From Crocinitomicaceae bacterium (GTDB taxonomy: Bacteria; Bacteroidota; Bacteroidia; Flavobacteriales_D; Crocinitomicaceae), in the NCBI GenBank assembly GCA_024639405.1, contig JAHEIL010000001.1, positions 62,001-126,000 on the forward strand: DNA of 64,000 bases, written 5' to 3'. Positions 1 to 64,000 of this stretch are shown here, piece by piece (the first letter of the stretch is position 1; each line of letters opens with the position of its first letter). Made by a program: the position numbers and the translations under genes. Under the pieces are notes generated by a model. It was not told the origin of the DNA. It searched no databases and worked only from the letters and a program-made list of their open reading frames with translations.

Positions 1-95
1 TCTCCCTCAGTTAATTCACCGGTCGCTTGATCTTTTTTTAATACAATGGCAACATACATCCCCATTTTTAAAGCTGATCTATTGGTAATCGTCAT
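1..95 (-). CDS. ywbE: YwbE family protein (5' part only, runs off window)
   Basis: Only the first 31 codons are in the window. The gene starts at the ATG at 95-93 on the minus strand and continues past position 1. The visible protein has the N-terminal YwbE-family pattern, with the core YVAIVLKKDQATGELTEG. This is a small conserved family of about 60-80 residues with no established function. The start codon overlaps the stop of the aminotransferase gene (ATGA at 95-92), so the two are translationally coupled and it is probably the last gene of a rhomboid-aminotransferase-ywbE operon. The family call rests on one short but characteristic stretch. Confidence 0.7.
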   Translation of the reverse strand, partial: MTITNRSALKMGMYVAIVLKKDQATGELTEG

Positions 96-955
96 TGTTC
101 GTTCAATTGCAATTGATTTTCCCAATGATCATTCAAAATTGCAACTAATTTTCTAGAAACATTGTTGAAATATCGTTTTGTTCTGTAACCACTAACCCAA
201 TTGATGCCACGAATTGCATTTGTAAAGAAAATCTCGTCTGCAGCTAATAAGTTTTGAGGTACGATGGAAGATTCATAGACTTTTATTCCGTTTGCCAGAG
301 CCAAATTGATCACTTGCATTCTCATTGTACCAGCCAAACAACCTTCATCTAATCCTGGAGTGTATAAAACGCCATTACTAACAATGAAAATATTGCAACT
401 TGAACTTTCAATAATGCCGTTTTTCTCATTTAGTATGAGCATATCATCTAAGTTTTTTTCACTCGCATGAATGGCTGCTAATACGTATATTAATCCACTT
501 TTTGTTTTGAAATTTGATATTGGATTGATGTGTTTTTTAATATCCATGAATTGATCAATTTCAATCCCTTTGCTATTCAATTCAAAATTATTACAATCGT
601 ATGGATAGATATCGATGAAAAAATTAACTTCATTAGATTCTGGTCTATATGCACCGCCTGAAACACGATCTAATGAAATTCGGCACTTCCCTCCTTCTTT
701 GATATCTGATAATTGAATTAATTCATTTATTTTCTCTTGAAAAAAATCAACCGTTAAGTATGTTGCTGGTCTCATTTTAATAGCTTTCGCACCTGCTAAT
801 AAACGAAGAATATGATTTTCAACATTTATAGCTTTTCCGTTGAAAATACGAATGCTTTCAAAAACTCCATCTCCGTATAAATAAGATCTATTTGTAGCCT
901 CGATAGCTGCTCCTTCATTCGCTAAGACCGTACCATTATTGTTTAAGTAAAGCAT
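92..955 (-). CDS. Aminotransferase class IV (aminodeoxychorismate lyase / branched-chain aminotransferase type)
   Basis: A PLP-dependent fold-type IV enzyme. The N-terminal block with RSYLYGDGVFESIR and the following H-x-x-R-L are typical of PabC/IlvE/D-amino-acid aminotransferases. The lysine in the NFKTKSG segment, near residue 150, is the likely PLP-binding residue. The later block (SSCNIFIV, then a glycine-rich turn and TMRMQV) is the usual cofactor-phosphate region. Length is normal at about 287 residues. I chose the ATG at 955; a TTG three codons upstream (964) is possible but would overlap the rhomboid stop. Sequence alone does not separate 4-amino-4-deoxychorismate lyase (folate pathway) from a branched-chain transaminase. 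The small size and solitary context favour a PabC-like role. Confidence 0.85.
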   Translation of the reverse strand: MLYLNNNGTVLANEGAAIEATNRSYLYGDGVFESIRIFNGKAINVENHILRLLAGAKAIKMRPATYLTVDFFQEKINELIQLSDIKEGGKCRISLDRVSGGAYRPESNEVNFFIDIYPYDCNNFELNSKGIEIDQFMDIKKHINPISNFKTKSGLIYVLAAIHASEKNLDDMLILNEKNGIIESSSCNIFIVSNGVLYTPGLDEGCLAGTMRMQVINLALANGIKVYESSIVPQNLLAADEIFFTNAIRGINWVSGYRTKRYFNNVSRKLVAILNDHWENQLQLNEQ

Positions 956-960
956 TTTAA

Positions 961-1578
961 TCAATTGAAAATTAAATGGAAAAATTCTTTCCCTTTGTCA
1001 AAATTAATCAATAAAATGAAAATAACACCAAAAATTGCACCACCAATGTGAGCATCATGTGCAATCCCAGTGTTTCCTTTTTTATCAGCCAAGTATTCAA
1101 GAAACAGGTAAATGGGTCCAAAAAGATAAGCTGGTATTGGAATTGGTATAAAAAGTATTCCTAATTGCATAGTTGGATTCCATAAAATTGTCGCAAAAAC
1201 CACTGCTGAAACAGCTCCTGACGCACCTAAAGATTGGTAGTTTCTATTTTCATGGTGTCTGTAATAAGGAATCAACGTAGCGAAAATTCCACCAAAAAGA
1301 TATAGTATCAAAAAAAATAATTCACCTTGAACTAATCCATAATATTGAATGAATGAATTTTCTAAAAAAGAACCAAGGAAATACAATGAGAATAAATTAA
1401 ATGCTAAATGTGTCAAATCTGCATGTATTAAAACATGAGTAACTATTCTCACATGTTCATTGTTGTGTTTAATTCGATACGGAATAAATAAAAATCTTTC
1501 TTTTAAATTATTGTTATTGAACGCATTAACAGAGATTAAAATCGTTATGCCAATAATTATTGTTAAAACACTTATCAT
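961..1578 (-). CDS. Rhomboid family intramembrane serine protease
   Basis: A hydrophobic 205-residue protein with about six membrane segments. The catalytic serine is in GASGA (Ser120) and the catalytic histidine is His177 in AHIGG, within the last helix. The H-x-x-x-N-type motif (HADLTHLAFNLFSLYFLG, residues about 52-69) of rhomboids is also present. Rhomboids cleave substrate transmembrane helices within the inner membrane. No substrate can be named. The ATG at 1578 is clear. A weak -7 box (TACTTTCG on the minus strand, 1606-1599) lies upstream, making this the first gene of the minus-strand operon leading to ywbE. Confidence 0.9.
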   Translation of the reverse strand: MISVLTIIIGITILISVNAFNNNNLKERFLFIPYRIKHNNEHVRIVTHVLIHADLTHLAFNLFSLYFLGSFLENSFIQYYGLVQGELFFLILYLFGGIFATLIPYYRHHENRNYQSLGASGAVSAVVFATILWNPTMQLGILFIPIPIPAYLFGPIYLFLEYLADKKGNTGIAHDAHIGGAIFGVIFILLINFDKGKEFFHLIFN

Positions 1579-1717
1579 GTTACTTTTTTTTTATCGAACG
1601 AAAGTACGAAATTCAAACAAAATCACTAACTATTAAAACCTCGTTTTTAATATCTATCTCAGTCCTTGATTGTATCTTTAATTTATTGTGTAATTTTACA
1701 AAAAAAATAAGAAAAGT

Positions 1718-2368
1718 ATGAAAACTATCATCTCCCCTTCTATGTTATCGTGTGATTTTGCTAATATTCAACGCGATGTTGAAATGATTAACGCTTCAAG
1801 TGCTGATTGGTTTCACATTGATGTGATGGATGGAGTTTTTGTTCCAAACATTTCTTTTGGTTTCCCTGTATTGAGTGCGATGAAAAAGCATGCTACTAAA
1901 CCAATGGATGTTCATATTATGATTGAAAATCCAGATGCTTATATTCAAGATTTTAAAAATGCTGGTGCAGATATTTTAACTGTTCATTTTGAAGCATGTC
2001 GTCATTTACACCGAACAATTCAAGCGATTAAAGCAGTAGGAATGAAAGCTGGTGTAGCTTTAAACCCTCACACACCAGTTTCACTCTTAAGTGATGTTAT
2101 TGCTGATTTAGATTTAGTATTAATTATGTCTGTTAATCCAGGATTTGGTGGTCAAAAATTTATTGATCACGCTGTTGAGAAAGTGAAACAAACAAAAGAA
2201 TTAATTGCATCAACAGGTTCTAATGCAATCATTGAAGTAGATGGTGGAGTCAATTTAGAAACGGGAAAAAGATTAGTTGATGCAGGAGCTAATGCGCTTG
2301 TTGCAGGAAGCTTTGTATTTAATGCAAAAAATCCAACACAAACAATTCAAGATTTAAAAAATCTTTAA
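1718..2368 (+). CDS. rpe: Ribulose-phosphate 3-epimerase
   Basis: A TIM-barrel enzyme interconverting ribulose 5-phosphate and xylulose 5-phosphate in the pentose phosphate pathway. At 216 residues it is full length. Family motifs are clear: SPSMLSCDFA at the N-terminus, the metal/catalytic segments FHIDVMDG and MDVHIMI, the loop SVNPGFGGQKF, and the C-terminal EVDGGV and AGSFVF phosphate-binding segments. The DinB-family gene starts two bases after its stop, so the two are probably cotranscribed. Upstream, two AT-rich -7-like boxes (TATCTTTA at 1673 and TAATTTTA at 1691) are candidate promoters; neither is decisive. Confidence 0.96.
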   Translation: MKTIISPSMLSCDFANIQRDVEMINASSADWFHIDVMDGVFVPNISFGFPVLSAMKKHATKPMDVHIMIENPDAYIQDFKNAGADILTVHFEACRHLHRTIQAIKAVGMKAGVALNPHTPVSLLSDVIADLDLVLIMSVNPGFGGQKFIDHAVEKVKQTKELIASTGSNAIIEVDGGVNLETGKRLVDAGANALVAGSFVFNAKNPTQTIQDLKNL

Positions 2369-2369
2369 G

Positions 2370-2810
2370 ATGAAATCATTTTTTTTAGAGAAATTTGAAT
2401 ACGATTTTTATGCCTCTAAAAATTTAATTGAACACATTGAGCAACAGGAATCTTTTGTTTCTTCATTTGTTTTTAAATCTTTTTCACACATTATCAATGT
2501 TCATCACATTTGGTTATCAAGACTAAAAGGCTCAAAAGCAGAATCTCATTTTTGGGATGAATTACCATTGTTCTATTTTCAAAAATTACTCGAAGCAAAT
2601 TACACTGAAACAATTGATTTTATTGAGCGAATAGAGCTTGAAAACAAAATTAATTACCATTCGTCTGAAGGAGTTGAATTTACAAAGTCTATTAACGATG
2701 TTTTATACCATATTTTAAATCATTCAAACTACCACAGAGCCCAAATAATAATGGATCTTAAAAACAATAATTTAACTGTTCCATCGTTTAATTTTATTAC
2801 ATTTAAATAA
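2370..2810 (+). CDS. DinB family protein
   Basis: A 146-residue protein predicted to be a four-helix bundle of the DinB/YfiT superfamily. The metal-site histidines are visible: one in the SHIINVHHIWLSRL segment (residues about 37-51) and two in the ILNHSNYHRAQI motif near the C-terminus. Members are metal-dependent enzymes, often thiol transferases or hydrolases acting on small molecules; the substrate here cannot be predicted. It begins immediately after the rpe stop and is followed nine bases later by a secreted protein gene, so it sits in the middle of a three-gene run. Confidence 0.85.
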   Translation: MKSFFLEKFEYDFYASKNLIEHIEQQESFVSSFVFKSFSHIINVHHIWLSRLKGSKAESHFWDELPLFYFQKLLEANYTETIDFIERIELENKINYHSSEGVEFTKSINDVLYHILNHSNYHRAQIIMDLKNNNLTVPSFNFITFK

Positions 2811-2818
2811 AAATTGAA

Positions 2819-3874
2819 ATGAAATTGATTTTGTTGTTTTCTATCCTATCATTTGCTGTCATCGGACAAGAAATGAATCAATTACAAGGCATCGAAAACT
2901 CCTTGTCAGTTACATTGGATAGTTTAAGAAGTGCTTCATCTGATTCCTTAAAGATTGAATTAAATAAGCGTTTAAAAAATCAAGTAAAAGAGTGTCTTGC
3001 CGATAAAGCAGCCTTCTCCTACCCTTTTCAAAAATTAAAATCAATTGGATTTGTTGATAGTCCAGATAAATTAGTTCGCATTGTTAATTGGAACGTTGAA
3101 TTGAGTGATCAGACACAAAAGTATGTTTGTTTCATCTTGAAGAATTCACCTAAAAACAATCAGATTGAAGTAACTGAATTAATTGATACAGAGCAAAATA
3201 GTGTATTTCGACCTGAAGGAATTATTGAAGCATCAAATTGGTATGGCGCTTTGTATTACAAAATTATTCCAATTCAAAAAGGAACTAAAACAGTTTACAC
3301 GCTTTTAGGTTGGGATGGCAATAATTCCATTAGTAATATTAAAATCATAGAAAGTTTATTTTTTACAGGTAAAACACCTAAATTAGGGAGTCCAATTTTC
3401 AAAATTTCAGAAGGAACATTGAAAAGAATGATTTTTGAGCATACAAAAAAATCAACTATGTCGTTGCGGTATGAAGCTGAAAACAAACGTATTATTTTTG
3501 ATCATTTATCACCAGAAGTACCAAGTTTAAAAGGTTACTATTCTTTTTATGCTCCTGATTTGTCTTATGATGCGTTTATTCTTGACGGCAATAAATGGGT
3601 ATTGAAAGAAGATGTTATTGGATTAAACAAAGCCACAGATTCAAAAAGCACGATTTATGTTATGAATCAGAAATCTGGAAAAGTTGAAAAAAAATCAATA
3701 AAAGCAAAGTGGATCAATCCATCAAACGAAGCGCCACAAAAAGTCACAATCGATAATGGTTCTAATTCTTCTAAAAATGAACCAAATTCACTAGAATTAA
3801 AAACGAATGATAAACGAAATCCTAACGATATGAAGGCTACTTTAGGAAAGCGAAAAAGAAGAAATAAACATTGA
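2819..3874 (+). CDS. Secreted protein of unknown function
   Basis: I do not recognise a named family. The first 16 or so residues form a signal peptide (hydrophobic stretch ending ...FAVIGQ), giving export to the periplasm or beyond. The middle (about residues 70-290) is a beta-rich domain with a repeated aromatic-glycine pattern such as WYGALYYKIIPI and YTLLGWDGN. The last 60 or so residues are low-complexity (Asn, Ser, Lys) and end in a basic tail, GKRKRRNKH. There is no lipobox and no T9SS sorting domain. It is the last gene of the rpe-DinB run. A short inverted repeat (TTGATC...GATCAA) follows the stop but lacks a T-run. Confidence 0.75.
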   Translation: MKLILLFSILSFAVIGQEMNQLQGIENSLSVTLDSLRSASSDSLKIELNKRLKNQVKECLADKAAFSYPFQKLKSIGFVDSPDKLVRIVNWNVELSDQTQKYVCFILKNSPKNNQIEVTELIDTEQNSVFRPEGIIEASNWYGALYYKIIPIQKGTKTVYTLLGWDGNNSISNIKIIESLFFTGKTPKLGSPIFKISEGTLKRMIFEHTKKSTMSLRYEAENKRIIFDHLSPEVPSLKGYYSFYAPDLSYDAFILDGNKWVLKEDVIGLNKATDSKSTIYVMNQKSGKVEKKSIKAKWINPSNEAPQKVTIDNGSNSSKNEPNSLELKTNDKRNPNDMKATLGKRKRRNKH

Positions 3875-3958
3875 TCAGGTTAAAACTTTCGATCAACCAC
3901 TGTAGATGTTCATTTAGTTTGATTTAATTTTCATCTTAAATTGAAAATCGTTAATTTC

Positions 3959-3972
3959 AAAAAAAAAAAAAA
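3959..3972 (+). repeat. 14-base poly-A tract ahead of the universal stress gene
   Basis: An uninterrupted run of 14 A residues ends six bases before the ATG at 3978. It lies in the expected ribosome-footprint or leader region. Homopolymers this long can slip during replication or transcription and can also bend DNA. Confidence 0.9.
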
Positions 3973-3977
3973 TCAAG

Positions 3978-4784
3978 ATGAGTAAGAATTTATACATTGT
4001 GATGCATGACTTCTCTTCAGTTGGAGATGTTGCATTAAATTATGCTTTGCATTTAGGGAGGCATATACATACGGAGATTCAAGTTCTTCATTTGGTTGCT
4101 ACGAAAGAAGAATTGGTGAAAGCACAATTAAAAATGAATAGTATCATTGATTCTATTAAATGTCCTGCAGGCATTGAACTAACTAAATTGGTAAAAGTTG
4201 GAAGTATTTTCGAAGATGTTGGAAAAATTGCCAAACAAGAAGGTGCTCAATTAATACTTATGGGTACACATGGTGCAAAAGGCATGCAAAAATTATTAGG
4301 CAGTAATGCAATGAAAGTTGTTACAAGTTCTGAAATTCCATTTTTAGTTGTTCAAAAAGACACGCAATTAAATGAAATAAAAAATATTTTAGTACCAATT
4401 GATTTAACAAAAGAAAGTCTACAGATTGTCAATATTGCTGGCGACATGGCTACTATTTACGGTGCTAATGTTCATGTAATCGGTGAAAAACATAACGATG
4501 AATTGTTAAGTCAACAAATGAAAAACAGGATTTTAATTGTGAAGAACCAATATTTAGACCGCAAAATTTCGTGTTCTGTAGAGTTACTAAAAGATAGTGG
4601 TTCCTATCAAAAGAAAATAATGAATTACGCAAAAGAAAAAAACATAGATTTAATAAGTATTGCTTATCATTCTGAAAGTTTGTTGCCACAATTTGATACC
4701 TTTGCACAGTCATTGATAACCAATGAACAACAATTACCGTGTATGGTGTTAAATTCAAAATTGGCATCTGCACTTTATTTTTAG
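3978..4784 (+). CDS. Universal stress protein, tandem UspA domains
   Basis: A 268-residue cytoplasmic protein. The first UspA domain (about residues 1-138) is well conserved: an initial hydrophobic strand with DFSSVGDVALNYAL, and the nucleotide-loop motif GTHGAKGMQKLLGSNAMKV. The second domain (about 140-268) starts with the matching NILVPIDLTKES strand but has a degenerate ATP loop, so probably only the first half binds nucleotide. Such proteins are induced by starvation and stress and act as ATP- or AMP-binding regulators. The downstream gene begins three bases after the stop. A 14-base A tract sits just ahead of the start. Confidence 0.9.
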   Translation: MSKNLYIVMHDFSSVGDVALNYALHLGRHIHTEIQVLHLVATKEELVKAQLKMNSIIDSIKCPAGIELTKLVKVGSIFEDVGKIAKQEGAQLILMGTHGAKGMQKLLGSNAMKVVTSSEIPFLVVQKDTQLNEIKNILVPIDLTKESLQIVNIAGDMATIYGANVHVIGEKHNDELLSQQMKNRILIVKNQYLDRKISCSVELLKDSGSYQKKIMNYAKEKNIDLISIAYHSESLLPQFDTFAQSLITNEQQLPCMVLNSKLASALYF

Positions 4785-4787
4785 CAG

Positions 4788-5615
4788 ATGAAGATTGGAG
4801 AATACAACGAATTAACACTTTTAAGATTTACAGCTCCTGGAGCTTATTTAGGTGATGAAGAAGATAATGATGTCTTGCTTCCAGGTAAATACTTGACTGA
4901 TGACATGGAGCTAGATGAGAAAGTCACTGTTTTTTTATACAAAGATTCAGAGGATAGAATTGTCGCAACTACAGAACAACCATTCATCACATTAAATCAA
5001 TTCGCCTTCTTAAAAGTGAAAGAAGTCAATGCTTTCGGTGCTTTTTTGGATTGGGGCTTGGAGAAAGATTTGATGGTTCCTTTTAAAGAACAAAATCAAT
5101 TAATGGAAGAAGGTAAATATTACCTTGTCACATTGAGAGTAGATGAATTAACAGATCGTTTATACGCAACAACTAAAGTAAACCGTTATTTTGATTTGTG
5201 CACGGATGAAGAAATGATCAATCAAGAAGTTGAATTATTAATTGGTGACACAACAGATCTGGGTGTAAAAGTTATTGTAAATCAAAAATATTCAGGAATT
5301 ATTTACCGTAACGATGTTAGCAAACAAGTTAGAAGAGGTTCGAATTCGAAAGGTTACATTTATAATATTCGTGAAGACGGCAAGGTAGATGTTCGTTTTG
5401 AAAAAGCAGGTTTCGAGAAATTTGATTTAGCTGCAGAAGCAGTATTGACAAAATTGAAAAGTGACAAAGTAATTTATTTGTCAGATAAAAGTGATCCTGA
5501 TGAAATACGTGAAATCATGCAAATGAGTAAGAAAACGTTTAAACAAGCGATTGGCAAATTATACAAAGCGAAAGTAATTACACTCACAGAAAACTCAATA
5601 GAATTAATCGATTAA
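4788..5615 (+). CDS. CvfB-like S1 RNA-binding domain protein
   Basis: A 275-residue protein matching the CvfB/YitL family: N-terminal S1-like domains (one clear at about residues 72-132, with FLKVKEVNAFGAFLDWGLEKDL), another S1-like module (about 150-200), and a C-terminal winged-helix segment with KKTFKQAIGKLYK. Family members bind RNA and affect virulence factor or stress gene expression in Firmicutes; the role in Bacteroidota is not established. It lies three bases after the universal stress gene, suggesting coexpression. Confidence 0.85.
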   Translation: MKIGEYNELTLLRFTAPGAYLGDEEDNDVLLPGKYLTDDMELDEKVTVFLYKDSEDRIVATTEQPFITLNQFAFLKVKEVNAFGAFLDWGLEKDLMVPFKEQNQLMEEGKYYLVTLRVDELTDRLYATTKVNRYFDLCTDEEMINQEVELLIGDTTDLGVKVIVNQKYSGIIYRNDVSKQVRRGSNSKGYIYNIREDGKVDVRFEKAGFEKFDLAAEAVLTKLKSDKVIYLSDKSDPDEIREIMQMSKKTFKQAIGKLYKAKVITLTENSIELID

Positions 5616-5670
5616 TGTTAATTCTTATAAAATGTTAATATATTTTTAAAATCAACATCAAAAAAGATCG

Positions 5671-5698
5671 TTTGATTTCAAAGAATATCCTAACTTTG
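5671..5698 (+). promoter_or_regulatory. Promoter of pyrG-yidC
   Basis: A Bacteroidota-type promoter: TTTG at 5671-5674 and the -7 box TAACTTTG at 5691-5698, separated by 16 bases. The pyrG ATG follows 28 bases after the -7 box, giving a short leader. Confidence 0.7.
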
Positions 5699-5708
5699 CG
5701 CCCCGTAG

Positions 5709-7337
<1,629 letters not shown>

Positions 7338-7339
7338 GT

Positions 7340-9199
7340 ATGGATAGAAATACAGTTATCGGTTTAGTTTTAATTGGTGTTATTTTATCAGTTTTTACTA
7401 TTGTAAATCAGCCTTCAGACGCTGAAATCAAAAAAGAACAAAAAGAATTAGCCCTCCAAAAAAAACAAGCAAAAGAAGTTGCTAAAGCTGAAGCGATTGC
7501 TGCTGTTAAATCAAAAAAAACAGTTGCTTCATTTAAAAACACTTCTTCTTTGTTGAAAAAAGAAACCAAATTAATCCGTTTAGAAAACGAAAAATTAATA
7601 ATTGATTTCTCAACAAAAGGTGGTAAAGTCGCTGCAGTTTATTTAAAAGAATTTGAATCTTATAAGAATTTTGCTAAAAAAGATGGTAAAATTACGGCGC
7701 TTGAATTATTTAGAGATGGCGACGCATTAAACGAATTAGTGATTCCTTTAAATGGAAAGAAAATTCATACAGGTTCTTACATTTTTGACATTGAAAGTCA
7801 AACAAAAAATGCCATTACGTTTACCTTAGATTTGGGTGATGGACAATTGGTTAAAAACAGGTATTCATTAAATCCAAATAAATACGATATTAATTATTCA
7901 GTTAATATCCAAGGTTTTGGAGGGAAGGTTAGTCCGAAAAACATTGGATTTAACTTACAAACTGCATTTAGAAAGTCGGAACGTTTATTTAGCGAACAAC
8001 GCAAAATGACTACAATTTGCTTTAATAATAGAGAAAGTGGATTGGATTATTTATCTGAAATGGGTAACGATGATGAAGTTGCTGAAGAAGATTTCGAATG
8101 GATTGCTTTTAAACAAAGTTACTTCTCTTCTATTCTTCGACCTGATAATGGATTTATCAAAGAAGGCTCCTCTTTCAATGTGTTTCAATACAAAGAAGGG
8201 CATCCAAAAATGTGGACGAACTTGAAAGATTTTAAAGCGAAAACAAATTTAAATTTTGCTGACGCGAATAATTCTACTGTTAATATGTCATGGTATTTTG
8301 GGCCAAATGACTATGAAACATTGAAATCATACAAACACAATTATGATGATATTTTGAATTTTGGTTGGGGTTTATTTAGATGGATTAATTTATATGCGGT
8401 TCAACCAATGTTTAATTTCTTATCAAGTACAGGAATGGGTCTTGGTATCGCAATATTAATGTTGACCTTGATTTTGAAATTTATTTTAATGCCAATTCAG
8501 TGGAAAATGTTTGTTTCTTCAGCTAAAATGAAGATTTTAAAACCTGAAATTGATGAATTGAATGCAAAATATCCAAACAAAGAAGATGCCATGAAAAAGC
8601 AAATGGATATGATGACTTTATACAGAGAATCAGGTGCTAGTCCTTTAGCTGGTTGTGTCCCTATGTTGATTCAAATGCCAATTTTGTTAGCAGTCTTTAG
8701 ATTCTTCCCTTCTGCATTTGAATTACGTCAACAATCATTTTTATGGGCGGAAGATTTATCATCTTACGATTCAATTTGGAACTTTGGAGTAAATATTTGG
8801 TTCTACGGTGACCACATGAGTTTGTTTACCTTGTTAATGGCAGGAACAACGTTGATCTATACATCGTTGAATTCAGGAAACATGCAACAACCGCAACAAC
8901 CTGGAATGCCTAATATGAAAGTGATTATGTACTTCTTCCCTGTTATGATGATATTCTTCTTCAATAACTATTCTGCAGGATTAAGTTACTACTATTTCAT
9001 TTCCACATTGGTTTCAATATTAATCATGTTGTTGATCAAATGGTTTTTTGTTGATGAAGAAAAGTTACGTTTGAAAATGGCAGAACGAAAAGCAAACAAT
9101 TCTGCTAATCCTAAAGTGAAAAAGAAATCTAAATTTCAAGAGCGCTTAGAGCAAATGCAAAAAATGCAACAAGAGCAATTAAAAAACAAAAAGAAATAA
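7340..9199 (+). CDS. yidC: Membrane protein insertase YidC
   Basis: Inserts and folds inner-membrane proteins, alone or with SecYEG. At 619 residues it is of the Gram-negative type. One N-terminal membrane anchor (MDRNTVIGLVLIGVILSVF) is followed by a lysine/alanine-rich linker and a large periplasmic beta domain (about residues 75-350). The conserved five-helix core then runs from GLGIAILMLTLILKFILMPI to the C-terminus. The cytoplasmic tail is strongly basic and rich in Met and Gln. It is cotranscribed with pyrG and followed by a good terminator. Confidence 0.97.
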   Translation: MDRNTVIGLVLIGVILSVFTIVNQPSDAEIKKEQKELALQKKQAKEVAKAEAIAAVKSKKTVASFKNTSSLLKKETKLIRLENEKLIIDFSTKGGKVAAVYLKEFESYKNFAKKDGKITALELFRDGDALNELVIPLNGKKIHTGSYIFDIESQTKNAITFTLDLGDGQLVKNRYSLNPNKYDINYSVNIQGFGGKVSPKNIGFNLQTAFRKSERLFSEQRKMTTICFNNRESGLDYLSEMGNDDEVAEEDFEWIAFKQSYFSSILRPDNGFIKEGSSFNVFQYKEGHPKMWTNLKDFKAKTNLNFADANNSTVNMSWYFGPNDYETLKSYKHNYDDILNFGWGLFRWINLYAVQPMFNFLSSTGMGLGIAILMLTLILKFILMPIQWKMFVSSAKMKILKPEIDELNAKYPNKEDAMKKQMDMMTLYRESGASPLAGCVPMLIQMPILLAVFRFFPSAFELRQQSFLWAEDLSSYDSIWNFGVNIWFYGDHMSLFTLLMAGTTLIYTSLNSGNMQQPQQPGMPNMKVIMYFFPVMMIFFFNNYSAGLSYYYFISTLVSILIMLLIKWFFVDEEKLRLKMAERKANNSANPKVKKKSKFQERLEQMQKMQQEQLKNKKK

Positions 9200-9210
9200 G
9201 TTAAAATTTT

Positions 9211-9242
9211 AAAAGATCCCAGCAGAAATGTTGGGATTTTTT
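9211..9242 (+). terminator. Rho-independent terminator after yidC
   Basis: The stem ATCCCA (9216-9221) pairs with TGGGAT (9232-9237), extended by a G-T pair and an A/T base, and is followed by a run of T. It ends the pyrG-yidC transcript. Confidence 0.8.
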
Positions 9243-9332
9243 AGTTTATATTACTTTTTGTAAAAATTACAACAATTCATGTTTTATCATGGATAATTCA
9301 GTATTTTTACCATTCACCAACGTTAAACAAGC

Positions 9333-10403
9333 ATGATTAATTCTGTCATTACTGGATCTGGATCTTATATTCCTGAAGTGGAAGTAGAAAACAGTAGCTT
9401 TATTGAAAATCCTTTTTGTACGGATGATGGTAAGCGTATTCAAAATGACAATCAAATAGTAATCGATAAATTTCAAGAAATTACTGGAATTCAATCAAGA
9501 AGATACGTTCGAGAAAATCAATCTTGTTCTCAAATTGCATCAATAGCCGCTAAAAGAGCAATTGAAGACGCAGGTATCAATCCAGAAGAATTAGACATGA
9601 TTATTGTAGCGCACAATTTTGGAGATGTTATCAGTGGCTCAAATCAAACAGATATCGTTCCAAGTATAGCTTCTCGTGTGAAACATGAATTAGGTATAAA
9701 AAATGAATTCTGTGTTCCTTATGATTTGATTTTTGGATGTCCAGGTTGGATCCAAGGAATGATTCAAGCACACATGTTTATTCAATTAGGAGAGGCTAAA
9801 AAATGTTTAGTCATTGGTTCTGAAGTACTTTCTCGCGTTGTTGATCCTTACGATCGTGACACGATGATTTTTGCAGATGGAGCTGGAGCAACAATCATTG
9901 AAGGTGTTGTAGAATCTGAAAAAAGAGGAATTATTTCGCATGCAACAGTTTCTCATTCGCAACAAGAAAAAGACTATTTATACATTGGGGAAAGTTTTAA
10001 CCGTTTCGGAAAAGACACTACCAAATATATAAAAATGAAAGGACATCGAATATATTCGTATTCATTGATTCAAGTTCCAAAAGCCATTCAGTATTGTTTG
10101 GATAAAATTGGTTTACCATTAAAAGAAATCAACAAAATTTTGATTCATCAAGCAAATGAAAAAATGGATGAAGCCATAATTGAACGTTTGTATAAAAATT
10201 CAGGAATTGAAACACCACCTGAAGGAATTATGCCTATGATAATTGAACGCTTAGGGAATAGCTCAGTTGCAACGGTACCAACACTTTATGACATGATTGT
10301 TAAAGGTCAACTTAAAGAACATTCCATTCATCAAAATGATTTATTGGTATTTGCTTCTGTTGGGGCCGGTATGAATATTAATAGCATTGTTTACAAAGTT
10401 TAA
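9333..10403 (+). CDS. 3-oxoacyl-ACP synthase III family protein
   Basis: A thiolase-fold condensing enzyme of the KAS III (FabH) family, 356 residues. The catalytic triad is visible: Cys136 in FGCPGW, His272 in LIHQANEK and Asn309 in LGNSSVATVP. KAS III enzymes start fatty acid chains from acyl-CoA and malonyl-ACP. This one belongs to the longer Bacteroidota subgroup and could also serve branched-chain or specialised lipid synthesis. It stands alone with no fab genes around it. The start ATG at 9333 gives the usual MINSVITGSGSYIPE N-terminus. Confidence 0.88.
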   Translation: MINSVITGSGSYIPEVEVENSSFIENPFCTDDGKRIQNDNQIVIDKFQEITGIQSRRYVRENQSCSQIASIAAKRAIEDAGINPEELDMIIVAHNFGDVISGSNQTDIVPSIASRVKHELGIKNEFCVPYDLIFGCPGWIQGMIQAHMFIQLGEAKKCLVIGSEVLSRVVDPYDRDTMIFADGAGATIIEGVVESEKRGIISHATVSHSQQEKDYLYIGESFNRFGKDTTKYIKMKGHRIYSYSLIQVPKAIQYCLDKIGLPLKEINKILIHQANEKMDEAIIERLYKNSGIETPPEGIMPMIIERLGNSSVATVPTLYDMIVKGQLKEHSIHQNDLLVFASVGAGMNINSIVYKV

Positions 10404-10467
10404 AGTGATTGAAGTTGAAATTAGTTATTTGAAATAATTTCATTATTTTAGATGCTTTATTTTAACA

Positions 10468-10965
10468 ATGAAACACCTTGTTGTATTTTTTTTTCTTTTT
10501 AATGCGCTTACTAGTTTTTCACACGACTACTATTTTGCATTTGCTGAATTAAAATACAATGATTTTAGCCAACAATTTGAAGGTACCCTCATTGTTTCTT
10601 CTCATGATTTTGAAAATTTAATGCAGTCTAAGGAATTGATTTCAAAAGAATTGCCTTCTTTTTCCTATGACTCCATCTTACTTTTAGCAATTCAAAAAAG
10701 TGTAGGAACAGGTTTGTCTTTTAAAAGTAAAAATCAAATACTTGAAATTCACTACGAAGGTTTAGAAAAACTCCAAAATGGATTAACTTACATTCACTTT
10801 TCCACAAGCAAACTAGAAAATCCTACGTCTATCAATGTCTCTTTTAATTTGTTGATGCCTGTTTTTCAAAACCAACAAAATAAAATTACAATCTATTTTA
10901 AAAACAAAACGTATACAGAGGTGTTTTTAAACACACAACCAACTAAAGAAATACAATTGTTATGA
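10468..10965 (+). CDS. DUF6702 family secreted protein
   Basis: A 165-residue protein with a signal peptide (MKHLVVFFFLFNALTSFSH) and a beta-rich body. The pattern after the cleavage site (DYYFAFAELKYNDFSQQFEGTLIV) and the overlap with an M1 peptidase gene match the DUF6702 family, in which this gene pair is commonly found together in Flavobacteriia. The stop overlaps the peptidase start (ATGA, 10962-10965), so the two are translationally coupled. The function is unknown; a periplasmic partner or accessory of the peptidase is a reasonable inference. Confidence 0.75.
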   Translation: MKHLVVFFFLFNALTSFSHDYYFAFAELKYNDFSQQFEGTLIVSSHDFENLMQSKELISKELPSFSYDSILLLAIQKSVGTGLSFKSKNQILEIHYEGLEKLQNGLTYIHFSTSKLENPTSINVSFNLLMPVFQNQQNKITIYFKNKTYTEVFLNTQPTKEIQLL

Positions 10966-13256
10966 AATATAAAATAATCTTACTTGCTGTTTTAATTCCA
11001 GGTTTATTTTTAGCGCAATCTAAATTTGCACAGTTAGACCAATTGCTTCCAACGCCAAATGAATACAGAAATGCTTCAGGAGGACCTGGTCATGCTTATT
11101 ACCAACAAAAAGCAGATTATAAAATCGCGCTTACAATTGATGATAAAACACAGAAATTATCTGGAGTTGAAACAATTACATACACCAATAATTCTCCTGA
11201 TTATCTAGAGTTTTTATGGTTACAGCTAGATCAAAATATCTATAATCAAGATTCTGAATCGAAATTGATTGAAGTTGAAAAAATGGAAGATTTCAAATCG
11301 ATTGGTGATGTTAAAAAACGATTATTTTATTACGATGGTGGTTTTAAAATAGATGCCATAACATCAACTTCAGGTCAAAAAATGAGTTATGCCATCAATA
11401 AAACAATGTTACGTATTAACTTAAGCAAACCTTTAGCACCTCATACTTCCATTTCTTTCACTGTTAAATGGTGGTACAATATCAACGATCGAATGGCAGT
11501 TGGTGGACGCTCTGGATACGAATATTTTGAAAAAGATAAAAATTACTTATACACCGTTGCTCAATTTTTTCCAAGAATGTGTGTATACAGTGATGTAGAA
11601 GGATGGCAAAACAAACAGTTTTTAGGAAAAGGAGAATTTGCATTGCCATTTGGTGATTATGAGGTTTCGATTACCGTTCCTGCTGATCACATTGTTGGTG
11701 CAACAGGTGAATTACAGAATGTTTCAGCTGTTTTAACGTCAGAAGAAAGAAATCGCTTTGAAAAAGCAAAAAAGTCTGATAGTCCAATCATTATTGTCTC
11801 TCAGAAAGAAGTTGAAGAAAAAGAGAAAAATCCGGATTATAAAACCAAAACATGGAATTTTAAAGCAATCAATGTTCGTGATTTTGCATTTGCAACTTCT
11901 CGAAAATTTATTTGGGATGCTCAAAAAGTAACTGTAAATGGAAAAGACATTCTTGCAATGTCCTACTATCCAAAAGAAGGAAATCCAATGTGGGAACGCT
12001 ATTCTACAAAATTGGTAGCACACACCGTGAAAACGTATTCCAAATACACAGTAGATTATCCTTACCCCGTTGCTATTTCTGTACATTCTAAATGGATTGG
12101 AATGGAATACCCAATGATTTGTTTCAATGGCGGTCGACCAGAAGAAGATGGAACGTATTCAGAAGAAACTAAATACGGTATGTGGGGTGTAATCATTCAC
12201 GAAGTTGGACACAATTTTTTCCCAATGATCATAAATTCAGATGAACGTCAATGGACTTGGATGGATGAAGGATTGAATACATTTGTACAGTATTTAACAG
12301 AGCAAGAATGGGAACGCGGCTATCCTTCAAGAAGAGGTCCTGCCTATTTAATTGCAGATTACATGCGTGGTGATAAGAAGTTTATTTCGCCAATCATGAC
12401 TAATTCAGAATCCATCTTTCAATTCGGGAATAACGCCTATGGAAAACCTGCTACAGCTTTGAATATTTTGCGTGAAACGATTATGGGTCGTGAATTATTT
12501 GACTATGCCTTTAAAATGTATTGCGAACGTTGGAAATTTAAACACCCAACTCCAGCCGACTTTTTCAGAACAATGGAAGATGCTTCAGCAGTTGATTTAG
12601 ATTGGTTTTGGAGAGGCTGGTTCTACTCTACTGATCATGTTGATATCTCATTGGACAACGTAAAATGGTTTCAATTAAACACCCAAAATCCTGAAATTGA
12701 AAAAGGAATCAAAGAACAAACTGATAAAGCGAAAGATAAATTCATTGGAGACACTCGAAACAAATCGAGTATCACTAAAACAATCAACGAAAACGATGCT
12801 GCTATTGATGATTTTTACGCAAAAAGAAATATATACAAAGTAGACGCCTTAGATCGAAAAGAATTCGATGCATTTAACGCTAAATTATCAGATGAAGACC
12901 GAAAGTTGTTGAATGCAAACAAGCAATTTTATGAATTAAGTTTTTCAAATTTAGGCGGATTAGTTTCTCCATTAATTATTGAAGCAACTTTTGATGATAA
13001 CTCTACAGAAGTGGTTCGAATTCCAGCTGAAATATGGAGAATGTATGAAGATAAAGTTTCAAAAGTGTTGATTTTCAATAAACCTGTTATTTCTTTTAGA
13101 GTAGATCCATTCCTGGAAACGGCTGATACAGACTTAAACAATAACGCATGGCCAGCTAGAGTTGAACCTACACGATATGATTTATTCAAGCAAAAACAAC
13201 AGAATAATGAGAATCCAATGCAGCGACAAAAACGTGTAGAAGCGCTAGGAAATTAA
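10962..13256 (+). CDS. M1 family metallopeptidase (secreted)
   Basis: A 764-residue zinc aminopeptidase-like protein with a signal peptide (ending LFLAQ). The zinc site is complete: HEVGH at residues 413-417 and the third ligand Glu436 in WMDEGLN, the HEXXH-x18-E signature of family M1. The N-terminal beta domain (about residues 35-300) and a long C-terminal region with a charged linker (about 585-640) are typical of the large Bacteroidota M1 group. It probably trims peptides in the periplasm. It is coupled to the DUF6702 gene by a four-base overlap. The neighbouring minus-strand gene ends four bases beyond its stop with no terminator between. Confidence 0.93.
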   Translation: MKYKIILLAVLIPGLFLAQSKFAQLDQLLPTPNEYRNASGGPGHAYYQQKADYKIALTIDDKTQKLSGVETITYTNNSPDYLEFLWLQLDQNIYNQDSESKLIEVEKMEDFKSIGDVKKRLFYYDGGFKIDAITSTSGQKMSYAINKTMLRINLSKPLAPHTSISFTVKWWYNINDRMAVGGRSGYEYFEKDKNYLYTVAQFFPRMCVYSDVEGWQNKQFLGKGEFALPFGDYEVSITVPADHIVGATGELQNVSAVLTSEERNRFEKAKKSDSPIIIVSQKEVEEKEKNPDYKTKTWNFKAINVRDFAFATSRKFIWDAQKVTVNGKDILAMSYYPKEGNPMWERYSTKLVAHTVKTYSKYTVDYPYPVAISVHSKWIGMEYPMICFNGGRPEEDGTYSEETKYGMWGVIIHEVGHNFFPMIINSDERQWTWMDEGLNTFVQYLTEQEWERGYPSRRGPAYLIADYMRGDKKFISPIMTNSESIFQFGNNAYGKPATALNILRETIMGRELFDYAFKMYCERWKFKHPTPADFFRTMEDASAVDLDWFWRGWFYSTDHVDISLDNVKWFQLNTQNPEIEKGIKEQTDKAKDKFIGDTRNKSSITKTINENDAAIDDFYAKRNIYKVDALDRKEFDAFNAKLSDEDRKLLNANKQFYELSFSNLGGLVSPLIIEATFDDNSTEVVRIPAEIWRMYEDKVSKVLIFNKPVISFRVDPFLETADTDLNNNAWPARVEPTRYDLFKQKQQNNENPMQRQKRVEALGN

Positions 13257-13260
13257 TTTC

Positions 13261-13965
13261 TTATTTCACACCGATGAAATGCTCGTATTTATCTTGAATA
13301 AAGGTTATTAACTCCATTTCCGTAGCAGTTTTTAAAAACTCTTCGTTAATGTTTAAGAAAGATATAAAATCATCGAATTCATCTTCTGTTAAATTGATAA
13401 TGTCGTTCGCAACATACAATCGAAGTAATTCTTGAACAACTTTACGCTGGTTATCTTTATATTGTTGTTCTGCAATCCATCTTTTATTGCGTTCTTTTTT
13501 TGAAAATGCTTGGTACAAGGCTGTGATAGGGCTTTGCATCATCTCAATTCCAGTAACCATTCTTGTTTCTCTTAAAGAAAGTAAACTTCTTTCTTCTTTA
13601 ATTTGCTCCAATGATTTTAATGGTCTAACTACTACTTCTCTTAACTGCTTAGCTAAATGATAAATTGGAATAACAACTTTGTATTGACAATTAGAATCCG
13701 CTTTTACTACAAAATAAACGGATTCATATTCTTTAACAGAGAGAATAATTGTATCGTTATTCAATAAATAAGCAGCAAATGTTCCATTCGGTTGACCAAA
13801 AACACCTTGACCTGTTCTTTTATTTATTACCATTAAATTATAGAATGTTTGCGGACGTAATGAATCAATAACTTTTCCTGTCACAAATACGTTATCACAT
13901 TGTTGTGAAAATGCATTAAAGCCATTCAAAAATGACATAATTAAAATGAGGTACATAAATTTCAT
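13261..13965 (-). CDS. Secreted protein with carboxypeptidase-regulatory-like N-terminal domain
   Basis: About 234 residues. From the ATG at 13965 the protein begins with a standard signal peptide (MKFMYLILIMSFLNGFNAFSQ); an in-frame ATG at 13983 would add six residues and looks less likely. After cleavage comes a small beta-sandwich (CDNVFVTGKVIDS... to about residue 95), resembling the carboxypeptidase-regulatory-like domain common in Bacteroidota envelope proteins. A charged helical region follows with the motif LREVVVRPLKSLEQIKEE. The C-terminus looks like a helical bundle. No catalytic motif is visible. It probably sits in the periplasm or outer membrane. Confidence 0.7.
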   Translation of the reverse strand: MKFMYLILIMSFLNGFNAFSQQCDNVFVTGKVIDSLRPQTFYNLMVINKRTGQGVFGQPNGTFAAYLLNNDTIILSVKEYESVYFVVKADSNCQYKVVIPIYHLAKQLREVVVRPLKSLEQIKEERSLLSLRETRMVTGIEMMQSPITALYQAFSKKERNKRWIAEQQYKDNQRKVVQELLRLYVANDIINLTEDEFDDFISFLNINEEFLKTATEMELITFIQDKYEHFIGVK

Positions 13966-14035
13966 CGAAGCTAAAATATACATAAAGTTTTTAATGAAGC
14001 CTTTGTAATTGATAATATGTGTTAAATCAAATTCA

Positions 14036-14049
14036 TTTACAATTGTAAA
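14036..14049. promoter_or_regulatory. 14-base palindrome between two divergent genes, possible operator
   Basis: TTTACAATTGTAAA is a perfect palindrome lying between the divergent secreted-protein gene (start 13965) and mnmA (start 14111). A related half-site, ATGTAAACAT, lies at 14066-14075. The same TTTACA/TGTAAA half-sites form the inverted repeat in the promoter of the nearby XRE gene at 15608-15633. Binding by that regulator is an inference. Confidence 0.4.
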
Positions 14050-14098
14050 CTAATATAATTTATATATGTAAACATTCAATTCATCAATTAATAATGTT

Positions 14099-14106
14099 TA
14101 ATTTTG
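14099..14106 (+). promoter_or_regulatory. -7 box of mnmA, four bases before the ATG
   Basis: TAATTTTG fits the Bacteroidota -7 consensus TAnnTTTG. Only CACT separates it from the mnmA ATG, so transcription should begin at or within a base or two of the start codon. No clear -33 box is seen. Confidence 0.6.
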
Positions 14107-14110
14107 CACT

Positions 14111-15289
14111 ATGAAAAGAGTTGTTGTAGGACTTTCAGGAGGTGTTGATTCTAGTGTCGCAGCGCATTTATTGATTCAACAAGGATATGAAGTAATCGGA
14201 ATGTTTATGCGTAACTGGCATGATGAATCCGTAACCATTTCCGATGATTGTCCTTGGATTGATGATTCAAACGACGCTCTTTTAATTGCACAACAATTAG
14301 GAATCCCTTTTCAAGTAATTGATTTAAGCGCAGAATACAAAGATCGCATTGTAGATTACATGTTTAATGAATATGAAGCTGGTAGAACACCCAATCCAGA
14401 CGTTCTTTGTAACCGTGAGATAAAATTTGATGTTTTTTTAAAAGCAGCATTGGAATTAGGTGCAGATTTTGTTGCAACAGGCCATTACTGTAGAAAAATT
14501 GAACATTCAGACGGCACTTTTGGATTGTTAACAGGAAAAGATCCAAATAAAGACCAGTCTTATTTTTTATGCCAATTAAACCAAGAACAACTCAGTAAAG
14601 CATTATTTCCAATTGGTGAACTATTAAAACCTGAGGTTAGAACAATTGCAGCTGAGCTAAATTTAGTTACTGCAGATAAAAAAGATTCTCAAGGCTTGTG
14701 TTTTGTTGGTAAAATTAGTTTGCCACAATTTTTACAGCAAAAATTAATAGCAAAAACAGGTGCAGTCATTGAGATTCCTTCTGATTTAAAACAATTTTTA
14801 GATTACGAAAAGATTCCTTCTACAAGCGAAAACCTAGAGCTACTTTGCAAACCTTTTGAGTACAGCAAAGATCTGGGTCAAGAAGTTGCCCAACATCAAG
14901 GAGCGCATTTTTACACCATTGGTCAACGCAAAGGATTGCATATCGGAGGTAGACCACTGCCCTCTTTTGTAATTGGAACAGACACTGTTAACAACCTTGT
15001 TTTTTCTGGTCAGACAGATGAGCATCCTGGATTGAATAGGATTGCGTTAAAATTAGACGATCAACAAATGAATTGGATCAATCAATCTTATGCGATTTCT
15101 GAAGGGCAGCAATTAGAATGCTTAGTTCGTATTCGATACCGTCAACAATTGCGTCCCGCAACTTTAATTCGAAAAGAAAGTGGTTGTTACATATTGTTCC
15201 CTGAAAAAGAAAGAGGCATTACTCCAGGACAATTTGCAGCGTGGTACATTGAAGATGAACTTGTTGGTTCAGGTGTCATTCATTCTTAG
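14111..15289 (+). CDS. mnmA: tRNA 2-thiouridine(34) synthase MnmA
   Basis: Thiolates U34 of the tRNAs for Lys, Glu and Gln using ATP and sulfur from a persulfide relay. The PP-loop [12 protein letters not shown] is at residues 8-19. The two catalytic cysteines are Cys100 in VLCNREIKF and Cys197 in SQGLCFVG. The domain order (N-type ATP pyrophosphatase, central, C-terminal beta barrel) is normal. At 392 residues it is slightly long because of an insertion around residues 215-255 containing [17 protein letters not shown]. The 3' end overlaps the convergent XRE gene by 14 bases. Confidence 0.97.
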
Positions 15290-15608
15290 TGAAATACACT
15301 TTAATGCTATCATCATTGTAAAATTCAATGATCTTTACAATTTCTTTTTGCTGAAACGATTCGTTATTAGAAGGTTTTAAAGGTTTAATTTCAGTAGCAT
15401 TTTCTTTCATCTCCCCTGTTAATAACCAATTTGCATTAACACGTGGAAAATTAACAACTACTTTTTCAAGAAAATCAAAGCTTGGTTTACTTCTTCCAGA
15501 TAATATATGACTAATGTTTGATCGTTGCACCCCTAGTTTATCGGCAAACATAGAAGGAGTTAATGCATGCATTTTCAAAATTAACTGAATTCTTTCTTGA
15601 ATTAACAT
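15276..15608 (-). CDS. XRE-family helix-turn-helix regulator
   Basis: A 110-residue DNA-binding protein. The HTH_3 domain occupies about residues 5-65; the recognition region is [23 protein letters not shown]. The C-terminal 40 or so residues are charged and lack a recognisable domain. Such single-domain regulators commonly repress their own promoter, and here an inverted repeat overlaps the -7 box and start codon. Its 3' end overlaps mnmA by 14 bases in convergent orientation. The start ATG at 15608 is well supported by the domain boundary. Confidence 0.9.
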
Positions 15609-15637
15609 TTGTAAATTTTTAATTGTTTACAAATATA
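15608..15637 (-). promoter_or_regulatory. Promoter and probable autoregulatory operator of the XRE gene
   Basis: On the minus strand the -7 box TATATTTG (15637-15630) is followed at once by an 8-base perfect inverted repeat, TTTGTAAA/TTTACAAA (15633-15626 and 15615-15608) with a 10-base spacer. One half-site overlaps the -7 box and the other touches the start codon. This is the geometry of an operator whose occupation would block RNA polymerase. That the XRE protein binds it is inferred. Confidence 0.55.
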
Positions 15638-15680
15638 AATAATAATTAGCACTTTTGAAAAATAAAAAAGTTTAGCACAT

Positions 15681-15704
15681 AAAAAAAGGAGCTATTGCTC
15701 CTTT
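15681..15704 (-). terminator. Rho-independent terminator of the small gene at 15726-15947
   Basis: The 8-base stem AAAGGAGC (15685-15692) pairs with GCTCCTTT (15697-15704) around a TATT loop. Read on the minus strand it ends in a run of seven T (complement of 15687-15681). Confidence 0.85.
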
Positions 15705-15725
15705 AACTATTTTACTTTCAATTAA

Positions 15726-15947
15726 TTAATTCACACTGAACGAGTGAAAAATTGAATTGGTTTGCATGTTCTTAATTTGATCTGCTAATTTTAAAGCATC
15801 CATTAATTTGGCTACTTCAAAAATAGATAGATTACTATTTGTTCCTTCCAATCTGTGTTGGTTTAACTTGTATTCAGCGATTTTTACAGTATTATTTATC
15901 ATATATTTTTCAATTACTTCCATAACTAATAAACTTAATTCTCTCAC
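15726..15947 (-). CDS. Small protein of unknown function
   Basis: A 73-residue frame starting at GTG (15947), or a 65-residue one starting at the ATG at 15923. I do not recognise a family. The sequence is amphipathic and helical (EVAKLMDALKLADQIKNMQ), with no membrane segment or signal peptide. Being followed by its own strong terminator 22 bases past the stop supports a real gene. Upstream, TTACA and TGTAA half-sites (15973-15977 and 15983-15987) resemble the neighbouring XRE operator. The gene could be controlled with it. Confidence 0.55.
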   Translation of the reverse strand: MRELSLLVMEVIEKYMINNTVKIAEYKLNQHRLEGTNSNLSIFEVAKLMDALKLADQIKNMQTNSIFHSFSVN

Positions 15948-16095
15948 CTTTACGGAAACAAGAAATAAAATGTTACAAAAAATGTAAAATAATTGAAATT
16001 TGTATACTAAAATTCAATTTAACACTTCATAATTATAGTTTTAAATAATTGATATACAATTATATATGACATAAAAACAAAGTAACAGAAATAAA

Positions 16096-16320
16096 TTATT
16101 TTTTAATCAAGGGATAAATTAATTGTTCAAGCCCATTCGTTTTGATTTCTAAAACCAATGCTAACTGCTCTCCTAACTTCCCGGCTGGGAATCCTTTTTG
16201 ACGGTACCAAACCAAATAATATTCAGGCAGGTGTATTAAAAAATACCCTTCGTATTTACCGAAGGGCATTTTCATATTTGCTAATTTAATTAGCTCATCT
16301 TTTGAATTGAAAGAATTCAA
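16096..16320 (-). CDS. DUF3820 family protein
   Basis: A 74-residue protein with the DUF3820 signature: KMPFGKYEG, LIHLPEYYLVWYRQKGFP and GKLGEQLALVLEI. The family is annotated as a putative quorum-sensing-regulated virulence factor, but its biochemical role is unknown. Family members usually include the helix just before the PFGKY motif (ELIKLANMKM), which supports the TTG start at 16320 over the ATG at 16275. It is the last gene of a five-gene minus-strand operon, five bases after pepD. Confidence 0.85.
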   Translation of the reverse strand: MNSFNSKDELIKLANMKMPFGKYEGYFLIHLPEYYLVWYRQKGFPAGKLGEQLALVLEIKTNGLEQLIYPLIKK

Positions 16321-16325
16321 TGTAT

Positions 16326-17783
16326 TTATTGTGCTAATGGTGTGCGTTCAATTGTGGCTAATAAATAACCCCAAAATTTTTGCACAGATGAAATTTGAAC
16401 TTTTTCATCTGGAGAATGTGCTGCACGAATGTTTGGTCCAAATGAAATCATATCAACTCCTGGTAGATGTTTTCCAAGTATTCCACATTCTAATCCAGCA
16501 TGGCATGCTTTTATTTGAGGTGCTTCATTGTATAATTCATGGTACAAATCTGCCATCAACGAAACAATTGGTGAAGATGGATTTGGTTGCCAACCAGGAT
16601 AATCTCCAGTTTGAACAACTGCAGCGCCCATGTTTTCAAATGCAGCACGAATTGAATTTGCAACATCATCTTTACTGGTTTCTACACTACTTCTTTGCAA
16701 AGATTGTGTAATAAATTCACCGTCTTTTATTATCACCCTTGCTAAACTTGAAGATGCTTCAACTAAATCTTTTATAGCTGGACTCATTCTAAAAACTCCA
16801 TTGTGAACGCAATGTAACGTATTTAGAATTTTCTGAAAATCTTTTTGATCTAACGCTTTTTCATCAGAAATAACATGCTCAGTAGTTACAACAAAATTTG
16901 GCTCAATCAACTTATATTCATTGATTAAAACAGTTGCAAATTCATTTATTTTTGCTACAATTTCTTGATTTTGTTCTTTGTTAAAAGCGATAACGCAATT
17001 AGATTCTCTCGGGATTGCATTTCTTAAACTTCCTCCGTCAAAAGAAATCAATTGAAATTCAACTAAGGAAGATAATTGATACAATAAACGTGTCATTAAT
17101 TTATTTGCATTACCTCTACCCTTGTCGATATCCATTCCTGAATGACCACCCAACAAGCCTTTAATGTTGATTTTTAATTTTACAAATCCTTCATTTACTG
17201 AAACTTGATTATATTTATATGAAGTATTAGTATCAATTCCACCTGCACAACCAATAGATAATTCATCATCATCTTCAGTATCTAAATTCAATAATATTTT
17301 ACCTGAAAAATGCGACCCGTCTAGTTCTTTAGCTCCTGTCATTCCCGTTTCTTCATCAATCGTAAACATTGCTTCTAAAGCAGGATGTTGAATGTCAGTT
17401 GAAGCTAAAAGCGCCATGATTGCTGCAACACCAATTCCATTGTCTGCTCCTAATGTTGTTCCATTTGCTTTCACCCAGTCACCATCCACAATCATTTCAA
17501 TACCTTGTGTTTCAAAATCAAAAACAGTTGCTTCATTTTTTTGATGCACCATGTCTAAATGTGATTGAAGAATTAACGTTGTTCTATTTTCCATTCCTGC
17601 AGTAGCAGGTTTTTTAATGATCACATTTTGAATTCGGTCAACGATTGTTTCCAATCCCAATTGTTTTCCAAAATCTACCATAAATTGAATTACACGCTCC
17701 TCTTTTTTAGAAGGACGTGGAACAGCATTTAAATCTGCAAAATGATTCCAAAGTGCTTTAGGTTCTAAATTTCTTACTGACAT
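16326..17783 (-). CDS. pepD: Aminoacyl-histidine dipeptidase (peptidase D, M20 family)
   Basis: Hydrolyses Xaa-His dipeptides such as carnosine in the cytoplasm. At 485 residues it has the length of E. coli PepD. Metal-site segments are clear: QSHLDMVHQKN (first His-Asp), GTTLGADNGIGVAA (bridging Asp), TIDEETGMTGA (catalytic Glu pair) and LNLDTEDDDELSIGCAGG. The lid domain with GHSGMDIDKGRGNA is typical, as is the C-terminal HAGLECGILG. The ATG at 17783 lies 19 bases after the VF530 gene. Confidence 0.96.
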   Translation of the reverse strand: MSVRNLEPKALWNHFADLNAVPRPSKKEERVIQFMVDFGKQLGLETIVDRIQNVIIKKPATAGMENRTTLILQSHLDMVHQKNEATVFDFETQGIEMIVDGDWVKANGTTLGADNGIGVAAIMALLASTDIQHPALEAMFTIDEETGMTGAKELDGSHFSGKILLNLDTEDDDELSIGCAGGIDTNTSYKYNQVSVNEGFVKLKINIKGLLGGHSGMDIDKGRGNANKLMTRLLYQLSSLVEFQLISFDGGSLRNAIPRESNCVIAFNKEQNQEIVAKINEFATVLINEYKLIEPNFVVTTEHVISDEKALDQKDFQKILNTLHCVHNGVFRMSPAIKDLVEASSSLARVIIKDGEFITQSLQRSSVETSKDDVANSIRAAFENMGAAVVQTGDYPGWQPNPSSPIVSLMADLYHELYNEAPQIKACHAGLECGILGKHLPGVDMISFGPNIRAAHSPDEKVQISSVQKFWGYLLATIERTPLAQ

Positions 17784-17802
17784 TTATTTTATTTTTTGCT
17801 TA

Positions 17803-18018
17803 TTAACTATTTCTAATGTTGTAAACTCGATTAATCCATAACTCTTCCACTTTAGAACGTGCCCAAGGAGTTTTACGCAAAAACGTTAAGCTTGACTTAA
17901 CACTTGGGTTACTTTTAAAACAATTGATGGGTATTAATTTTCCAAGATTTTCAAAACCAAATTCTTGTTCTAAATCAATCACTATTTGTTCTAATTTCAC
18001 ACCGTGTAATGGATCCAT
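17803..18018 (-). CDS. VF530 family DNA-binding protein
   Basis: A 71-residue basic protein matching the VF530 (DUF2132) family: DPLHGVKLEQIVIDLEQEFGFENLG, then the family core INCFKSNPSVKSSLTFLRKTPWAR. Structural work on family members shows a small alpha-helical fold with double-stranded DNA binding; the cellular role is unclear. It sits between ettA (8-base gap) and pepD (19-base gap), so it is expressed with a ribosome-associated ATPase. Confidence 0.9.
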   Translation of the reverse strand: MDPLHGVKLEQIVIDLEQEFGFENLGKLIPINCFKSNPSVKSSLTFLRKTPWARSKVEELWINRVYNIRNS

Positions 18019-18026
18019 ACTTCTAT

Positions 18027-19709
18027 TTATACTAATTTTCTGTATTTGATTCGTTTTGGGCCATTGTCCCCCAAACGTTTCTTTTTATTCTCCTCGTATT
18101 CTGTATAAGAACCTTCAAACCAATACACCTGTGAATCACCTTCAAACGCTAAAATATGTGTACAAATTCGATCTAAGAACCATCTGTCGTGAGAAATCAC
18201 AACAGCACAACCAGCAAAGTTCTGAATTCCTTCTTCTAAAGCTCTTAATGTATTGATGTCAATATCATTCGTTGGCTCATCCAATAATAACACATTGGCT
18301 TCTGTTTTCAAGGTCATGGCCAAATGCAAACGATTTCGCTCACCACCAGATAGAATTCCGACTTTTTTATTCTGATCTGAACCATTGAAATTGAATTTCG
18401 ACAAATAAGCTCTTGCATTAATCTTTTGATTTCCGATTTCAATTAATTCAAGGCCGTTTGAAACAACTTCAAAAACTGTTTTATCTGGATGAATGTCTTT
18501 ATGTGTTTGGTCAACATAGCCGATTTTAACCGTTTCACCAACTTCAAATTTCCCATTATCCGATGCTAATTCTCCCATGATCATTTTGAAGATGGTAGTT
18601 TTTCCAGCACCATTCGGACCAATAATACCAACGATTCCAGCAGGAGGTAATTTGAAATTCAAATCATCGTACAATAATTTTTCTCCAAATGATTTACCAA
18701 CATGCTCCGCATCAATAACATTGTTTCCTAAACGTGGTCCGTTTGGAATTGGCATTTCTAATACAGCTTCTTTTGCGTTGACATCTTCAGACAACATTTT
18801 GTCATAATTAGCAATACGGGCTTTGTTTTTCGCGTGACGTCCTTTTGGATTCATACGCACCCATTCTAACTCACGCGCTAACATTTTTTGTCGTTTTGAT
18901 TCCGATTTCTCTTCTTCTTTCAAACGGTTTCCTTTTTGTTCCAACCAAGAAGAATAATTTCCTTTCCAAGGAATACCTTCTCCTCTATCCAATTCTAGAA
19001 TCCATCCAGCAACATTGTCTAAGAAATAACGGTCGTGCGTTACAGCAATTACAGTTCCTTTGTATTGTTGTAAATGTTGTTCCAACCATTCAATTGACTC
19101 TGCATCTAAGTGATTGGTAGGTTCATCTAATAATAAAATATCAGGGTTTTGTAATAATAAACGACACAAAGCAACACGGCGTTTTTCTCCACCAGAAAGC
19201 GTTCCAATCAATTGATCGTCTGGAGGACAACGTAATGCATCCATGGCTCTGTCTAATTTTGAATCCAATTCCCAAGCATCTAACGCATCGATTTTATCAG
19301 AAACAGCACTTTGTCGTGCAATTAATTTATCCATTTTATCTGGATCATTTAATATCGCTTCATCCATAAAAGAATTGTTGATTTCTTCGTATTCTTTTAA
19401 AACGTCAACTGTTTCTTGCGCCCCTTCAAGCACTACTTCTTTAACAGTTTTTGTTAAATCTAAATCTGGCTCTTGTGCTAAATACCCCACTGAATAACCG
19501 GGTGAAAAAACAACATCACCTTGGTAAGATTTATCCAAACCAGCAATAATTTTCATTACGGTAGATTTACCAGAACCATTCAAACCAATGATTCCAATTT
19601 TTGCACCATAATAAAAGGATAAATAGATGTTTTTAATAATTTGTTTTCCTTGAGGTGTTGATTTTGAAACACCAACCATCGAAAAGATAACTTTTTTATC
19701 GTCAGACAT
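18027..19709 (-). CDS. ettA: Energy-dependent translational throttle protein EttA (ABC-F)
   Basis: An ABC-F ATPase with two nucleotide-binding domains and no membrane segment, 560 residues. Domain 1: GLNGSGKST, LSGGEKRRVAL, LLLDEPTNHLDAES. Domain 2: GPNGAGKTT, LSGGERNRLHLAM, LLLDEPTNDID. The interdomain linker with the charged helix KEEEKSESKRQKMLARELEW is the P-site tRNA interaction motif. The ARM-type insertion in domain 1 (about residues 95-140) is the feature that separates EttA from Uup and YbiT. EttA binds the ribosomal E site and gates the first peptide bond according to the ATP/ADP ratio. Confidence 0.95.
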   Translation of the reverse strand: MSDDKKVIFSMVGVSKSTPQGKQIIKNIYLSFYYGAKIGIIGLNGSGKSTVMKIIAGLDKSYQGDVVFSPGYSVGYLAQEPDLDLTKTVKEVVLEGAQETVDVLKEYEEINNSFMDEAILNDPDKMDKLIARQSAVSDKIDALDAWELDSKLDRAMDALRCPPDDQLIGTLSGGEKRRVALCRLLLQNPDILLLDEPTNHLDAESIEWLEQHLQQYKGTVIAVTHDRYFLDNVAGWILELDRGEGIPWKGNYSSWLEQKGNRLKEEEKSESKRQKMLARELEWVRMNPKGRHAKNKARIANYDKMLSEDVNAKEAVLEMPIPNGPRLGNNVIDAEHVGKSFGEKLLYDDLNFKLPPAGIVGIIGPNGAGKTTIFKMIMGELASDNGKFEVGETVKIGYVDQTHKDIHPDKTVFEVVSNGLELIEIGNQKINARAYLSKFNFNGSDQNKKVGILSGGERNRLHLAMTLKTEANVLLLDEPTNDIDINTLRALEEGIQNFAGCAVVISHDRWFLDRICTHILAFEGDSQVYWFEGSYTEYEENKKKRLGDNGPKRIKYRKLV

Positions 19710-19730
19710 TTTACTATGTTTTAATATAAT

Positions 19731-19973
19731 TTACTCTTGTTCAGGATTTCCCTCTTCTCTTGGTCCACGTTTATGAATAATTAGACCATTTAAAAAATTA
19801 CGTAAAAATTGATCACCACATTCTTTGTAGTTAGGATGGTCTTCTTTTCGAAATAAAGCACCAAGTTCACTTGCTGTTACTTTAAAATCAACTAATTTCA
19901 TTATTTCTATAATTTCATCATTACGCAAATGCAATGCTACTCTTAGTTTTTTTAGAATATCGTTATTTGTCAT
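19731..19973 (-). CDS. DUF1456 family protein (YehS-like)
   Basis: An 80-residue protein with the DUF1456 pattern: MTNNDILKKLRVALHLRNDEIIEIM, then LGALFRKEDHPNYKECGDQFLRNFLNGLI. E. coli YehS carries two such units; here there is one, as is common in Bacteroidota. The function is unknown. It is the first gene of the operon leading into ettA (21-base gap). Confidence 0.88.
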   Translation of the reverse strand: MTNNDILKKLRVALHLRNDEIIEIMKLVDFKVTASELGALFRKEDHPNYKECGDQFLRNFLNGLIIHKRGPREEGNPEQE

Positions 19974-19990
19974 TGTTCAATTTTTCTAAG

Positions 19991-19998
19991 CAAAAGTA
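19991..19998 (-). promoter_or_regulatory. -7 box of the DUF1456-ettA-VF530-pepD-DUF3820 operon
   Basis: TACTTTTG on the minus strand matches TAnnTTTG, 17 bases before the DUF1456 ATG. No convincing -33 box is seen. Confidence 0.5.
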
Positions 19999-20054
19999 CT
20001 AAAAACAAACGTATAAATCATTGTTGACATCAAGTTGTAATCAAAATAATAATC

Positions 20055-20086
20055 AAAAAAAAATCCCCAACTTTCGCTGAGGATTT
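20055..20086 (-). terminator. Rho-independent terminator after the DUF4389 gene
   Basis: On the minus strand an 11-base stem (AAATCCTCAGC pairing with GTTGGGGATTT, including two G-T pairs) closes a GAAA tetraloop. It is followed by a run of T (complement of 20063-20055). Confidence 0.8.
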
Positions 20087-20105
20087 AATTTTAAAATAAG
20101 TTGAA

Positions 20106-20696
20106 TTATGCTTCTTCTTCCAAAGAAAACGGAGGGTAAGTATCCGTTAAATAACCCATGTAAGCACTAACTCTAAATGCCCAACGCATTACACCTACCG
20201 AAAACCCATGCATTCCAGCAGGATATTTCCCGGTAAATAACACAATCCACCATGCGATAAAACGAACAAAAGAAGCTGCAATACTTAAAAAGTATAAACA
20301 AAATAAATGTGGAATATAGACATAGAAAATACCTAAGAAGAAACGTAATAATAATTTACCTCTACTAGAAGATTCTGGGCATTCTAATTCGATCCAAGTA
20401 TTCTCATCTTTTCCAGACAAACCGAAACTTGGATACCCATCAGATAAATTTGAAAATCTTGCCATCACTCTTAAATTCCATCTTTGTAAATTCAATTGAT
20501 AATTAAAAAAGGTTGGTGGAAATTTACCGGAAAATAAAATTATCCAAAAAGTTAGAAAGTTTAAAAACAAGCTTCCTATTAATACGAATAATAATAAAAA
20601 AGCATGCGGTAATAAAATGTACAACATTCCAAAGAATGTTCTAAGTAGTAATTCTCCACGAGAATACGATTCTTGGTGTTTAATTCCAAATTTCAT
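20106..20696 (-). CDS. Tandem DUF4389 membrane protein
   Basis: A 196-residue integral membrane protein made of two similar halves (about residues 1-95 and 108-192). Each half has the same order: S-R-G-x-L-L-R at a helix start, then ILLPHAF or VYIPHLF, a second hydrophobic helix ending in LFSGKFP or LFTGKYP, an R-W-x-x-R-V segment, and a terminal DGYPSF or DTYPPFSL. This is the DUF4389 signature duplicated within one protein. The function is unknown. It is monocistronic, with its own terminator. Two other uncharacterised envelope genes follow on the opposite strand. Confidence 0.85.
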   Translation of the reverse strand: MKFGIKHQESYSRGELLLRTFFGMLYILLPHAFLLLFVLIGSLFLNFLTFWIILFSGKFPPTFFNYQLNLQRWNLRVMARFSNLSDGYPSFGLSGKDENTWIELECPESSSRGKLLLRFFLGIFYVYIPHLFCLYFLSIAASFVRFIAWWIVLFTGKYPAGMHGFSVGVMRWAFRVSAYMGYLTDTYPPFSLEEEA

Positions 20697-20782
20697 AATT
20701 AGTAATAGTTTTAAGTTTATAGTAGAATAAATATATTTATAAATTTTCTATAAAGCAACAAATTTTAATTAATTTTAATCTT

Positions 20783-21400
20783 ATGAAACAAGTATCATTA
20801 TTAATTTTCTTAGTAATCATATTATTTTCCTGTGAAAAAGGAAAAGCTGATTTTGTTTTAAAAGGCACGATTAATGATGCAACTTTTTCAACAAAATTAG
20901 AAAATGCAATAGTAAGTTTATATCAAGTTGAAGCAGGTAGCAATGAGGAAACATATATTGGGACTCAAACACTTGGAAGTGATGGAAATTATTCATTTAA
21001 ATTTCCTCGTGATAACATGGAAAAATATATTTTACGCATAACAAAAGAAAACTATTTTCCATTAGAAGAAACCATCTATTTCTCTTCGTTATCTTTGAAT
21101 ACAGATAATATCAGAGATTATTCTACCACTGCAAAAGCATGGGTAAAGCTTGATTTTATTAATGACCCGAATTTTGGAGGGAACCAATTAGAATATACTA
21201 TTCAACAAGGAAAAGAAAATGTTGATGGTAGTTGTCAACACGGAACATACACCATTAATACATCTACCAGTTATTACTGTATTAACGATGGAAACCAGCT
21301 CTACTCCTATTTGTATTTTGCTTTTGGTCCGAATGATACTGGAGTAAAATCAATCATTACAACGCCATTTGACACAACTGAACTTACATTAACTTATTAA
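20783..21400 (+). CDS. Lipoprotein of unknown function
   Basis: A 205-residue protein with a lipoprotein signal (hydrophobic stretch ending LFSCEKGK), so it is probably anchored to the periplasmic or outer face of the envelope. The first 100 or so residues form a beta-sandwich reminiscent of carboxypeptidase-regulatory-like domains (VLKGTINDATFSTKLENAIVSLYQ, GSDGNYSFKFP). The second half is beta-rich and has a cysteine pair (residues about 151 and 166) that could form a disulfide. There is no catalytic motif. A weak -7-like box (TAATTTTA at 20770) lies five bases before the start. Confidence 0.7.
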   Translation: MKQVSLLIFLVIILFSCEKGKADFVLKGTINDATFSTKLENAIVSLYQVEAGSNEETYIGTQTLGSDGNYSFKFPRDNMEKYILRITKENYFPLEETIYFSSLSLNTDNIRDYSTTAKAWVKLDFINDPNFGGNQLEYTIQQGKENVDGSCQHGTYTINTSTSYYCINDGNQLYSYLYFAFGPNDTGVKSIITTPFDTTELTLTY

Positions 21401-21587
21401 ATAATTAGTTGAACCATCAGGAGTAATAAGTTTTTAAAGGGTTAAACTGTTTTTAAACTAATAGTTGTTAATTAAATACTGGCTAAATCTTTTGATTTTC
21501 AATATTTTAACTATAAATTTATTTTGGTTAAAAATGGCGGAAATCCGAAAAGCCTTATGAGTAGGAGCTAATTTAATTTATACTACT

Positions 21588-22103
21588 ATGGAAACAACTA
21601 CTATTGCAACAGAACAAAAAACAGAAAATTTTAATTTTTCCAATCATTTTCTTAAAGCCTTAATGTCAGCGCTTTATTATTTAATTATTTATATTCCATT
21701 CATTTTGCCTTTTGCAATTTGGGGGAAAGCAGCAGCTCGCTTAAGCATGTTATGGGAGTCAAAATCACTTGGGTATAACGAAGAAAATTCTGCATATCCA
21801 ATTTATAATTTTTACTTCAATTACATTGTAAATTTCATTTTTGATGCTTCAATGTTTTTAGTTTGGCCAATTGGTCTAATTATCACAATCATTGAATTGA
21901 CAAATAATGTGGATGCTATGGGGGCATTAACAATGTTATTTGGCTATTATTCATCTGTAATAGCAATGAGAGCAGGAAAAGAAATAGTGTTCTTTGTATT
22001 AAACACTTTAGTTTCATGGTTCATTTCTGTAATTGTAAACATTGGTCAATTAATCAAAAACATGTGGTTATTGAATATTGTAATCAAAAGAAAAGACGCA
22101 TAA
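21588..22103 (+). CDS. Inner-membrane protein of unknown function
   Basis: A 171-residue protein with a short hydrophilic N-terminus and about four hydrophobic segments (approximate residues 27-47, 83-107, 115-130, 135-165). The loop between the first and second (RLSMLWESKSLGYNEENSAYPIYNFYF) is aromatic-rich. I do not recognise a family. It is preceded by a 187-base gap in which I see no gene or clear promoter, and is followed by a strong bidirectional terminator. Confidence 0.7.
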   Translation: METTTIATEQKTENFNFSNHFLKALMSALYYLIIYIPFILPFAIWGKAAARLSMLWESKSLGYNEENSAYPIYNFYFNYIVNFIFDASMFLVWPIGLIITIIELTNNVDAMGALTMLFGYYSSVIAMRAGKEIVFFVLNTLVSWFISVIVNIGQLIKNMWLLNIVIKRKDA

Positions 22104-22124
22104 TAAAATCAAATATTTTTAACC

Positions 22125-22155
22125 AAAAAAGGCAGTTGAAAAACTGCCTTTTTTT
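22125..22155. terminator. Bidirectional terminator between convergent genes
   Basis: GGCAGTT (22131-22137) pairs with AACTGCC (22142-22148) around GAAA, flanked by an A-run on the left and a T-run on the right. It therefore serves both the plus-strand membrane protein gene and the minus-strand helicase gene, whose stop codon lies in the T-run. Confidence 0.9.
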
Positions 22156-23665
22156 ATTCGTCATCTAAAACTCCTCTTAATTTTTGTTTTAATTGGCGGT
22201 TATAAGTTTCAATTAAATATTTTAAATAATTTGGTGTACTTTTTGAAATACACTTTGTATATTGTTTCAAGCGGTGTTCAATGTGGTCTTGCAAAGAATT
22301 TACAAAGTCAATTGCTTGGTAAAAATCTTGGGATGCATTTTTTATAGCTTCAAAATGGTTGCTCAAAGACAACTCAACAGCTTCTTTTCCTTTTATTCCA
22401 TTCTCCATACATTCAAAATAAGCATCTTTAATACTAAACGCTTCAATTAAGGATGTATCAAATTGCTCTTTAAAAGATTTAGGGAATTCGAATTCTATTT
22501 CAAATTCTAAATCTTCATTTTCAGACAAACGAGATTCTAAAAAACGATCAGGGAATCGAAATGCATCTTGCCAATTTAAATAATCTTGCCACAAACCAAA
22601 ACGTCGAACGTTATTTCCTAGATCAATTAATTTGAACTGGTCTTTATTTGGTAACTTACGAGAACCACGACCAATCATTTGATGATACAACGTCAATGAT
22701 CTTGTAGCACGATTTAAAATAATCGTTTGAACTGTTGGTTCATCAAAACCAGTTGTCAAGATTCCAACGGATGTCAAAATCGCACCAGGAGTAGTTTTAA
22801 ACCAACTTAATACATCTTTTCGGTCTTTATCACTAAATGTAGAATCTAGATGTCTGATTTTGAATCCACGTTTTTTAAATGTTTCTTCAACTCGCAATGA
22901 TGTATCAATACCAGAATTGAAAATCAATGTTTTATCACCAATAGCAACTTCTTCGTAAGCAAACAATAACTTCTCTTGCATGAAATAATTTCCATAAACT
23001 TGATCAGAGCTATTGACTGTAAAATCACCATTCGAACCGATTTTTAAACCATGTAAATTAACATCATATGTAAATGTCTCAGCATTTGCTAAGTAACCTG
23101 ATTCAATTAAATTAGAGATACTTTCACCAACAATTAATTTATTGTAATTATCATTTAATGGTAAAGCTTTGTTACTGCTTAGTGGCGTAGCTGTTACACC
23201 AAGAATGTTACACCCTTCATAAAATTGAAAGATTTTACGAAAACTATTGTAATGTGCTTCATCAACAATTACCAATCCAACACCTTCAATGAAATTTTCG
23301 TCTTCATTCAAACGATTGTTCAACGTTTCAACCATTGCAATAAAACATGGGTATTCGCTCTGATCTGGAATCGTTTTTACATCGCTGTTGATGATTTTGT
23401 TGTTGACACCTATTGCATGTAATTGTTTTGAAGTTTGAACAGATAATTCAATTCTGTGTGTAAGAATTAATACCTTTTCATTTCTAGTTTCAATTATTTT
23501 TTTGGCAATTTCTGAGAAAATAACGGTTTTCCCACCACCTGTTGGCAATTGAAATAACAGGTTAAAATTCTTTCCGTTCTTTTCTAATTCCTCTACAATA
23601 GAATGTACAGTTTTCTCTTGAAATGGGTAAAGTGTTTTCGCTTCGTACAATTCTACATCGATCAT
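22154..23665 (-). CDS. DEAD/DEAH-box SF2 helicase
   Basis: A 503-residue superfamily 2 helicase of the SSL2/type-III-restriction-like group. Motif I is LPTGGGKTVIF, motif II DEAHYN, motif III GVTATPL, and motif VI QMIGRGSRKLP; motif V (TTGFDEPTVQTIILNRAT) is also present. The C-terminal 130 residues are helical and specific. It could unwind DNA or RNA in repair, but no partner gene (methylase, nuclease) lies next to it, so a restriction role is unlikely. It has a well-formed promoter and sits divergently from trxB. Confidence 0.88.
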   Translation of the reverse strand: MIDVELYEAKTLYPFQEKTVHSIVEELEKNGKNFNLLFQLPTGGGKTVIFSEIAKKIIETRNEKVLILTHRIELSVQTSKQLHAIGVNNKIINSDVKTIPDQSEYPCFIAMVETLNNRLNEDENFIEGVGLVIVDEAHYNSFRKIFQFYEGCNILGVTATPLSSNKALPLNDNYNKLIVGESISNLIESGYLANAETFTYDVNLHGLKIGSNGDFTVNSSDQVYGNYFMQEKLLFAYEEVAIGDKTLIFNSGIDTSLRVEETFKKRGFKIRHLDSTFSDKDRKDVLSWFKTTPGAILTSVGILTTGFDEPTVQTIILNRATRSLTLYHQMIGRGSRKLPNKDQFKLIDLGNNVRRFGLWQDYLNWQDAFRFPDRFLESRLSENEDLEFEIEFEFPKSFKEQFDTSLIEAFSIKDAYFECMENGIKGKEAVELSLSNHFEAIKNASQDFYQAIDFVNSLQDHIEHRLKQYTKCISKSTPNYLKYLIETYNRQLKQKLRGVLDDE

Positions 23666-23687
23666 TTGTCTACCAAATTTGGGGCTA

Positions 23688-23718
23688 CAAAAGTACTGCC
23701 TTTAATTCGAATAACAAA
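23688..23718 (-). promoter_or_regulatory. Promoter of the SF2 helicase gene
   Basis: On the minus strand the -33 box TTTG (23718-23715) and -7 box TACTTTTG (23695-23688) are separated by 19 bases. The leader between the -7 box and the ATG contains the palindrome CCAAATTTGG (23673-23682). Confidence 0.7.
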
Positions 23719-23766
23719 ATGTTTTGAATTATTTCATTTTTTAATTCAAACCTAAAATTTTACGCT

Positions 23767-23774
23767 TATTTTTG
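23767..23774 (+). promoter_or_regulatory. -7 box of trxB
   Basis: TATTTTTG fits TAnnTTTG and lies 33 bases before the trxB ATG. No clear -33 box is seen. Confidence 0.5.
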
Positions 23775-23807
23775 TTGTAACAAATTTATTTATAAAAACA
23801 ACATACA

Positions 23808-24758
23808 ATGAGCGAAATCGAAACAATCAATTGCCTTATTATTGGTTCTGGACCAGCAGGTTACACTGCTGCAATCTATGCTGCGCGTGCTGATATGAAA
23901 CCAGTTTTATACCAAGGTATGCAGCCAGGAGGACAATTAACGACAACAAATGAAGTTGAAAATTTCCCTGGTTATCCTGATGGGATCTCTGGACCTGAAA
24001 TGATGGTTCAATTAGAAGCACAAGCAAAAAGATTTGAAGCTGACATTCGTTTTGGATTTATTACCAAAGTTGATTTTTCTGGTCCTGTTCACAAATGCTG
24101 GACAGAAGATGGTAAAGAAATTCATGCAAAAACAATAATTATATCGACTGGAGCATCTGCAAAATATTTAGGTTTGCCAAGTGAACAAAAATACCTTGAG
24201 ATGGGTGGTGGTGTTTCTGCTTGTGCAGTTTGTGATGGTTTCTTCTACAGAGGTCAAGAAACAGTGATCGTTGGTGCTGGTGATTCAGCTTGTGAAGAAG
24301 CACATTACTTATCTAAATTATGTACTAAAGTAACGATGTTAGTTCGTAAAGAAGAATTTAGAGCTTCAAAAATCATGGCTGACCGTGTTAAAAACACGCC
24401 AAATATTGAAATTCTATTCAACACTGATACTGTTGAGGTATTGGGTGATGGAAATGGTGTAACTGGTGCTTTGGTTAAAAACAGTGTTTCTGGAGAAGAA
24501 AAAACAATTCCTTGTACTGGATTCTTCGTTGCTATTGGACACAAACCAAATACAGATATTTTCAAAGGATTTATAGATTTAGATGAAACAGGTTATATCA
24601 AATATGCTGAGCCAGGAACTTCTTTAACAAATGTACCTGGTGTATTTGTTGCAGGTGATGCTGCTGATAAGCGTTACAGACAAGCGATTACTGCTGCTGG
24701 AACAGGTTGTATGGCTGCGTTGGACGCTGAGCGATATTTAGCTGCTCAAGGCCACTAA
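23808..24758 (+). CDS. trxB: Thioredoxin-disulfide reductase
   Basis: An FAD/NADPH flavoenzyme of 316 residues that reduces thioredoxin. The FAD-binding GxGxxG motif is GSGPAGYTAA near the N-terminus. The redox pair is Cys139-Ala-Val-Cys142 (CAVCDG). The NADPH motif is VGAGDSACEEA, and the C-terminal FAD segment is GVFVAGDAADK. It is monocistronic: own promoter, and a bidirectional terminator shared with the convergent pcm gene. Confidence 0.97.
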   Translation: MSEIETINCLIIGSGPAGYTAAIYAARADMKPVLYQGMQPGGQLTTTNEVENFPGYPDGISGPEMMVQLEAQAKRFEADIRFGFITKVDFSGPVHKCWTEDGKEIHAKTIIISTGASAKYLGLPSEQKYLEMGGGVSACAVCDGFFYRGQETVIVGAGDSACEEAHYLSKLCTKVTMLVRKEEFRASKIMADRVKNTPNIEILFNTDTVEVLGDGNGVTGALVKNSVSGEEKTIPCTGFFVAIGHKPNTDIFKGFIDLDETGYIKYAEPGTSLTNVPGVFVAGDAADKRYRQAITAAGTGCMAALDAERYLAAQGH

Positions 24759-24780
24759 TATTTGAACTAGATTAAATAAA

Positions 24781-24808
24781 AAAAAGAAGCTTTAGGGCTT
24801 CTTTTTTT
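24781..24808. terminator. Bidirectional terminator between trxB and pcm
   Basis: AAGAAGC (24784-24790) pairs with GCTTCTT (24797-24803), loop TTTAGG, with an A-run before and a T-run after. It works for both converging genes. Confidence 0.85.
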
Positions 24809-24831
24809 ATTGTTTAAACTTTTTAAATTAC

Positions 24832-25479
24832 TTATTTCACAACTTGTTCTAACATTGGTACAAATTTAAACGTGCCCAATTCTTCAGTAATCAATTCGTT
24901 TTCTGCAATTTTGGTTATCAACTTCATGGTTTGCTCACTGCCTTCGCCAACTGGAATAACCATCTTCCCTCCTATTTTCAACTGATCAATTAAAGCTTGA
25001 GGAACATCAGGCGCTCCACATGTCACAATAATTTTATCAAAAGGTGCAAATGTTGGCAAACCTTTATAGCCATCTCCAAATGATAAGCGGGGATTGAAAT
25101 TAAAATCTTGAATGATTTTCTTCGCTTTTAGATACAATTCTTTTTGACGTTCTATAGAAAATACTTTCGCTCCTAATTCACACAGTATGCATGTTTGAAA
25201 TCCTGATCCCGTGCCTATTTCTAAAATCTTATCCCCTTTTTTAACATCTAATAATTGCGTTTGAAATGCAACTGTTATTGGATGCGATATCGTTTGACCA
25301 GCACCAATTTGAAATGCCTTATTACTATATGCTTGTTCTAAAAATGCTAAGTCTAAAAAAAAATGCCTTGGAATCTTAAAAAAAGCATCAAATATTGCTG
25401 GATTTGTAATGCGATTGTCCGCTTTTAATTCTTCAATTAATTGTTTTCTTAGTCCTTTGTGTTTAAATGAATCTTGCAT
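24832..25479 (-). CDS. pcm: Protein-L-isoaspartate O-methyltransferase
   Basis: Repairs age-damaged proteins by methylating L-isoaspartyl residues with S-adenosylmethionine. It is 215 residues long, the family length. SAM motif I is ILEIGTGSGFQTCIL. The family-specific segment before it, IGAGQTISHPITVAFQTQLL, is intact, as are VFSIERQKELY and the VTCGAPDVPQALIDQL motif. The start ATG at 25479 lies only four bases after a TACCTTTG -7 box. Confidence 0.96.
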   Translation of the reverse strand: MQDSFKHKGLRKQLIEELKADNRITNPAIFDAFFKIPRHFFLDLAFLEQAYSNKAFQIGAGQTISHPITVAFQTQLLDVKKGDKILEIGTGSGFQTCILCELGAKVFSIERQKELYLKAKKIIQDFNFNPRLSFGDGYKGLPTFAPFDKIIVTCGAPDVPQALIDQLKIGGKMVIPVGEGSEQTMKLITKIAENELITEELGTFKFVPMLEQVVK

Positions 25480-25483
25480 GATT

Positions 25484-25491
25484 CAAAGGTA
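25484..25491 (-). promoter_or_regulatory. -7 box of pcm, four bases before the ATG
   Basis: TACCTTTG on the minus strand, then AATC, then the ATG at 25479. The spacing predicts a leaderless or nearly leaderless transcript. Confidence 0.6.
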
Positions 25492-25572
25492 GGAAGAATT
25501 TTAAAATTGAGAATCATACTTTTAAGTTTTCAAATAATATCACTCACAGACCAATAATACACTTACTCTTAT

Positions 25573-25580
25573 TATATTTG
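25573..25580 (+). promoter_or_regulatory. -7 box of the carboxyltransferase operon
   Basis: TATATTTG matches TAnnTTTG, 24 bases before the ATG at 25605. Confidence 0.5.
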
Positions 25581-25604
25581 AATTCAATAAAAAACAATCT
25601 TTAA

Positions 25605-27248
25605 ATGGCAATTTCTAAAAAAGAACTTGAATTCAATAGCAATGAAGATCTTATGCGTTTAAAAATCACGCAATTAGAACGGACATTAGAAAAAATTTAC
25701 CTTGGTGGCGGTCAAAAACGTATTGACAAATTGCACGAAAGCGGAAAATTAACAGCTCGAGAACGAATAGATTTATTGCTTGACCCAGCCTCTGAAAGAT
25801 TTGAAGTCGGTGCAATTGCTGGATACGGAATGTATGAAGAACATGGAGGTTGTCCTGCAGGAGGTGTTGTTGTTGTAATAGGAAAAGTTTCTGGTAAGCA
25901 ATGTATTGTTGTCGCAAATGATGCAACAGTTAAAGCGGGAGCATGGTTTCCAATTACAGGAAAGAAAAATTTGAGAGCACAGGAAATTGCCATGGAAAAC
26001 CGCTTACCAATCATATACTTGGTTGATTCTGCAGGCGTATATTTACCAATGCAAGATGAAATTTTTCCAGACAAAGAACATTTCGGGCGAATTTTCAGAA
26101 ACAATGCTGTCATGAGCTCAATGGGAATAGTTCAGATTTCCGCTGTAATGGGAAGTTGTGTTGCTGGTGGAGCATATTTACCTATCATGTCTGATGAATC
26201 ATTGATAGTCAATAAAACTGGAACCATCTTTTTAGCAGGTTCGTATTTGGTTAAAGCAGCAATTGGTGAAACTATAGACAATGAAACCTTGGGTGGTGCA
26301 ACAACACAAACAGAAATTTCTGGTGTATGTGATTACAAAACAGAAACAGATGAAGAATGTTTGTCTACAATCCGACAATTAATGGATAAAATTGGTCAGC
26401 CACAAAATGCCGGATTTGACCGAAAAACGCCATCATTACCAAAGCACCCACTTAAAAACATTTATGGAATTGTTCCAAGTGATCGTTCTAAACCATATGA
26501 TACAAAAGAATTAATCGCCCACCTTGTAGATGATTCAGAATTTACGGAATACAAAGCAGATTATGGGAAATCAATAGTTTGTGGTTATGCAAGAATTGAT
26601 GGCTGGGCTGTTGGAATTGTTGCAAATCAACGTGAAATTATAAAAAATGCTAAAGGTGAAATGCAATTTGGAGGCGTAATTTATTCTGATTCTGCCGATA
26701 AATCAGCACGTTTCATTATGAATTGTAATCAAAAAAATATTCCATTAGTTTTCTTACAAGATGTTACAGGCTTCATGGTTGGTTCTAAAAGTGAACACGG
26801 AGGAATTATTAAAGATGGTGCGAAAATGGTCAATGCAATGGCAAATTCAGTTGTTCCTAAATTCACGGTTGTCGTAGGAAATTCATACGGTGCTGGGAAT
26901 TATGCGATGTGCGGTAAAGCGTACGATCCGAGATTGATTGTGGCATGGCCAACTGCAGAAATCGCTGTAATGAGTGGTGCTTCAGCTGCTAAAGTATTGA
27001 TGCAAATTGAAGTTGCTTCGTTAAAGGCAAAAGGAGAAATCATTACGCCAGAAAGAGAAAAAGAATTGTACGATACCATTAAAAATCGTTACGATGAACA
27101 AATTTCTCCTTATTATGCTGCAAGCCGAATATGGGTAGATGCTATTATTGATCCAGCAAAAACCAGAAATACCATTTCAATTGGAATAGAAATGGCCAAT
27201 CATAAAATTGCTGAAAAACCATACAATGTAGGTGTCATTCAAACTTGA
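25605..27248 (+). CDS. Acyl-CoA carboxylase carboxyltransferase (beta) subunit
   Basis: A 547-residue biotin-dependent carboxyltransferase of the propionyl-/methylcrotonyl-CoA carboxylase beta class. It transfers CO2 from carboxybiotin to an acyl-CoA. Both crotonase-like halves are present. The N-half has KLTARERIDLLLDP and the oxyanion region around SCVAGGAYLPIMSD. The C-half has FLQDVTGFMVGSKSE and the glycine-rich GNSYGAGNYAMCGKAY. The MCC-like N-terminus and pattern suggest methylcrotonyl- or another branched acyl-CoA, but the substrate cannot be fixed. No biotin carboxylase or carrier gene lies in the window. elaA and an M13 peptidase gene follow closely. Confidence 0.93.
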   Translation: MAISKKELEFNSNEDLMRLKITQLERTLEKIYLGGGQKRIDKLHESGKLTARERIDLLLDPASERFEVGAIAGYGMYEEHGGCPAGGVVVVIGKVSGKQCIVVANDATVKAGAWFPITGKKNLRAQEIAMENRLPIIYLVDSAGVYLPMQDEIFPDKEHFGRIFRNNAVMSSMGIVQISAVMGSCVAGGAYLPIMSDESLIVNKTGTIFLAGSYLVKAAIGETIDNETLGGATTQTEISGVCDYKTETDEECLSTIRQLMDKIGQPQNAGFDRKTPSLPKHPLKNIYGIVPSDRSKPYDTKELIAHLVDDSEFTEYKADYGKSIVCGYARIDGWAVGIVANQREIIKNAKGEMQFGGVIYSDSADKSARFIMNCNQKNIPLVFLQDVTGFMVGSKSEHGGIIKDGAKMVNAMANSVVPKFTVVVGNSYGAGNYAMCGKAYDPRLIVAWPTAEIAVMSGASAAKVLMQIEVASLKAKGEIITPEREKELYDTIKNRYDEQISPYYAASRIWVDAIIDPAKTRNTISIGIEMANHKIAEKPYNVGVIQT

Positions 27249-27252
27249 TGCA

Positions 27253-27699
27253 ATGAATTTTTTGATAAAAAAATTTAATGAATTAACAACAACCGAGCTG
27301 TATGCACTTTTGGCATTAAGATCCGAGGTGTTTGTTGTGGAACAAAATTGTGTTTACCAAGATTTAGATGGGATTGATCAACAATCTATTCATTTATTAT
27401 TTTACAATGAATTGGATTTGATAGGAACGTTGAGAATTGTACCGAAAGGTTTAATTTATAACGAGATCGCTATTGGGCGTGTCTGCCTAAGCAAAAAATT
27501 TCGATTAAAAGGAAATGGAAAAGCTCTAATGCAAGCAGGAATAGCTTACGTTATGAAAGAAGAAAAACAAGCAATACGCATTTCTGCTCAAGCGCATTTA
27601 GAAAAGTTTTATACACAATTAGGATTTGAATCCATTGGTAAAGCCTATTTAGAAGATGGGATCCCTCATTTAGAAATGTTATTAATAAAAAACTATTAA
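27253..27699 (+). CDS. elaA: ElaA-like GNAT N-acetyltransferase
   Basis: About 148 residues. The N-terminal pattern (FNELTTTELYALLALRSEVFVVEQNCVYQDLDGID) is that of ElaA, and the acetyl-CoA site is IGRVCLSKKFRLKGNGKALM. The acceptor substrate is unknown. I place the start at the ATG at 27253, four bases after the carboxyltransferase stop. A GTG at 27232 would extend it by seven residues and overlap that gene. It is the middle gene of a three-gene operon. Confidence 0.88.
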   Translation: MNFLIKKFNELTTTELYALLALRSEVFVVEQNCVYQDLDGIDQQSIHLLFYNELDLIGTLRIVPKGLIYNEIAIGRVCLSKKFRLKGNGKALMQAGIAYVMKEEKQAIRISAQAHLEKFYTQLGFESIGKAYLEDGIPHLEMLLIKNY

Positions 27700-27707
27700 A
27701 ATTACTT

Positions 27708-29759
27708 ATGAAAAAATCAATTTTTATAATATCAAGTATTGCTTTAATAAGCTCTTGTAAATCAATAGAAAACAATGATTTAAAGCATTCGATTAAAGAT
27801 AGAAAAGCAATGAGTTCTATCGATTTATCATATATGGATAAATCAATTAAACCAACTGATGACTTTTTTATGTTTTCAAATGGTGAATGGGTTAAAAACA
27901 ATCCTGTCCCACCATCTGAATCACGTTGGGGAAGTTTTAATGAGTTAGATAAAAACAATAAAGAAAAACTAACTCGGATATTAAGAGATTGCATGAACGC
28001 CACTACTACTGCTGGTCAAGATGAATTCATTCTAGGAAATTACTACCATTCAATGACAGATATGAATACTAGAAATTTTGTAGGTACAAAACCTATTAAG
28101 GATGAATTAGATCGAGTCATTAATCTTAAATCAAAAAGTGATATATCTACAATTATTGGTGAACACCACCGATTAGGAATTGGAAGTTTATTTTCATTTG
28201 GAGTTGGTCAAGATTTGAAAAACATTAATAAAAATATTGCATATATTGGGCAAGGAGGAATTGGATTACCTAATAAAGAATATTATACTAATGATAATAA
28301 AAAAGAAATATTAGAACGTTATAGAGCCCATATTTCTTCAATGTTCATTCTTTTAGATTACTCTGAAGCTGCAGCAACTCAAATGGCAAATGATGTAGTT
28401 CAATTTGAAAAAGAATTGGCAATTTTTATGATGAGTCCAGCACAATTAAGAATTCCAGAGAACACTTATAACAAAAAGTCAAAAGCAGAATGCCTTTCTT
28501 TTATGGGGGATTTAGTTGGTAAGTATTATTTTAATACAATTCAAATTTCAGAATTTGATTCAATTATTGTTTCTCAACCTGAATTTTTAATTAATACATC
28601 TACAATGATTAATTCTCAAAGTATTGATGTTTGGAAAAATTATTTACTGTGGAATGTAATCAATCATTATGCCGATAAATTAAGTGATGTTTTCGTTCAA
28701 AAGAATTTTGACTTTTACGGAAAAGTATTAAGCGGAAAAACGGAAATGAAACCAATTAATGAACGAGCAATTGATGAAATAACAAACAAAGAGTTTGGAG
28801 AGATTTTAGGTAAGTTATTTGTTAAAAATCATTTTTCACAAAATGCACAATCGAAAATTAATACAATGGTTGATAATTTGTTAGCTGTATTTAAAGAGCG
28901 TATTAAAAAACTCGATTGGATGACAGATGAAACTAAAAAAGAAGCTTTAAACAAATTAAATTCAATTGACAGAAAATTAGGATTCCCTTCAAAATGGGAA
29001 GATTATTCAGAATTGTTATTTGAACCAAAGTGGTATGTTGCAAATGTAAACCTTGAAAGCATTTATTCGCATAAAAAAAACATGCAAGAATTAAACAAAC
29101 CTGTTGATAAAGAAAAATGGGGAATGCCAGCTCATATGGTAAATGCATATTACCATCCTTTATTAAATGAAATCGCTTTTCCGGCGGGAATTATGCAAGC
29201 TCCGTTTTTTGATGAAAACGCTGAAGATGCTGTAAACTATGGAAGAATAGGTATGGTGATTGGTCATGAATTTACTCATGGATTTGATGATATGGGGTCA
29301 AAATTTGCAGCTGATGGTAGTTTTAAAAATTGGTGGTCGGAAGTTGACCGTGTTGCTTTTGAGAAAAAAACACAACAATTAGGCGCAACATTTGCTGATT
29401 TTTGTCCGATTGAAGGTCATTGTGTGAATCCTGATTTAACAATGGGAGAAAATATTGCAGATTTAGGAGGTTTAACAATGGCATATTATGCATATACTAA
29501 AACATCAGATTTTAAAGACGGTAAAGTCATAAATGGATTCACTCCTGCTCAACGCTTTTTTATCGCTTATGCACAATTGTGGAAAATCAATTATACACCT
29601 GAAGAAATGAAAAACAGAATTGCGAATGATCCACATTCTCCAGGAATGTATCGTGTTAATGGTCCTTTGAAAAATTGCCCTGAATTTTTTGAAGCCTTCT
29701 CAATTCCAGAAGGAAGTAAAATGAGAAATCCCTTACAAAAAGTAGCAAGAATATGGTAA
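27708..29759 (+). CDS. M13 family metallopeptidase (neprilysin-like lipoprotein)
   Basis: A 683-residue zinc endopeptidase. The N-terminus is a lipoprotein signal (ALISSCKS), so it is probably attached to the periplasmic side of a membrane. The zinc site is complete: HEFTH at residues 520-524 and the third ligand Glu581 in ENIADLGG. The substrate-binding NAYYHPLLNEIAFPAGI and the C-terminal W at the end of VARIW are family hallmarks. It would degrade small peptides outside the cytoplasm. The operon ends here with a strong terminator. Confidence 0.96.
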   Translation: MKKSIFIISSIALISSCKSIENNDLKHSIKDRKAMSSIDLSYMDKSIKPTDDFFMFSNGEWVKNNPVPPSESRWGSFNELDKNNKEKLTRILRDCMNATTTAGQDEFILGNYYHSMTDMNTRNFVGTKPIKDELDRVINLKSKSDISTIIGEHHRLGIGSLFSFGVGQDLKNINKNIAYIGQGGIGLPNKEYYTNDNKKEILERYRAHISSMFILLDYSEAAATQMANDVVQFEKELAIFMMSPAQLRIPENTYNKKSKAECLSFMGDLVGKYYFNTIQISEFDSIIVSQPEFLINTSTMINSQSIDVWKNYLLWNVINHYADKLSDVFVQKNFDFYGKVLSGKTEMKPINERAIDEITNKEFGEILGKLFVKNHFSQNAQSKINTMVDNLLAVFKERIKKLDWMTDETKKEALNKLNSIDRKLGFPSKWEDYSELLFEPKWYVANVNLESIYSHKKNMQELNKPVDKEKWGMPAHMVNAYYHPLLNEIAFPAGIMQAPFFDENAEDAVNYGRIGMVIGHEFTHGFDDMGSKFAADGSFKNWWSEVDRVAFEKKTQQLGATFADFCPIEGHCVNPDLTMGENIADLGGLTMAYYAYTKTSDFKDGKVINGFTPAQRFFIAYAQLWKINYTPEEMKNRIANDPHSPGMYRVNGPLKNCPEFFEAFSIPEGSKMRNPLQKVARIW

Positions 29760-29760
29760 T

Positions 29761-29790
29761 AAAAAAGCCTTCCATTTGGAAGGCTTTTTT
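29761..29790. terminator. Bidirectional terminator between the M13 peptidase and msrA
   Basis: A near-perfect hairpin: AAAAAAGCCTTCC (29761-29773) pairs with GGAAGGCTTTTTT (29778-29790) around ATTT. It serves both converging transcripts. Confidence 0.92.
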
Positions 29791-29802
29791 ATGTTTATTT
29801 TT

Positions 29803-30333
29803 TTACTTCAATCGATCTTCAAATACCTTTTTGAATTTCTCATATTTTGGCCGAACCACCATCTGACAATATGTATTCTGAGGGTTTAAAGCCAAATAAT
29901 TATGGTGGTATTGTTCGGCTTCAAAATAATTATTGAATGCAACGATTTCTGTCACAATCGATTTATCCCAAATAGCTGCATTCTCTAATTTCTGTTTTAC
30001 ACTTTCAGCTGTCGCTTTTTGAATATCATCATGAAAGAAAATGACTGATCTGTATTGTGTACCAATATCATTTCCTTGACGATTTAATTGTGTTGGGTCA
30101 TGCACAAACCAAAAAACCTCTAACAATTCATCAAAATTAATTAATGCATCATCGTAGATTACATGGGCCACTTCAGCATGACCAGTTGTACCCTCACAAA
30201 CTTGTTTGTATGTTGGATTCATAACATGGCCTCCAGCGTAACCAGGTACTACTGAAATTACTCCTTTCAATTCGCTAAAGCACGCTTCTACGCACCAAAA
30301 ACACCCAGCTCCAAATGTTGCTTCTTTTTCCAT
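29803..30333 (-). CDS. msrA: Peptide-methionine (S)-S-oxide reductase MsrA
   Basis: Reduces methionine S-sulfoxide in proteins. It is 176 residues long. The catalytic Cys11 is in GAGCFWC. The motifs PGYAGGHVMNPTYKQVCEGTTGHAE and DPTQLNRQGNDIGTQYRS are intact. A further Cys lies near the C-terminus (TYCQMVVRPKYEKF) and is a candidate recycling cysteine. No signal peptide is present, so it is cytoplasmic. It starts three bases after ffh and is probably cotranscribed with it. Confidence 0.97.
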   Translation of the reverse strand: MEKEATFGAGCFWCVEACFSELKGVISVVPGYAGGHVMNPTYKQVCEGTTGHAEVAHVIYDDALINFDELLEVFWFVHDPTQLNRQGNDIGTQYRSVIFFHDDIQKATAESVKQKLENAAIWDKSIVTEIVAFNNYFEAEQYHHNYLALNPQNTYCQMVVRPKYEKFKKVFEDRLK

Positions 30334-30336
30334 GTT

Positions 30337-31686
30337 TTACATCCCAGGGATTCCGCCACCCATTCCTTTCATTTGTTTCATCATGCTCATCATGTTTTTT
30401 GGATTACTCATCATTTTCATCATTTTCTTAGTATCCTCAAACTGTTTCATAAGCTTGTTCACTTCTTGAATATTTGTACCACTACCTTTAGCCAAGCGAT
30501 TTTTGCGTTGACCATTAATCAAAGCTGGGTTAGATCGTTCTTTAGGTGTCATAGAAAGAATGATTGCTTCAATATGCTTGAAGGCATCATCCTGAATGTC
30601 AACATCTTTCATGGCTTTTCCCATTCCAGGAATCATACCCATCAAATCTTTAACATTTCCCATTTTTTTGATTTGTTGCAACTGACCTAAAAAATCGTTG
30701 AAATCAAATTGATCTTTTTGTATACGTTTTTGTAGTTTACGTGCTTCTTCTTCATTGAATTGTTCTTGCGCTCGTTCCACCAACGACACGACATCCCCCA
30801 TTCCAAGAATACGATCAGCCATACGTTTAGGATAAAACACATCCAACGCATCCATTTTTTCACCCGTACCTACAAATTTGATTGGTTTTTCAACTACAGC
30901 TTTAATCGACAAAGCGGCTCCACCTCTTGTGTCACCATCTAACTTTGTAAGGACAACTCCATCAAAATTAATTTTTTCATTGAATGCTTTGGCTGTTAAA
31001 ACAGCATCTTGACCCGTCATTGAATCAACAACAAACAATGTTTCAGTTGGTTGAATCGCTTCTTTAACACGCGCGATTTCATTCATCATTTGTTCGTCAA
31101 TCGCCAAACGACCTGCAGTATCTACAATTACAACATTGAAACCTTTGCTTTTAGCATGTTGAACTGCAGCTTGTGCAATTTTTACTGGATCTTTTTCTTC
31201 TTTATTTGAAAATACTTCAATATTCAACTGTTCACCTAAAACATGTAACTGATCTATAGCAGCAGGACGATAAACATCACACGCAACCAATAATACATTT
31301 TTTCCTTTTTTAGTTTTAAGGTAATTCGCTAATTTACCAGAGAAAGTTGTTTTACCTGAACCTTGTAAACCTGACATCAATACAATTCCAGGATTTCCTT
31401 TTACATCGATTTCAGATTCATTTCCCCCCATTAATTCTACCAATTCCTCGTGGCAGATTTTAATCATTAATTGTCCAGGTGAAACCGCTGTAAGTACATT
31501 TCTTCCTAATGCTTTTTCTTTTACAATTGTTGTAAAATCTTTAGCTGTTTTAAAATTCACATCGGCATCTAATAAGGCACGACGTACTTCTTTTAATGTT
31601 TCAGCAACATTAATTTCAGTGATTTGTCCTTGACCTTTTAATACTTTAAACGCTCTTTCGAATTTGTCGGTAAGATTTTCAAACAT
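30337..31686 (-). CDS. ffh: Signal recognition particle protein Ffh
   Basis: The SRP GTPase, which binds signal sequences on the ribosome and delivers them to FtsY at the membrane. It is 449 residues long. N domain: residues 1-85. G domain: GLQGSGKTTFSGKLA (G1), DVYRPAAIDQL, DTAGRL (G3), TKLDGDTRGGAALS (G4). The C-terminal methionine-rich M domain begins at about residue 300 and ends in GGGIPGM. The -7 box is weak (TAATTTCG on the minus strand). Confidence 0.97.
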   Translation of the reverse strand: MFENLTDKFERAFKVLKGQGQITEINVAETLKEVRRALLDADVNFKTAKDFTTIVKEKALGRNVLTAVSPGQLMIKICHEELVELMGGNESEIDVKGNPGIVLMSGLQGSGKTTFSGKLANYLKTKKGKNVLLVACDVYRPAAIDQLHVLGEQLNIEVFSNKEEKDPVKIAQAAVQHAKSKGFNVVIVDTAGRLAIDEQMMNEIARVKEAIQPTETLFVVDSMTGQDAVLTAKAFNEKINFDGVVLTKLDGDTRGGAALSIKAVVEKPIKFVGTGEKMDALDVFYPKRMADRILGMGDVVSLVERAQEQFNEEEARKLQKRIQKDQFDFNDFLGQLQQIKKMGNVKDLMGMIPGMGKAMKDVDIQDDAFKHIEAIILSMTPKERSNPALINGQRKNRLAKGSGTNIQEVNKLMKQFEDTKKMMKMMSNPKNMMSMMKQMKGMGGGIPGM

Positions 31687-31762
31687 TTTATTTCAATTTT
31701 AGAGTGCGAAATTAGCGATATTTTGTGGCATCAGCAAATAAATAAAATACAGAAAAACTGAT

Positions 31763-33709
31763 TTATTCAACTGCTGAAGTATTTAATTTACTGTGTTTTT
31801 TACTATAGCCAAAATAAACTAATAATCCAACGATTAACCAAACACCGAAACCTATCCAATTGGAAACATTTAATTCGCTCATCATGTACAAACAACTAAT
31901 TAAACCCAACATTGGAATTAAAGATAAATTATGTGTTACAGACAAAAAAGTTAATAATAAAGTGATTATTAGAAAAATGTAAGTAGGAATTTTATGTTGA
32001 AATAAATCAAATCCAGCTTCATAATAATTTTCTTCATTGATATTAGAGGCTTTTAAAATCTGTACAACTTCAGTTGGATTTAAATTAGACAAAAAAGATT
32101 CAACATCATTATTAGCTTTAAACTTTTGAGGTGAATAGGCTGCGCACTGCTGTTTGACCTTATTAATTTCATTGATATTCAAAGAGCTAATAACATTTTC
32201 GACTGTACTTATTTTTCGTTCATTAGTTAAAAACGATACTGTCTCTTTCTTGTAGTTCGTAAGAGCAACTACTATTCCAATTAATAACAAAATAGGCATT
32301 ACATATTTCCCATTAATATAGGGCGTTTTAAATTTACCTCTTGGAATATTTGGTTTGTTTTGAAGGAATAAAACCCCTCCACAAACAACCACAAAAGCAA
32401 ACAATGTTCCGATACTACATAAATCAGTAACTGTTGTTAAATTCAAGAACAAGGCTGGAACAGCAACAACAAAACCAACTACTATCGTAGAAAAAGAGGG
32501 TGTTTTAAATTTTGGATGAATTTTAGAAAAGCGCTTCGGAAGTAAACCATCGCGACTCATGCTCATCCAGATTCTTGGTTGTCCCATTTGAAAAACTAAC
32601 AACACGCTTGCCATTGCAATCACTGCGCTAAATGCAATTATTCCAGACAGCCATTTAATGTTTAATTTTTGAAAAACATATGCTAAAGGATCTCCAACAT
32701 TTAATTCCGTATAATTAACCATTCCTGTAAGAATCAAAGCGATTACAATATACAATATTGTACAAATAATAATAGCCCACATCATACCTCTTGGTAAATC
32801 ACGTTGCGGGTCTTTACATTCTTCTGCTGTTGTTGAAATAGCATCAAAACCAATATACGCAAAGAAAACAGCAGAAACACCTTTTAAAACGCCTGAAATA
32901 CCATTTGGTGCAAACGGGTTCCAATTATCTGTATCTACATAAAAAATTCCAACAGCAATCACTAACAATATAATTGCCAACTTCACAATAACCATAAAAT
33001 TACTTGCGTTTTTAGACTCTTTCATTCCTCTATAAACTAACCAAGTGATAAAAACAATTATCCCCAAAGCAGGAATATCCGCAACGAAATGAAAACCACC
33101 TAATTTTGGAGCGGCATTCCAAGCAAGAAAAGCATCTTGTAAATTCGCTTCTAATTGTGAGAAAATTTTTCCGCCTTGAACTAATCTTACAGCTTCATTA
33201 TGACCGTTTAACGCTGAAAAATAATCCATTTGAATCCATTTTGGCAATGAGATTCCATGAATATTTAAAAAATCAATGTTGATGCTTTCTAAAAATCCTG
33301 TAAAATAATCACTCCAAGAAATGGCAACTGTTATATTTCCAATGGCATATTCCATGATTAATGCCCAACCAATAATCCATGCGATAATTTCACCAAATGC
33401 AACATACGAATACGTATAAGCACTTCCAGAAACAGGAACCATAGACGCGAATTCAGCGTACGCAAATGCTGCAAATCCACAAGCAATAGCGGTAAAAATA
33501 AATAAAAAGATCACTGCTGGTCCTCCATCAAAACTTGCTTTTCCAATTGTACTGAAAATACCTGCTCCAATAATTGCTGCAATACCAAAAGCTGCTAAAT
33601 CTCTTACACCTAAATGCTTCCCTAGTGAACCATGTCCATCTTCATTTTGACCAGCTTCAACTTGTTTCAACAGTTGATGAATGTCTTTTTTACGAAAGAG
33701 ATTTTTCAT
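31763..33709 (-). CDS. APC-family amino-acid permease with a large C-terminal loop insertion
   Basis: A 648-residue inner-membrane transporter of the cationic-amino-acid-transporter-like APC group. The first helix has the unwound substrate site GAGIFSTIG, and AYIGFDAISTTAEECKDP is the family's TM6 region with the following loop. About 12-14 membrane helices are visible. An insertion of about 80 residues (approximately 488-570, starting at TNERKISTVENVISS) is hydrophilic and helical. It separates two late helices and makes the protein longer than typical relatives. Substrate probably amino acids; which one cannot be told. Confidence 0.9.
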   Translation of the reverse strand: MKNLFRKKDIHQLLKQVEAGQNEDGHGSLGKHLGVRDLAAFGIAAIIGAGIFSTIGKASFDGGPAVIFLFIFTAIACGFAAFAYAEFASMVPVSGSAYTYSYVAFGEIIAWIIGWALIMEYAIGNITVAISWSDYFTGFLESINIDFLNIHGISLPKWIQMDYFSALNGHNEAVRLVQGGKIFSQLEANLQDAFLAWNAAPKLGGFHFVADIPALGIIVFITWLVYRGMKESKNASNFMVIVKLAIILLVIAVGIFYVDTDNWNPFAPNGISGVLKGVSAVFFAYIGFDAISTTAEECKDPQRDLPRGMMWAIIICTILYIVIALILTGMVNYTELNVGDPLAYVFQKLNIKWLSGIIAFSAVIAMASVLLVFQMGQPRIWMSMSRDGLLPKRFSKIHPKFKTPSFSTIVVGFVVAVPALFLNLTTVTDLCSIGTLFAFVVVCGGVLFLQNKPNIPRGKFKTPYINGKYVMPILLLIGIVVALTNYKKETVSFLTNERKISTVENVISSLNINEINKVKQQCAAYSPQKFKANNDVESFLSNLNPTEVVQILKASNINEENYYEAGFDLFQHKIPTYIFLIITLLLTFLSVTHNLSLIPMLGLISCLYMMSELNVSNWIGFGVWLIVGLLVYFGYSKKHSKLNTSAVE

Positions 33710-33883
33710 TTTTAATATTCAGTTTGATTTTTAAAAGCTAAAACTAACAAAAAACTTTTACCTATTTGATCAATAAAGTAGAATTCCAACTAAAAAAAAT
33801 AGAAATTATTTTTATGAGATTAACTATGCGAATATTATGAATACAAAGAAAATTATACTAATTTTGATTTAAATCTTTTTACT

Positions 33884-34939
33884 ATGAAAAAACAATTATT
33901 TATTATTGCTACATTGATAAGTTCTATTTCTTTTGGACAATCGTTAACACAAGCAAATGAACCTGCAATCGGACAATCAATACAAATGTATGTTTGTGAC
34001 ACAACTGTTAGTAATTTAGCAACTGTAATGGGTAATAACGTAACGTGGGATTACTCTAACATCGTAAGTGATGGTGGCGCAACAAGTTTAATTGATATTG
34101 TCAGCGCGGCACAAACTACTAATGGTGCGTTTTTTCAAAATTCAACAAAAGCAATTTCTTTTCAAGGCGCTCTGTTAAATTATATTTCTTCAACGCCAAC
34201 GCAACGTTTGTCTCAAGGTTTTGTTTTCAATGATGCTGTGTTAGGAGATGTAGTTGCTGATTTCAATGCTAACAGTGAAAAAGTTGTAGCATATCCGTTT
34301 TCTTTGGGTAACTCTGTAACAGATAATTTTAATGGAACAATTTCATTTACATTCAATGGTGGTTTACAAACTCCTACTTGTACAGGGAATTCATTAGCGA
34401 AAATTGATGGACAAGGAACACTTAAATTACCAAGTAATACAAATTTATCCGATGTGATACGTTATGTGTTAATTGATACGATTTTTACACAAGTTTCAAT
34501 TTTACCATTCCCATTTCCAGCTTCTGACATTCAAATTATCAGAAAACAATATGAATATTATAATTTAACTGCAACTTCTTTACCAGTTTTTGTATATACA
34601 TCAATTGATGTGCTTCAGTCAGGATCTTCAACACCTTTGGTTAGTCAGAAAAACATTTTATCTTCTGTTCAACCAACGAATACATCTGGCTTAAACGAAC
34701 AAGAAAAATCAACTTTTTTAGTATACCCAAACCCAACAAATGGTGAATTAAATATAATTGATTCATTTAATGGTTCAACTACTTTATGTGTAATTGATCA
34801 AACTGGAAGAGTTGTACTTTCAAAAAATACGATTAAGGCAGCTGAAATTTTAGATTTAAGTTCTTTGAAAAAAGGAATGTATACTGTCTTATTTCAATCT
34901 GATGATTCTGTTTCCTCACAAAAAATAATTCTTGAGTAA
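33884..34939 (+). CDS. T9SS-secreted protein with C-terminal sorting domain
   Basis: A 351-residue protein with a signal peptide (ISSISFGQ) and a C-terminal type A sorting domain (about residues 279-351). That domain starts FLVYPNPTNGELNI and ends with a DLSSLKKGMYTVLFQ strand, the usual form recognised by the type IX secretion machinery. The passenger (about residues 20-275) is beta-rich, starting with QANEPAIGQSIQMYVCDT, and has no catalytic motif I recognise. It is probably displayed on or released from the cell surface. Confidence 0.88.
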   Translation: MKKQLFIIATLISSISFGQSLTQANEPAIGQSIQMYVCDTTVSNLATVMGNNVTWDYSNIVSDGGATSLIDIVSAAQTTNGAFFQNSTKAISFQGALLNYISSTPTQRLSQGFVFNDAVLGDVVADFNANSEKVVAYPFSLGNSVTDNFNGTISFTFNGGLQTPTCTGNSLAKIDGQGTLKLPSNTNLSDVIRYVLIDTIFTQVSILPFPFPASDIQIIRKQYEYYNLTATSLPVFVYTSIDVLQSGSSTPLVSQKNILSSVQPTNTSGLNEQEKSTFLVYPNPTNGELNIIDSFNGSTTLCVIDQTGRVVLSKNTIKAAEILDLSSLKKGMYTVLFQSDDSVSSQKIILE

Positions 34940-34960
34940 GATTCATCCTCTATCCTATTT

Positions 34961-34991
34961 ACCGTCTGATAAAAATCAGGCGGTTTTTTTT
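34961..34991 (+). terminator. Rho-independent terminator after the T9SS protein gene
   Basis: A 10-base stem (ACCGTCTGAT with ATCAGGCGGT, one G-T pair) closes an AAAA loop and is followed by eight T. Confidence 0.9.
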
Positions 34992-35017
34992 GTTATAATT
35001 GTTACAAAATCTTAATC

Positions 35018-37294
35018 ATGTTTCAAATTAGAAGTTTACTTTTTACAATAATACTACCAATTGTTAGTTTTTCACAAGTAAATGATGGTTTAACGCCAAC
35101 TGAACGTGCCTATTTGTTTCACATTGTTAAAAAAAGTCCTATTCTGGATCATTCAATTGGAAGATTAATCGAATATACCGGCCCAATCATTAAATTTAAC
35201 AACAATGAACTGAATTACGATTCCTTAGAATTGCTGATCATTAATCAACCAGCTTATTTAATCATTCGAAAAGATGAAATTGCGAAGTCACCAAAAGGTG
35301 TGCTTAATGAAGCTGCTAACAAAATGGCTATTTGGGAACTTAATAAACTATTGTTATCTTTTACAAGCTCTAAAATTGAAGTAGAAAACTTAAAGGACTT
35401 AGAAAAATTTGAAGAACTATTGATTGCCTATTTCCCTCCAAATGCGTTAAAAGAGAAAAATAATGCGCCATTTATTCAACCCAAATTAAAACAACTTTTA
35501 AACCCTAGCTTGACATTAGATGAAAAAGTTGCACTCGTACAATCTATGCATTTCTTGGATTTTGAAGATGGTTTTATGGTATTAACCGCTATCAACAAAG
35601 CTATTAATCAATTTGTTGAAAATAGAAGTTATGAAATTTATAAAGCATTAGGTGGACAAGCAGAAGTATACAAAAATGTTCTTGTTGCTGCTGGCGATGG
35701 CAGTTCAACATCTGGTGTTTTAGACGAACGTGAAAAAGACGAAAAAGGAAGATGGAACAAAGGTCTACCAAAAGCAGTTGGACTATTCCCATATCAACTT
35801 GTAAAAAGCACGGATGCTTCAAAAAAACAAAAAATAAGTTCTCAACTTTTCGCAACAACTGATTTTACTACTGTTGGTGATAACAGGTCAACAAATTTAC
35901 ATTTTGATGTTTGGGGCTATAATTCAAAAAAGCAAACGACAGTAGTCATTGAGAAAAACGGCTTGAATTACCATTTATTTGGTTCTGGTGAAACACGCTT
36001 CTTATCTCCAGATTCTACTTTTTCATCTGGAGAAACATTTCAAAAGACGATTGCTGATTTAGAAAAAAACAAAATTGGTCAACTGAACGAAGTAATCTAC
36101 GGGAAAAAAGGGTTTGATTATTGGATTGAATACCAAACAAAAAAGAAAAATGCGGTTGAACTGAAAATAAAAGAAAATGAACACACGTATTCTGATTTAC
36201 ATTCACAACCAATTTTAACCAACGAAAAACGTTCTAAAAAGTCAAATCCATCCAGCTATAAAAATGGAAAAGGATCAACCGACTACCAGCCTTCTACCCG
36301 TTCAAGAAAAGAGAAAAAGAAAAGTCAAAATGAAATAGTTCGATTGTATAACACCTATGAAAATTATAAAAGAAAAATTGCACAGCTAGAAAAGGATAAA
36401 CAAACAGCTCTTGATTTAAAAGAGAATTATCAAAATACTTTAGGAGTTTACAAACGGAATATGGGTTATAAATGGGCGAAATTTGAAGAGAAAGATGGCT
36501 TGTATCTATTTGAAGATTCCTCTACGTTTGATTTATTTACACAAGAATTTGTTTTTCCACCAAAAAAAGAAAAAGAAGGTTTTGAAATTAGGTTAATCTC
36601 CATTCCGAATCATTCTTTATCCAAAGAAGCAGATGAAGTGATGATGCATGTTAGTTTAATTGATGCAAAACCTCATTATTCTTCAAAAATTCAATTACAA
36701 TTAAATGATGTCTTCGAATCGGATAAATTTAATTTAAATAGATCTTTATTGCATTCCTCAGATAGCCTTGCCTTGTTGCAAATTTTTGAAGGTTTAAAAA
36801 ATAAAAAAATCCCTTTTAAAATATCAGTAAATGGTCAAGGAGAAGGAATTTGGAATGGCATTCAAACCATCAAAAATAAGGAACCTTTGAAATTAACAAG
36901 TTATCCAGGACTAACAGCAGAAGAAAGAGGTAAAGCAAAACTGGATACTAGTTTTGTGCGCTTAAGAACGACTGAAATGTTTATCAATTTAGACCGGGAA
37001 TTAAATCTAGAAATCAACTCTTTTACTGATCCTGTAAATTCAAATTTGAGCATAACCAATCCAGTTTTGATTGAGTTGATGAATGAAAACAACTGGACTA
37101 AAAACGAGGTATTAAGTGCGTTAAGGTCTTTAGCAATCTTTAATAAATTAAAAGAAGAAATCAATTATTACGCAGGATTGTATTTAAAAAGAGAAGATGC
37201 AAAATTGGTAATTGATCGCTTTAACAGAGAATGTTTAAAAACGAAGATTTGGATTGGTGCAACAGCAATTAAACAAAATGATCTTCATCTTTAA
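35018..37294 (+). CDS. Large secreted protein of unknown function
   Basis: A 758-residue protein with a signal peptide (MFQIRSLLFTIILPIVSFSQ). I recognise no catalytic domain. The N-terminal part (about residues 30-220) is helical. Around residues 225-380 it is beta-rich, with an ELNEVIYGKKGFDYWIEYQ segment. A strongly basic low-complexity stretch (about 405-445) precedes a coiled coil (YNTYENYKRKIAQLEKDKQ). The C-terminal third is mixed. There is no lipobox or sorting domain, so it is probably periplasmic. The stop overlaps the convergent RecD-like helicase gene by four bases. Confidence 0.72.
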   Translation: MFQIRSLLFTIILPIVSFSQVNDGLTPTERAYLFHIVKKSPILDHSIGRLIEYTGPIIKFNNNELNYDSLELLIINQPAYLIIRKDEIAKSPKGVLNEAANKMAIWELNKLLLSFTSSKIEVENLKDLEKFEELLIAYFPPNALKEKNNAPFIQPKLKQLLNPSLTLDEKVALVQSMHFLDFEDGFMVLTAINKAINQFVENRSYEIYKALGGQAEVYKNVLVAAGDGSSTSGVLDEREKDEKGRWNKGLPKAVGLFPYQLVKSTDASKKQKISSQLFATTDFTTVGDNRSTNLHFDVWGYNSKKQTTVVIEKNGLNYHLFGSGETRFLSPDSTFSSGETFQKTIADLEKNKIGQLNEVIYGKKGFDYWIEYQTKKKNAVELKIKENEHTYSDLHSQPILTNEKRSKKSNPSSYKNGKGSTDYQPSTRSRKEKKKSQNEIVRLYNTYENYKRKIAQLEKDKQTALDLKENYQNTLGVYKRNMGYKWAKFEEKDGLYLFEDSSTFDLFTQEFVFPPKKEKEGFEIRLISIPNHSLSKEADEVMMHVSLIDAKPHYSSKIQLQLNDVFESDKFNLNRSLLHSSDSLALLQIFEGLKNKKIPFKISVNGQGEGIWNGIQTIKNKEPLKLTSYPGLTAEERGKAKLDTSFVRLRTTEMFINLDRELNLEINSFTDPVNSNLSITNPVLIELMNENNWTKNEVLSALRSLAIFNKLKEEINYYAGLYLKREDAKLVIDRFNRECLKTKIWIGATAIKQNDLHL

Positions 37295-38736
37295 ATAAAA
37301 TTATCATCTGGAAAATTTATTAAATAGACTTTTTCAGTTGCACGAGTTATAGCAGTGTATAGCCAACGATTGTATTCTAAATCATTTAATTCTGGGTCGA
37401 TGTAGCCTTGATCAATGAAAATAGTTGACCATTGTCCGCCTTGTGATTTATGACACGTAACAGCATATGCATACTTCACTTGTAACGCATTGAAATAGGG
37501 GTTTTTGAGAATTAAATTATATCGTTTTTGTTGATTCCGTTCGTCTAGATGATCAGCTTCAATAGCGAAAAACAATTCTTTTAGTCGAGCTCTACTAATT
37601 GAAGGCGCTTCCACTTGTAACGATTCTGAAAAAACCAATACTTCCATTTCAGGTATTTCGTCGTAATCGATAAACTTCACAATCAAGCGAAGGAATTCAA
37701 ATCCGTATTGTTCTTCAATTTTTTTAACTCGTATTACTTTTAAAGATTCACCATTTGCAATGAAACCCATTTTCGAGGATTCATCAATCCAATAGTAATT
37801 GTTTTTTACAACCATTAAACAATCACCTGCACAAACGGCTTCTTCAAACCATAAAATCCTAGCTCTGATTTGATTGTTGTATGCATTTGCACGTTTATTT
37901 GATCGAGTTATGACAAGCGTCTCTTCAACTCCATTTTGAGACAAAGCAGCATCTAATTCATCCTGGAATTCTTCTCCAGGCAATTGAATGAAATCCGAAA
38001 ATCCTTTGGTATGAAATTTAAACTCTTTACCTGTTATTCCTCTCAGAAGTGTTGCGTTTTTCAAGATTCCTGAGGCTTCATCTTGACGTAGCACTTCCGT
38101 TAATGAAAAAGTTGAAATTCCCACTAACGGAAAATTATTTTTCAAGTATTCTATTGATAAAGCTGGAGAAAAATCAGAACCTACAGGTGGTAGCTGACCT
38201 TCATCTCCTAATAATATTAAACGACAATTAATTCCTGAAAAAACATATTCTATTAAATCTTTCAATAAATTTCTAGCAGAGAAAGCTGTATCATTCTGAA
38301 GTGATGTATTGCCGTATGCAGGATCACCAATTATCATCGATGCTTCGTCTACAATGAATACTGTATTAGTATGTAAATTTTTAGCAAGAGTCATTTTGGA
38401 GAATTCATCCACCTTTGAATCGCGCCAATAAATTTGCTTATGAATTGTAAGTGCTTCTTTTTTTGATTTTTGACTAAAAACTTTTGCAGCTCTTCCTGTC
38501 GGAGCCAATAATTTTGTTTTCACTTTAAAATGTGAAAGGGTTTTCACAAAAGCTCCTAAAACAGATGTTTTTCCAGTACCAGCATACCCTTTCAAAATAA
38601 ATAATTGTTGCGGTTCTTTTAATTTTAAAAACGCTTCTAATTGCGTCACTAATTCGTTTTGATCATGGGTCAGGTTATGTTCAAAAAACTGAATAAATGT
38701 TGCTTTAAAAATTGAAGGAGGCAGCTCGTTTTCCAT
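37291..38736 (-). CDS. RecD-like ATP-dependent DNA helicase
   Basis: A superfamily 1 helicase of about 481 residues. Motif I is LKGYAGTGKTSVLGAF, motif II FIVDEASMI, and motif III LILLGDEGQLPPVGSDFSP. The C-terminal UvrD_C_2-type segment is VTCHKSQGGQWSTIFID, followed by WLYTAITRATEKVYLI. It is not part of a RecBCD complex; RecD2-like or Pif1-like repair roles are possible. I start at the ATG at 38736, which gives a normal N-terminus. The longer frame to 38781 would run into the upstream terminator. Confidence 0.9.
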   Translation of the reverse strand: MENELPPSIFKATFIQFFEHNLTHDQNELVTQLEAFLKLKEPQQLFILKGYAGTGKTSVLGAFVKTLSHFKVKTKLLAPTGRAAKVFSQKSKKEALTIHKQIYWRDSKVDEFSKMTLAKNLHTNTVFIVDEASMIIGDPAYGNTSLQNDTAFSARNLLKDLIEYVFSGINCRLILLGDEGQLPPVGSDFSPALSIEYLKNNFPLVGISTFSLTEVLRQDEASGILKNATLLRGITGKEFKFHTKGFSDFIQLPGEEFQDELDAALSQNGVEETLVITRSNKRANAYNNQIRARILWFEEAVCAGDCLMVVKNNYYWIDESSKMGFIANGESLKVIRVKKIEEQYGFEFLRLIVKFIDYDEIPEMEVLVFSESLQVEAPSISRARLKELFFAIEADHLDERNQQKRYNLILKNPYFNALQVKYAYAVTCHKSQGGQWSTIFIDQGYIDPELNDLEYNRWLYTAITRATEKVYLINFPDDNFI

Positions 38737-38780
38737 TGATTTAAAGTTAATCAAAAAATAGAACTCAGCGTTATTAAACA

Positions 38781-38808
38781 AAAAAAAAGCCTCTATAAAA
38801 GAGGCTTT
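38781..38808 (-). terminator. Rho-independent terminator after the 38812-40128 gene
   Basis: AAAGCCTCT (38786-38794) pairs with AGAGGCTTT (38800-38808). On the minus strand the stem is followed by a run of eight T (complement of 38788-38781). Confidence 0.85.
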
Positions 38809-38811
38809 ATA

Positions 38812-40128
38812 TTAATTCTTGATCAATTTTCTTGTTTCTAACGAAACGGGAGTTTTTATTTGGAGGAAGTAAATTCCTGATTTTAATTGATTTGTAAATA
38901 TCGTTATATCATTCCCTATCATGTTTTCAGATTGAACAACTTCACCATTTAATGAGTAGATAGAAATTGATGCTTCATTCATATCAGAATGAATGGAAAT
39001 TTCAGTTGAAAATGGATTAGGAAAGACATTAAATTTTGAAGCAGATGGTGATTCAATCTCAGCTAAATCATTTGAAAAATAAACATTGTCTATATAAGCT
39101 ACTGAAGTACCTCCTGTTAGAGATGAAAAAATCAATTGTGCAACATGATTTTTTGTTGTTAACCCAGTGAAATCACTCAATAATAAAGTGTATGAATTCC
39201 ATGAATCAAGTGTTGGTGATAAGGTTAATTCGTGCTCAACATCGTCACCGCCAGCATAAATACCATTTGCTCCGAAATCAACTAATTTCACTTTAAATGT
39301 AGTACTATTTGGTGTCCACAAATCAACATGTAATTTATACATTGTTGCAAGATCTAATATATTTGCTCCCGTTGCTTCAATTCCAACGAAATTTAAACTA
39401 GTATATTTTTTTGTTGCATTTCCAGCAATTTGAATTTCATTTACAAAACCTTGTGACCAAGCAGCTTGCCATGTATCTACAGGAACGTTTGTATAGGTAT
39501 TGCTAAACATTGAAATAACATTTGCTGCAGGAACAGTAGGATTTGGCGCTGCAACCATCGGTTCATTTAAACCTGCACCAACTTGTCCAAATCGAATGTT
39601 GTCAAAGTAACAAACATTCGTTGTAGATCGAGGTTGAAAATCAGGGAAAACAATGATTTGATCAATGTTTGTAGAGGAAGCAGCTCCAACATAACTTGTA
39701 AAATTAAACGTAAGTTCTTCCCATTGATTAATTAAAGTATTTGCTACTTTTAATTCTCCTAATGAAGCTCCGCTTGCTGTTGCAAATTTAATCCCAACAT
39801 CACTAATTACAGATTTATATACTAAGATTTTAACTTGACAATTCGATGCATTTAACGTAAATGTGCCAATATCTGAACCATGAACCGATTCACAACCTGC
39901 CCAAGGCTGACCTGTTTGAAGTGCAGTAAACTTTGCGACCTTTGCTGAAGAATTCATTCCACTTGATGCTGGGTTTGGAACAATTTCTAATGTAGTTTGC
40001 GAATCGTTTTCAAAAACAGTCCAAGTCCAATTCGCACCTTGTTCAGTTGGTTCAAAAGTAATTGGAGCATTTTGTGAAAAGGTTGTGTTTAAAGCGAATA
40101 CACCAATAAATAATAAGTTAAGTTTCAT
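38812..40128 (-). CDS. T9SS-secreted protein with two carbohydrate-binding-like modules
   Basis: A 438-residue protein: signal peptide (to TTFSQ), a first beta-sandwich (about residues 20-180, starting ITFEPTEQGANW and ending VCYFDNIRFG), a second one (about 195-350, ending TSVAYIDNVYFSN), and a T9SS type A sorting domain (about 365-438, starting FNVFPNPFSTEIS). The two modules have the YxDNxxF ending of carbohydrate-binding jelly rolls seen next to GH16-type glycosidases. No catalytic domain is present. It is probably a surface glycan-binding or adhesin-like protein. Monocistronic, with its own terminator. Confidence 0.85.
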   Translation of the reverse strand: MKLNLLFIGVFALNTTFSQNAPITFEPTEQGANWTWTVFENDSQTTLEIVPNPASSGMNSSAKVAKFTALQTGQPWAGCESVHGSDIGTFTLNASNCQVKILVYKSVISDVGIKFATASGASLGELKVANTLINQWEELTFNFTSYVGAASSTNIDQIIVFPDFQPRSTTNVCYFDNIRFGQVGAGLNEPMVAAPNPTVPAANVISMFSNTYTNVPVDTWQAAWSQGFVNEIQIAGNATKKYTSLNFVGIEATGANILDLATMYKLHVDLWTPNSTTFKVKLVDFGANGIYAGGDDVEHELTLSPTLDSWNSYTLLLSDFTGLTTKNHVAQLIFSSLTGGTSVAYIDNVYFSNDLAEIESPSASKFNVFPNPFSTEISIHSDMNEASISIYSLNGEVVQSENMIGNDITIFTNQLKSGIYFLQIKTPVSLETRKLIKN

Positions 40129-40245
40129 AGATTACTTTTTAGATTTAAGTAAATATACACTTTACAAATCACTTATTGTATTTTTTACTAAAAGATTTAC
40201 ATTTATAATAAATATCGAAAAAAGTAGTAAACTATTTAAAATGAC

Positions 40246-40253
40246 TAAATTTG
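40246..40253 (+). promoter_or_regulatory. -7 box of the 40264 gene
   Basis: TAAATTTG matches TAnnTTTG, ten bases before the ATG at 40264. The transcript would have a leader of only a few bases. Confidence 0.5.
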
Positions 40254-40263
40254 AAAAAAAAAC

Positions 40264-41523
40264 ATGAAAATGAGAAAAATAAGCACTTTAATTATTGCTC
40301 TAATTGTGGTTGGTTCTTCAATTGCGCAACGAATCAAAACAGATGATATCGAGTATCGATACATTAAGTTACCTACTAATCCAATTGCTTCATCAATTAA
40401 AAACTACCAATCTTCTATTTTTGCTTCATACGAGGCTGAAAATGCAAATTTGATGGCAAAATATGAACAAGAAAAACAATTAGCTGAGCAAGAATACCAA
40501 CAAGCTATGGCCGAATACCCTGCAAAAGTTAAAGCGGCGGAAGACAAATACGCGCAAGAAATGGCTGCGTGGAAAGAAAAATCAATGGCTGAGAAAATTT
40601 TAGAGAAACAGTTATTGAATGAAAACAATAAACCAGTCAAAAACATTCCTTATGCTCCATACAAAAGAAATGTATCAATGCCTAAATTAAAAGGAACGTA
40701 TGATTACGCAGCATTAGCGAGTACATACATTAAGTTAGATGGTTTTGAAAACAACCAAGACAATGCAGTTAAAATTATTGTTACTTTGAATGGATATGAA
40801 TACACTACACCTCGTCAAGTTACTGAGCAAAAAAGTGTGGTTTCTTCTTCAAATGGTTCAACTACAACTTCTCAAGTTAATTATTACCATGTTGAATTTA
40901 CATACCGTCACACCATGTCTGTAAAAGCAATTGGAGCAGATGGGAAAGAATTGTTTTATTTAACTCCACAAGAATTAAATTCATACAAAACATATAAATC
41001 TGCTGAATCTAAAACTTCAGTTAGTTATAATGAAGAGGCTTTAGCTAAAACTTATGAAGAGAAAATTTTACAAGAAAATTTAACATTCATTTCTAACTTA
41101 GTAAATGATCGCATTGGTTTCAAAAGAGAACCAAGAAAAACAGGTATTGATTACATCAAATCAAAAGATGAAACATATGCTGATTTATTAATGGCTTACA
41201 ATGAAGCATCAAGTGGATTAAACGCCTTAGCGGATGATGAAGAAGGTGCTAAAACAAAATTAAATCATGCGATTGAAATTTGGAATACAGCATTGCAAGA
41301 ATCCGACATTACAAATCGTAAAGCTAGAATTGATAAAGATGTAACTATTTCAATCTATTTCAATTTATTAGAAGCATATTTTGCCACACGAAATATTGAA
41401 GGATTTGACAAAATAATGGGGAATCTAAACACAATGTCTATTTCTAATAGTGAAAGAAGAAAAAAAGAACAATATGACTTGTTGTTTATTGACTTGAAAA
41501 AAAGAATGCAAGCAAATAAATAA
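40264..41523 (+). CDS. Secreted coiled-coil protein of unknown function
   Basis: A 419-residue protein with a signal peptide (ending GSSIAQ). Residues about 45-110 are a strongly charged Ala/Glu/Lys/Gln-rich coiled coil (with YEQEKQLAEQEYQQAMAEY). A beta domain (about 140-240) contains a Ser/Thr/Asn-rich loop. The C-terminal part (about 250-419) is helical, with TPR-like repeats suggested by ADLLMAYNEASSGLNALADDE and the following IWNTALQESD. No lipobox or sorting domain is visible. A periplasmic scaffold is possible; I cannot assign a family. Confidence 0.72.
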   Translation: MKMRKISTLIIALIVVGSSIAQRIKTDDIEYRYIKLPTNPIASSIKNYQSSIFASYEAENANLMAKYEQEKQLAEQEYQQAMAEYPAKVKAAEDKYAQEMAAWKEKSMAEKILEKQLLNENNKPVKNIPYAPYKRNVSMPKLKGTYDYAALASTYIKLDGFENNQDNAVKIIVTLNGYEYTTPRQVTEQKSVVSSSNGSTTTSQVNYYHVEFTYRHTMSVKAIGADGKELFYLTPQELNSYKTYKSAESKTSVSYNEEALAKTYEEKILQENLTFISNLVNDRIGFKREPRKTGIDYIKSKDETYADLLMAYNEASSGLNALADDEEGAKTKLNHAIEIWNTALQESDITNRKARIDKDVTISIYFNLLEAYFATRNIEGFDKIMGNLNTMSISNSERRKKEQYDLLFIDLKKRMQANK

Positions 41524-41540
41524 TAAATTAATAATTGTAA

Positions 41541-41574
41541 AAAAAGCCGTAAGATGAAACTTACGGCTTTTTTT
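41541..41574. terminator. Bidirectional terminator between convergent genes
   Basis: AAAAAGCCGTAAG (41541-41553) pairs with CTTACGGCTTTTT (41560-41572), loop ATGAAA. It serves the plus-strand secreted protein gene and the minus-strand LapA-like gene. Confidence 0.92.
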
Positions 41575-41584
41575 ATTTGAAAAA

Positions 41585-41854
41585 TTAAGTATTCTCTATA
41601 TCGTCGAGATGATCTTGTTCTCTGTCTTTTTTACGTTGGCGTTGAAAGTGCAATAAATTAGCAAACGCTATTCCAATAATAAATGCAAAGAATAAAACGA
41701 TCGTTAATGGCAATTTCATTTTAGTGAAGATCAAATGAACTTCCAATGAATTCCAATTCAATGTAGAGAAAATCACTCCAAAGATCAATCCAATTAAACT
41801 AAAAATAAATTTTACTTTATTCCAAAAATTCAAGGTATTCCAAAAATCTATCAT
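41585..41854 (-). CDS. LapA-like small membrane protein
   Basis: An 89-residue protein with two transmembrane helices (about residues 15-34 and 48-68) and a short charged C-terminal tail (QRQRKKDREQDHLDD). This is the layout of the LapA/DUF1049 family: FIFSLIGLIFGVIFSTLNWNSLEVHLIFTKMKLPLTIVLFFAFIIGIAF. In E. coli LapA works with LapB in controlling LPS assembly, but no lapB is next to it here and the role should not be assumed. The -7 box is TAATTTCG on the minus strand. Confidence 0.75.
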   Translation of the reverse strand: MIDFWNTLNFWNKVKFIFSLIGLIFGVIFSTLNWNSLEVHLIFTKMKLPLTIVLFFAFIIGIAFANLLHFQRQRKKDREQDHLDDIENT

Positions 41855-41911
41855 AATTTGGTTTTTTTACGAAATTAATCAATTCTTTATTAATAATTGA
41901 ATTTATGTCGA

Positions 41912-41942
41912 TTTGTCTAAAATTGAAAAAGTACTATCTTTG
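41912..41942 (+). promoter_or_regulatory. Promoter of efp
   Basis: TTTG at 41912-41915 and -7 box TATCTTTG at 41935-41942, spaced 19 bases. This is a textbook Bacteroidota promoter. Confidence 0.8.
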
Positions 41943-41964
41943 CAGCGAATAAAAAAAATTGATA

Positions 41965-42531
41965 ATGGCAACTACAGCAGATATAAAAAATGGATTGTGT
42001 ATTAAACACAATGAAAAACTATTTCAAATCATTGAATTCCAACATGTGAAACCTGGTAAAGGCCCAGCATTTGTTAGAACAAAAATGAGACAAATTGAAA
42101 GTGGTAAAGTAATAGACAATACTTTTTCTGCAGGTCATAAAATCGATATCGTACGAATAGAAAACAGAGATTACCAATACTTATACCAAGAAGGAACTGA
42201 CTTTATCTTCATGAACAATGAAACTTTTGAGCAAGTGAATATCCCTGGTAAAATGATTGAAAAACCTTTGTTCTTACAAGAAGGTATGATGTGTAACATC
42301 TTATTCCATGCTGAAGAAGAAATGCCATTAGTTGTCGATTTACCGATGTACATCATTTCTGAAGTTACGTATACAGAACCTGGTGTGAAAGGAGATACTG
42401 CTACGAATTCTATGAAACCTGCAACCATTGCTACAGGTGCTGAAGTTAAAGTTCCTTTGTTTATAGACAATGGAGAAATCATTAAAATTGACACACGAAC
42501 TGGCGTTTACGTTGAACGTGTGAAAAAATAA
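41965..42531 (+). CDS. efp: Elongation factor P
   Basis: Rescues ribosomes stalled on polyproline. It is 188 residues long from the ATG at 41965 (MATTADIKNG); a TTG two codons earlier is unlikely. The three beta-barrel domains are complete. The tip loop has KPGKGPAFVRTK, with the conserved lysine (Lys32) that is modified in many bacteria. No modification enzyme gene (epmA, epmB, earP) lies in the window. It has a strong promoter and its own terminator, so it is monocistronic. Confidence 0.97.
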   Translation: MATTADIKNGLCIKHNEKLFQIIEFQHVKPGKGPAFVRTKMRQIESGKVIDNTFSAGHKIDIVRIENRDYQYLYQEGTDFIFMNNETFEQVNIPGKMIEKPLFLQEGMMCNILFHAEEEMPLVVDLPMYIISEVTYTEPGVKGDTATNSMKPATIATGAEVKVPLFIDNGEIIKIDTRTGVYVERVKK

Positions 42532-42549
42532 CAACAAAATACGATTTTG

Positions 42550-42578
42550 AAGGAGGATCATTGATTCTCCTTTTTTTT
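42550..42578 (+). terminator. Rho-independent terminator after efp
   Basis: A 10-base stem, AAGGAGGATC with GATTCTCCTT (one G-T pair), closes a 3-base ATT loop and runs into eight T. Confidence 0.9.
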
Positions 42579-42632
42579 GTTTTAGTGTGAACATTTTTTC
42601 TTTACATTCGTTTAAATAGAAAGATATCTAAG

Positions 42633-43088
42633 ATGAAAAAAGCGTTTGTAAATCCAATTGATCCTGATAAAATCACCGAAAATCCACATTCGCTTGAATA
42701 CGCTCACCATGCTGGAAGCGCTTTAATAAAGCCAGAAGATCAAGGTAAGATTAAAGGAAGAGCTTTATCAGCGATGGAGCACCAAACAGATATTCAACTA
42801 GATCAAATTTATGAGCAAATGCAATTATTAGCTGCTCAAGCCAAAAAATTACATGATCGTAAATTAATTTCTGAATTTATTTATTTAGCAGAAATTCGAT
42901 TCGAACCTTTAATTAACCATACATATCATTTGTATAAAAATGACAATGGTTCTTTTTCTTTATCATTAATCGCACCCAATCAATGGAATAATCCAAAAAA
43001 ACAGGATGAATTTCAAGCAACTGTAAAATTGTTAGCCGATCACACATGGGATATTTTAGATAAATCTGAATCTTTTGATTTAAAATAG
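42633..43088 (+). CDS. DUF2452 family protein
   Basis: A 151-residue soluble protein. The pattern NPHSLEYAHHAGSALIKPEDQGKIKGRALSAMEHQT and the later EFIYLAEIRFEPLINHTYHLY, then LSLIAPNQW, is the DUF2452 family, widespread in Flavobacteriia. Function unknown. The residues suggest a mostly helical fold with conserved His. The MFS gene follows after 44 bases with its own -7 box. Confidence 0.85.
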   Translation: MKKAFVNPIDPDKITENPHSLEYAHHAGSALIKPEDQGKIKGRALSAMEHQTDIQLDQIYEQMQLLAAQAKKLHDRKLISEFIYLAEIRFEPLINHTYHLYKNDNGSFSLSLIAPNQWNNPKKQDEFQATVKLLADHTWDILDKSESFDLK

Positions 43089-43120
43089 GTCATTCTCTTA
43101 ATTAAGAACTAAATACGCAC

Positions 43121-43128
43121 TATCTTTG
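43121..43128 (+). promoter_or_regulatory. -7 box of the MFS gene, four bases before the ATG
   Basis: TATCTTTG, then CGCC, then the ATG at 43133. The transcript is predicted to be leaderless or nearly so. Confidence 0.65.
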
Positions 43129-43132
43129 CGCC

Positions 43133-44296
43133 ATGTTTGGAGAAAACACTAAAAATTTTTGGATTTTATCTTGCGCCATGTTTTTGTTCATGACAAGTTT
43201 CAATTTAATCCTTCCAGAATTAAACACGTTTATTACAGAATTAGGTGGTGGAAATCAAAAAGGACTTATCATAACTTTATTTACGATTTCAGCTGCCATT
43301 TCACGCCCTTTTTCAGGGAAATTATCTGACACGATCGGACGTAAAAAAGTAATGATTATTGGAATTATCGTTTGCTTCATTGTATCGCTCCTCTACCCGC
43401 TATCATTTTCTATTTGGTTCTTTTTAATCCTACGTTTTTTGCATGGCTTTAGTGCAGGATTCCTTCCAACTGGCGCCACAGCATTGGTAACAGATATTTT
43501 ACCAAAAGAATCGAGAGGTCGTGGAATGGGAATTTGGGGAACCTTTATTTCATTAGGAATTGGTGTTGGTCAATCCATGGGAGATTGGTTATTTCGATTA
43601 TACGGAATGGATAACTTGTTTATTTTTGCAGCTATTATTTCGTTAGTTGCGGCGCTATTAATTGCTTATGTAAAAGAAACACTTGAGGTTCAACAAAAAT
43701 TCAAATTACATCATTTAAGCATTACAGTTCATGATGTTTTTGAGCCGAGTGTATTGCCCGCAGCTTTTGTTATGTTTTTAACAGCATCCTGTTCAGGTAT
43801 AATTTTTGTGTTAACACCGGACATTTCTGATTATTTAGGCATCAATAATAAGGGATGGTTTTTTGGGATATATGTTATTTCAACCATTGTAATTCGCTTG
43901 TTTACTTCATCTCTGTCCGATAAAATAGGTAGAAGAAAAACCTTACTAATTGGAGTTTTCCTCTTAATAGCAAGTATGTTTTTAATTGGTACAGCTCACA
44001 ATTTAACCGCCTATACAACTGCTGCAGTTCTATTTGGAGTTGCTACTGGAATTACAAGCCCAACATTGTTTGCTTGGACAGCAGATTTATCACACAAAGA
44101 TCGAAGAGGAGTTGGTTCAGGAACGATGTTTATTGCTTTGGAATTAGGAATTATGTTAGGTTCAATTTCCACGATTTTCACCTATAACAATCATTTTGAA
44201 ACAATTTATATTGGTTTCAGTTTTGGAATATTAATGGCAGTTTTAGCAGCGACTTATTTAATCTGGCATCTTTCAAAAAGAAAATCGCTTACTTGA
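43133..44296 (+). CDS. MFS transporter
   Basis: A 387-residue inner-membrane transporter with 12 predicted helices in two sixes. The MFS motif A is seen twice: GKLSDTIGRKKVMIIG after helix 2 and SSLSDKIGRRKTLLIG after helix 8. FLHGFSAGFLPTGATALVTDI is the helix 4 region. It resembles drug or metabolite efflux proton antiporters of the DHA1 type; no substrate can be assigned. The stop overlaps the convergent YhhQ gene by eight bases. Confidence 0.92.
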   Translation: MFGENTKNFWILSCAMFLFMTSFNLILPELNTFITELGGGNQKGLIITLFTISAAISRPFSGKLSDTIGRKKVMIIGIIVCFIVSLLYPLSFSIWFFLILRFLHGFSAGFLPTGATALVTDILPKESRGRGMGIWGTFISLGIGVGQSMGDWLFRLYGMDNLFIFAAIISLVAALLIAYVKETLEVQQKFKLHHLSITVHDVFEPSVLPAAFVMFLTASCSGIIFVLTPDISDYLGINNKGWFFGIYVISTIVIRLFTSSLSDKIGRRKTLLIGVFLLIASMFLIGTAHNLTAYTTAAVLFGVATGITSPTLFAWTADLSHKDRRGVGSGTMFIALELGIMLGSISTIFTYNNHFETIYIGFSFGILMAVLAATYLIWHLSKRKSLT

Positions 44297-45029
44297 TGTT
44301 GTCTTTTTCTAAATATCGTTTGACTAAGTAATGGCCTAAATAAATTAAGGGAGTCAGCGCAATTGCAATAAGAAGTTTCAAAAAATAATTTGTTGGTGCA
44401 ACTTGAAAAAATGTTTTCAAATCCATGTTTCCAGGCAAAACAAAACCAATGTATAAAACAATGATCGTGTCAATAAATTGAGAAACTACAGTACTACCAG
44501 TACTTCTCAACCAAATTAATTTGTTACCTGTTTTGCGTTTAATCCAATGAAACAAGGTAGCATCCATTAATTGAGACACCAGAAATGCTGCAATGCTTCC
44601 GACAATAACCAACTGTGCCTGACCAAAAACTTTTTTGAATTCAGCATCTGTTGCTAGTGAAGAACCTGGAATTTCTTTAGCAGGTAAATTCAACGCAATG
44701 GAAACAATGATAAAACAATAAGCGATTAATATCGCAGTAATCCAAGATATTCGTCTCACAGCTTTTTCACCATAAAATTCATTCAACAAATCAGTTAATA
44801 TAAAAACAACTGGCCAAGGAATTACACCAACAATGGTAATGAATGGACCGAATTTTGAACCATTTACTGAAAATGAGAAAGGAATTTCGATTAATTTATT
44901 GCTGATTAATTCAGCTGTAATTGCATTGGTAACAAATAAGCCTACCAAAAAAACAAACAACCACTGTCGCCGCTGATTGATACCACTTGTATGATCGAGA
45001 TTTTCCACTGCTATTTCTAATTTAAACAA
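44289..45029 (-). CDS. yhhQ: Queuosine precursor transporter (YhhQ/QPTR family)
   Basis: Imports 7-cyano-7-deazaguanine or related queuosine precursors. The protein has about six membrane helices, and the family motifs are visible: TNAITAELISNKL, FVILTDLLNEFYGEKA-type (here VFILTDLLNEFYGEKAVRRI), the SQLMDATLFHWIKRKTG segment and STVVSQFIDTIIV. No ATG exists in the first 60 codons of the frame; the start is TTG at 45029 or GTG at 45008. The gene follows the C40 peptidase by 17 bases, so the two are probably cotranscribed. Confidence 0.92.
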   Translation of the reverse strand: MFKLEIAVENLDHTSGINQRRQWLFVFLVGLFVTNAITAELISNKLIEIPFSFSVNGSKFGPFITIVGVIPWPVVFILTDLLNEFYGEKAVRRISWITAILIAYCFIIVSIALNLPAKEIPGSSLATDAEFKKVFGQAQLVIVGSIAAFLVSQLMDATLFHWIKRKTGNKLIWLRSTGSTVVSQFIDTIIVLYIGFVLPGNMDLKTFFQVAPTNYFLKLLIAIALTPLIYLGHYLVKRYLEKDNIK

Positions 45030-45046
45030 TAACTATATTAAATAGT

Positions 45047-45598
45047 TTATTCGTTGGATCGATTTCCATAATCCAAGCGTTTAGCTTTCACAAAGCGTGG
45101 AATAAAATACTTACTTGTTTTAAAATTATCAATCACCACTCCACTAGAAGTCGATGAATGTATAAATTTGATGGCTTCTGGTGTAACTTCAATAACCATT
45201 GCAACATGTCCAACTGAAGATGAATTTACACTTCTTCCTTTAAAAAACATTAAATCACCGGGTTGGATCTCTGATAAACGAACCGTTTCACCTAATTCTG
45301 CCAATCCATAACTTGAGCGTACTAAATCAAACCCAAAATTACCCATTACATAATTGATAAAACCTGAACAATCAAATCCTGAAGGAGTTGTTCCTGCATA
45401 ACGATAAGGTGTACCTAGAAATTTCTTAGCATAAGAAATCATTTCATCTACTTGCTTACTATTTCTTCTATTTACCGTGTCTTTTAGAACTGATTTAGAA
45501 TTAATATCCTTATTTCCAGTTACTTGACTAAAAGAACTTAAAGAAATTAAGCACCCAAAGACAACTAAATATTTTGATATGAATGATGAAGCTTGCAT
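45047..45598 (-). CDS. C40 (NlpC/P60) peptidoglycan hydrolase
   Basis: An exported cell-wall endopeptidase of 183 residues from the ATG at 45598, which gives a clean signal peptide (CLISLSSFSQ). The longer frame to 45643 adds an unlikely N-terminus. The catalytic residues are Cys77 in FDCSGF, His131 in VGHVAMVIE and His147 in FIHSS. It would cut gamma-D-glutamyl-diaminopimelate bonds in peptidoglycan. It has a -7 box (TAATTTTG, 45614-45607 on the minus strand) abutting that of the divergent MerR gene. Confidence 0.94.
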   Translation of the reverse strand: MQASSFISKYLVVFGCLISLSSFSQVTGNKDINSKSVLKDTVNRRNSKQVDEMISYAKKFLGTPYRYAGTTPSGFDCSGFINYVMGNFGFDLVRSSYGLAELGETVRLSEIQPGDLMFFKGRSVNSSSVGHVAMVIEVTPEAIKFIHSSTSSGVVIDNFKTSKYFIPRFVKAKRLDYGNRSNE

Positions 45599-45614
45599 TG
45601 ACTTTGCAAAATTA
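45599..45614. promoter_or_regulatory. Abutting opposed -7 boxes of the C40 and MerR genes
   Basis: TGACTTTG (45599-45606, plus strand, one mismatch to TAnnTTTG) directly abuts CAAAATTA (45607-45614), which is TAATTTTG on the minus strand. The two promoters would use the same stretch of DNA in opposite directions, so they should compete. Confidence 0.45.
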
Positions 45615-45645
45615 TAACTATTTTCGACAAATAAAAATTTCAATT

Positions 45646-46065
45646 TTGGAAAACTTCGATCTAAAAGCCCTTACAAAACTTTATTACTCCATTGGAGAAG
45701 TTGCAGATTTTTTCAACGTAAACCCTTCTTTAATAAGGTTTTGGGAAAAAGAATTTAATTTAATTCAGCCTAAAAAAAGTAAAAAAGGGAATAGAATGTT
45801 CACACCAAAGGACATTGAGACTTTTAACAAGATTTATCATTTGGTTAAAATTAAAGGCTATACCCTTGAAGGTGCTAGAAAAATTCTAAAAGATAGAAAA
45901 CAATTTAAAGAATTGGTACTTGATCAATCGATTGAAAATCCAACTCCTACAATTGTTTCAAAAACTGTTGAAGTGATTAAACCTACAGAAGTAATTGAAA
46001 AATTAGAAGGCATTAAAGAACGCCTTCTAGCTTTAAAATCAAATCGTCAGCTTAACCTTTTTTAA
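45646..46065 (+). CDS. MerR-family transcriptional regulator
   Basis: A regulator of about 140 residues. The MerR winged-helix domain is LYYSIGEVADFFNVNPSLIRFWEKEF followed by KKGNRMFTPKDIETFNKIYHLVKIKGYTLEGARKIL. The C-terminal helix forms the dimerisation region. No metal-binding cysteines are present, so it is not a classical metal sensor. I place the start at TTG 45646; an ATG at 45583 would need translation across the divergent promoter and overlap the C40 start. The 3' end overlaps the DUF1295 gene by 14 bases. Confidence 0.85.
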   Translation: MENFDLKALTKLYYSIGEVADFFNVNPSLIRFWEKEFNLIQPKKSKKGNRMFTPKDIETFNKIYHLVKIKGYTLEGARKILKDRKQFKELVLDQSIENPTPTIVSKTVEVIKPTEVIEKLEGIKERLLALKSNRQLNLF

Positions 46066-46993
46066 TTTTAGTAAAAGGAATAAATCGAGGAACAGAAGCT
46101 TGGTATTTCTTATATTCAGGGTATTTATTTGCTGAAATATCTTCTGAAAAATCAGAACTTCCTTTGAATAAAATAATTAATAACACACATCCAACTACCG
46201 ACCAATTCAACCATTCACCAGTTGCGATGACACTAAAGAAATAAAACACTACCCAAATTGATTGTTCAGAAGCATAGTTTGGATGTCTAACAATTGACCA
46301 CAATCCTGTTGAAACAAAACCTTTTTCGTATTCACCCAATGCTTCATTGTTGTTAATTCTTCTGTGTTTCTCAGTTTGAAAATCAAATTGTTGTTGATCT
46401 GCAATGTATTCGATGATAATAAAACCAACATACAATGCTGCTAACAAATAATCTGCTAAGCCCAATGCTGTTGCATTTGTAGCTAATGTTGCTAATATTG
46501 GCAATGTAAATAAGAAAATCAATACATTTTGGTAAGAACAAATAAAGAATAAATCAAATATCATCCAAACAAAACGATTGTTAAAACCTGGACGTTTTCT
46601 TAATATTTCCCAGCGGTAATCTTCTTCACCAGCCCAAAACTTCCATTGATATGCTCCTCTTCTTGCAAAATTATAAGTCAATCGAATTCCCCACAAAGTA
46701 ACAAGTATTGACATCAATAACATTCGTTCATTAATGACATGTGTATATTGATATGCTTGATAAAACATGTTCCAAACATAAATTATCGGAACAACGCTCC
46801 ATAATTTATCAACTTGAGAATTGTTGTTGGTCAACTCACCTATAATAAACGTGTAAGCAACAACTCCAATAACGATGTAAATTGTACTCCACAAAACATC
46901 CACCTGCAAGGTGTTTAAAGGGGTTCCGAAATAAACTGAAAAAATTGGTAATACAATAACGGTGAAAATCAATAATAAAATAGTAATCAGCAT
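46052..46993 (-). CDS. DUF1295 / steroid 5-alpha-reductase-like membrane protein
   Basis: A 313-residue protein with about seven hydrophobic helices. The C-terminal signature GLWSIVRHPNYASEQSIWVVFYFFS is that of DUF1295 and the related isoprenylcysteine methyltransferase/steroid reductase superfamily, which binds NADPH or SAM at the membrane face. The substrate is unknown. It follows aroB by 15 bases and is likely cotranscribed. The 3' end overlaps the MerR gene in convergent orientation. Confidence 0.88.
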   Translation of the reverse strand: MLITILLLIFTVIVLPIFSVYFGTPLNTLQVDVLWSTIYIVIGVVAYTFIIGELTNNNSQVDKLWSVVPIIYVWNMFYQAYQYTHVINERMLLMSILVTLWGIRLTYNFARRGAYQWKFWAGEEDYRWEILRKRPGFNNRFVWMIFDLFFICSYQNVLIFLFTLPILATLATNATALGLADYLLAALYVGFIIIEYIADQQQFDFQTEKHRRINNNEALGEYEKGFVSTGLWSIVRHPNYASEQSIWVVFYFFSVIATGEWLNWSVVGCVLLIILFKGSSDFSEDISANKYPEYKKYQASVPRFIPFTKIKKG

Positions 46994-47008
46994 TTTAAGT
47001 AGTTTTAG

Positions 47009-48061
47009 TTAATTTAAATAGTTAAACTTTTGTATTAATTGTTTCCCCTCGAAAAAACAATTTATTTCACATGATCCGATTTTATTTAACAAACTGAAAT
47101 TAATTTTGTTCAATTCATTCTTTTTATCATTTCTCATGATGGCAACAATAATAGCAATTTCTTCCTTTTCAAATGCAATTTGTTTGAAATTTTTACAAAT
47201 AACAGATTTTATTTCATCGAATTCTATTTCTGTAATCTTTTGCTCATCAAGTGAAATGCCAGCTTCAACTAACATTCCCATCGCTACTGCATAACCATGA
47301 CTAATTGGTTCACGCTCCAATAAATACCCTTCAATAGCATGTCCAATAGTGTGACCAAAATTTAATGTTTTTCGACTATTTTTCTCATTCGGATCTTGTT
47401 CAACAATGGAAAATTTAATTCCAACAGAGTCAGCAATGTCTTGTATGGTAATTTGCTCAACTGTTTTATCTTTAATTCTCTCCCAATGGCCTTTGTCAGC
47501 TATCAATCCATGTTTTAACATTTCCGCATAACCATTTCGTTTTTCATCATCTGGGAGTGTTGCGAGAAAAATTGGATCAATAAAAATGGCTTTCGGATGG
47601 TTAAATACACCCAATTGATTTTTATACACACCTAAATCGATACCTGTTTTACCACCAATTGATGCATCTACCATTCCAAGTAAACTCGTAGGAATATGAA
47701 TAAAATCAACACCTCTTTTATAAACTGAAGCAATAAATCCTCCCATATCTGTCACAACACCACCACCTAAATTAAGAATCAAATCATTGCGACCAATACC
47801 ATATTCCGTCAAAGCTTCCCAAACCTGAAAACAAACTTCCATAACTTTATTCTCTTCGCCAGCAGGTAAAAGAATGACTTCAGCATCTTTCAAACAATCA
47901 AATGAAGTCAATAAATATTCTAAACAGAAATCGTGCGTATTTTCATCTACTATGATTACAATTTTAGCTTGTTGATAGTGCTTAGCAATGTATGTTTCTA
48001 ATGAAGATTGTGTAATATCTCCAATTTCTATAAAATAAGATGTTCCTTGTAAATGTTGCAT
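47009..48061 (-). CDS. aroB: 3-dehydroquinate synthase
   Basis: The second step of the shikimate pathway: converts DAHP to 3-dehydroquinate using NAD and a divalent metal. It is 350 residues long. NAD and metal sites: LPAGEENKVME, GGGVVTDMGGFIASVYKRGVDFIHIPTSLLGMVDASIGGKTGID, then AEMLKHGLI and the metal histidines in TLNFGHTIGHAIEG. The start ATG at 48061 lies four bases after a TATATTTG -7 box. Confidence 0.96.
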   Translation of the reverse strand: MQHLQGTSYFIEIGDITQSSLETYIAKHYQQAKIVIIVDENTHDFCLEYLLTSFDCLKDAEVILLPAGEENKVMEVCFQVWEALTEYGIGRNDLILNLGGGVVTDMGGFIASVYKRGVDFIHIPTSLLGMVDASIGGKTGIDLGVYKNQLGVFNHPKAIFIDPIFLATLPDDEKRNGYAEMLKHGLIADKGHWERIKDKTVEQITIQDIADSVGIKFSIVEQDPNEKNSRKTLNFGHTIGHAIEGYLLEREPISHGYAVAMGMLVEAGISLDEQKITEIEFDEIKSVICKNFKQIAFEKEEIAIIVAIMRNDKKNELNKINFSLLNKIGSCEINCFFEGKQLIQKFNYLN

Positions 48062-48065
48062 ACTT

Positions 48066-48073
48066 CAAATATA
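48066..48073 (-). promoter_or_regulatory. -7 box of aroB, four bases before the ATG
   Basis: TATATTTG on the minus strand, then AAGT, then the ATG at 48061. It predicts a leaderless transcript, facing the similar arrangement of proline dehydrogenase across an 88-base gap. Confidence 0.6.
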
Positions 48074-48137
48074 AACTGAATTCAAAGAAAATTAAAGAAA
48101 GTTGTACTGAAATTAATTAAATTGTAATAAAAGAACT

Positions 48138-48145
48138 TATTTTTA
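48138..48145 (+). promoter_or_regulatory. -7 box of the proline dehydrogenase gene, four bases before the ATG
   Basis: TATTTTTA (one mismatch in the last base of TAnnTTTG), then CGGC, then the ATG at 48150. Confidence 0.45.
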
Positions 48146-48149
48146 CGGC

Positions 48150-49322
48150 ATGATTTCATTTGACAATACAGAAATAGCTTTTAAAAGTAAATCAACGGCA
48201 GATTTAACACGAGCATATTGGCTTTTTAAAATAATTGGCAACCCATCTTTAGTGAAGTTTGGTAAATGGGCGACTAATACTGCATTGAACCTTCATCTTC
48301 CAATTAAAGGAATTGTTAAGAAAACAATTTTTAGTCAATTTTGCGGTGGAGAAACGATTTCAGATTGCACAAAAGCAATCAATACTTTATCGAATTTTGG
48401 AATTGGTACAATTTTAGACTATTCCATTGAAGGAAAAACGAGTGATGAAGACTTCAATGCAACAGTTGAAGAAATTATTTCAACGATAAAAGCTGCGGCT
48501 GGAAATACCAAAATCCCTTTTGCTGTTTTTAAAGTTACTGGAATTTCTTCGTTTTCCATTTTAGAAAAAGCCAACGATCTTAATTCAACGCTTTCAACTG
48601 AAGAACAAGAAAAATTAACAGCAATTATTCAACGAATCGACAAAATATGTGCTGCAGCGCATGAAAACAATGTTCCTGTATTTATTGATGCAGAAGAAAC
48701 GTGGATTCAAGACACCATTGATCGCATTACATTCGACATGATGTTGAAATTCAACAAGGAACGAGCAATTGTTTACAACACTTTACAACTTTATCGCCAT
48801 GATCGCTTAGCTTTTCTAAAAGAAGAAATTACGAAAGCAAAAACACACAATATACACTACGGTGTGAAATTAGTACGAGGTGCTTACATGGAAAAAGAAA
48901 GAGATCGCGCACTAAAAATGGGCTACCCATCTCCTATTCAACCTGATAAAACGGCATGTGACAAAGATTTTAATTCAGCCTTGGAATTAATCATTGAAAA
49001 TTTAGATGCAATGGCTTTGTGCGCTGGGTCTCACAATGAAGAAAGCGCCCAAATATTAGCTCAATTAATGCTTCAAAAAGGTATTGCGCCAGCTGACAAA
49101 CGCGTTTACTTTGCTCAATTATTAGGAATGAGTGATCACATTTCCTACAACATGGCTCACGCAGGTTACAATGTTGCAAAATATGTTCCTTATGGTCCTG
49201 TTAAAGAAGTTATGCCTTATTTATTAAGACGAGCAGATGAAAATACATCTGTTGCAGGTCAAACAGGTCGTGAGTTATCGTTAATAATGAAAGAAAGAAA
49301 TAGAAGAAAAGGAATAAATTAA
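48150..49322 (+). CDS. Proline dehydrogenase (single-domain PRODH)
   Basis: Oxidises proline to delta-1-pyrroline-5-carboxylate with FAD. It is 390 residues long, the length of single-domain enzymes rather than the fused PutA. The barrel motifs are present: IDAEETWIQDTID (residues about 175-190), YGVKLVRGAYMEKER, AGSHNEESA, and the C-terminal PYLLRRADENTSVAGQTGRELSLI helix that contacts proline. The P5C dehydrogenase is not encoded nearby. The 3' end overlaps hemF by four bases. Confidence 0.94.
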   Translation: MISFDNTEIAFKSKSTADLTRAYWLFKIIGNPSLVKFGKWATNTALNLHLPIKGIVKKTIFSQFCGGETISDCTKAINTLSNFGIGTILDYSIEGKTSDEDFNATVEEIISTIKAAAGNTKIPFAVFKVTGISSFSILEKANDLNSTLSTEEQEKLTAIIQRIDKICAAAHENNVPVFIDAEETWIQDTIDRITFDMMLKFNKERAIVYNTLQLYRHDRLAFLKEEITKAKTHNIHYGVKLVRGAYMEKERDRALKMGYPSPIQPDKTACDKDFNSALELIIENLDAMALCAGSHNEESAQILAQLMLQKGIAPADKRVYFAQLLGMSDHISYNMAHAGYNVAKYVPYGPVKEVMPYLLRRADENTSVAGQTGRELSLIMKERNRRKGIN

Positions 49323-50212
49323 TCCAACCAATTAATACCTTTTTTTAATTTTTCCATTGTTTGCTGTTCTGGCGATGCTGGTTCTACTTGATAATTGTAT
49401 TCCCAAGAAGCATTAGCAGGCAAACTCATTAAAATAGATTCAGTTCTACCACCTGAAACCAAACCAAATTTAGTTCCCCTATCGTTTACTAAATTAAATT
49501 CCACGTACCTTCCTCTTCTTAAATTACGCCAATGAATTTCTTGTTTATTGAATGGTTTGTTTTTTCCTTGTTCAACTTGTTGTTGATACAATACTGAAAA
49601 ATTATCACCCAATTCGATGCAAAATCGCAATAATTGCTCTTTTGAAATAGTTGATGATTCTTTTAAATGATCAAAAAAGATCCCACCAATTCCTCTCGTC
49701 TCATTGCGATGAGGAATAAAAAAATAATCATCTGCCCAATTTTTAAACGTTGGGTAAAAGGTCACATCGTATTTATTGCAAATCGTTGCCAATCCCTCAT
49801 GAAACTGTTTCGCTTGATTATCGATGATAAAATGAGGAGTTAAGTCTATTCCTCCACCAAACCAATACACACCTGTATTCAATTCAAAATAGCGAACATT
49901 CATGTGAATAATTGGTACATGCGGATTTTCAGGATGTAATACAATTGAAACGCCAGTAGCAAAAAATGAAGTTCCTTCGATTCCCAGTTGTTTTTGCATT
50001 GCTTCTGTCACATCTCCATGAACTTTAGAAAATGCAACACCACCTTTTTCAATAACGCCACCTTGTTGGATAATCCTTGTTCTACCGCCACCACCTTCAT
50101 TGCGATCCCATTTGTCTTCAATGAATTGACTTTTGCCATCAATGGCTTCCAAATTATTGCAAATACGGTCTTGTAATTGCATGAATAACGTAGCGATTTC
50201 TTCCCGACTCAT
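49319..50212 (-). CDS. hemF: Oxygen-dependent coproporphyrinogen III oxidase
   Basis: The aerobic step of haem synthesis from coproporphyrinogen III to protoporphyrinogen IX. It is 297 residues long. Signature segments: GGGGRTRIIQQGGVIEKGGVAFSKVHG, HPENPHVPIIHMNVRYFE, WFGGGIDLTPHF and GRYVEFNLVNDRGTKFGL. Presence implies aerobic growth. The start overlaps the upstream gene's stop by ATGA, so it is the third gene of guaA-LysM-hemF. Confidence 0.96.
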   Translation of the reverse strand: MSREEIATLFMQLQDRICNNLEAIDGKSQFIEDKWDRNEGGGGRTRIIQQGGVIEKGGVAFSKVHGDVTEAMQKQLGIEGTSFFATGVSIVLHPENPHVPIIHMNVRYFELNTGVYWFGGGIDLTPHFIIDNQAKQFHEGLATICNKYDVTFYPTFKNWADDYFFIPHRNETRGIGGIFFDHLKESSTISKEQLLRFCIELGDNFSVLYQQQVEQGKNKPFNKQEIHWRNLRRGRYVEFNLVNDRGTKFGLVSGGRTESILMSLPANASWEYNYQVEPASPEQQTMEKLKKGINWLD

Positions 50213-51957
50213 GGTAACTCGTCAACATTAATTAATTGATAATCTTTGTGGTTAATGATGAAACTAGTTGAATTCTCATAACCATTCCCTTGGCCTTTTC
50301 GTCGCATATTGAAACGATTCATCACCATTGTTTCAGGTGTTATTCTCATCAACAATTGACTGCAGAAATAAAATACAACATCGTAACCTTGTACTGCGAA
50401 TTTACTCATATCAGCATTGTAATTTGAGCGGTATTTATAATGCAATTTTTCTGTTTCTTCGTATTTGTAATTGAAATCATTAGTATTGGCACAATGGAAA
50501 TCATATTTATTCTTGAAAGCTGGTTTTATTTCATCAAATCCCAACCAATCTTTCGTGCCAAAAATATGAATCGTTGAAGAAGTCAATTTATTTTCTGCGG
50601 CATTTAATGCATTCATAAACTTGATTGCCGGAACCTTTTCATTGCTAGGAATAACAACAACGACATCTGCACCTTTTTTTATAAATGTGGTAAAATTCTC
50701 TACAGTAGCTTCTACTAATTTTGGCCGTAAACCAGTAAACTTACCTGTTAAAAATTCATTTCTAAACGCATCATACAATGGCAAATCTTTAGCTGAAGTA
50801 GGTTTAATTAAAATTACTTGACTTTGACTTCTGGTTCTCAAAGTATAATTTGCTAAGCCTGTCATTAAAGTCGCGTCGGAAGGAACAGCTGCATATACAA
50901 AAGGATTTGATTTCAATGCACTTGTATTCAATCCAACAGGAACTACAAATCGAGTTCCATTGAACTTACACCATTTCGCAACAATATCAATGTGATCAGC
51001 AAATAAAGGTCCAATGATTAAATCAATTGTTTGGGCTTCTAATTTCTTTAAAACTTTTTTCAACGAAATTGTATCGTTTTTACCATCTAAAACCTGAACC
51101 TCACATTTGAATCCCATAGCATCTAGTGAATCTAAGGCCAATTTTGCACCCATGTAAAACTCTGTTGCTAAATCAGAAACATTCTCTGAATACCCAGGAG
51201 ATTTTTCAAGGTTAAATGGTAGTATTATGGCTACTTTGTAATTCTTTTTAACAGGGAAATAAAGCAAGGTATCTACTGGATTTGTTGGGATTAATTTGTC
51301 CAATGCTCTGATTTTAACAGGTTCAATTTTTTCTTTTTTTATTGGAATCAAAAGCGTATCACCTGGTTTAATTTTTGACGATTTCAAATCATTAATGGCT
51401 TTCAAATCATCTATTGAAACCATAAAACGTTTAGAAACGCTGTACAAAGTTTCATGATCCAGCACAACATGTTGAATGGTAGAATCTGTAAATGTGATTT
51501 TCAACGGAGTTACAGGAACATTTTCTATTTTTTGAGAATTGTTTTGCTGAGGAATAGATGCAGCTTCACTTTGAGGAATAATAATTTTTTGCCCTTTAAC
51601 AATGCCATTTTCAGTTCCAGGATTTGCTGCAATTAAGTCATCTGTTTTGACACCATATTTTTTAGCAACAGCATACAATGTTTCACCTGCACTTACCTCA
51701 TGGTATTTTACTTCAATAGGAACGGGAACACTGATTTTTTGTCCCACTTTAATTCCATTTTCTATCCCAGGATTTGCAGCAACAATTTCATCTACTGAAA
51801 CGTTGTACAATTTATGAATTCCCCATAAACTGTTTCCAGCTTGAACAATGTGAATGTAATATTTCTTTCCTGCAATAAATTCTGTTTCTAGCGTGTCTTT
51901 TTGTGCAAAAACACTCAACGTGCAAAACAGTAAAATACTAAACATCCATTTTTTCAT
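50209..51957 (-). CDS. LysM-repeat protein with periplasmic-receptor-like C-terminal domain
   Basis: A 582-residue secreted protein. After the signal peptide (CTLSVFAQ) come three LysM domains (about residues 31-78, 78-124, 162-207), each ending in a G-x-x-I-x-I/V-P strand such as GIKVGQKISVP, GIVKGQKIIIP and IKPGDTLLIP. The C-terminal half (about 230-570) has the alternating alpha/beta layout of type I periplasmic binding proteins (YKVAIILPFNLE, TEFYMGAKLALDSL, DLIIGPLFADHIDIVAKWC). It may bind peptidoglycan and a ligand or regulate cell-wall growth; this is inference. It lies 21 bases after guaA and overlaps hemF. Confidence 0.88.
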   Translation of the reverse strand: MKKWMFSILLFCTLSVFAQKDTLETEFIAGKKYYIHIVQAGNSLWGIHKLYNVSVDEIVAANPGIENGIKVGQKISVPVPIEVKYHEVSAGETLYAVAKKYGVKTDDLIAANPGTENGIVKGQKIIIPQSEAASIPQQNNSQKIENVPVTPLKITFTDSTIQHVVLDHETLYSVSKRFMVSIDDLKAINDLKSSKIKPGDTLLIPIKKEKIEPVKIRALDKLIPTNPVDTLLYFPVKKNYKVAIILPFNLEKSPGYSENVSDLATEFYMGAKLALDSLDAMGFKCEVQVLDGKNDTISLKKVLKKLEAQTIDLIIGPLFADHIDIVAKWCKFNGTRFVVPVGLNTSALKSNPFVYAAVPSDATLMTGLANYTLRTRSQSQVILIKPTSAKDLPLYDAFRNEFLTGKFTGLRPKLVEATVENFTTFIKKGADVVVVIPSNEKVPAIKFMNALNAAENKLTSSTIHIFGTKDWLGFDEIKPAFKNKYDFHCANTNDFNYKYEETEKLHYKYRSNYNADMSKFAVQGYDVVFYFCSQLLMRITPETMVMNRFNMRRKGQGNGYENSTSFIINHKDYQLINVDELP

Positions 51958-51978
51958 CGGGTACGTATTAATTAATCA

Positions 51979-53511
51979 TTATTCCCATTCTATCGTTGCA
52001 GGTGGCTTAGAACTGATATCGTATGTTACACGATTAATCCCTTTCACTTGGTTGATAATTTGATTAGATATTTTCGCTAAAAATTCATACGGTAAGTGAC
52101 ACCAATCTGCTGTCATTCCATCTGTTGAACTTACAGCTCTCAACGCTACAGCATTTTCATACGTGCGCTCATCGCCCATTACACCAACAGATTGAATTGG
52201 TAAAAAGATTGCTCCAGCTTGCCAAACATCATCGTACAATCCATCTTCTTTTAAGCCATTGATAAAAATTGCATCAACTTCTTGTAAAATACGCACTTTT
52301 TCAGCCGTAACTTCACCTAAAATTCGAATACCTAATCCTGGTCCAGGGAAAGGATGACGACCTAACAATGCTTCGTCTATTTGCATCGAACGACCAATTC
52401 GTCGCACTTCATCTTTAAACAATAAACGTAAAGGTTCAACAACTTGTAATTTCATGTAATCTGGTAAACCACCAACGTTGTGGTGCGATTTGATTGTTTG
52501 AGAAGGTCCACCATTAACTGACACAGATTCGATTACATCCGGGTAAATTGTACCTTGTCCTAACCATTTTGCATCGTCAACCAATTTTGATTCTTCATCA
52601 AAAACATCAATAAATACTTTACCAATTGCTTTTCTTTTTAATTCAGGATCTGTTAATCCACTTAATGCAGCATAAAATTTTGAAGAAGCATCTACTCCTT
52701 TTACATTTAAGCCCATGTGTTTGTATGAATCTAACACTTGTTGAAATTCATTTTTACGCAATAAACCATTGTCAACAAAAATACAATGCAAATTTGCGCC
52801 AATTGCTTTGTGCAACAAAACAGCAGCAACAGAAGAATCAACTCCTCCAGACAAGCCTAAAATAACTTTTTCTGTACCTACTTTTTCTTTTAATGCTTTT
52901 ACCGTTTCATCTACAAATGAATCTGGTGTCCAACTTTGATTGCAACCACAAACTGTTACAATGAAATTTTTCAATAAAATCGCACCTTCTAAAGAATGGT
53001 AAACTTCAGGATGGAATTGTATTCCGTATGTTTGCTCTCCTTCTATATGATAACCAGCTACTTCAACATCTTTTGTACTTGCAATAATTGTATAATTTGA
53101 AGGAACTTTTTTAATGGTATCTCCGTGAGACATCCAAACTTGAGAACCGTTTGTCATGCCTTTTGTCAAAACATTATCAGATGAAACATAAGAAAGGTTG
53201 GCACGTCCATATTCACGAATGGAAGAAGGCAATACTTCTCCACCAAAATTATTTGCTAAATATTGAGCTCCAAAACAAACACCCAATAATGGTAATTTTC
53301 CTTTAAACGCAGTCAAGTCTGGTTTAGGAGACGCTTCATCTCTCACTGAAAAAGGACTTCCTGAAAGAATTACGCCCTTAATATTTCCTGTAATCTCAGG
53401 ACATTTATTCCATGGATGAATCTCACAATAAACATTCATCTCTCTCACTCTTCGCGCAATCAACTGTGTGTATTGCGAACCAAAATCAAGTATTAATATC
53501 ATTTCATGCAT
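51979..53511 (-). CDS. guaA: GMP synthase (glutamine-hydrolysing)
   Basis: Converts XMP to GMP. It is about 510 residues long. N-terminal glutaminase: [18 protein letters not shown], nucleophile Cys in [12 protein letters not shown], and [11 protein letters not shown]-pyrophosphatase: [14 protein letters not shown]. The C-terminal dimerisation domain ends [18 protein letters not shown]. Possible starts are the ATG at 53511 and the ATG at 53502. The frame to 53526 overlaps the -7 box and is unlikely. The first fits the same -7-to-ATG spacing of four bases seen elsewhere in the window. Confidence 0.97.
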
Positions 53512-53515
53512 GCTG

Positions 53516-53523
53516 CAAAGATA
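53516..53523 (-). promoter_or_regulatory. -7 box of guaA, four bases before an ATG
   Basis: TATCTTTG on the minus strand, then CAGC, then the ATG at 53511. If the second ATG (53502) is used instead, a leader of about nine bases would remain. Confidence 0.6.
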
Positions 53524-53684
53524 CAATGAAATTCAAAATAAATTAAGAAAAAATGCATTGTTACCAAACACTATTTGTTAAAAACAAGTTAGACAAAATG
53601 GCATAAATTATATTTTGGAACGATTTATGTCAAATTGCATCAAACTTTAAACAAGATTAATAGTAGAAAATTCCAATATTTCAT

Positions 53685-53692
53685 TAAATTTG
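53685..53692 (+). promoter_or_regulatory. -7 box of secA
   Basis: TAAATTTG matches TAnnTTTG, 29 bases before the secA ATG. The rest of the 195-base gap before secA shows no gene or other clear signal. Confidence 0.5.
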
Positions 53693-53721
53693 GAGCTTCT
53701 TTAAAACGAAAAAAGTAAAAC

Positions 53722-56700
53722 ATGATAGCAGGAATATTAAAGCAATTATTTGGCGATAAATCAACAAAAGACAGAAAAGAATATCAACCAATTATAGATC
53801 AAGCAATTTCTTTTTCAAATGCGGTTCAAGCATTAAGTGATGATGAATTAAGAGGTAAAACTGCTCAATTTCAAAATCGTGTGAAAGTTGCAACACAAGC
53901 GCTAGAAGATGAATTAACGCAATTAAATAATGCCGCAAATGATGTTGCTACTGAAATTCATTTGAAAGAGGAATTGTACGAGAAAATCGATAAATTATCA
54001 AAAACAATTGACGAAAAAATTGAAGAAGAATTAAAAGCTATTCTTCCTGAAGCATTTGCAGTCATTAAAGAAACAGCTCGAAGATGGTCCGAAAACGGAC
54101 AATTAACAGTAACGGCTCAAGATTTTGATCGTGAATTAGCTGCGTCGAAAGATGGAATTACAATTTCAGGAGAACAAGCAATTTGGCATAACAAGTGGAC
54201 TGCTGCAGGTACTGATGTTCATTGGAACATGATTCACTACGATGTTCAATTAATGGGTGGAGCAGTTCTACACAATGGTAACATCGCTGAAATGCAAACA
54301 GGAGAAGGTAAAACATTAGTAGCAACGCTTCCTGTTTATTTAAATGCGCTTTCAGGAAAAGGTGTTCACGTTGTAACTGTTAATGATTACTTGGCGAAAC
54401 GAGATTCAGAATGGATGGGTCCTTTGTACCAATTCCATGGGTTAAAAGTTGATTGCATCGACAAGCACCAACCAAATTCACCACAACGAAGAATGGCTTA
54501 TTTGGCTGATATTACATTTGGAACAAATAATGAATTTGGATTTGATTACTTGCGTGACAATATGGCAGGTAGCATTGAAGATTTGGTGCAACAAAAACAC
54601 CATTTTGCAATCGTGGATGAAGTCGATTCAGTTTTGATTGATGATGCGCGTACGCCATTGATTATTTCTGGCCCTACACCTCGCGGTGAAGAACATGAAT
54701 TTCACCAATTAAAACCTCGTGTTGAAAATGTTGTTGCAGCACAAAGAAATTATGTGAACCAATGTTTAGCGGATGCTAAAAAAATGTTAACTGTTTTAAA
54801 TGATGCTTCAGAAGCTGGAAAAGATGCGAAACAATTATTGGAAGATGGTGGAATTGCGTTATTGAGAGCTCACAGAGGTTTACCTAAAAATAAAGCGTTA
54901 ATCAAATACTTGTCTGAACCAGGCGTTAAAGCACACTTGCAAAAAACGGAAAATTACTACATGCAAGAACAAGGCAAACACATGAAAAAAATTGATGTTG
55001 AATTGTTCTTTGTGATTGATGAAAAAAATAATACAATAGAATTAACAAGTAAAGGAATTGATTTAATTTCTGGTGCAGACGAGCGTGATTTCTACATCAT
55101 GCCAGATATTGGTGCTGAAATTGCGAAATTGCAAAAAGAAAATCATGAAAATGAAACCTTCTTAGAAAAGAAAGATGCATTAATTCGTGACTACAGTATC
55201 AAATCTGAACGCATTCACTCAATCAATCAATTGTTAAAAGCATATACACTTTTTGAAAAAGAAGTTGAATACGTGATTTTAGATAGTAAAGTGAAAATTG
55301 TTGACGAACAAACGGGTCGTATCATGGAAGGCCGTCGTTATTCTGACGGTTTGCACCAAGCAATTGAAGCGAAAGAAAATGTACAAGTAGAAGCAGCAAC
55401 TCAAACTTACGCTACAATCACTTTACAGAATTACTTTAGAATGTACCACAAGTTAGCGGGTATGACTGGAACAGCTGAAACAGAAGCAAAAGAATTCTGG
55501 GATATTTATAAATTAGATGTTGTAGCAATTCCAACGCATCGACCTCAAATTAGAAAAGATCAAAATGATTTAGTTTTTAAAACTGCTCGTGAAAAATTCA
55601 ATGCTGTGATTGATGAAACAGCTAAATTAGTAGCTGAAGGTCGACCAGTATTGGTTGGTACAACAACTGTAGAGATTTCTGAATTATTAAGTCGAATGCT
55701 TAAAATGAGAGGGATCAAGCATGAAGTACTGAATGCAAAACACCACCAACGTGAAGCAGAAATTGTTGCAGAAGCTGGTAAAGCTGGAGCCGTAACTATT
55801 GCAACAAACATGGCTGGTCGTGGAACGGATATCAAATTAGGTGAAGGTGTTAAGGAAGCGGGTGGTTTAGCGATTATTGGAACTGAACGCCATGATTCAC
55901 GACGCGTTGACCGTCAGTTAAGAGGTCGTTCAGGGCGTCAAGGAGATCCAGGTTCTTCTCAATTCTTTGTTTGTTTGGAAGATGATTTGATGCGTAAATT
56001 TGGTTCTGATCGAATTGCGAAATTGATGGACCGAATGGGCTTAAAAGAAGGAGAAGTGATTACACATAGCATGGTTTCGAAATCAATTGAACGTGCGCAG
56101 AAAAAAGTGGAAGAAAACAACTTTGGCATGCGTAAACGATTATTGGAATACGATGATGTAATGAATGCACAACGTAAAGCAATTTACAAAAAACGTAAAA
56201 ATGCATTGTTTGGTGATCGTTTAGATTTAGACATTGACAACATGTTTTATGATGTTTGTGATAACATTGTTTTAGCGCACAACAAATCTGACTTTGAAGG
56301 ATTTGAATTGGACTTATTGCGAATGATTGGAATTGATTCTCCAGTAAATAGCGAGGAATATGCTAAAATTGACAACTTAATGTTGACAGAGAAAGTTTAC
56401 CAATCATTGCGTGCTCATTACGAACGTAAGAATGAAAAGATTGCTCAAAGAACGTTCCCTCAAATCAAGCATGTTTTCGAAACTATGTCGAATCAATACA
56501 AAAACATTGTATTCGAATTAACAGATGGAATGCGTAATGTTCAAATTGTATTGGACTTAGAAAAAGCCTACAAATCAAACGGAACTGCAATTGCGAAATC
56601 AGTTGAGACGAATATAATTTTAGGCATGATTGACAATGAATGGAAAGAACATTTACGTGAAATGGATGACTTACGTTCAGCTGTAAACAACGCACAATAC

Positions 56701-57069
56701 GAGCAAAAAGATCCATTATTAGTTTACAAATTGGAGTCATTTGAATTGTTCAAAGCGATGTTAGGTCGATTAAATAATGAAGCTGTAGAATTATTAGCAC
56801 GTTTAGATATTCCAAATGAACAAGAGGTTCAAAGTACGAATAAAGCGGTAACGCATCAAAACAATTATGAAAAAGCTCAAATAAGCAATTCAACAAGTTC
56901 AACAACTCCTCCCCGCTTTCAAGGAAGCGAAGGCTATGACGAAGCAATGAGAAATTCAATGCCAGAAGTAGAAAAAAGACAACCTGTAATTGCCGAACCA
57001 AAAGCAGGAAGAAATGAACCTTGTCCTTGTGGTAGTGGTAAGAAATTCAAACAATGTCACGGTAAATAA
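53722..57069 (+). CDS. secA: Preprotein translocase ATPase SecA
   Basis: Motor ATPase that drives proteins through SecYEG. It is 1115 residues long, the extended form typical of Bacteroidota. NBD1 has Walker A MQTGEGKTLVATLP and the DEAD-type DEVDSVLIDDARTPLIISGP. An insertion of about 150 residues follows (about 335-485), with a helical stretch and YYMQEQGKHMKKIDVELFFVID. Then come the conserved GMTGTAETEA, TNMAGRGTDIKLGEGV and GRSGRQGDPGSSQF of NBD2. The C-terminus ends in a Zn-binding CPCGSGKKFKQCHG (SecB/ribosome-contact type). Confidence 0.97.
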   Translation: MIAGILKQLFGDKSTKDRKEYQPIIDQAISFSNAVQALSDDELRGKTAQFQNRVKVATQALEDELTQLNNAANDVATEIHLKEELYEKIDKLSKTIDEKIEEELKAILPEAFAVIKETARRWSENGQLTVTAQDFDRELAASKDGITISGEQAIWHNKWTAAGTDVHWNMIHYDVQLMGGAVLHNGNIAEMQTGEGKTLVATLPVYLNALSGKGVHVVTVNDYLAKRDSEWMGPLYQFHGLKVDCIDKHQPNSPQRRMAYLADITFGTNNEFGFDYLRDNMAGSIEDLVQQKHHFAIVDEVDSVLIDDARTPLIISGPTPRGEEHEFHQLKPRVENVVAAQRNYVNQCLADAKKMLTVLNDASEAGKDAKQLLEDGGIALLRAHRGLPKNKALIKYLSEPGVKAHLQKTENYYMQEQGKHMKKIDVELFFVIDEKNNTIELTSKGIDLISGADERDFYIMPDIGAEIAKLQKENHENETFLEKKDALIRDYSIKSERIHSINQLLKAYTLFEKEVEYVILDSKVKIVDEQTGRIMEGRRYSDGLHQAIEAKENVQVEAATQTYATITLQNYFRMYHKLAGMTGTAETEAKEFWDIYKLDVVAIPTHRPQIRKDQNDLVFKTAREKFNAVIDETAKLVAEGRPVLVGTTTVEISELLSRMLKMRGIKHEVLNAKHHQREAEIVAEAGKAGAVTIATNMAGRGTDIKLGEGVKEAGGLAIIGTERHDSRRVDRQLRGRSGRQGDPGSSQFFVCLEDDLMRKFGSDRIAKLMDRMGLKEGEVITHSMVSKSIERAQKKVEENNFGMRKRLLEYDDVMNAQRKAIYKKRKNALFGDRLDLDIDNMFYDVCDNIVLAHNKSDFEGFELDLLRMIGIDSPVNSEEYAKIDNLMLTEKVYQSLRAHYERKNEKIAQRTFPQIKHVFETMSNQYKNIVFELTDGMRNVQIVLDLEKAYKSNGTAIAKSVETNIILGMIDNEWKEHLREMDDLRSAVNNAQYEQKDPLLVYKLESFELFKAMLGRLNNEAVELLARLDIPNEQEVQSTNKAVTHQNNYEKAQISNSTSSTTPPRFQGSEGYDEAMRNSMPEVEKRQPVIAEPKAGRNEPCPCGSGKKFKQCHGK

Positions 57070-57076
57070 TTTTAAT

Positions 57077-57104
57077 AAAAACCTGGAGTTCGCTTCAGGT
57101 TTTA
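57077..57104 (+). terminator. Rho-independent terminator or attenuator after secA
   Basis: A stem of about 11 bases (AAAACCTGGAG with CTTCAGGTTTT, one G-T pair) closes a TTCG tetraloop and is followed by a short T-rich stretch. The next gene starts 19 bases further on, so partial read-through is likely. Confidence 0.75.
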
Positions 57105-57122
57105 TTTTAACCAAACAACGCA

Positions 57123-57893
57123 ATGAAAACGTTTCAATCCATCGCTCTTATCGGAACTGGAAATGTAGGTTTTCATATTGGTGAGAAACTACACCAATTA
57201 GGCTTTTCAATAGAGTGTATTCACACACGAAACAACGTCCATGAGTTAGAGTTGTGCGAACGCTGGAATACAAAACATTGTTCGGATATCCAAACCATTC
57301 AAAGTGATTTGGTAATTGTTTGTGTTTCGGATGATGCTGTTCAAACAGTGATTGAACAAATTCCGACTAAATGCAAAGTTTTATACACTGCTGGTTCTGT
57401 TGAATTAGCTTCAATTATGCGTGAAAATTGTGGTGTATTATACCCTTTACAATCCTTTAATCGCTCTAAAATAATAGATTTTTCAACGGTTCCATTCTTA
57501 ATTGAAAGTACTTCAACTGCATTCACTGAAGAAATTCGAACATTTGCACAATTGTTAAGTCCAAAAGTAACAGTTGCTTCTTCAAAAGAACGTGGCTTGT
57601 ACCATTTAGCTGCTGTTTGGATCAATAACTTTACCAATCACATGATTTACACTGCAAAAAATATCAGTGATGAAAACCACTTAAATTGGGATTACTTATT
57701 GCCCTTGCTACACGAAACGGTGGCAAAAATCTCAACGTTAAGTCCTTATGATGCTCAAACAGGCCCTGCAAGAAGAAACGATGAACAAATTATTCAAAAA
57801 CACTTAGATCTTCAAGAAGGAATTCAACGAGAAATCTATTTGTTAATTAGTAAAAGTATTCAACAAACGTATAAAAAAGATGACAAGCTATAA
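57123..57893 (+). CDS. Rossmann-fold DUF2520 family protein
   Basis: A 256-residue NAD(P)-binding protein. The dinucleotide motif IALIGTGNVGFHIGEKL starts at residue 7. The DUF2520 domain occupies the C-terminal half, with AAVWINNFTNHMIYTA and the later TGPARRNDEQIIQKHL motif. It resembles 6-phosphogluconate or pyrroline-5-carboxylate reductase-type dehydrogenases, but no substrate is established. The kdsC gene overlaps its 3' end by 14 bases, so the two are coupled. Confidence 0.9.
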   Translation: MKTFQSIALIGTGNVGFHIGEKLHQLGFSIECIHTRNNVHELELCERWNTKHCSDIQTIQSDLVIVCVSDDAVQTVIEQIPTKCKVLYTAGSVELASIMRENCGVLYPLQSFNRSKIIDFSTVPFLIESTSTAFTEEIRTFAQLLSPKVTVASSKERGLYHLAAVWINNFTNHMIYTAKNISDENHLNWDYLLPLLHETVAKISTLSPYDAQTGPARRNDEQIIQKHLDLQEGIQREIYLLISKSIQQTYKKDDKL

Positions 57894-58398
57894 AGAACGA
57901 TTGAACCACATTACAACGTTTATGTTCGACGTTGACGGAGTATTAACAGATGGTTCAATTTTACTCATCAACAACGATGTGATTCGTTCGATGGATGCAA
58001 AAGATGGTTACGCTTTGCAGTATGCTTCAAAAATGGGGTATAAAATTTTCATCGTTACAGGCGGAAAATCTCACGATGTTAAAGCTCGTTTGGAAGGCTT
58101 AGGAATTACTGAAGTTCATTTGTCGTCACACACAAAATTGGCAGTATACAACGACATCAAAGAACGCCACCAACTGAAAGACGAGGAAATTGCTTACATG
58201 GGAGATGACATTCCAGATTTTCCTGTCATGAAAACAGTTGGATTAGCAGCATGTCCGCAAGATGCCGTTCCAGAAATCAAAGCCATTGCTCATTATCAAT
58301 CGCCTAAAAATGGTGGAAAAAACTGTGTTCGAGACATCATCGAGCAAACGTTAAGAGTGCAAGGAAAATGGTTTACAGAGAAAGCATTTGAATGGTAA
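57880..58398 (+). CDS. kdsC: 3-deoxy-D-manno-octulosonate 8-phosphate phosphatase (KdsC-type HAD)
   Basis: A HAD-superfamily phosphatase of 172 residues lacking a cap domain. The nucleophile is in FMFDVDGVLTDGS (Asp17, general acid Asp19). Motif II lies in IFIVTGGKS, and motif IV in YMGDDIPDFPVM. KdsC makes free KDO for lipid A inner core. The short HAD phosphatases of this type also include other sugar phosphatases, so the KDO assignment is likely but not proven. The convergent T9SS gene ends two bases beyond the stop, with no terminator between. Confidence 0.9.
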   Translation: MTSYKERLNHITTFMFDVDGVLTDGSILLINNDVIRSMDAKDGYALQYASKMGYKIFIVTGGKSHDVKARLEGLGITEVHLSSHTKLAVYNDIKERHQLKDEEIAYMGDDIPDFPVMKTVGLAACPQDAVPEIKAIAHYQSPKNGGKNCVRDIIEQTLRVQGKWFTEKAFEW

Positions 58399-58400
58399 AA

Positions 58401-59834
58401 CTATTCAATTACTAATTTTCTAACAGCTTGGTTTTCGCCATCTGACAATCGAACAAAATAAAATCCTTTTGGATAGTTGGAACAGTTTAAGTGTAGTTCT
58501 CCTGTAGTCGGTTGAACTTCTATTAATTCGCCAATATTGGAAAACACTTCAATTACTCCTGATTTGTTAGACGAAATCGTCACTGAACCTTGTGATGGAT
58601 TTGGGTAAATAGACCAAATAGCATCTTCAATTTGATCTACAGCTAATATTGATTGTGTATTCAATAAATTAATACTTGGGAATTCACTATTTGGCCCTAT
58701 TTTTAAAGCAAATATTAACGAACCTCCAAATTCATTGGATGTTATTGTTCCAACAGAAATCAAACCAATGTCGTTGGTTCTAATTAGTTGATTTCCTTTT
58801 TCAGTAAACATCATTGTTACATTAATACTTACATCATCCCAAGTGAAATCACTTGAAAAACGTTCGTAGCCGTTGTCCCAACTATAACTAGCCGAATATT
58901 GGTTTTTATAGCTGCTTGAAATAAACATTTTTCCGTTCGTTCCAATTGGAGCAACATTTTCATGAATGTAATCACCTTGATCATGCGTTTCAATATTGGC
59001 TTCAAGAATTCCTTGAACATCCATACGTATTTGCCAACTATCCAGATCTCCTAATGGATGCGTACGTGTTCCAACTCCTTTCAATTTATCTGCTTCAAGG
59101 TAAAAGTCGTTAAGGGCATACGAACCATTTACACCAATTTCTTTTTGCCAAATGATTTGTCCATTTGCCATAAATTTCATCACTGTTCCTTTTGTTTGTG
59201 TTGAATCTGCATTGAATTGGTAACCAACAGCAAAAAATGTTGAGTCATTCAGTTGTCGAATTGCTTTTAGACCATCATCTCCAATTGATCCAACTGTTTT
59301 ACTCCAAACGGTATCACCTGCCAACGTTGTTTTTAACATATAAAATTCGGTTCCTTTTCCAATCGTTGATGATTCTCCTACAATGTAAATCATGGAATCA
59401 GTTCCAATCAATGCATCATTGACTTTATCCCAACCAGATTTAACGTATTTTTTCTCAAATAATTGAGTTCCATCGAGCGAAGTTTTGATCATGAAAAAAT
59501 CATAATTTCCAGTTGCGTTAGAATTACTAGAACCAACTAAATAAAGTGCTGAATCGCCACAATTTAAGACACGTTTCGCAACATCACTTTCACTTCCACC
59601 ATATTCTTTTGACCATTCAAAAATCCCTTCTTTGGTCATTTTCAATAGAAATGCTTGTGTCGAACCTGCATTAAAACTACTAGAACTTCCGCAAATAAAA
59701 TAAGAAGAATCCGCTAATTGAGTTACGCCATATGCTTCGTCGTAATCATTTCCTGAAAAAGATTGAAAAAAATGATTTTGAGCACCAACTTGCACAACAA
59801 ACAAAAGAAAAAATATGACGACGAAGTTTTTCAT
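58401..59834 (-). CDS. T9SS-secreted protein with propeller-like repeats
   Basis: About 477 residues from the ATG at 59834, which gives a clean signal peptide (MKNFVVIFFLLFVVQVGAQ); the longer frame to 59906 adds an unlikely extension. Residues about 25-380 are repeats of about 50 residues with the pattern D-x-x-Y/F-x-x-G-x-S and W-x-K-x-x-G, for example FEWSKEYGGSESDVAKRV and DTVWSKTVGSIGDDGLKAI, as in a beta-propeller. A type A sorting domain (about 405-477, IWSIYPNPSQGSVTIS) ends the protein. It is a surface protein of unknown role, and the last gene of the operon. Confidence 0.85.
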   Translation of the reverse strand: MKNFVVIFFLLFVVQVGAQNHFFQSFSGNDYDEAYGVTQLADSSYFICGSSSSFNAGSTQAFLLKMTKEGIFEWSKEYGGSESDVAKRVLNCGDSALYLVGSSNSNATGNYDFFMIKTSLDGTQLFEKKYVKSGWDKVNDALIGTDSMIYIVGESSTIGKGTEFYMLKTTLAGDTVWSKTVGSIGDDGLKAIRQLNDSTFFAVGYQFNADSTQTKGTVMKFMANGQIIWQKEIGVNGSYALNDFYLEADKLKGVGTRTHPLGDLDSWQIRMDVQGILEANIETHDQGDYIHENVAPIGTNGKMFISSSYKNQYSASYSWDNGYERFSSDFTWDDVSINVTMMFTEKGNQLIRTNDIGLISVGTITSNEFGGSLIFALKIGPNSEFPSINLLNTQSILAVDQIEDAIWSIYPNPSQGSVTISSNKSGVIEVFSNIGELIEVQPTTGELHLNCSNYPKGFYFVRLSDGENQAVRKLVIE

Positions 59835-59835
59835 T

Positions 59836-61059
59836 TTATAAATTATAATTGAATGAAAAAGAATAGGCTTGTCCCCTGCTCTGACTTGAAAAAGTTCCGT
59901 AAACATCTTCCGTAGCTAATTGAACTGTAAAATGGTTAAATCTTAGCGCTCCAAAAACACTCGCTCTAATATTAGTAAAGCCTCCGTATGAACCAACACA
60001 ACCAAATTGTAGGTGTTTGCCTAACTTATAATTCCCACCAATGTACAATAACGGTGAATAACCAGCGATGAAATACATGCGTATTCCAAAAATACTTTGC
60101 AAGCGTCGATCTGTAAGTGCATCTGCGATTTTACCAATTTGAAGAAATCCTGGCAGAAAAAACAATTGATTTTTGACTTCAGTTTTTTGAATACCCAATG
60201 AATCTAATAAAGCTGTTGAAGTCAAACCTGAAGATTGGTTTACTAATTGATCAAATGTTGCGCCAGTATAGTTATGTCCGCTGCTCATATCATAAGTTAC
60301 AACAGGACTTGTTGTATAACCTATTCCAAGGTTTTTAACAGAAAGTTGAAGAATGGCCGTTCTGTTTTCATTGATTAAGAAGGGGAAATTGTATTCACCA
60401 TCAATTCCAATTCCGTAACCAGCATACAATGAATTAGAATAGCAATAACTCACAGAACCTTTTAACAATACGGACAAAGAATCACCTGCTGAAGTTTGGA
60501 AAATTTGGCCATTTTGAAAAACACCTTTTGCAAAAGCATTCATTCCATATGCATTCAACGTAATGTACGATTTTGTTTTTTTGTGAATGAGCCCAAAACC
60601 TATTTTCTGAAAACTCATGACATCAAATTTCGAACCTGAAAGATCTATTGTCTGACCCAAATAATGTTGGTTTCCAAACAAGGATAAACCTGCTAAATCT
60701 TTAGAATAAACTGCTGATCCAACACCGTAAACTCCCGTTTTAAAAATAATTCCAAAATTTCTTTTTGTTTTACTTTGTCGGTAATTAATATAGTTCAGTT
60801 CCGTTTGAACAGCCAATCCAAAGCGGTTAACTGTTCTATGATTTGCAAACGTTTGGTCTTTTAAAGGTGTGACAATGTAACCTCCACGAATAAATTTAGC
60901 ATACAATTCATTATTTAACGAAGTTGCACCTAAATCTCCTAATCCATTAAACGACCATTCACTTTTATGCACTAAGGTATCATAATTTGACGAAAAATAA
61001 GTTTGACTTTTCGCGAAAAAAGCAAGACAAACAAAACAAATAACAAGCAGATGTCTCAT
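59836..61059 (-). CDS. DUF5723-like outer-membrane beta-barrel protein
   Basis: A 407-residue protein: signal peptide (FVCLAFFAKSQ), then alternating hydrophobic/aromatic strands throughout, such as YITLNAYGMNAFAKG and SYCYSNSLYAGYGIGI. The C-terminus ends in a phenylalanine-rich strand (YSFSFNYNL). These are features of an outer-membrane barrel, and the region near the N-terminus resembles the DUF5723 family. It could be a pore or an anchor for surface complexes. It overlaps the lipoprotein gene by four bases (ATGA) and precedes the T9SS gene by one base. Confidence 0.75.
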   Translation of the reverse strand: MRHLLVICFVCLAFFAKSQTYFSSNYDTLVHKSEWSFNGLGDLGATSLNNELYAKFIRGGYIVTPLKDQTFANHRTVNRFGLAVQTELNYINYRQSKTKRNFGIIFKTGVYGVGSAVYSKDLAGLSLFGNQHYLGQTIDLSGSKFDVMSFQKIGFGLIHKKTKSYITLNAYGMNAFAKGVFQNGQIFQTSAGDSLSVLLKGSVSYCYSNSLYAGYGIGIDGEYNFPFLINENRTAILQLSVKNLGIGYTTSPVVTYDMSSGHNYTGATFDQLVNQSSGLTSTALLDSLGIQKTEVKNQLFFLPGFLQIGKIADALTDRRLQSIFGIRMYFIAGYSPLLYIGGNYKLGKHLQFGCVGSYGGFTNIRASVFGALRFNHFTVQLATEDVYGTFSSQSRGQAYSFSFNYNL

Positions 61060-62636
61060 TCTATCACCGTTTTGAATTGAAACAAGGCTTTCATTTTAAC
61101 TGCGATGAATGCACCTGCTGGGATGGAAACTTGTCCATTCGTTGTTGCATTGATTGGCGTATCTAATTTGGTTGAAATGTAAACGTATTTTACGTTTTCT
61201 ATATGTTCCAACAATGAAGCTGGAAAAGCAACTTCGATATGCGATTGTTTTTTCTGTATCCCATCTACTGGATCTATTGAACCAATTAAAGAAGATTCAA
61301 TCATTGAAGGAACCGTAATCAATTGAATGGGCAAGTAATTTTGGTCTAAAAACCGAAGTGTTAAATCACTTTTAAATGGAAAAGCATTTGAAACATCTAA
61401 GACTAACTTCCCAGAAGAAATGTGTGATTTTTTAGGATCGTTAGAAAGATTCAAATTAAATGTATCTGAAAAAGTTAAACCATCCAAACCAACAGCCAAT
61501 GGCATTTGAGCTTTAAACAACACTTTTAATCTGCTTGAAGGAAAAATTTCATTCCACCCGCCACTTACATTTCCCCAAGGATTTAATTGCATAGAATAGG
61601 AAACCGTATGTTTATTTCCTAAGTTTTCAATGTAATTTTCTAAATTACTGTTACTCGAATTAAACGTAATCGTTTCAATAGAAGGAGTAAAAGATTGATA
61701 ATTTCCAACAGCACCATCAATGAAAAACGATGAGCCAATTTGCGGATGATTCAAAGCTACAGTTTGCAAATTATTGTTGGTGTTTTCAATTTTTGAAATC
61801 AATACTTTTGCACCGATTTTCATGCCGTTTTCAATTTCAAGTTGCACAAGTGGACTTGGAATATCAACAGAACCGGAAGTATTTTTTATAAAATCTAAAT
61901 TTATTACAGAAGTATCCGTAAAAAGTTTCGTTCCAAAATAACCTTTTGCATAATCAAATACCAATGATTTGAATGCAGCCTTAAATTTAAATTCTTGCGT
62001 ATTGTGAATCACAACTGCTGGTCCATTCGGGTCAGATTTTATAACCAATTGAGATAACAATTTATTGAATGAATTCCCAGATTGACCTGTTAAATCTATG
62101 TCATAATCATTGATTGACAAAGAAATATTATTGGTTGAAGGTGAAGAAATTGTTCCTGCATCTGCTGTAAAGTTTTGCTGAAAAGGAATACCGTTTTTAG
62201 TTAATCCTGGTAGATAAATAGTGAACAATGTTTTTGTTTCCAATGGATTAAATACGGTTAAATCAATTTTACCTGCAGTTAAATGTGCTTTTTTCAATTG
62301 GATATCATTCAAATTTAAGGTGTGCTCTTCCACTTCATTAACAAACGAAAATCCAGGAGGAACATTGAAATTTGCAAAAATCGTTGAGAATTTTTGTTCT
62401 ATAAATGTATCAGGAATTGCAACAATTTCATTGATGCCAATATTTAATAAAGTACGCGTTAAATCAACTTCGTAGAAAGAATTACCGTTGACAAAAAACG
62501 TAGAATCATTTTGTAAATTTTTCAAAGAAAGCGTATCATTTACAATCGGTACAACCCAATCAGTATCCCATGAAGTTGCTTCTTTCTTACAAGAAACAAG
62601 CATCAAAACAAAAAGGAATACTGTAAATAACTTCAT
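61056..62636 (-). CDS. Large lipoprotein of unknown function
   Basis: A 526-residue protein with a lipoprotein signal (FVLMLVSCKKEATSW), so it is anchored in an envelope membrane. The body is beta-rich throughout with few charged helices; WDTDWVVPIVNDTLSLKNL opens it. No catalytic motif is visible. It resembles long Bacteroidota lipoproteins found next to outer-membrane barrels, but I cannot name a family. The start lies 34 bases after the thiolase stop, so it may share that transcript. The gene ends overlapping the DUF5723 gene. Confidence 0.78.
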   Translation of the reverse strand: MKLFTVFLFVLMLVSCKKEATSWDTDWVVPIVNDTLSLKNLQNDSTFFVNGNSFYEVDLTRTLLNIGINEIVAIPDTFIEQKFSTIFANFNVPPGFSFVNEVEEHTLNLNDIQLKKAHLTAGKIDLTVFNPLETKTLFTIYLPGLTKNGIPFQQNFTADAGTISSPSTNNISLSINDYDIDLTGQSGNSFNKLLSQLVIKSDPNGPAVVIHNTQEFKFKAAFKSLVFDYAKGYFGTKLFTDTSVINLDFIKNTSGSVDIPSPLVQLEIENGMKIGAKVLISKIENTNNNLQTVALNHPQIGSSFFIDGAVGNYQSFTPSIETITFNSSNSNLENYIENLGNKHTVSYSMQLNPWGNVSGGWNEIFPSSRLKVLFKAQMPLAVGLDGLTFSDTFNLNLSNDPKKSHISSGKLVLDVSNAFPFKSDLTLRFLDQNYLPIQLITVPSMIESSLIGSIDPVDGIQKKQSHIEVAFPASLLEHIENVKYVYISTKLDTPINATTNGQVSIPAGAFIAVKMKALFQFKTVIE

Positions 62637-62670
62637 TTTTTGAAATCGTATTTATTGATGAATTTGTTGG

Positions 62671-63879
62671 TTACAAACGTTCAATAATTGTTGCGTAACC
62701 TTGTCCAACCCCAATACACATTGTAACCAACGCATATTGTTTGTTGGTGCGTTGCAATTCTAAAGCTGCACTTAAAAGTATTCTACCGCCTGTCATTCCT
62801 AATGGATGACCCAATGCAATTGCACCACCATTTGGATTGATTCTTGGATCATTATCAGCCAAGCCCATTTTACGTGTACAAGCCAAAACTTGTGCTGCAA
62901 ATGCTTCATTCAACTCCAAAACATCCATTTGATCAAGTGTTAATCCTGTTCGCTTCAAAACTTTTTCACTTGCATAAACTGGCCCAATCCCCATAATTCT
63001 TGGCTCAACACCAGCAACTGCAGCACCTACAATGCGTGCAATTGGTTTTAAATTATTGGTAATAATCGCTTGTTCTGAAGCCATCAACAAGGCAACAGCG
63101 CCATCATTTAAACCTGAAGAATTACCAGCGGTAACACTTCCATCCTTTTTAAATGCTGGTCTCAATCCTCCTAAACTTTCAATCGTAGTTGAAGGTCTTG
63201 CAAATTCATCTTCTGAAAAAATAATTGGATCTTTCTTTTTTTGTGGGATTTCAATTGGGATAATTTCTTGCGCTAATCGTCCATTTTTCATAGCAGCTGC
63301 CGCTTTTTGTTGCGACCAATATGCAAATTGATCTTGAGAAGCACGATCGATCCCGTATAATTCAACTAAGTTCTCTGCTGTATTTCCCATTCCATCAACA
63401 CCATACAATGCTTCCATTCTTGGATTGATAAATCGCCACCCGAAAGAGGAATCAAATAATTGAGCATCACGACCAAAAGCTGTGCTTGTTTTTGACATAA
63501 CCCATGGTCCTCTTGTCATATTTTCTACCCCGCCAGCAATGTATAAATCACCTGCACCGTCTTTAATTGCTCGAGAAGCATTGATCGTTGCAGCCATTCC
63601 GGACGCACACAATCGATTGACAGTTTCACCACCAGATTGAAATGGCAAGCCTGCCAACAATCCGGCCATTCGAGCAACATTTCTATTGTCTTCTCCAGCT
63701 TGATTAGCACAACCAAGAATTACATCTTCAATTAATAAAGGGTCTAGATTTGGATGACGATCCATTAAACCTTTAATAACTGTTGCTGCTAAATCATCAG
63801 GGCGAATGGTTGACAAAGTCCCACCAAAACTACCAATTGGAGAACGCAATCCATCTACAATAAAAACATCTTTTGACAT
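62671..63879 (-). CDS. Acetyl-CoA C-acyltransferase (thiolase)
   Basis: A 402-residue thiolase that cleaves 3-oxoacyl-CoA in beta-oxidation. The active site is complete: Cys91 in NRLCASGMA, LNEAFAAQ, His in NPNGGAIALGHPLG, and the second Cys in CIGVGQGYATI. The pattern is of the FadA/PcaF class rather than the short-chain biosynthetic AtoB class. No other fad genes are seen in the window, though they may lie beyond 64000. The start ATG at 63879 is preceded by a -7-like box (TATCTTTA on the minus strand). Confidence 0.93.
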   Translation of the reverse strand: MSKDVFIVDGLRSPIGSFGGTLSTIRPDDLAATVIKGLMDRHPNLDPLLIEDVILGCANQAGEDNRNVARMAGLLAGLPFQSGGETVNRLCASGMAATINASRAIKDGAGDLYIAGGVENMTRGPWVMSKTSTAFGRDAQLFDSSFGWRFINPRMEALYGVDGMGNTAENLVELYGIDRASQDQFAYWSQQKAAAAMKNGRLAQEIIPIEIPQKKKDPIIFSEDEFARPSTTIESLGGLRPAFKKDGSVTAGNSSGLNDGAVALLMASEQAIITNNLKPIARIVGAAVAGVEPRIMGIGPVYASEKVLKRTGLTLDQMDVLELNEAFAAQVLACTRKMGLADNDPRINPNGGAIALGHPLGMTGGRILLSAALELQRTNKQYALVTMCIGVGQGYATIIERL

Positions 63880-64000
63880 ATACTAAATTTGATTTCATAA
63901 AGATAGTATTTTTTCAAAGTACATAAACTTTGTGATGTAAAATAGCGTTCAAAAACACAATAATTGATGCATTGTAAGATATAATTTGTAATTTCAACCA

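What the first reader, a model, noticed from the sequence alone, without database searches (positions are those of the whole stretch)
14099..14113. Fixed four-base spacing between the -7 box and the ATG in six genes predicts leaderless mRNAs
Six genes carry a TAnnTTTG-type -7 box exactly four bases before a start codon: mnmA (TAATTTTG-CACT-ATG, 14099), pcm (TACCTTTG-AATC-ATG, 25491-25477), the MFS gene (TATCTTTG-CGCC-ATG, 43121), aroB (TATATTTG-AAGT-ATG, 48073-48059), proline dehydrogenase (TATTTTTA-CGGC-ATG, 48138) and guaA (TATCTTTG-CAGC-ATG, 53523-53509). In this phylum transcription starts a few bases downstream of this box, so the A of ATG would be the first or nearly first base. Exact repetition of the distance in unrelated genes is unlikely by chance even in AT-rich DNA. 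It suggests a regular class of leaderless genes.
Basis: partly seen in the sequence, partly recalled or inferred. Interest (0 to 1): 0.6.

Follow-up and report, generated by a model that had tools for sequence, protein, structure and literature searches.

The report
Leaderless gene class in a Bacteroidota
Six unrelated genes carry their promoter box exactly four bases before the start codon, so their messages very likely begin at the start codon itself; the arrangement is real, mostly kept in close relatives, and fits a small class of such genes already reported in this phylum.

Summary
All six sites lie at the stated places; five have the strict TAnnTTTG box, proline dehydrogenase has TATTTTTA. 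Spacing four is a sharp peak: 9 of 369 genes in 464 kb of this genome against a shuffle mean of 0.45; outside the discovery window 4 against 0.385. Of 78 further genome hits, 47 open an ORF of at least 60 codons. Gene-start sites avoid G in the box (1 of 56; 15 of 31 non-start hits) and end the spacer in C/T (47 of 56; 168 of 361 other genes), as expected if transcription starts at the A of ATG. In the genus the spacing is kept for guaA (18 of 18 rows), pcm (14 of 16) and proDH (16 of 18), but for aroB in only 2 of 17. In F. johnsoniae 241 of 434 candidate promoters have 4 or 5 nt between box and start (PMC6847099), so these mRNAs are leaderless by inference; no start was mapped here. Leaderless mRNAs are a reported minority in the phylum (5.5% in F. 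psychrophilum, PMC9723704), so the kind is known. Additions: gene identities, the exact peak, deep conservation of guaA, and the aroB difference.

The parts
14099..14106 (+). -7 box TAATTTTG of mnmA, four bases before the ATG
   Evidence: in 15 genus rows (own included) the box is at spacing 4 before ATG in 8, before GTG in 2, as TTTA in 1; at 7 in 3 and 5 in 1
14111..15289 (+). mnmA coding sequence, predicted leaderless start
   Evidence: NF001138 E 4.1e-128
25484..25491 (-). -7 box TACCTTTG of pcm, four bases before the ATG
   Evidence: spacing 4 in 14 of 16 genus rows, one of them TTTA; 6 in 2
24832..25479 (-). pcm coding sequence, predicted leaderless start
   Evidence: NF001453 E 4.7e-62
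43121..43128 (+). -7 box TATCTTTG of an MFS transporter gene, four bases before the ATG
   Evidence: spacing 4 in 10 of 15 genus rows (two TTTA), 5 in 4, no box in 1
43133..44296 (+). MFS transporter coding sequence, predicted leaderless start
   Evidence: PF07690 E 1e-56
48066..48073 (-). -7 box TATATTTG of aroB, four bases before the ATG
   Evidence: spacing 4 only in this genome and G006 of 17 genus rows; 14 rows have the box at 17-24 and one has boxes at 21 and 0
47009..48061 (-). aroB coding sequence, predicted leaderless start
   Evidence: TIGR01357 E 9.1e-95
48138..48145 (+). -7 box variant TATTTTTA of proline dehydrogenase, four bases before the ATG
   Evidence: at the same spacing 10 of 18 genus rows have TTTA and 6 TTTG, 2 have no such box
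48150..49322 (+). proline dehydrogenase family coding sequence, predicted leaderless start
   Evidence: PF01619 E 5.9e-77
53516..53523 (-). -7 box TATCTTTG of guaA, four bases before the ATG
   Evidence: spacing 4 in 18 of 18 genus rows, 3-6 in 39 of 80 named genomes
51979..53511 (-). guaA coding sequence, predicted leaderless start
   Evidence: NF000848 E 1.3e-231; of 63 named loci that could be tested, 33 have the box at 3-5 and no other ATG/GTG/TTG in codons 2-6

Best explanation
Each of the six promoters is a primary-sigma (sigma-ABfr type) promoter whose start point is set about 4 bases downstream of the TAnnTTTG box, on a purine after a pyrimidine. Because the ATG sits there, its A is the +1 base and the mRNA begins 5'-AUG. 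Translation must then start on a 5'-terminal AUG without upstream contact. The six are part of a minority class: 56 genes with the strict box were found among 100 of the 115 genome hits. Shown here: geometry, statistics, base preferences, conservation. Inferred: the exact start site, the missing leader and the mode of ribosome entry.
For: Sharp peak at 4, in the discovery window and outside it; 47 of 78 fetched hits open an ORF of at least 60 codons. In window plus sample 9 of 22 raw hits at spacing 4 are start-like, against 1 of 8 at 7 and 2 of 16 at 10, the frame-matched spacings. Box G 1 of 56 against 15 of 31 non-start hits (p 1.4e-7); C/T at -1 in 47 of 56 against 168 of 361 other genes (p 9.7e-8), 39 of 65 leadered genes and 11 of 31 non-start hits. 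guaA keeps box, spacing and ATG in 18 of 18 genus rows while flanks drift: commonest base on average 0.61 over -40..-13, 0.94-1.00 in the box. pcm orthologs keep spacing 4 where the start lies two codons upstream. Spacing 4 exceeds frame-matched spacing 7 in 105 of 105 genomes of own to class level. F. johnsoniae: 241 of 434 candidates have 4 or 5 nt between box and start (PMC6847099, passages).
Against: No RNA evidence for this organism. guaA sits at spacing 3 in 15 of 80 named genomes, where a strict 4-5 nt rule would start inside the codon; spacings 5-7 occur among orthologs, which would give 1-3 nt leaders. aroB keeps spacing 4 in only 2 of 17 genus rows, and at order level spacing 4 is rare except in guaA and mnmA. 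No -33 element is visible. In leadered genes the base five after the box shows no marked purine peak (A 27, G 3 of 65), so the start position is not independently visible there, and C/T at -1 is also fairly common before their ATGs (39 of 65). The window is richer in such genes than the rest of the sample.
Confidence: 0.87

Rival explanations
1. The mRNAs are not strictly leaderless but have 1-3 nt leaders, because start-site choice slides over 3-7 bases after the box; function is nearly the same. This overlaps with the best explanation, so the odds are not exclusive.
For: F. johnsoniae start sites fall at 4 or 5 nt (PMC6847099); orthologs at spacing 3, 5, 6, 7 exist; Algoriphagus and Mucilaginibacter samples spread over 3-7.
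Against: The peak at exactly 4 is narrow in this genome (3: 0, 4: 9, 5: 2, 6: 1), and 4 is at or above its neighbours in the five other sample sets; C/T at -1 favours starting on the A.
Confidence: 0.25
2. The box serves a start codon further down, so the first ATG is misannotated and the mRNA has a short leader.
For: guaA has an in-frame ATG at codon 4 and its NCBIfam profile begins at residue 5; MFS has ATGs at codons 16 and 20 (L141).
Against: 33 of 63 testable named guaA loci have the box at 3-5 and no ATG/GTG/TTG in codons 2-6. The best pcm and MnmA profiles align from residues 8 and 3. A misassignment would not make a peak at one spacing.
Confidence: 0.05
3. Chance matches in AT-rich upstream DNA.
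For: The raw pattern is common: 115 hits in 2.63 Mb, and 106 at spacing 9.
Against: Start-anchored counts exceed all 200 shuffles inside and outside the window; conserved in most genus orthologs of five of the six genes.
Confidence: 0.01
4. TTTG-NNNN-ATG is a translation signal, not a promoter.
For: The phylum uses bases upstream of the start codon for initiation (A at -3, PMC6847099, passages); -3 is A in 31 of 56 here, but also in 200 of 370 of all genes.
Against: The same box recurs at 14-18 and further upstream in other genes; aroB orthologs carry it at 17-24; G is avoided at the two free box positions as in F. johnsoniae promoters.
Confidence: 0.03

Closest known systems
Leaderless mRNAs of Flavobacterium psychrophilum (Guerin 2021, PMC9723704; passages read)
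   Same: Same phylum and same TAnnTTTG box at -12 to -5; leaderless mRNAs are 5.5% of the mRNAs of 890 CDSs with high-confidence starts
   Different: Measured start sites there, only sequence here; the passages read name no leaderless genes and no conservation across species
Flavobacterium johnsoniae promoters and leaders (Baez 2019, PMC6847099; passages read)
   Same: 4 or 5 nt from box to start in 241 of 434 candidates; TAHHTTTG refinement; 87% of predicted transcripts have leaders over 10 nt, so about 13% have 10 nt or less
   Different: The authors stress that most mRNAs are leadered; the passages read do not analyse a leaderless class
Short leaders of Bacteroides thetaiotaomicron (Ryan 2020, PMC7366714; passages read)
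   Same: About 3.7% of 5' UTRs shorter than 10 nt
   Different: Examples named are transposases, sensor kinases and transporters; the one named guaA record titled Bacteroides (L230) has no strict box within 60 bases
TA-led leaderless genes across bacteria (Zheng 2011, PMC3160421; passages read)
   Same: Infers leaderless genes from a promoter box about 10-12 bp before the start codon
   Different: Used an E. coli promoter reference; the passage read lists Bacteroidetes among clades with many 'atypical' signals, so this phylum's box may have been missed (my inference)

Membership tests
Leaderless mRNA | Promoter geometry that puts +1 on or next to the A of the start codon | tested here: met
   Spacing 4 in 6 of 6 genes with the published 4-5 nt box-to-start distance
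Leaderless mRNA | Mapped 5' end at or within a few nt of the AUG | not testable with these tools
   No RNA data for this organism
Leaderless mRNA | Translation starts at that AUG | tested here: inconclusive
   33 of 63 testable named guaA loci have the box at 3-5 and no other start in codons 2-6; no proteomics
Sigma-ABfr (Bacteroidota primary sigma) promoter | TAnnTTTG -7 box, with G rare at the two free positions | tested here: met
   5 of 6 strict, 1 TTTA; G in 1 of 56 gene-start boxes
Sigma-ABfr (Bacteroidota primary sigma) promoter | TTTG/TTG element near -33 | tested here: inconclusive
   No clear TTG position peak in 56 sites or in 65 leadered genes; also little evident in F. johnsoniae
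Sigma-ABfr (Bacteroidota primary sigma) promoter | Transcription depends on the box | not tested
   Needs reporter mutants

The most novel reading that the evidence does not exclude
A fixed, inherited set of leaderless genes exists in Bacteroidota (guaA, mnmA, pcm, proline dehydrogenase and others), kept leaderless by selection, and gives the cell a separately controllable translation class in a phylum whose ribosomes hide the anti-Shine-Dalgarno sequence.
Probability: 0.25. Interest if true: 0.65.

Novelty: new member of a known kind. Interest (0 to 1): 0.38.

Why it matters
The spacing rule lets candidate leaderless genes be listed from sequence alone in uncultured flavobacteria and relatives. 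guaA is a candidate leaderless gene to test in cultured species of several Bacteroidota orders, and aroB offers a leadered/leaderless pair within one genus. This makes it testable why some genes keep no leader in a phylum that does largely without Shine-Dalgarno pairing.

Tried and rejected
Raw pattern counts as proof: rejected. G000 has 115 hits at spacing 4 (reversed-pattern control 62) but also 106 at spacing 9, probably because coding phase shapes them; I used start-anchored counts and the frame-matched spacing 7 (54). I did not fetch the genome hits at other spacings, so the 47 of 78 has no matched genome-wide control; the matched comparison is within window plus sample.

A -33 element: no clear TTG peak in 56 sites or in 65 leadered genes.

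Purine peak at the expected start point in leadered genes: not seen.

Functional specialisation: Pfam on the 47 fetched leaderless-geometry genes against a random 50 of the 65 leadered genes (chosen). By my own unblinded reading, RNA maturation or modification families are 7 of 47 (MnmE, RnpA, RuvX, DEAD helicase, S4/FtsJ, TrmD, RbfA) against 3-4 of 50 (TsaE, EF-P, YebC, perhaps one helicase); too few to claim a difference, and no test was run.

Phylum-wide rule: rejected. Spacing 4 exceeds 7 in 105 of 105 genomes of own to class level and in 10 of 10 of family f35 (f35 was picked because it looked enriched), but only in 31 of 47 of family f34 (picked because it looked flat). The other 230 of the 392 genomes were not tallied. 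In Algoriphagus and Mucilaginibacter stretches few genes have the box at 3-7 and no single spacing dominates.

Spacing 3 as a lineage rule: raw counts in 10 named genomes did not settle it.

Forbidden short leaders: spacings 6-13 hold 7 genes over 8 positions, not below the shuffle level of about 0.45 per position measured at spacing 4, so no depletion can be claimed.

One search read reverse-strand loci in the wrong orientation and was replaced; I use only the downstream ATGs of L141, which is on the + strand. The tally takes, within 8 codons of the expected start, the start whose box distance is nearest 4, which favours 4; one search lists the rows by the start nearest the expected one. Truncated matches were dropped there (mnmA 1, aroB 2, pcm 2, MFS 2); order rows include three second copies (L139, L170, L358).

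Paper searches for prior reports. One search (leaderless + guaA) gave 4 papers, none on Bacteroidota by title; I saw no listing of a paper on leaderless guaA in this phylum.

Full report
What was checked. The six sites are present at the stated coordinates. Five have TAnnTTTG; proline dehydrogenase has TATTTTTA. Gene assignments were confirmed by NCBIfam and Pfam. The window lies in a 2.63 Mb genome of 52 contigs. The seven best named guaA matches (83-87% identity) are records titled Flavobacteriales, Crocinitomicaceae and, for two MAGs, Chitinophaga pinensis, so the organism is probably a Crocinitomicaceae-like flavobacterium (inference; records of this genome itself may be left out of that collection).

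Is spacing four more than chance? In 464 kb of this genome (window plus 20 stretches of 20 kb at round coordinates of larger contigs) the distance from TAnnTTTG to the first ATG of 370 ORFs of at least 100 aa is bimodal: 9 genes at exactly 4, 0-2 at each other spacing from 0 to 13, then a broad cluster at 14-18. Shuffling the upstream 60 bases with dinucleotides kept gives 0.45 on average at spacing 4, at most 2 in 200 shuffles (369 genes). Without the discovery window 4 are seen against 0.385, at most 2. Genome-wide the pattern with spacing 4 occurs 115 times (reversed-pattern control 62), with the frame-matched spacing 7 54 times; spacing 9 gives 106, probably a coding-phase effect, which makes raw counts weak evidence. 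Of the 100 hits that one search lists, 22 lie in window and sample; I fetched the other 78 and 47 open an ORF of at least 60 codons. With the 9 of the stricter call in window and sample this makes 56 genes. The last 15 hits were not listed and not seen.

Are they promoters that start at the ATG? In the 56 sites the two free box positions hold a G in 1 site; in the 31 fetched hits that are not gene starts, in 15 (p 1.4e-7). The same avoidance of G was found in F. johnsoniae promoters (TAHHTTTG; PMC6847099, passages). The base before the ATG is C or T in 47 of 56, against 168 of 361 other genes (p 9.7e-8), 39 of 65 leadered genes and 11 of 31 non-start hits, as expected if the A is a start point (the pyrimidine-purine preference is recalled). 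The same paper finds 4 or 5 nt between box and start site for 241 of 434 candidates. Against this, leadered genes here show no purine peak five bases after the box, and no -33 element is evident.

Conservation. For each gene 30 genomes were searched, own included, and the matches read upstream, with a tally. Genus rows with the box (TTTG or TTTA) at spacing 4, own genome included: guaA 18 of 18, mnmA 11 of 15 (two of them before GTG, one TTTA; of the other four, three at 7 and one at 5), pcm 14 of 16 (two at 6), MFS 10 of 15 (four at 5, one without box), proDH 16 of 18 (10 TTTA, 6 TTTG), aroB 2 of 17. In the other aroB rows the box lies at 17-24 (14 rows) or at both 21 and 0 (1 row), so aroB differs within the genus: leaderless geometry in this genome and G006, its nearest relative in the set, leadered geometry elsewhere. 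Order rows at spacing 4: guaA 5 of 9 (others 3, 5, 5, 6), mnmA 6 of 11, pcm 1 of 12 (three more at 5-6), proDH 1 of 12, aroB 1 of 11, MFS 0 of 6; outside guaA and mnmA the arrangement fades. In guaA, where no genus row was dropped, the 28 bases upstream of the box average 0.61 for the commonest base, the box positions 0.94-1.00. Among 80 named guaA loci the nearest strict box is at 3-6 in 39 (15 at 3, 20 at 4, 3 at 5, 1 at 6), at 17-44 in 20, absent within 60 bases in 21. Of the 63 loci that could be tested for another start, 33 have the box at 3-5 and no other start in codons 2-6.

Generality. Start-anchored samples of other genomes, with TAHHTTTG, also show counts at 4 and none at 3: 3 of 156 genes in three genus members (5: 2), 4 of 156 in G020 (5: 3), 6 of 153 in G143 (5: 0, 6: 2, 7: 2), 3 of 61 in G062 (5: 0), 1 of 82 in G401 (5: 1); the last is no peak. 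Algoriphagus (1 of 160 at 4) and Mucilaginibacter (2 of 152) are spread over 3-7. By pattern counts spacing 4 exceeds 7 in 105 of 105 genomes of own to class level, in 10 of 10 of family f35 and in 31 of 47 of family f34; these two families were picked after looking at the counts, and the other 230 of 392 genomes were not tallied.

What is known. Leaderless mRNAs are 5.5% in F. psychrophilum (PMC9723704, passages), leaders under 10 nt about 3.7% in B. thetaiotaomicron (PMC7366714, passages), and 87% of predicted F. johnsoniae transcripts have leaders over 10 nt. The finding is thus a well-supported prediction of members of a known class. What may be new is the exact peak read from sequence alone, the deep conservation of guaA and the difference in aroB.

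Mechanism. The step from box to start point is inferred from published spacing and base preferences; the step from a 5'-terminal AUG to ribosome entry is inferred from general knowledge of leaderless translation (a passage on IF2 and leaderless mRNAs, and one on the hidden anti-Shine-Dalgarno sequence of F. johnsoniae ribosomes, were seen in PMC10783764). Whether the class is a regulated unit is open; the function lists do not show it.

Noticed in passing
48062-48149: aroB and proline dehydrogenase diverge from an 88-base intergenic region with a predicted leaderless promoter on each strand.
   Followed up: partly
L083-L097 (aroB orthologs): Within the genus aroB has the box 17-24 bases upstream in 14 of 17 rows but 4 bases in this genome and G006: a natural leadered/leaderless pair.
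   Followed up: yes
L059, L061 (mnmA orthologs): Two relatives have GTG instead of ATG at spacing 4 in mnmA, which would be leaderless GUG starts.
   Followed up: no
L196, L200, L201, L203, L208, L209, L212, L222, L223, L225, L231, L234, L237, L239, L241: guaA in these 15 named records has the box at spacing 3, which a strict 4-5 nt start rule does not explain.
   Followed up: partly
window 1-64000: The window holds 5 strict leaderless-geometry starts in 64 kb against 4 in the other 400 kb sampled; the cause of this density is unknown.
   Followed up: no
L263, L290: Two DUF6495 paralogues each carry a leaderless-geometry promoter with very similar upstream sequence.
   Followed up: no
L171, L173: Two MAG records titled Chitinophaga pinensis carry guaA 87% and 85% identical to this genome's, as close as or closer than the records titled Crocinitomicaceae (83-85% for the best three); the titles may be wrong.
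   Followed up: no
G401: One class-level genome has more hits at spacing 9 (138) than at 4 (88) or 7 (82); it probably reflects coding phase but was not explained.
   Followed up: no
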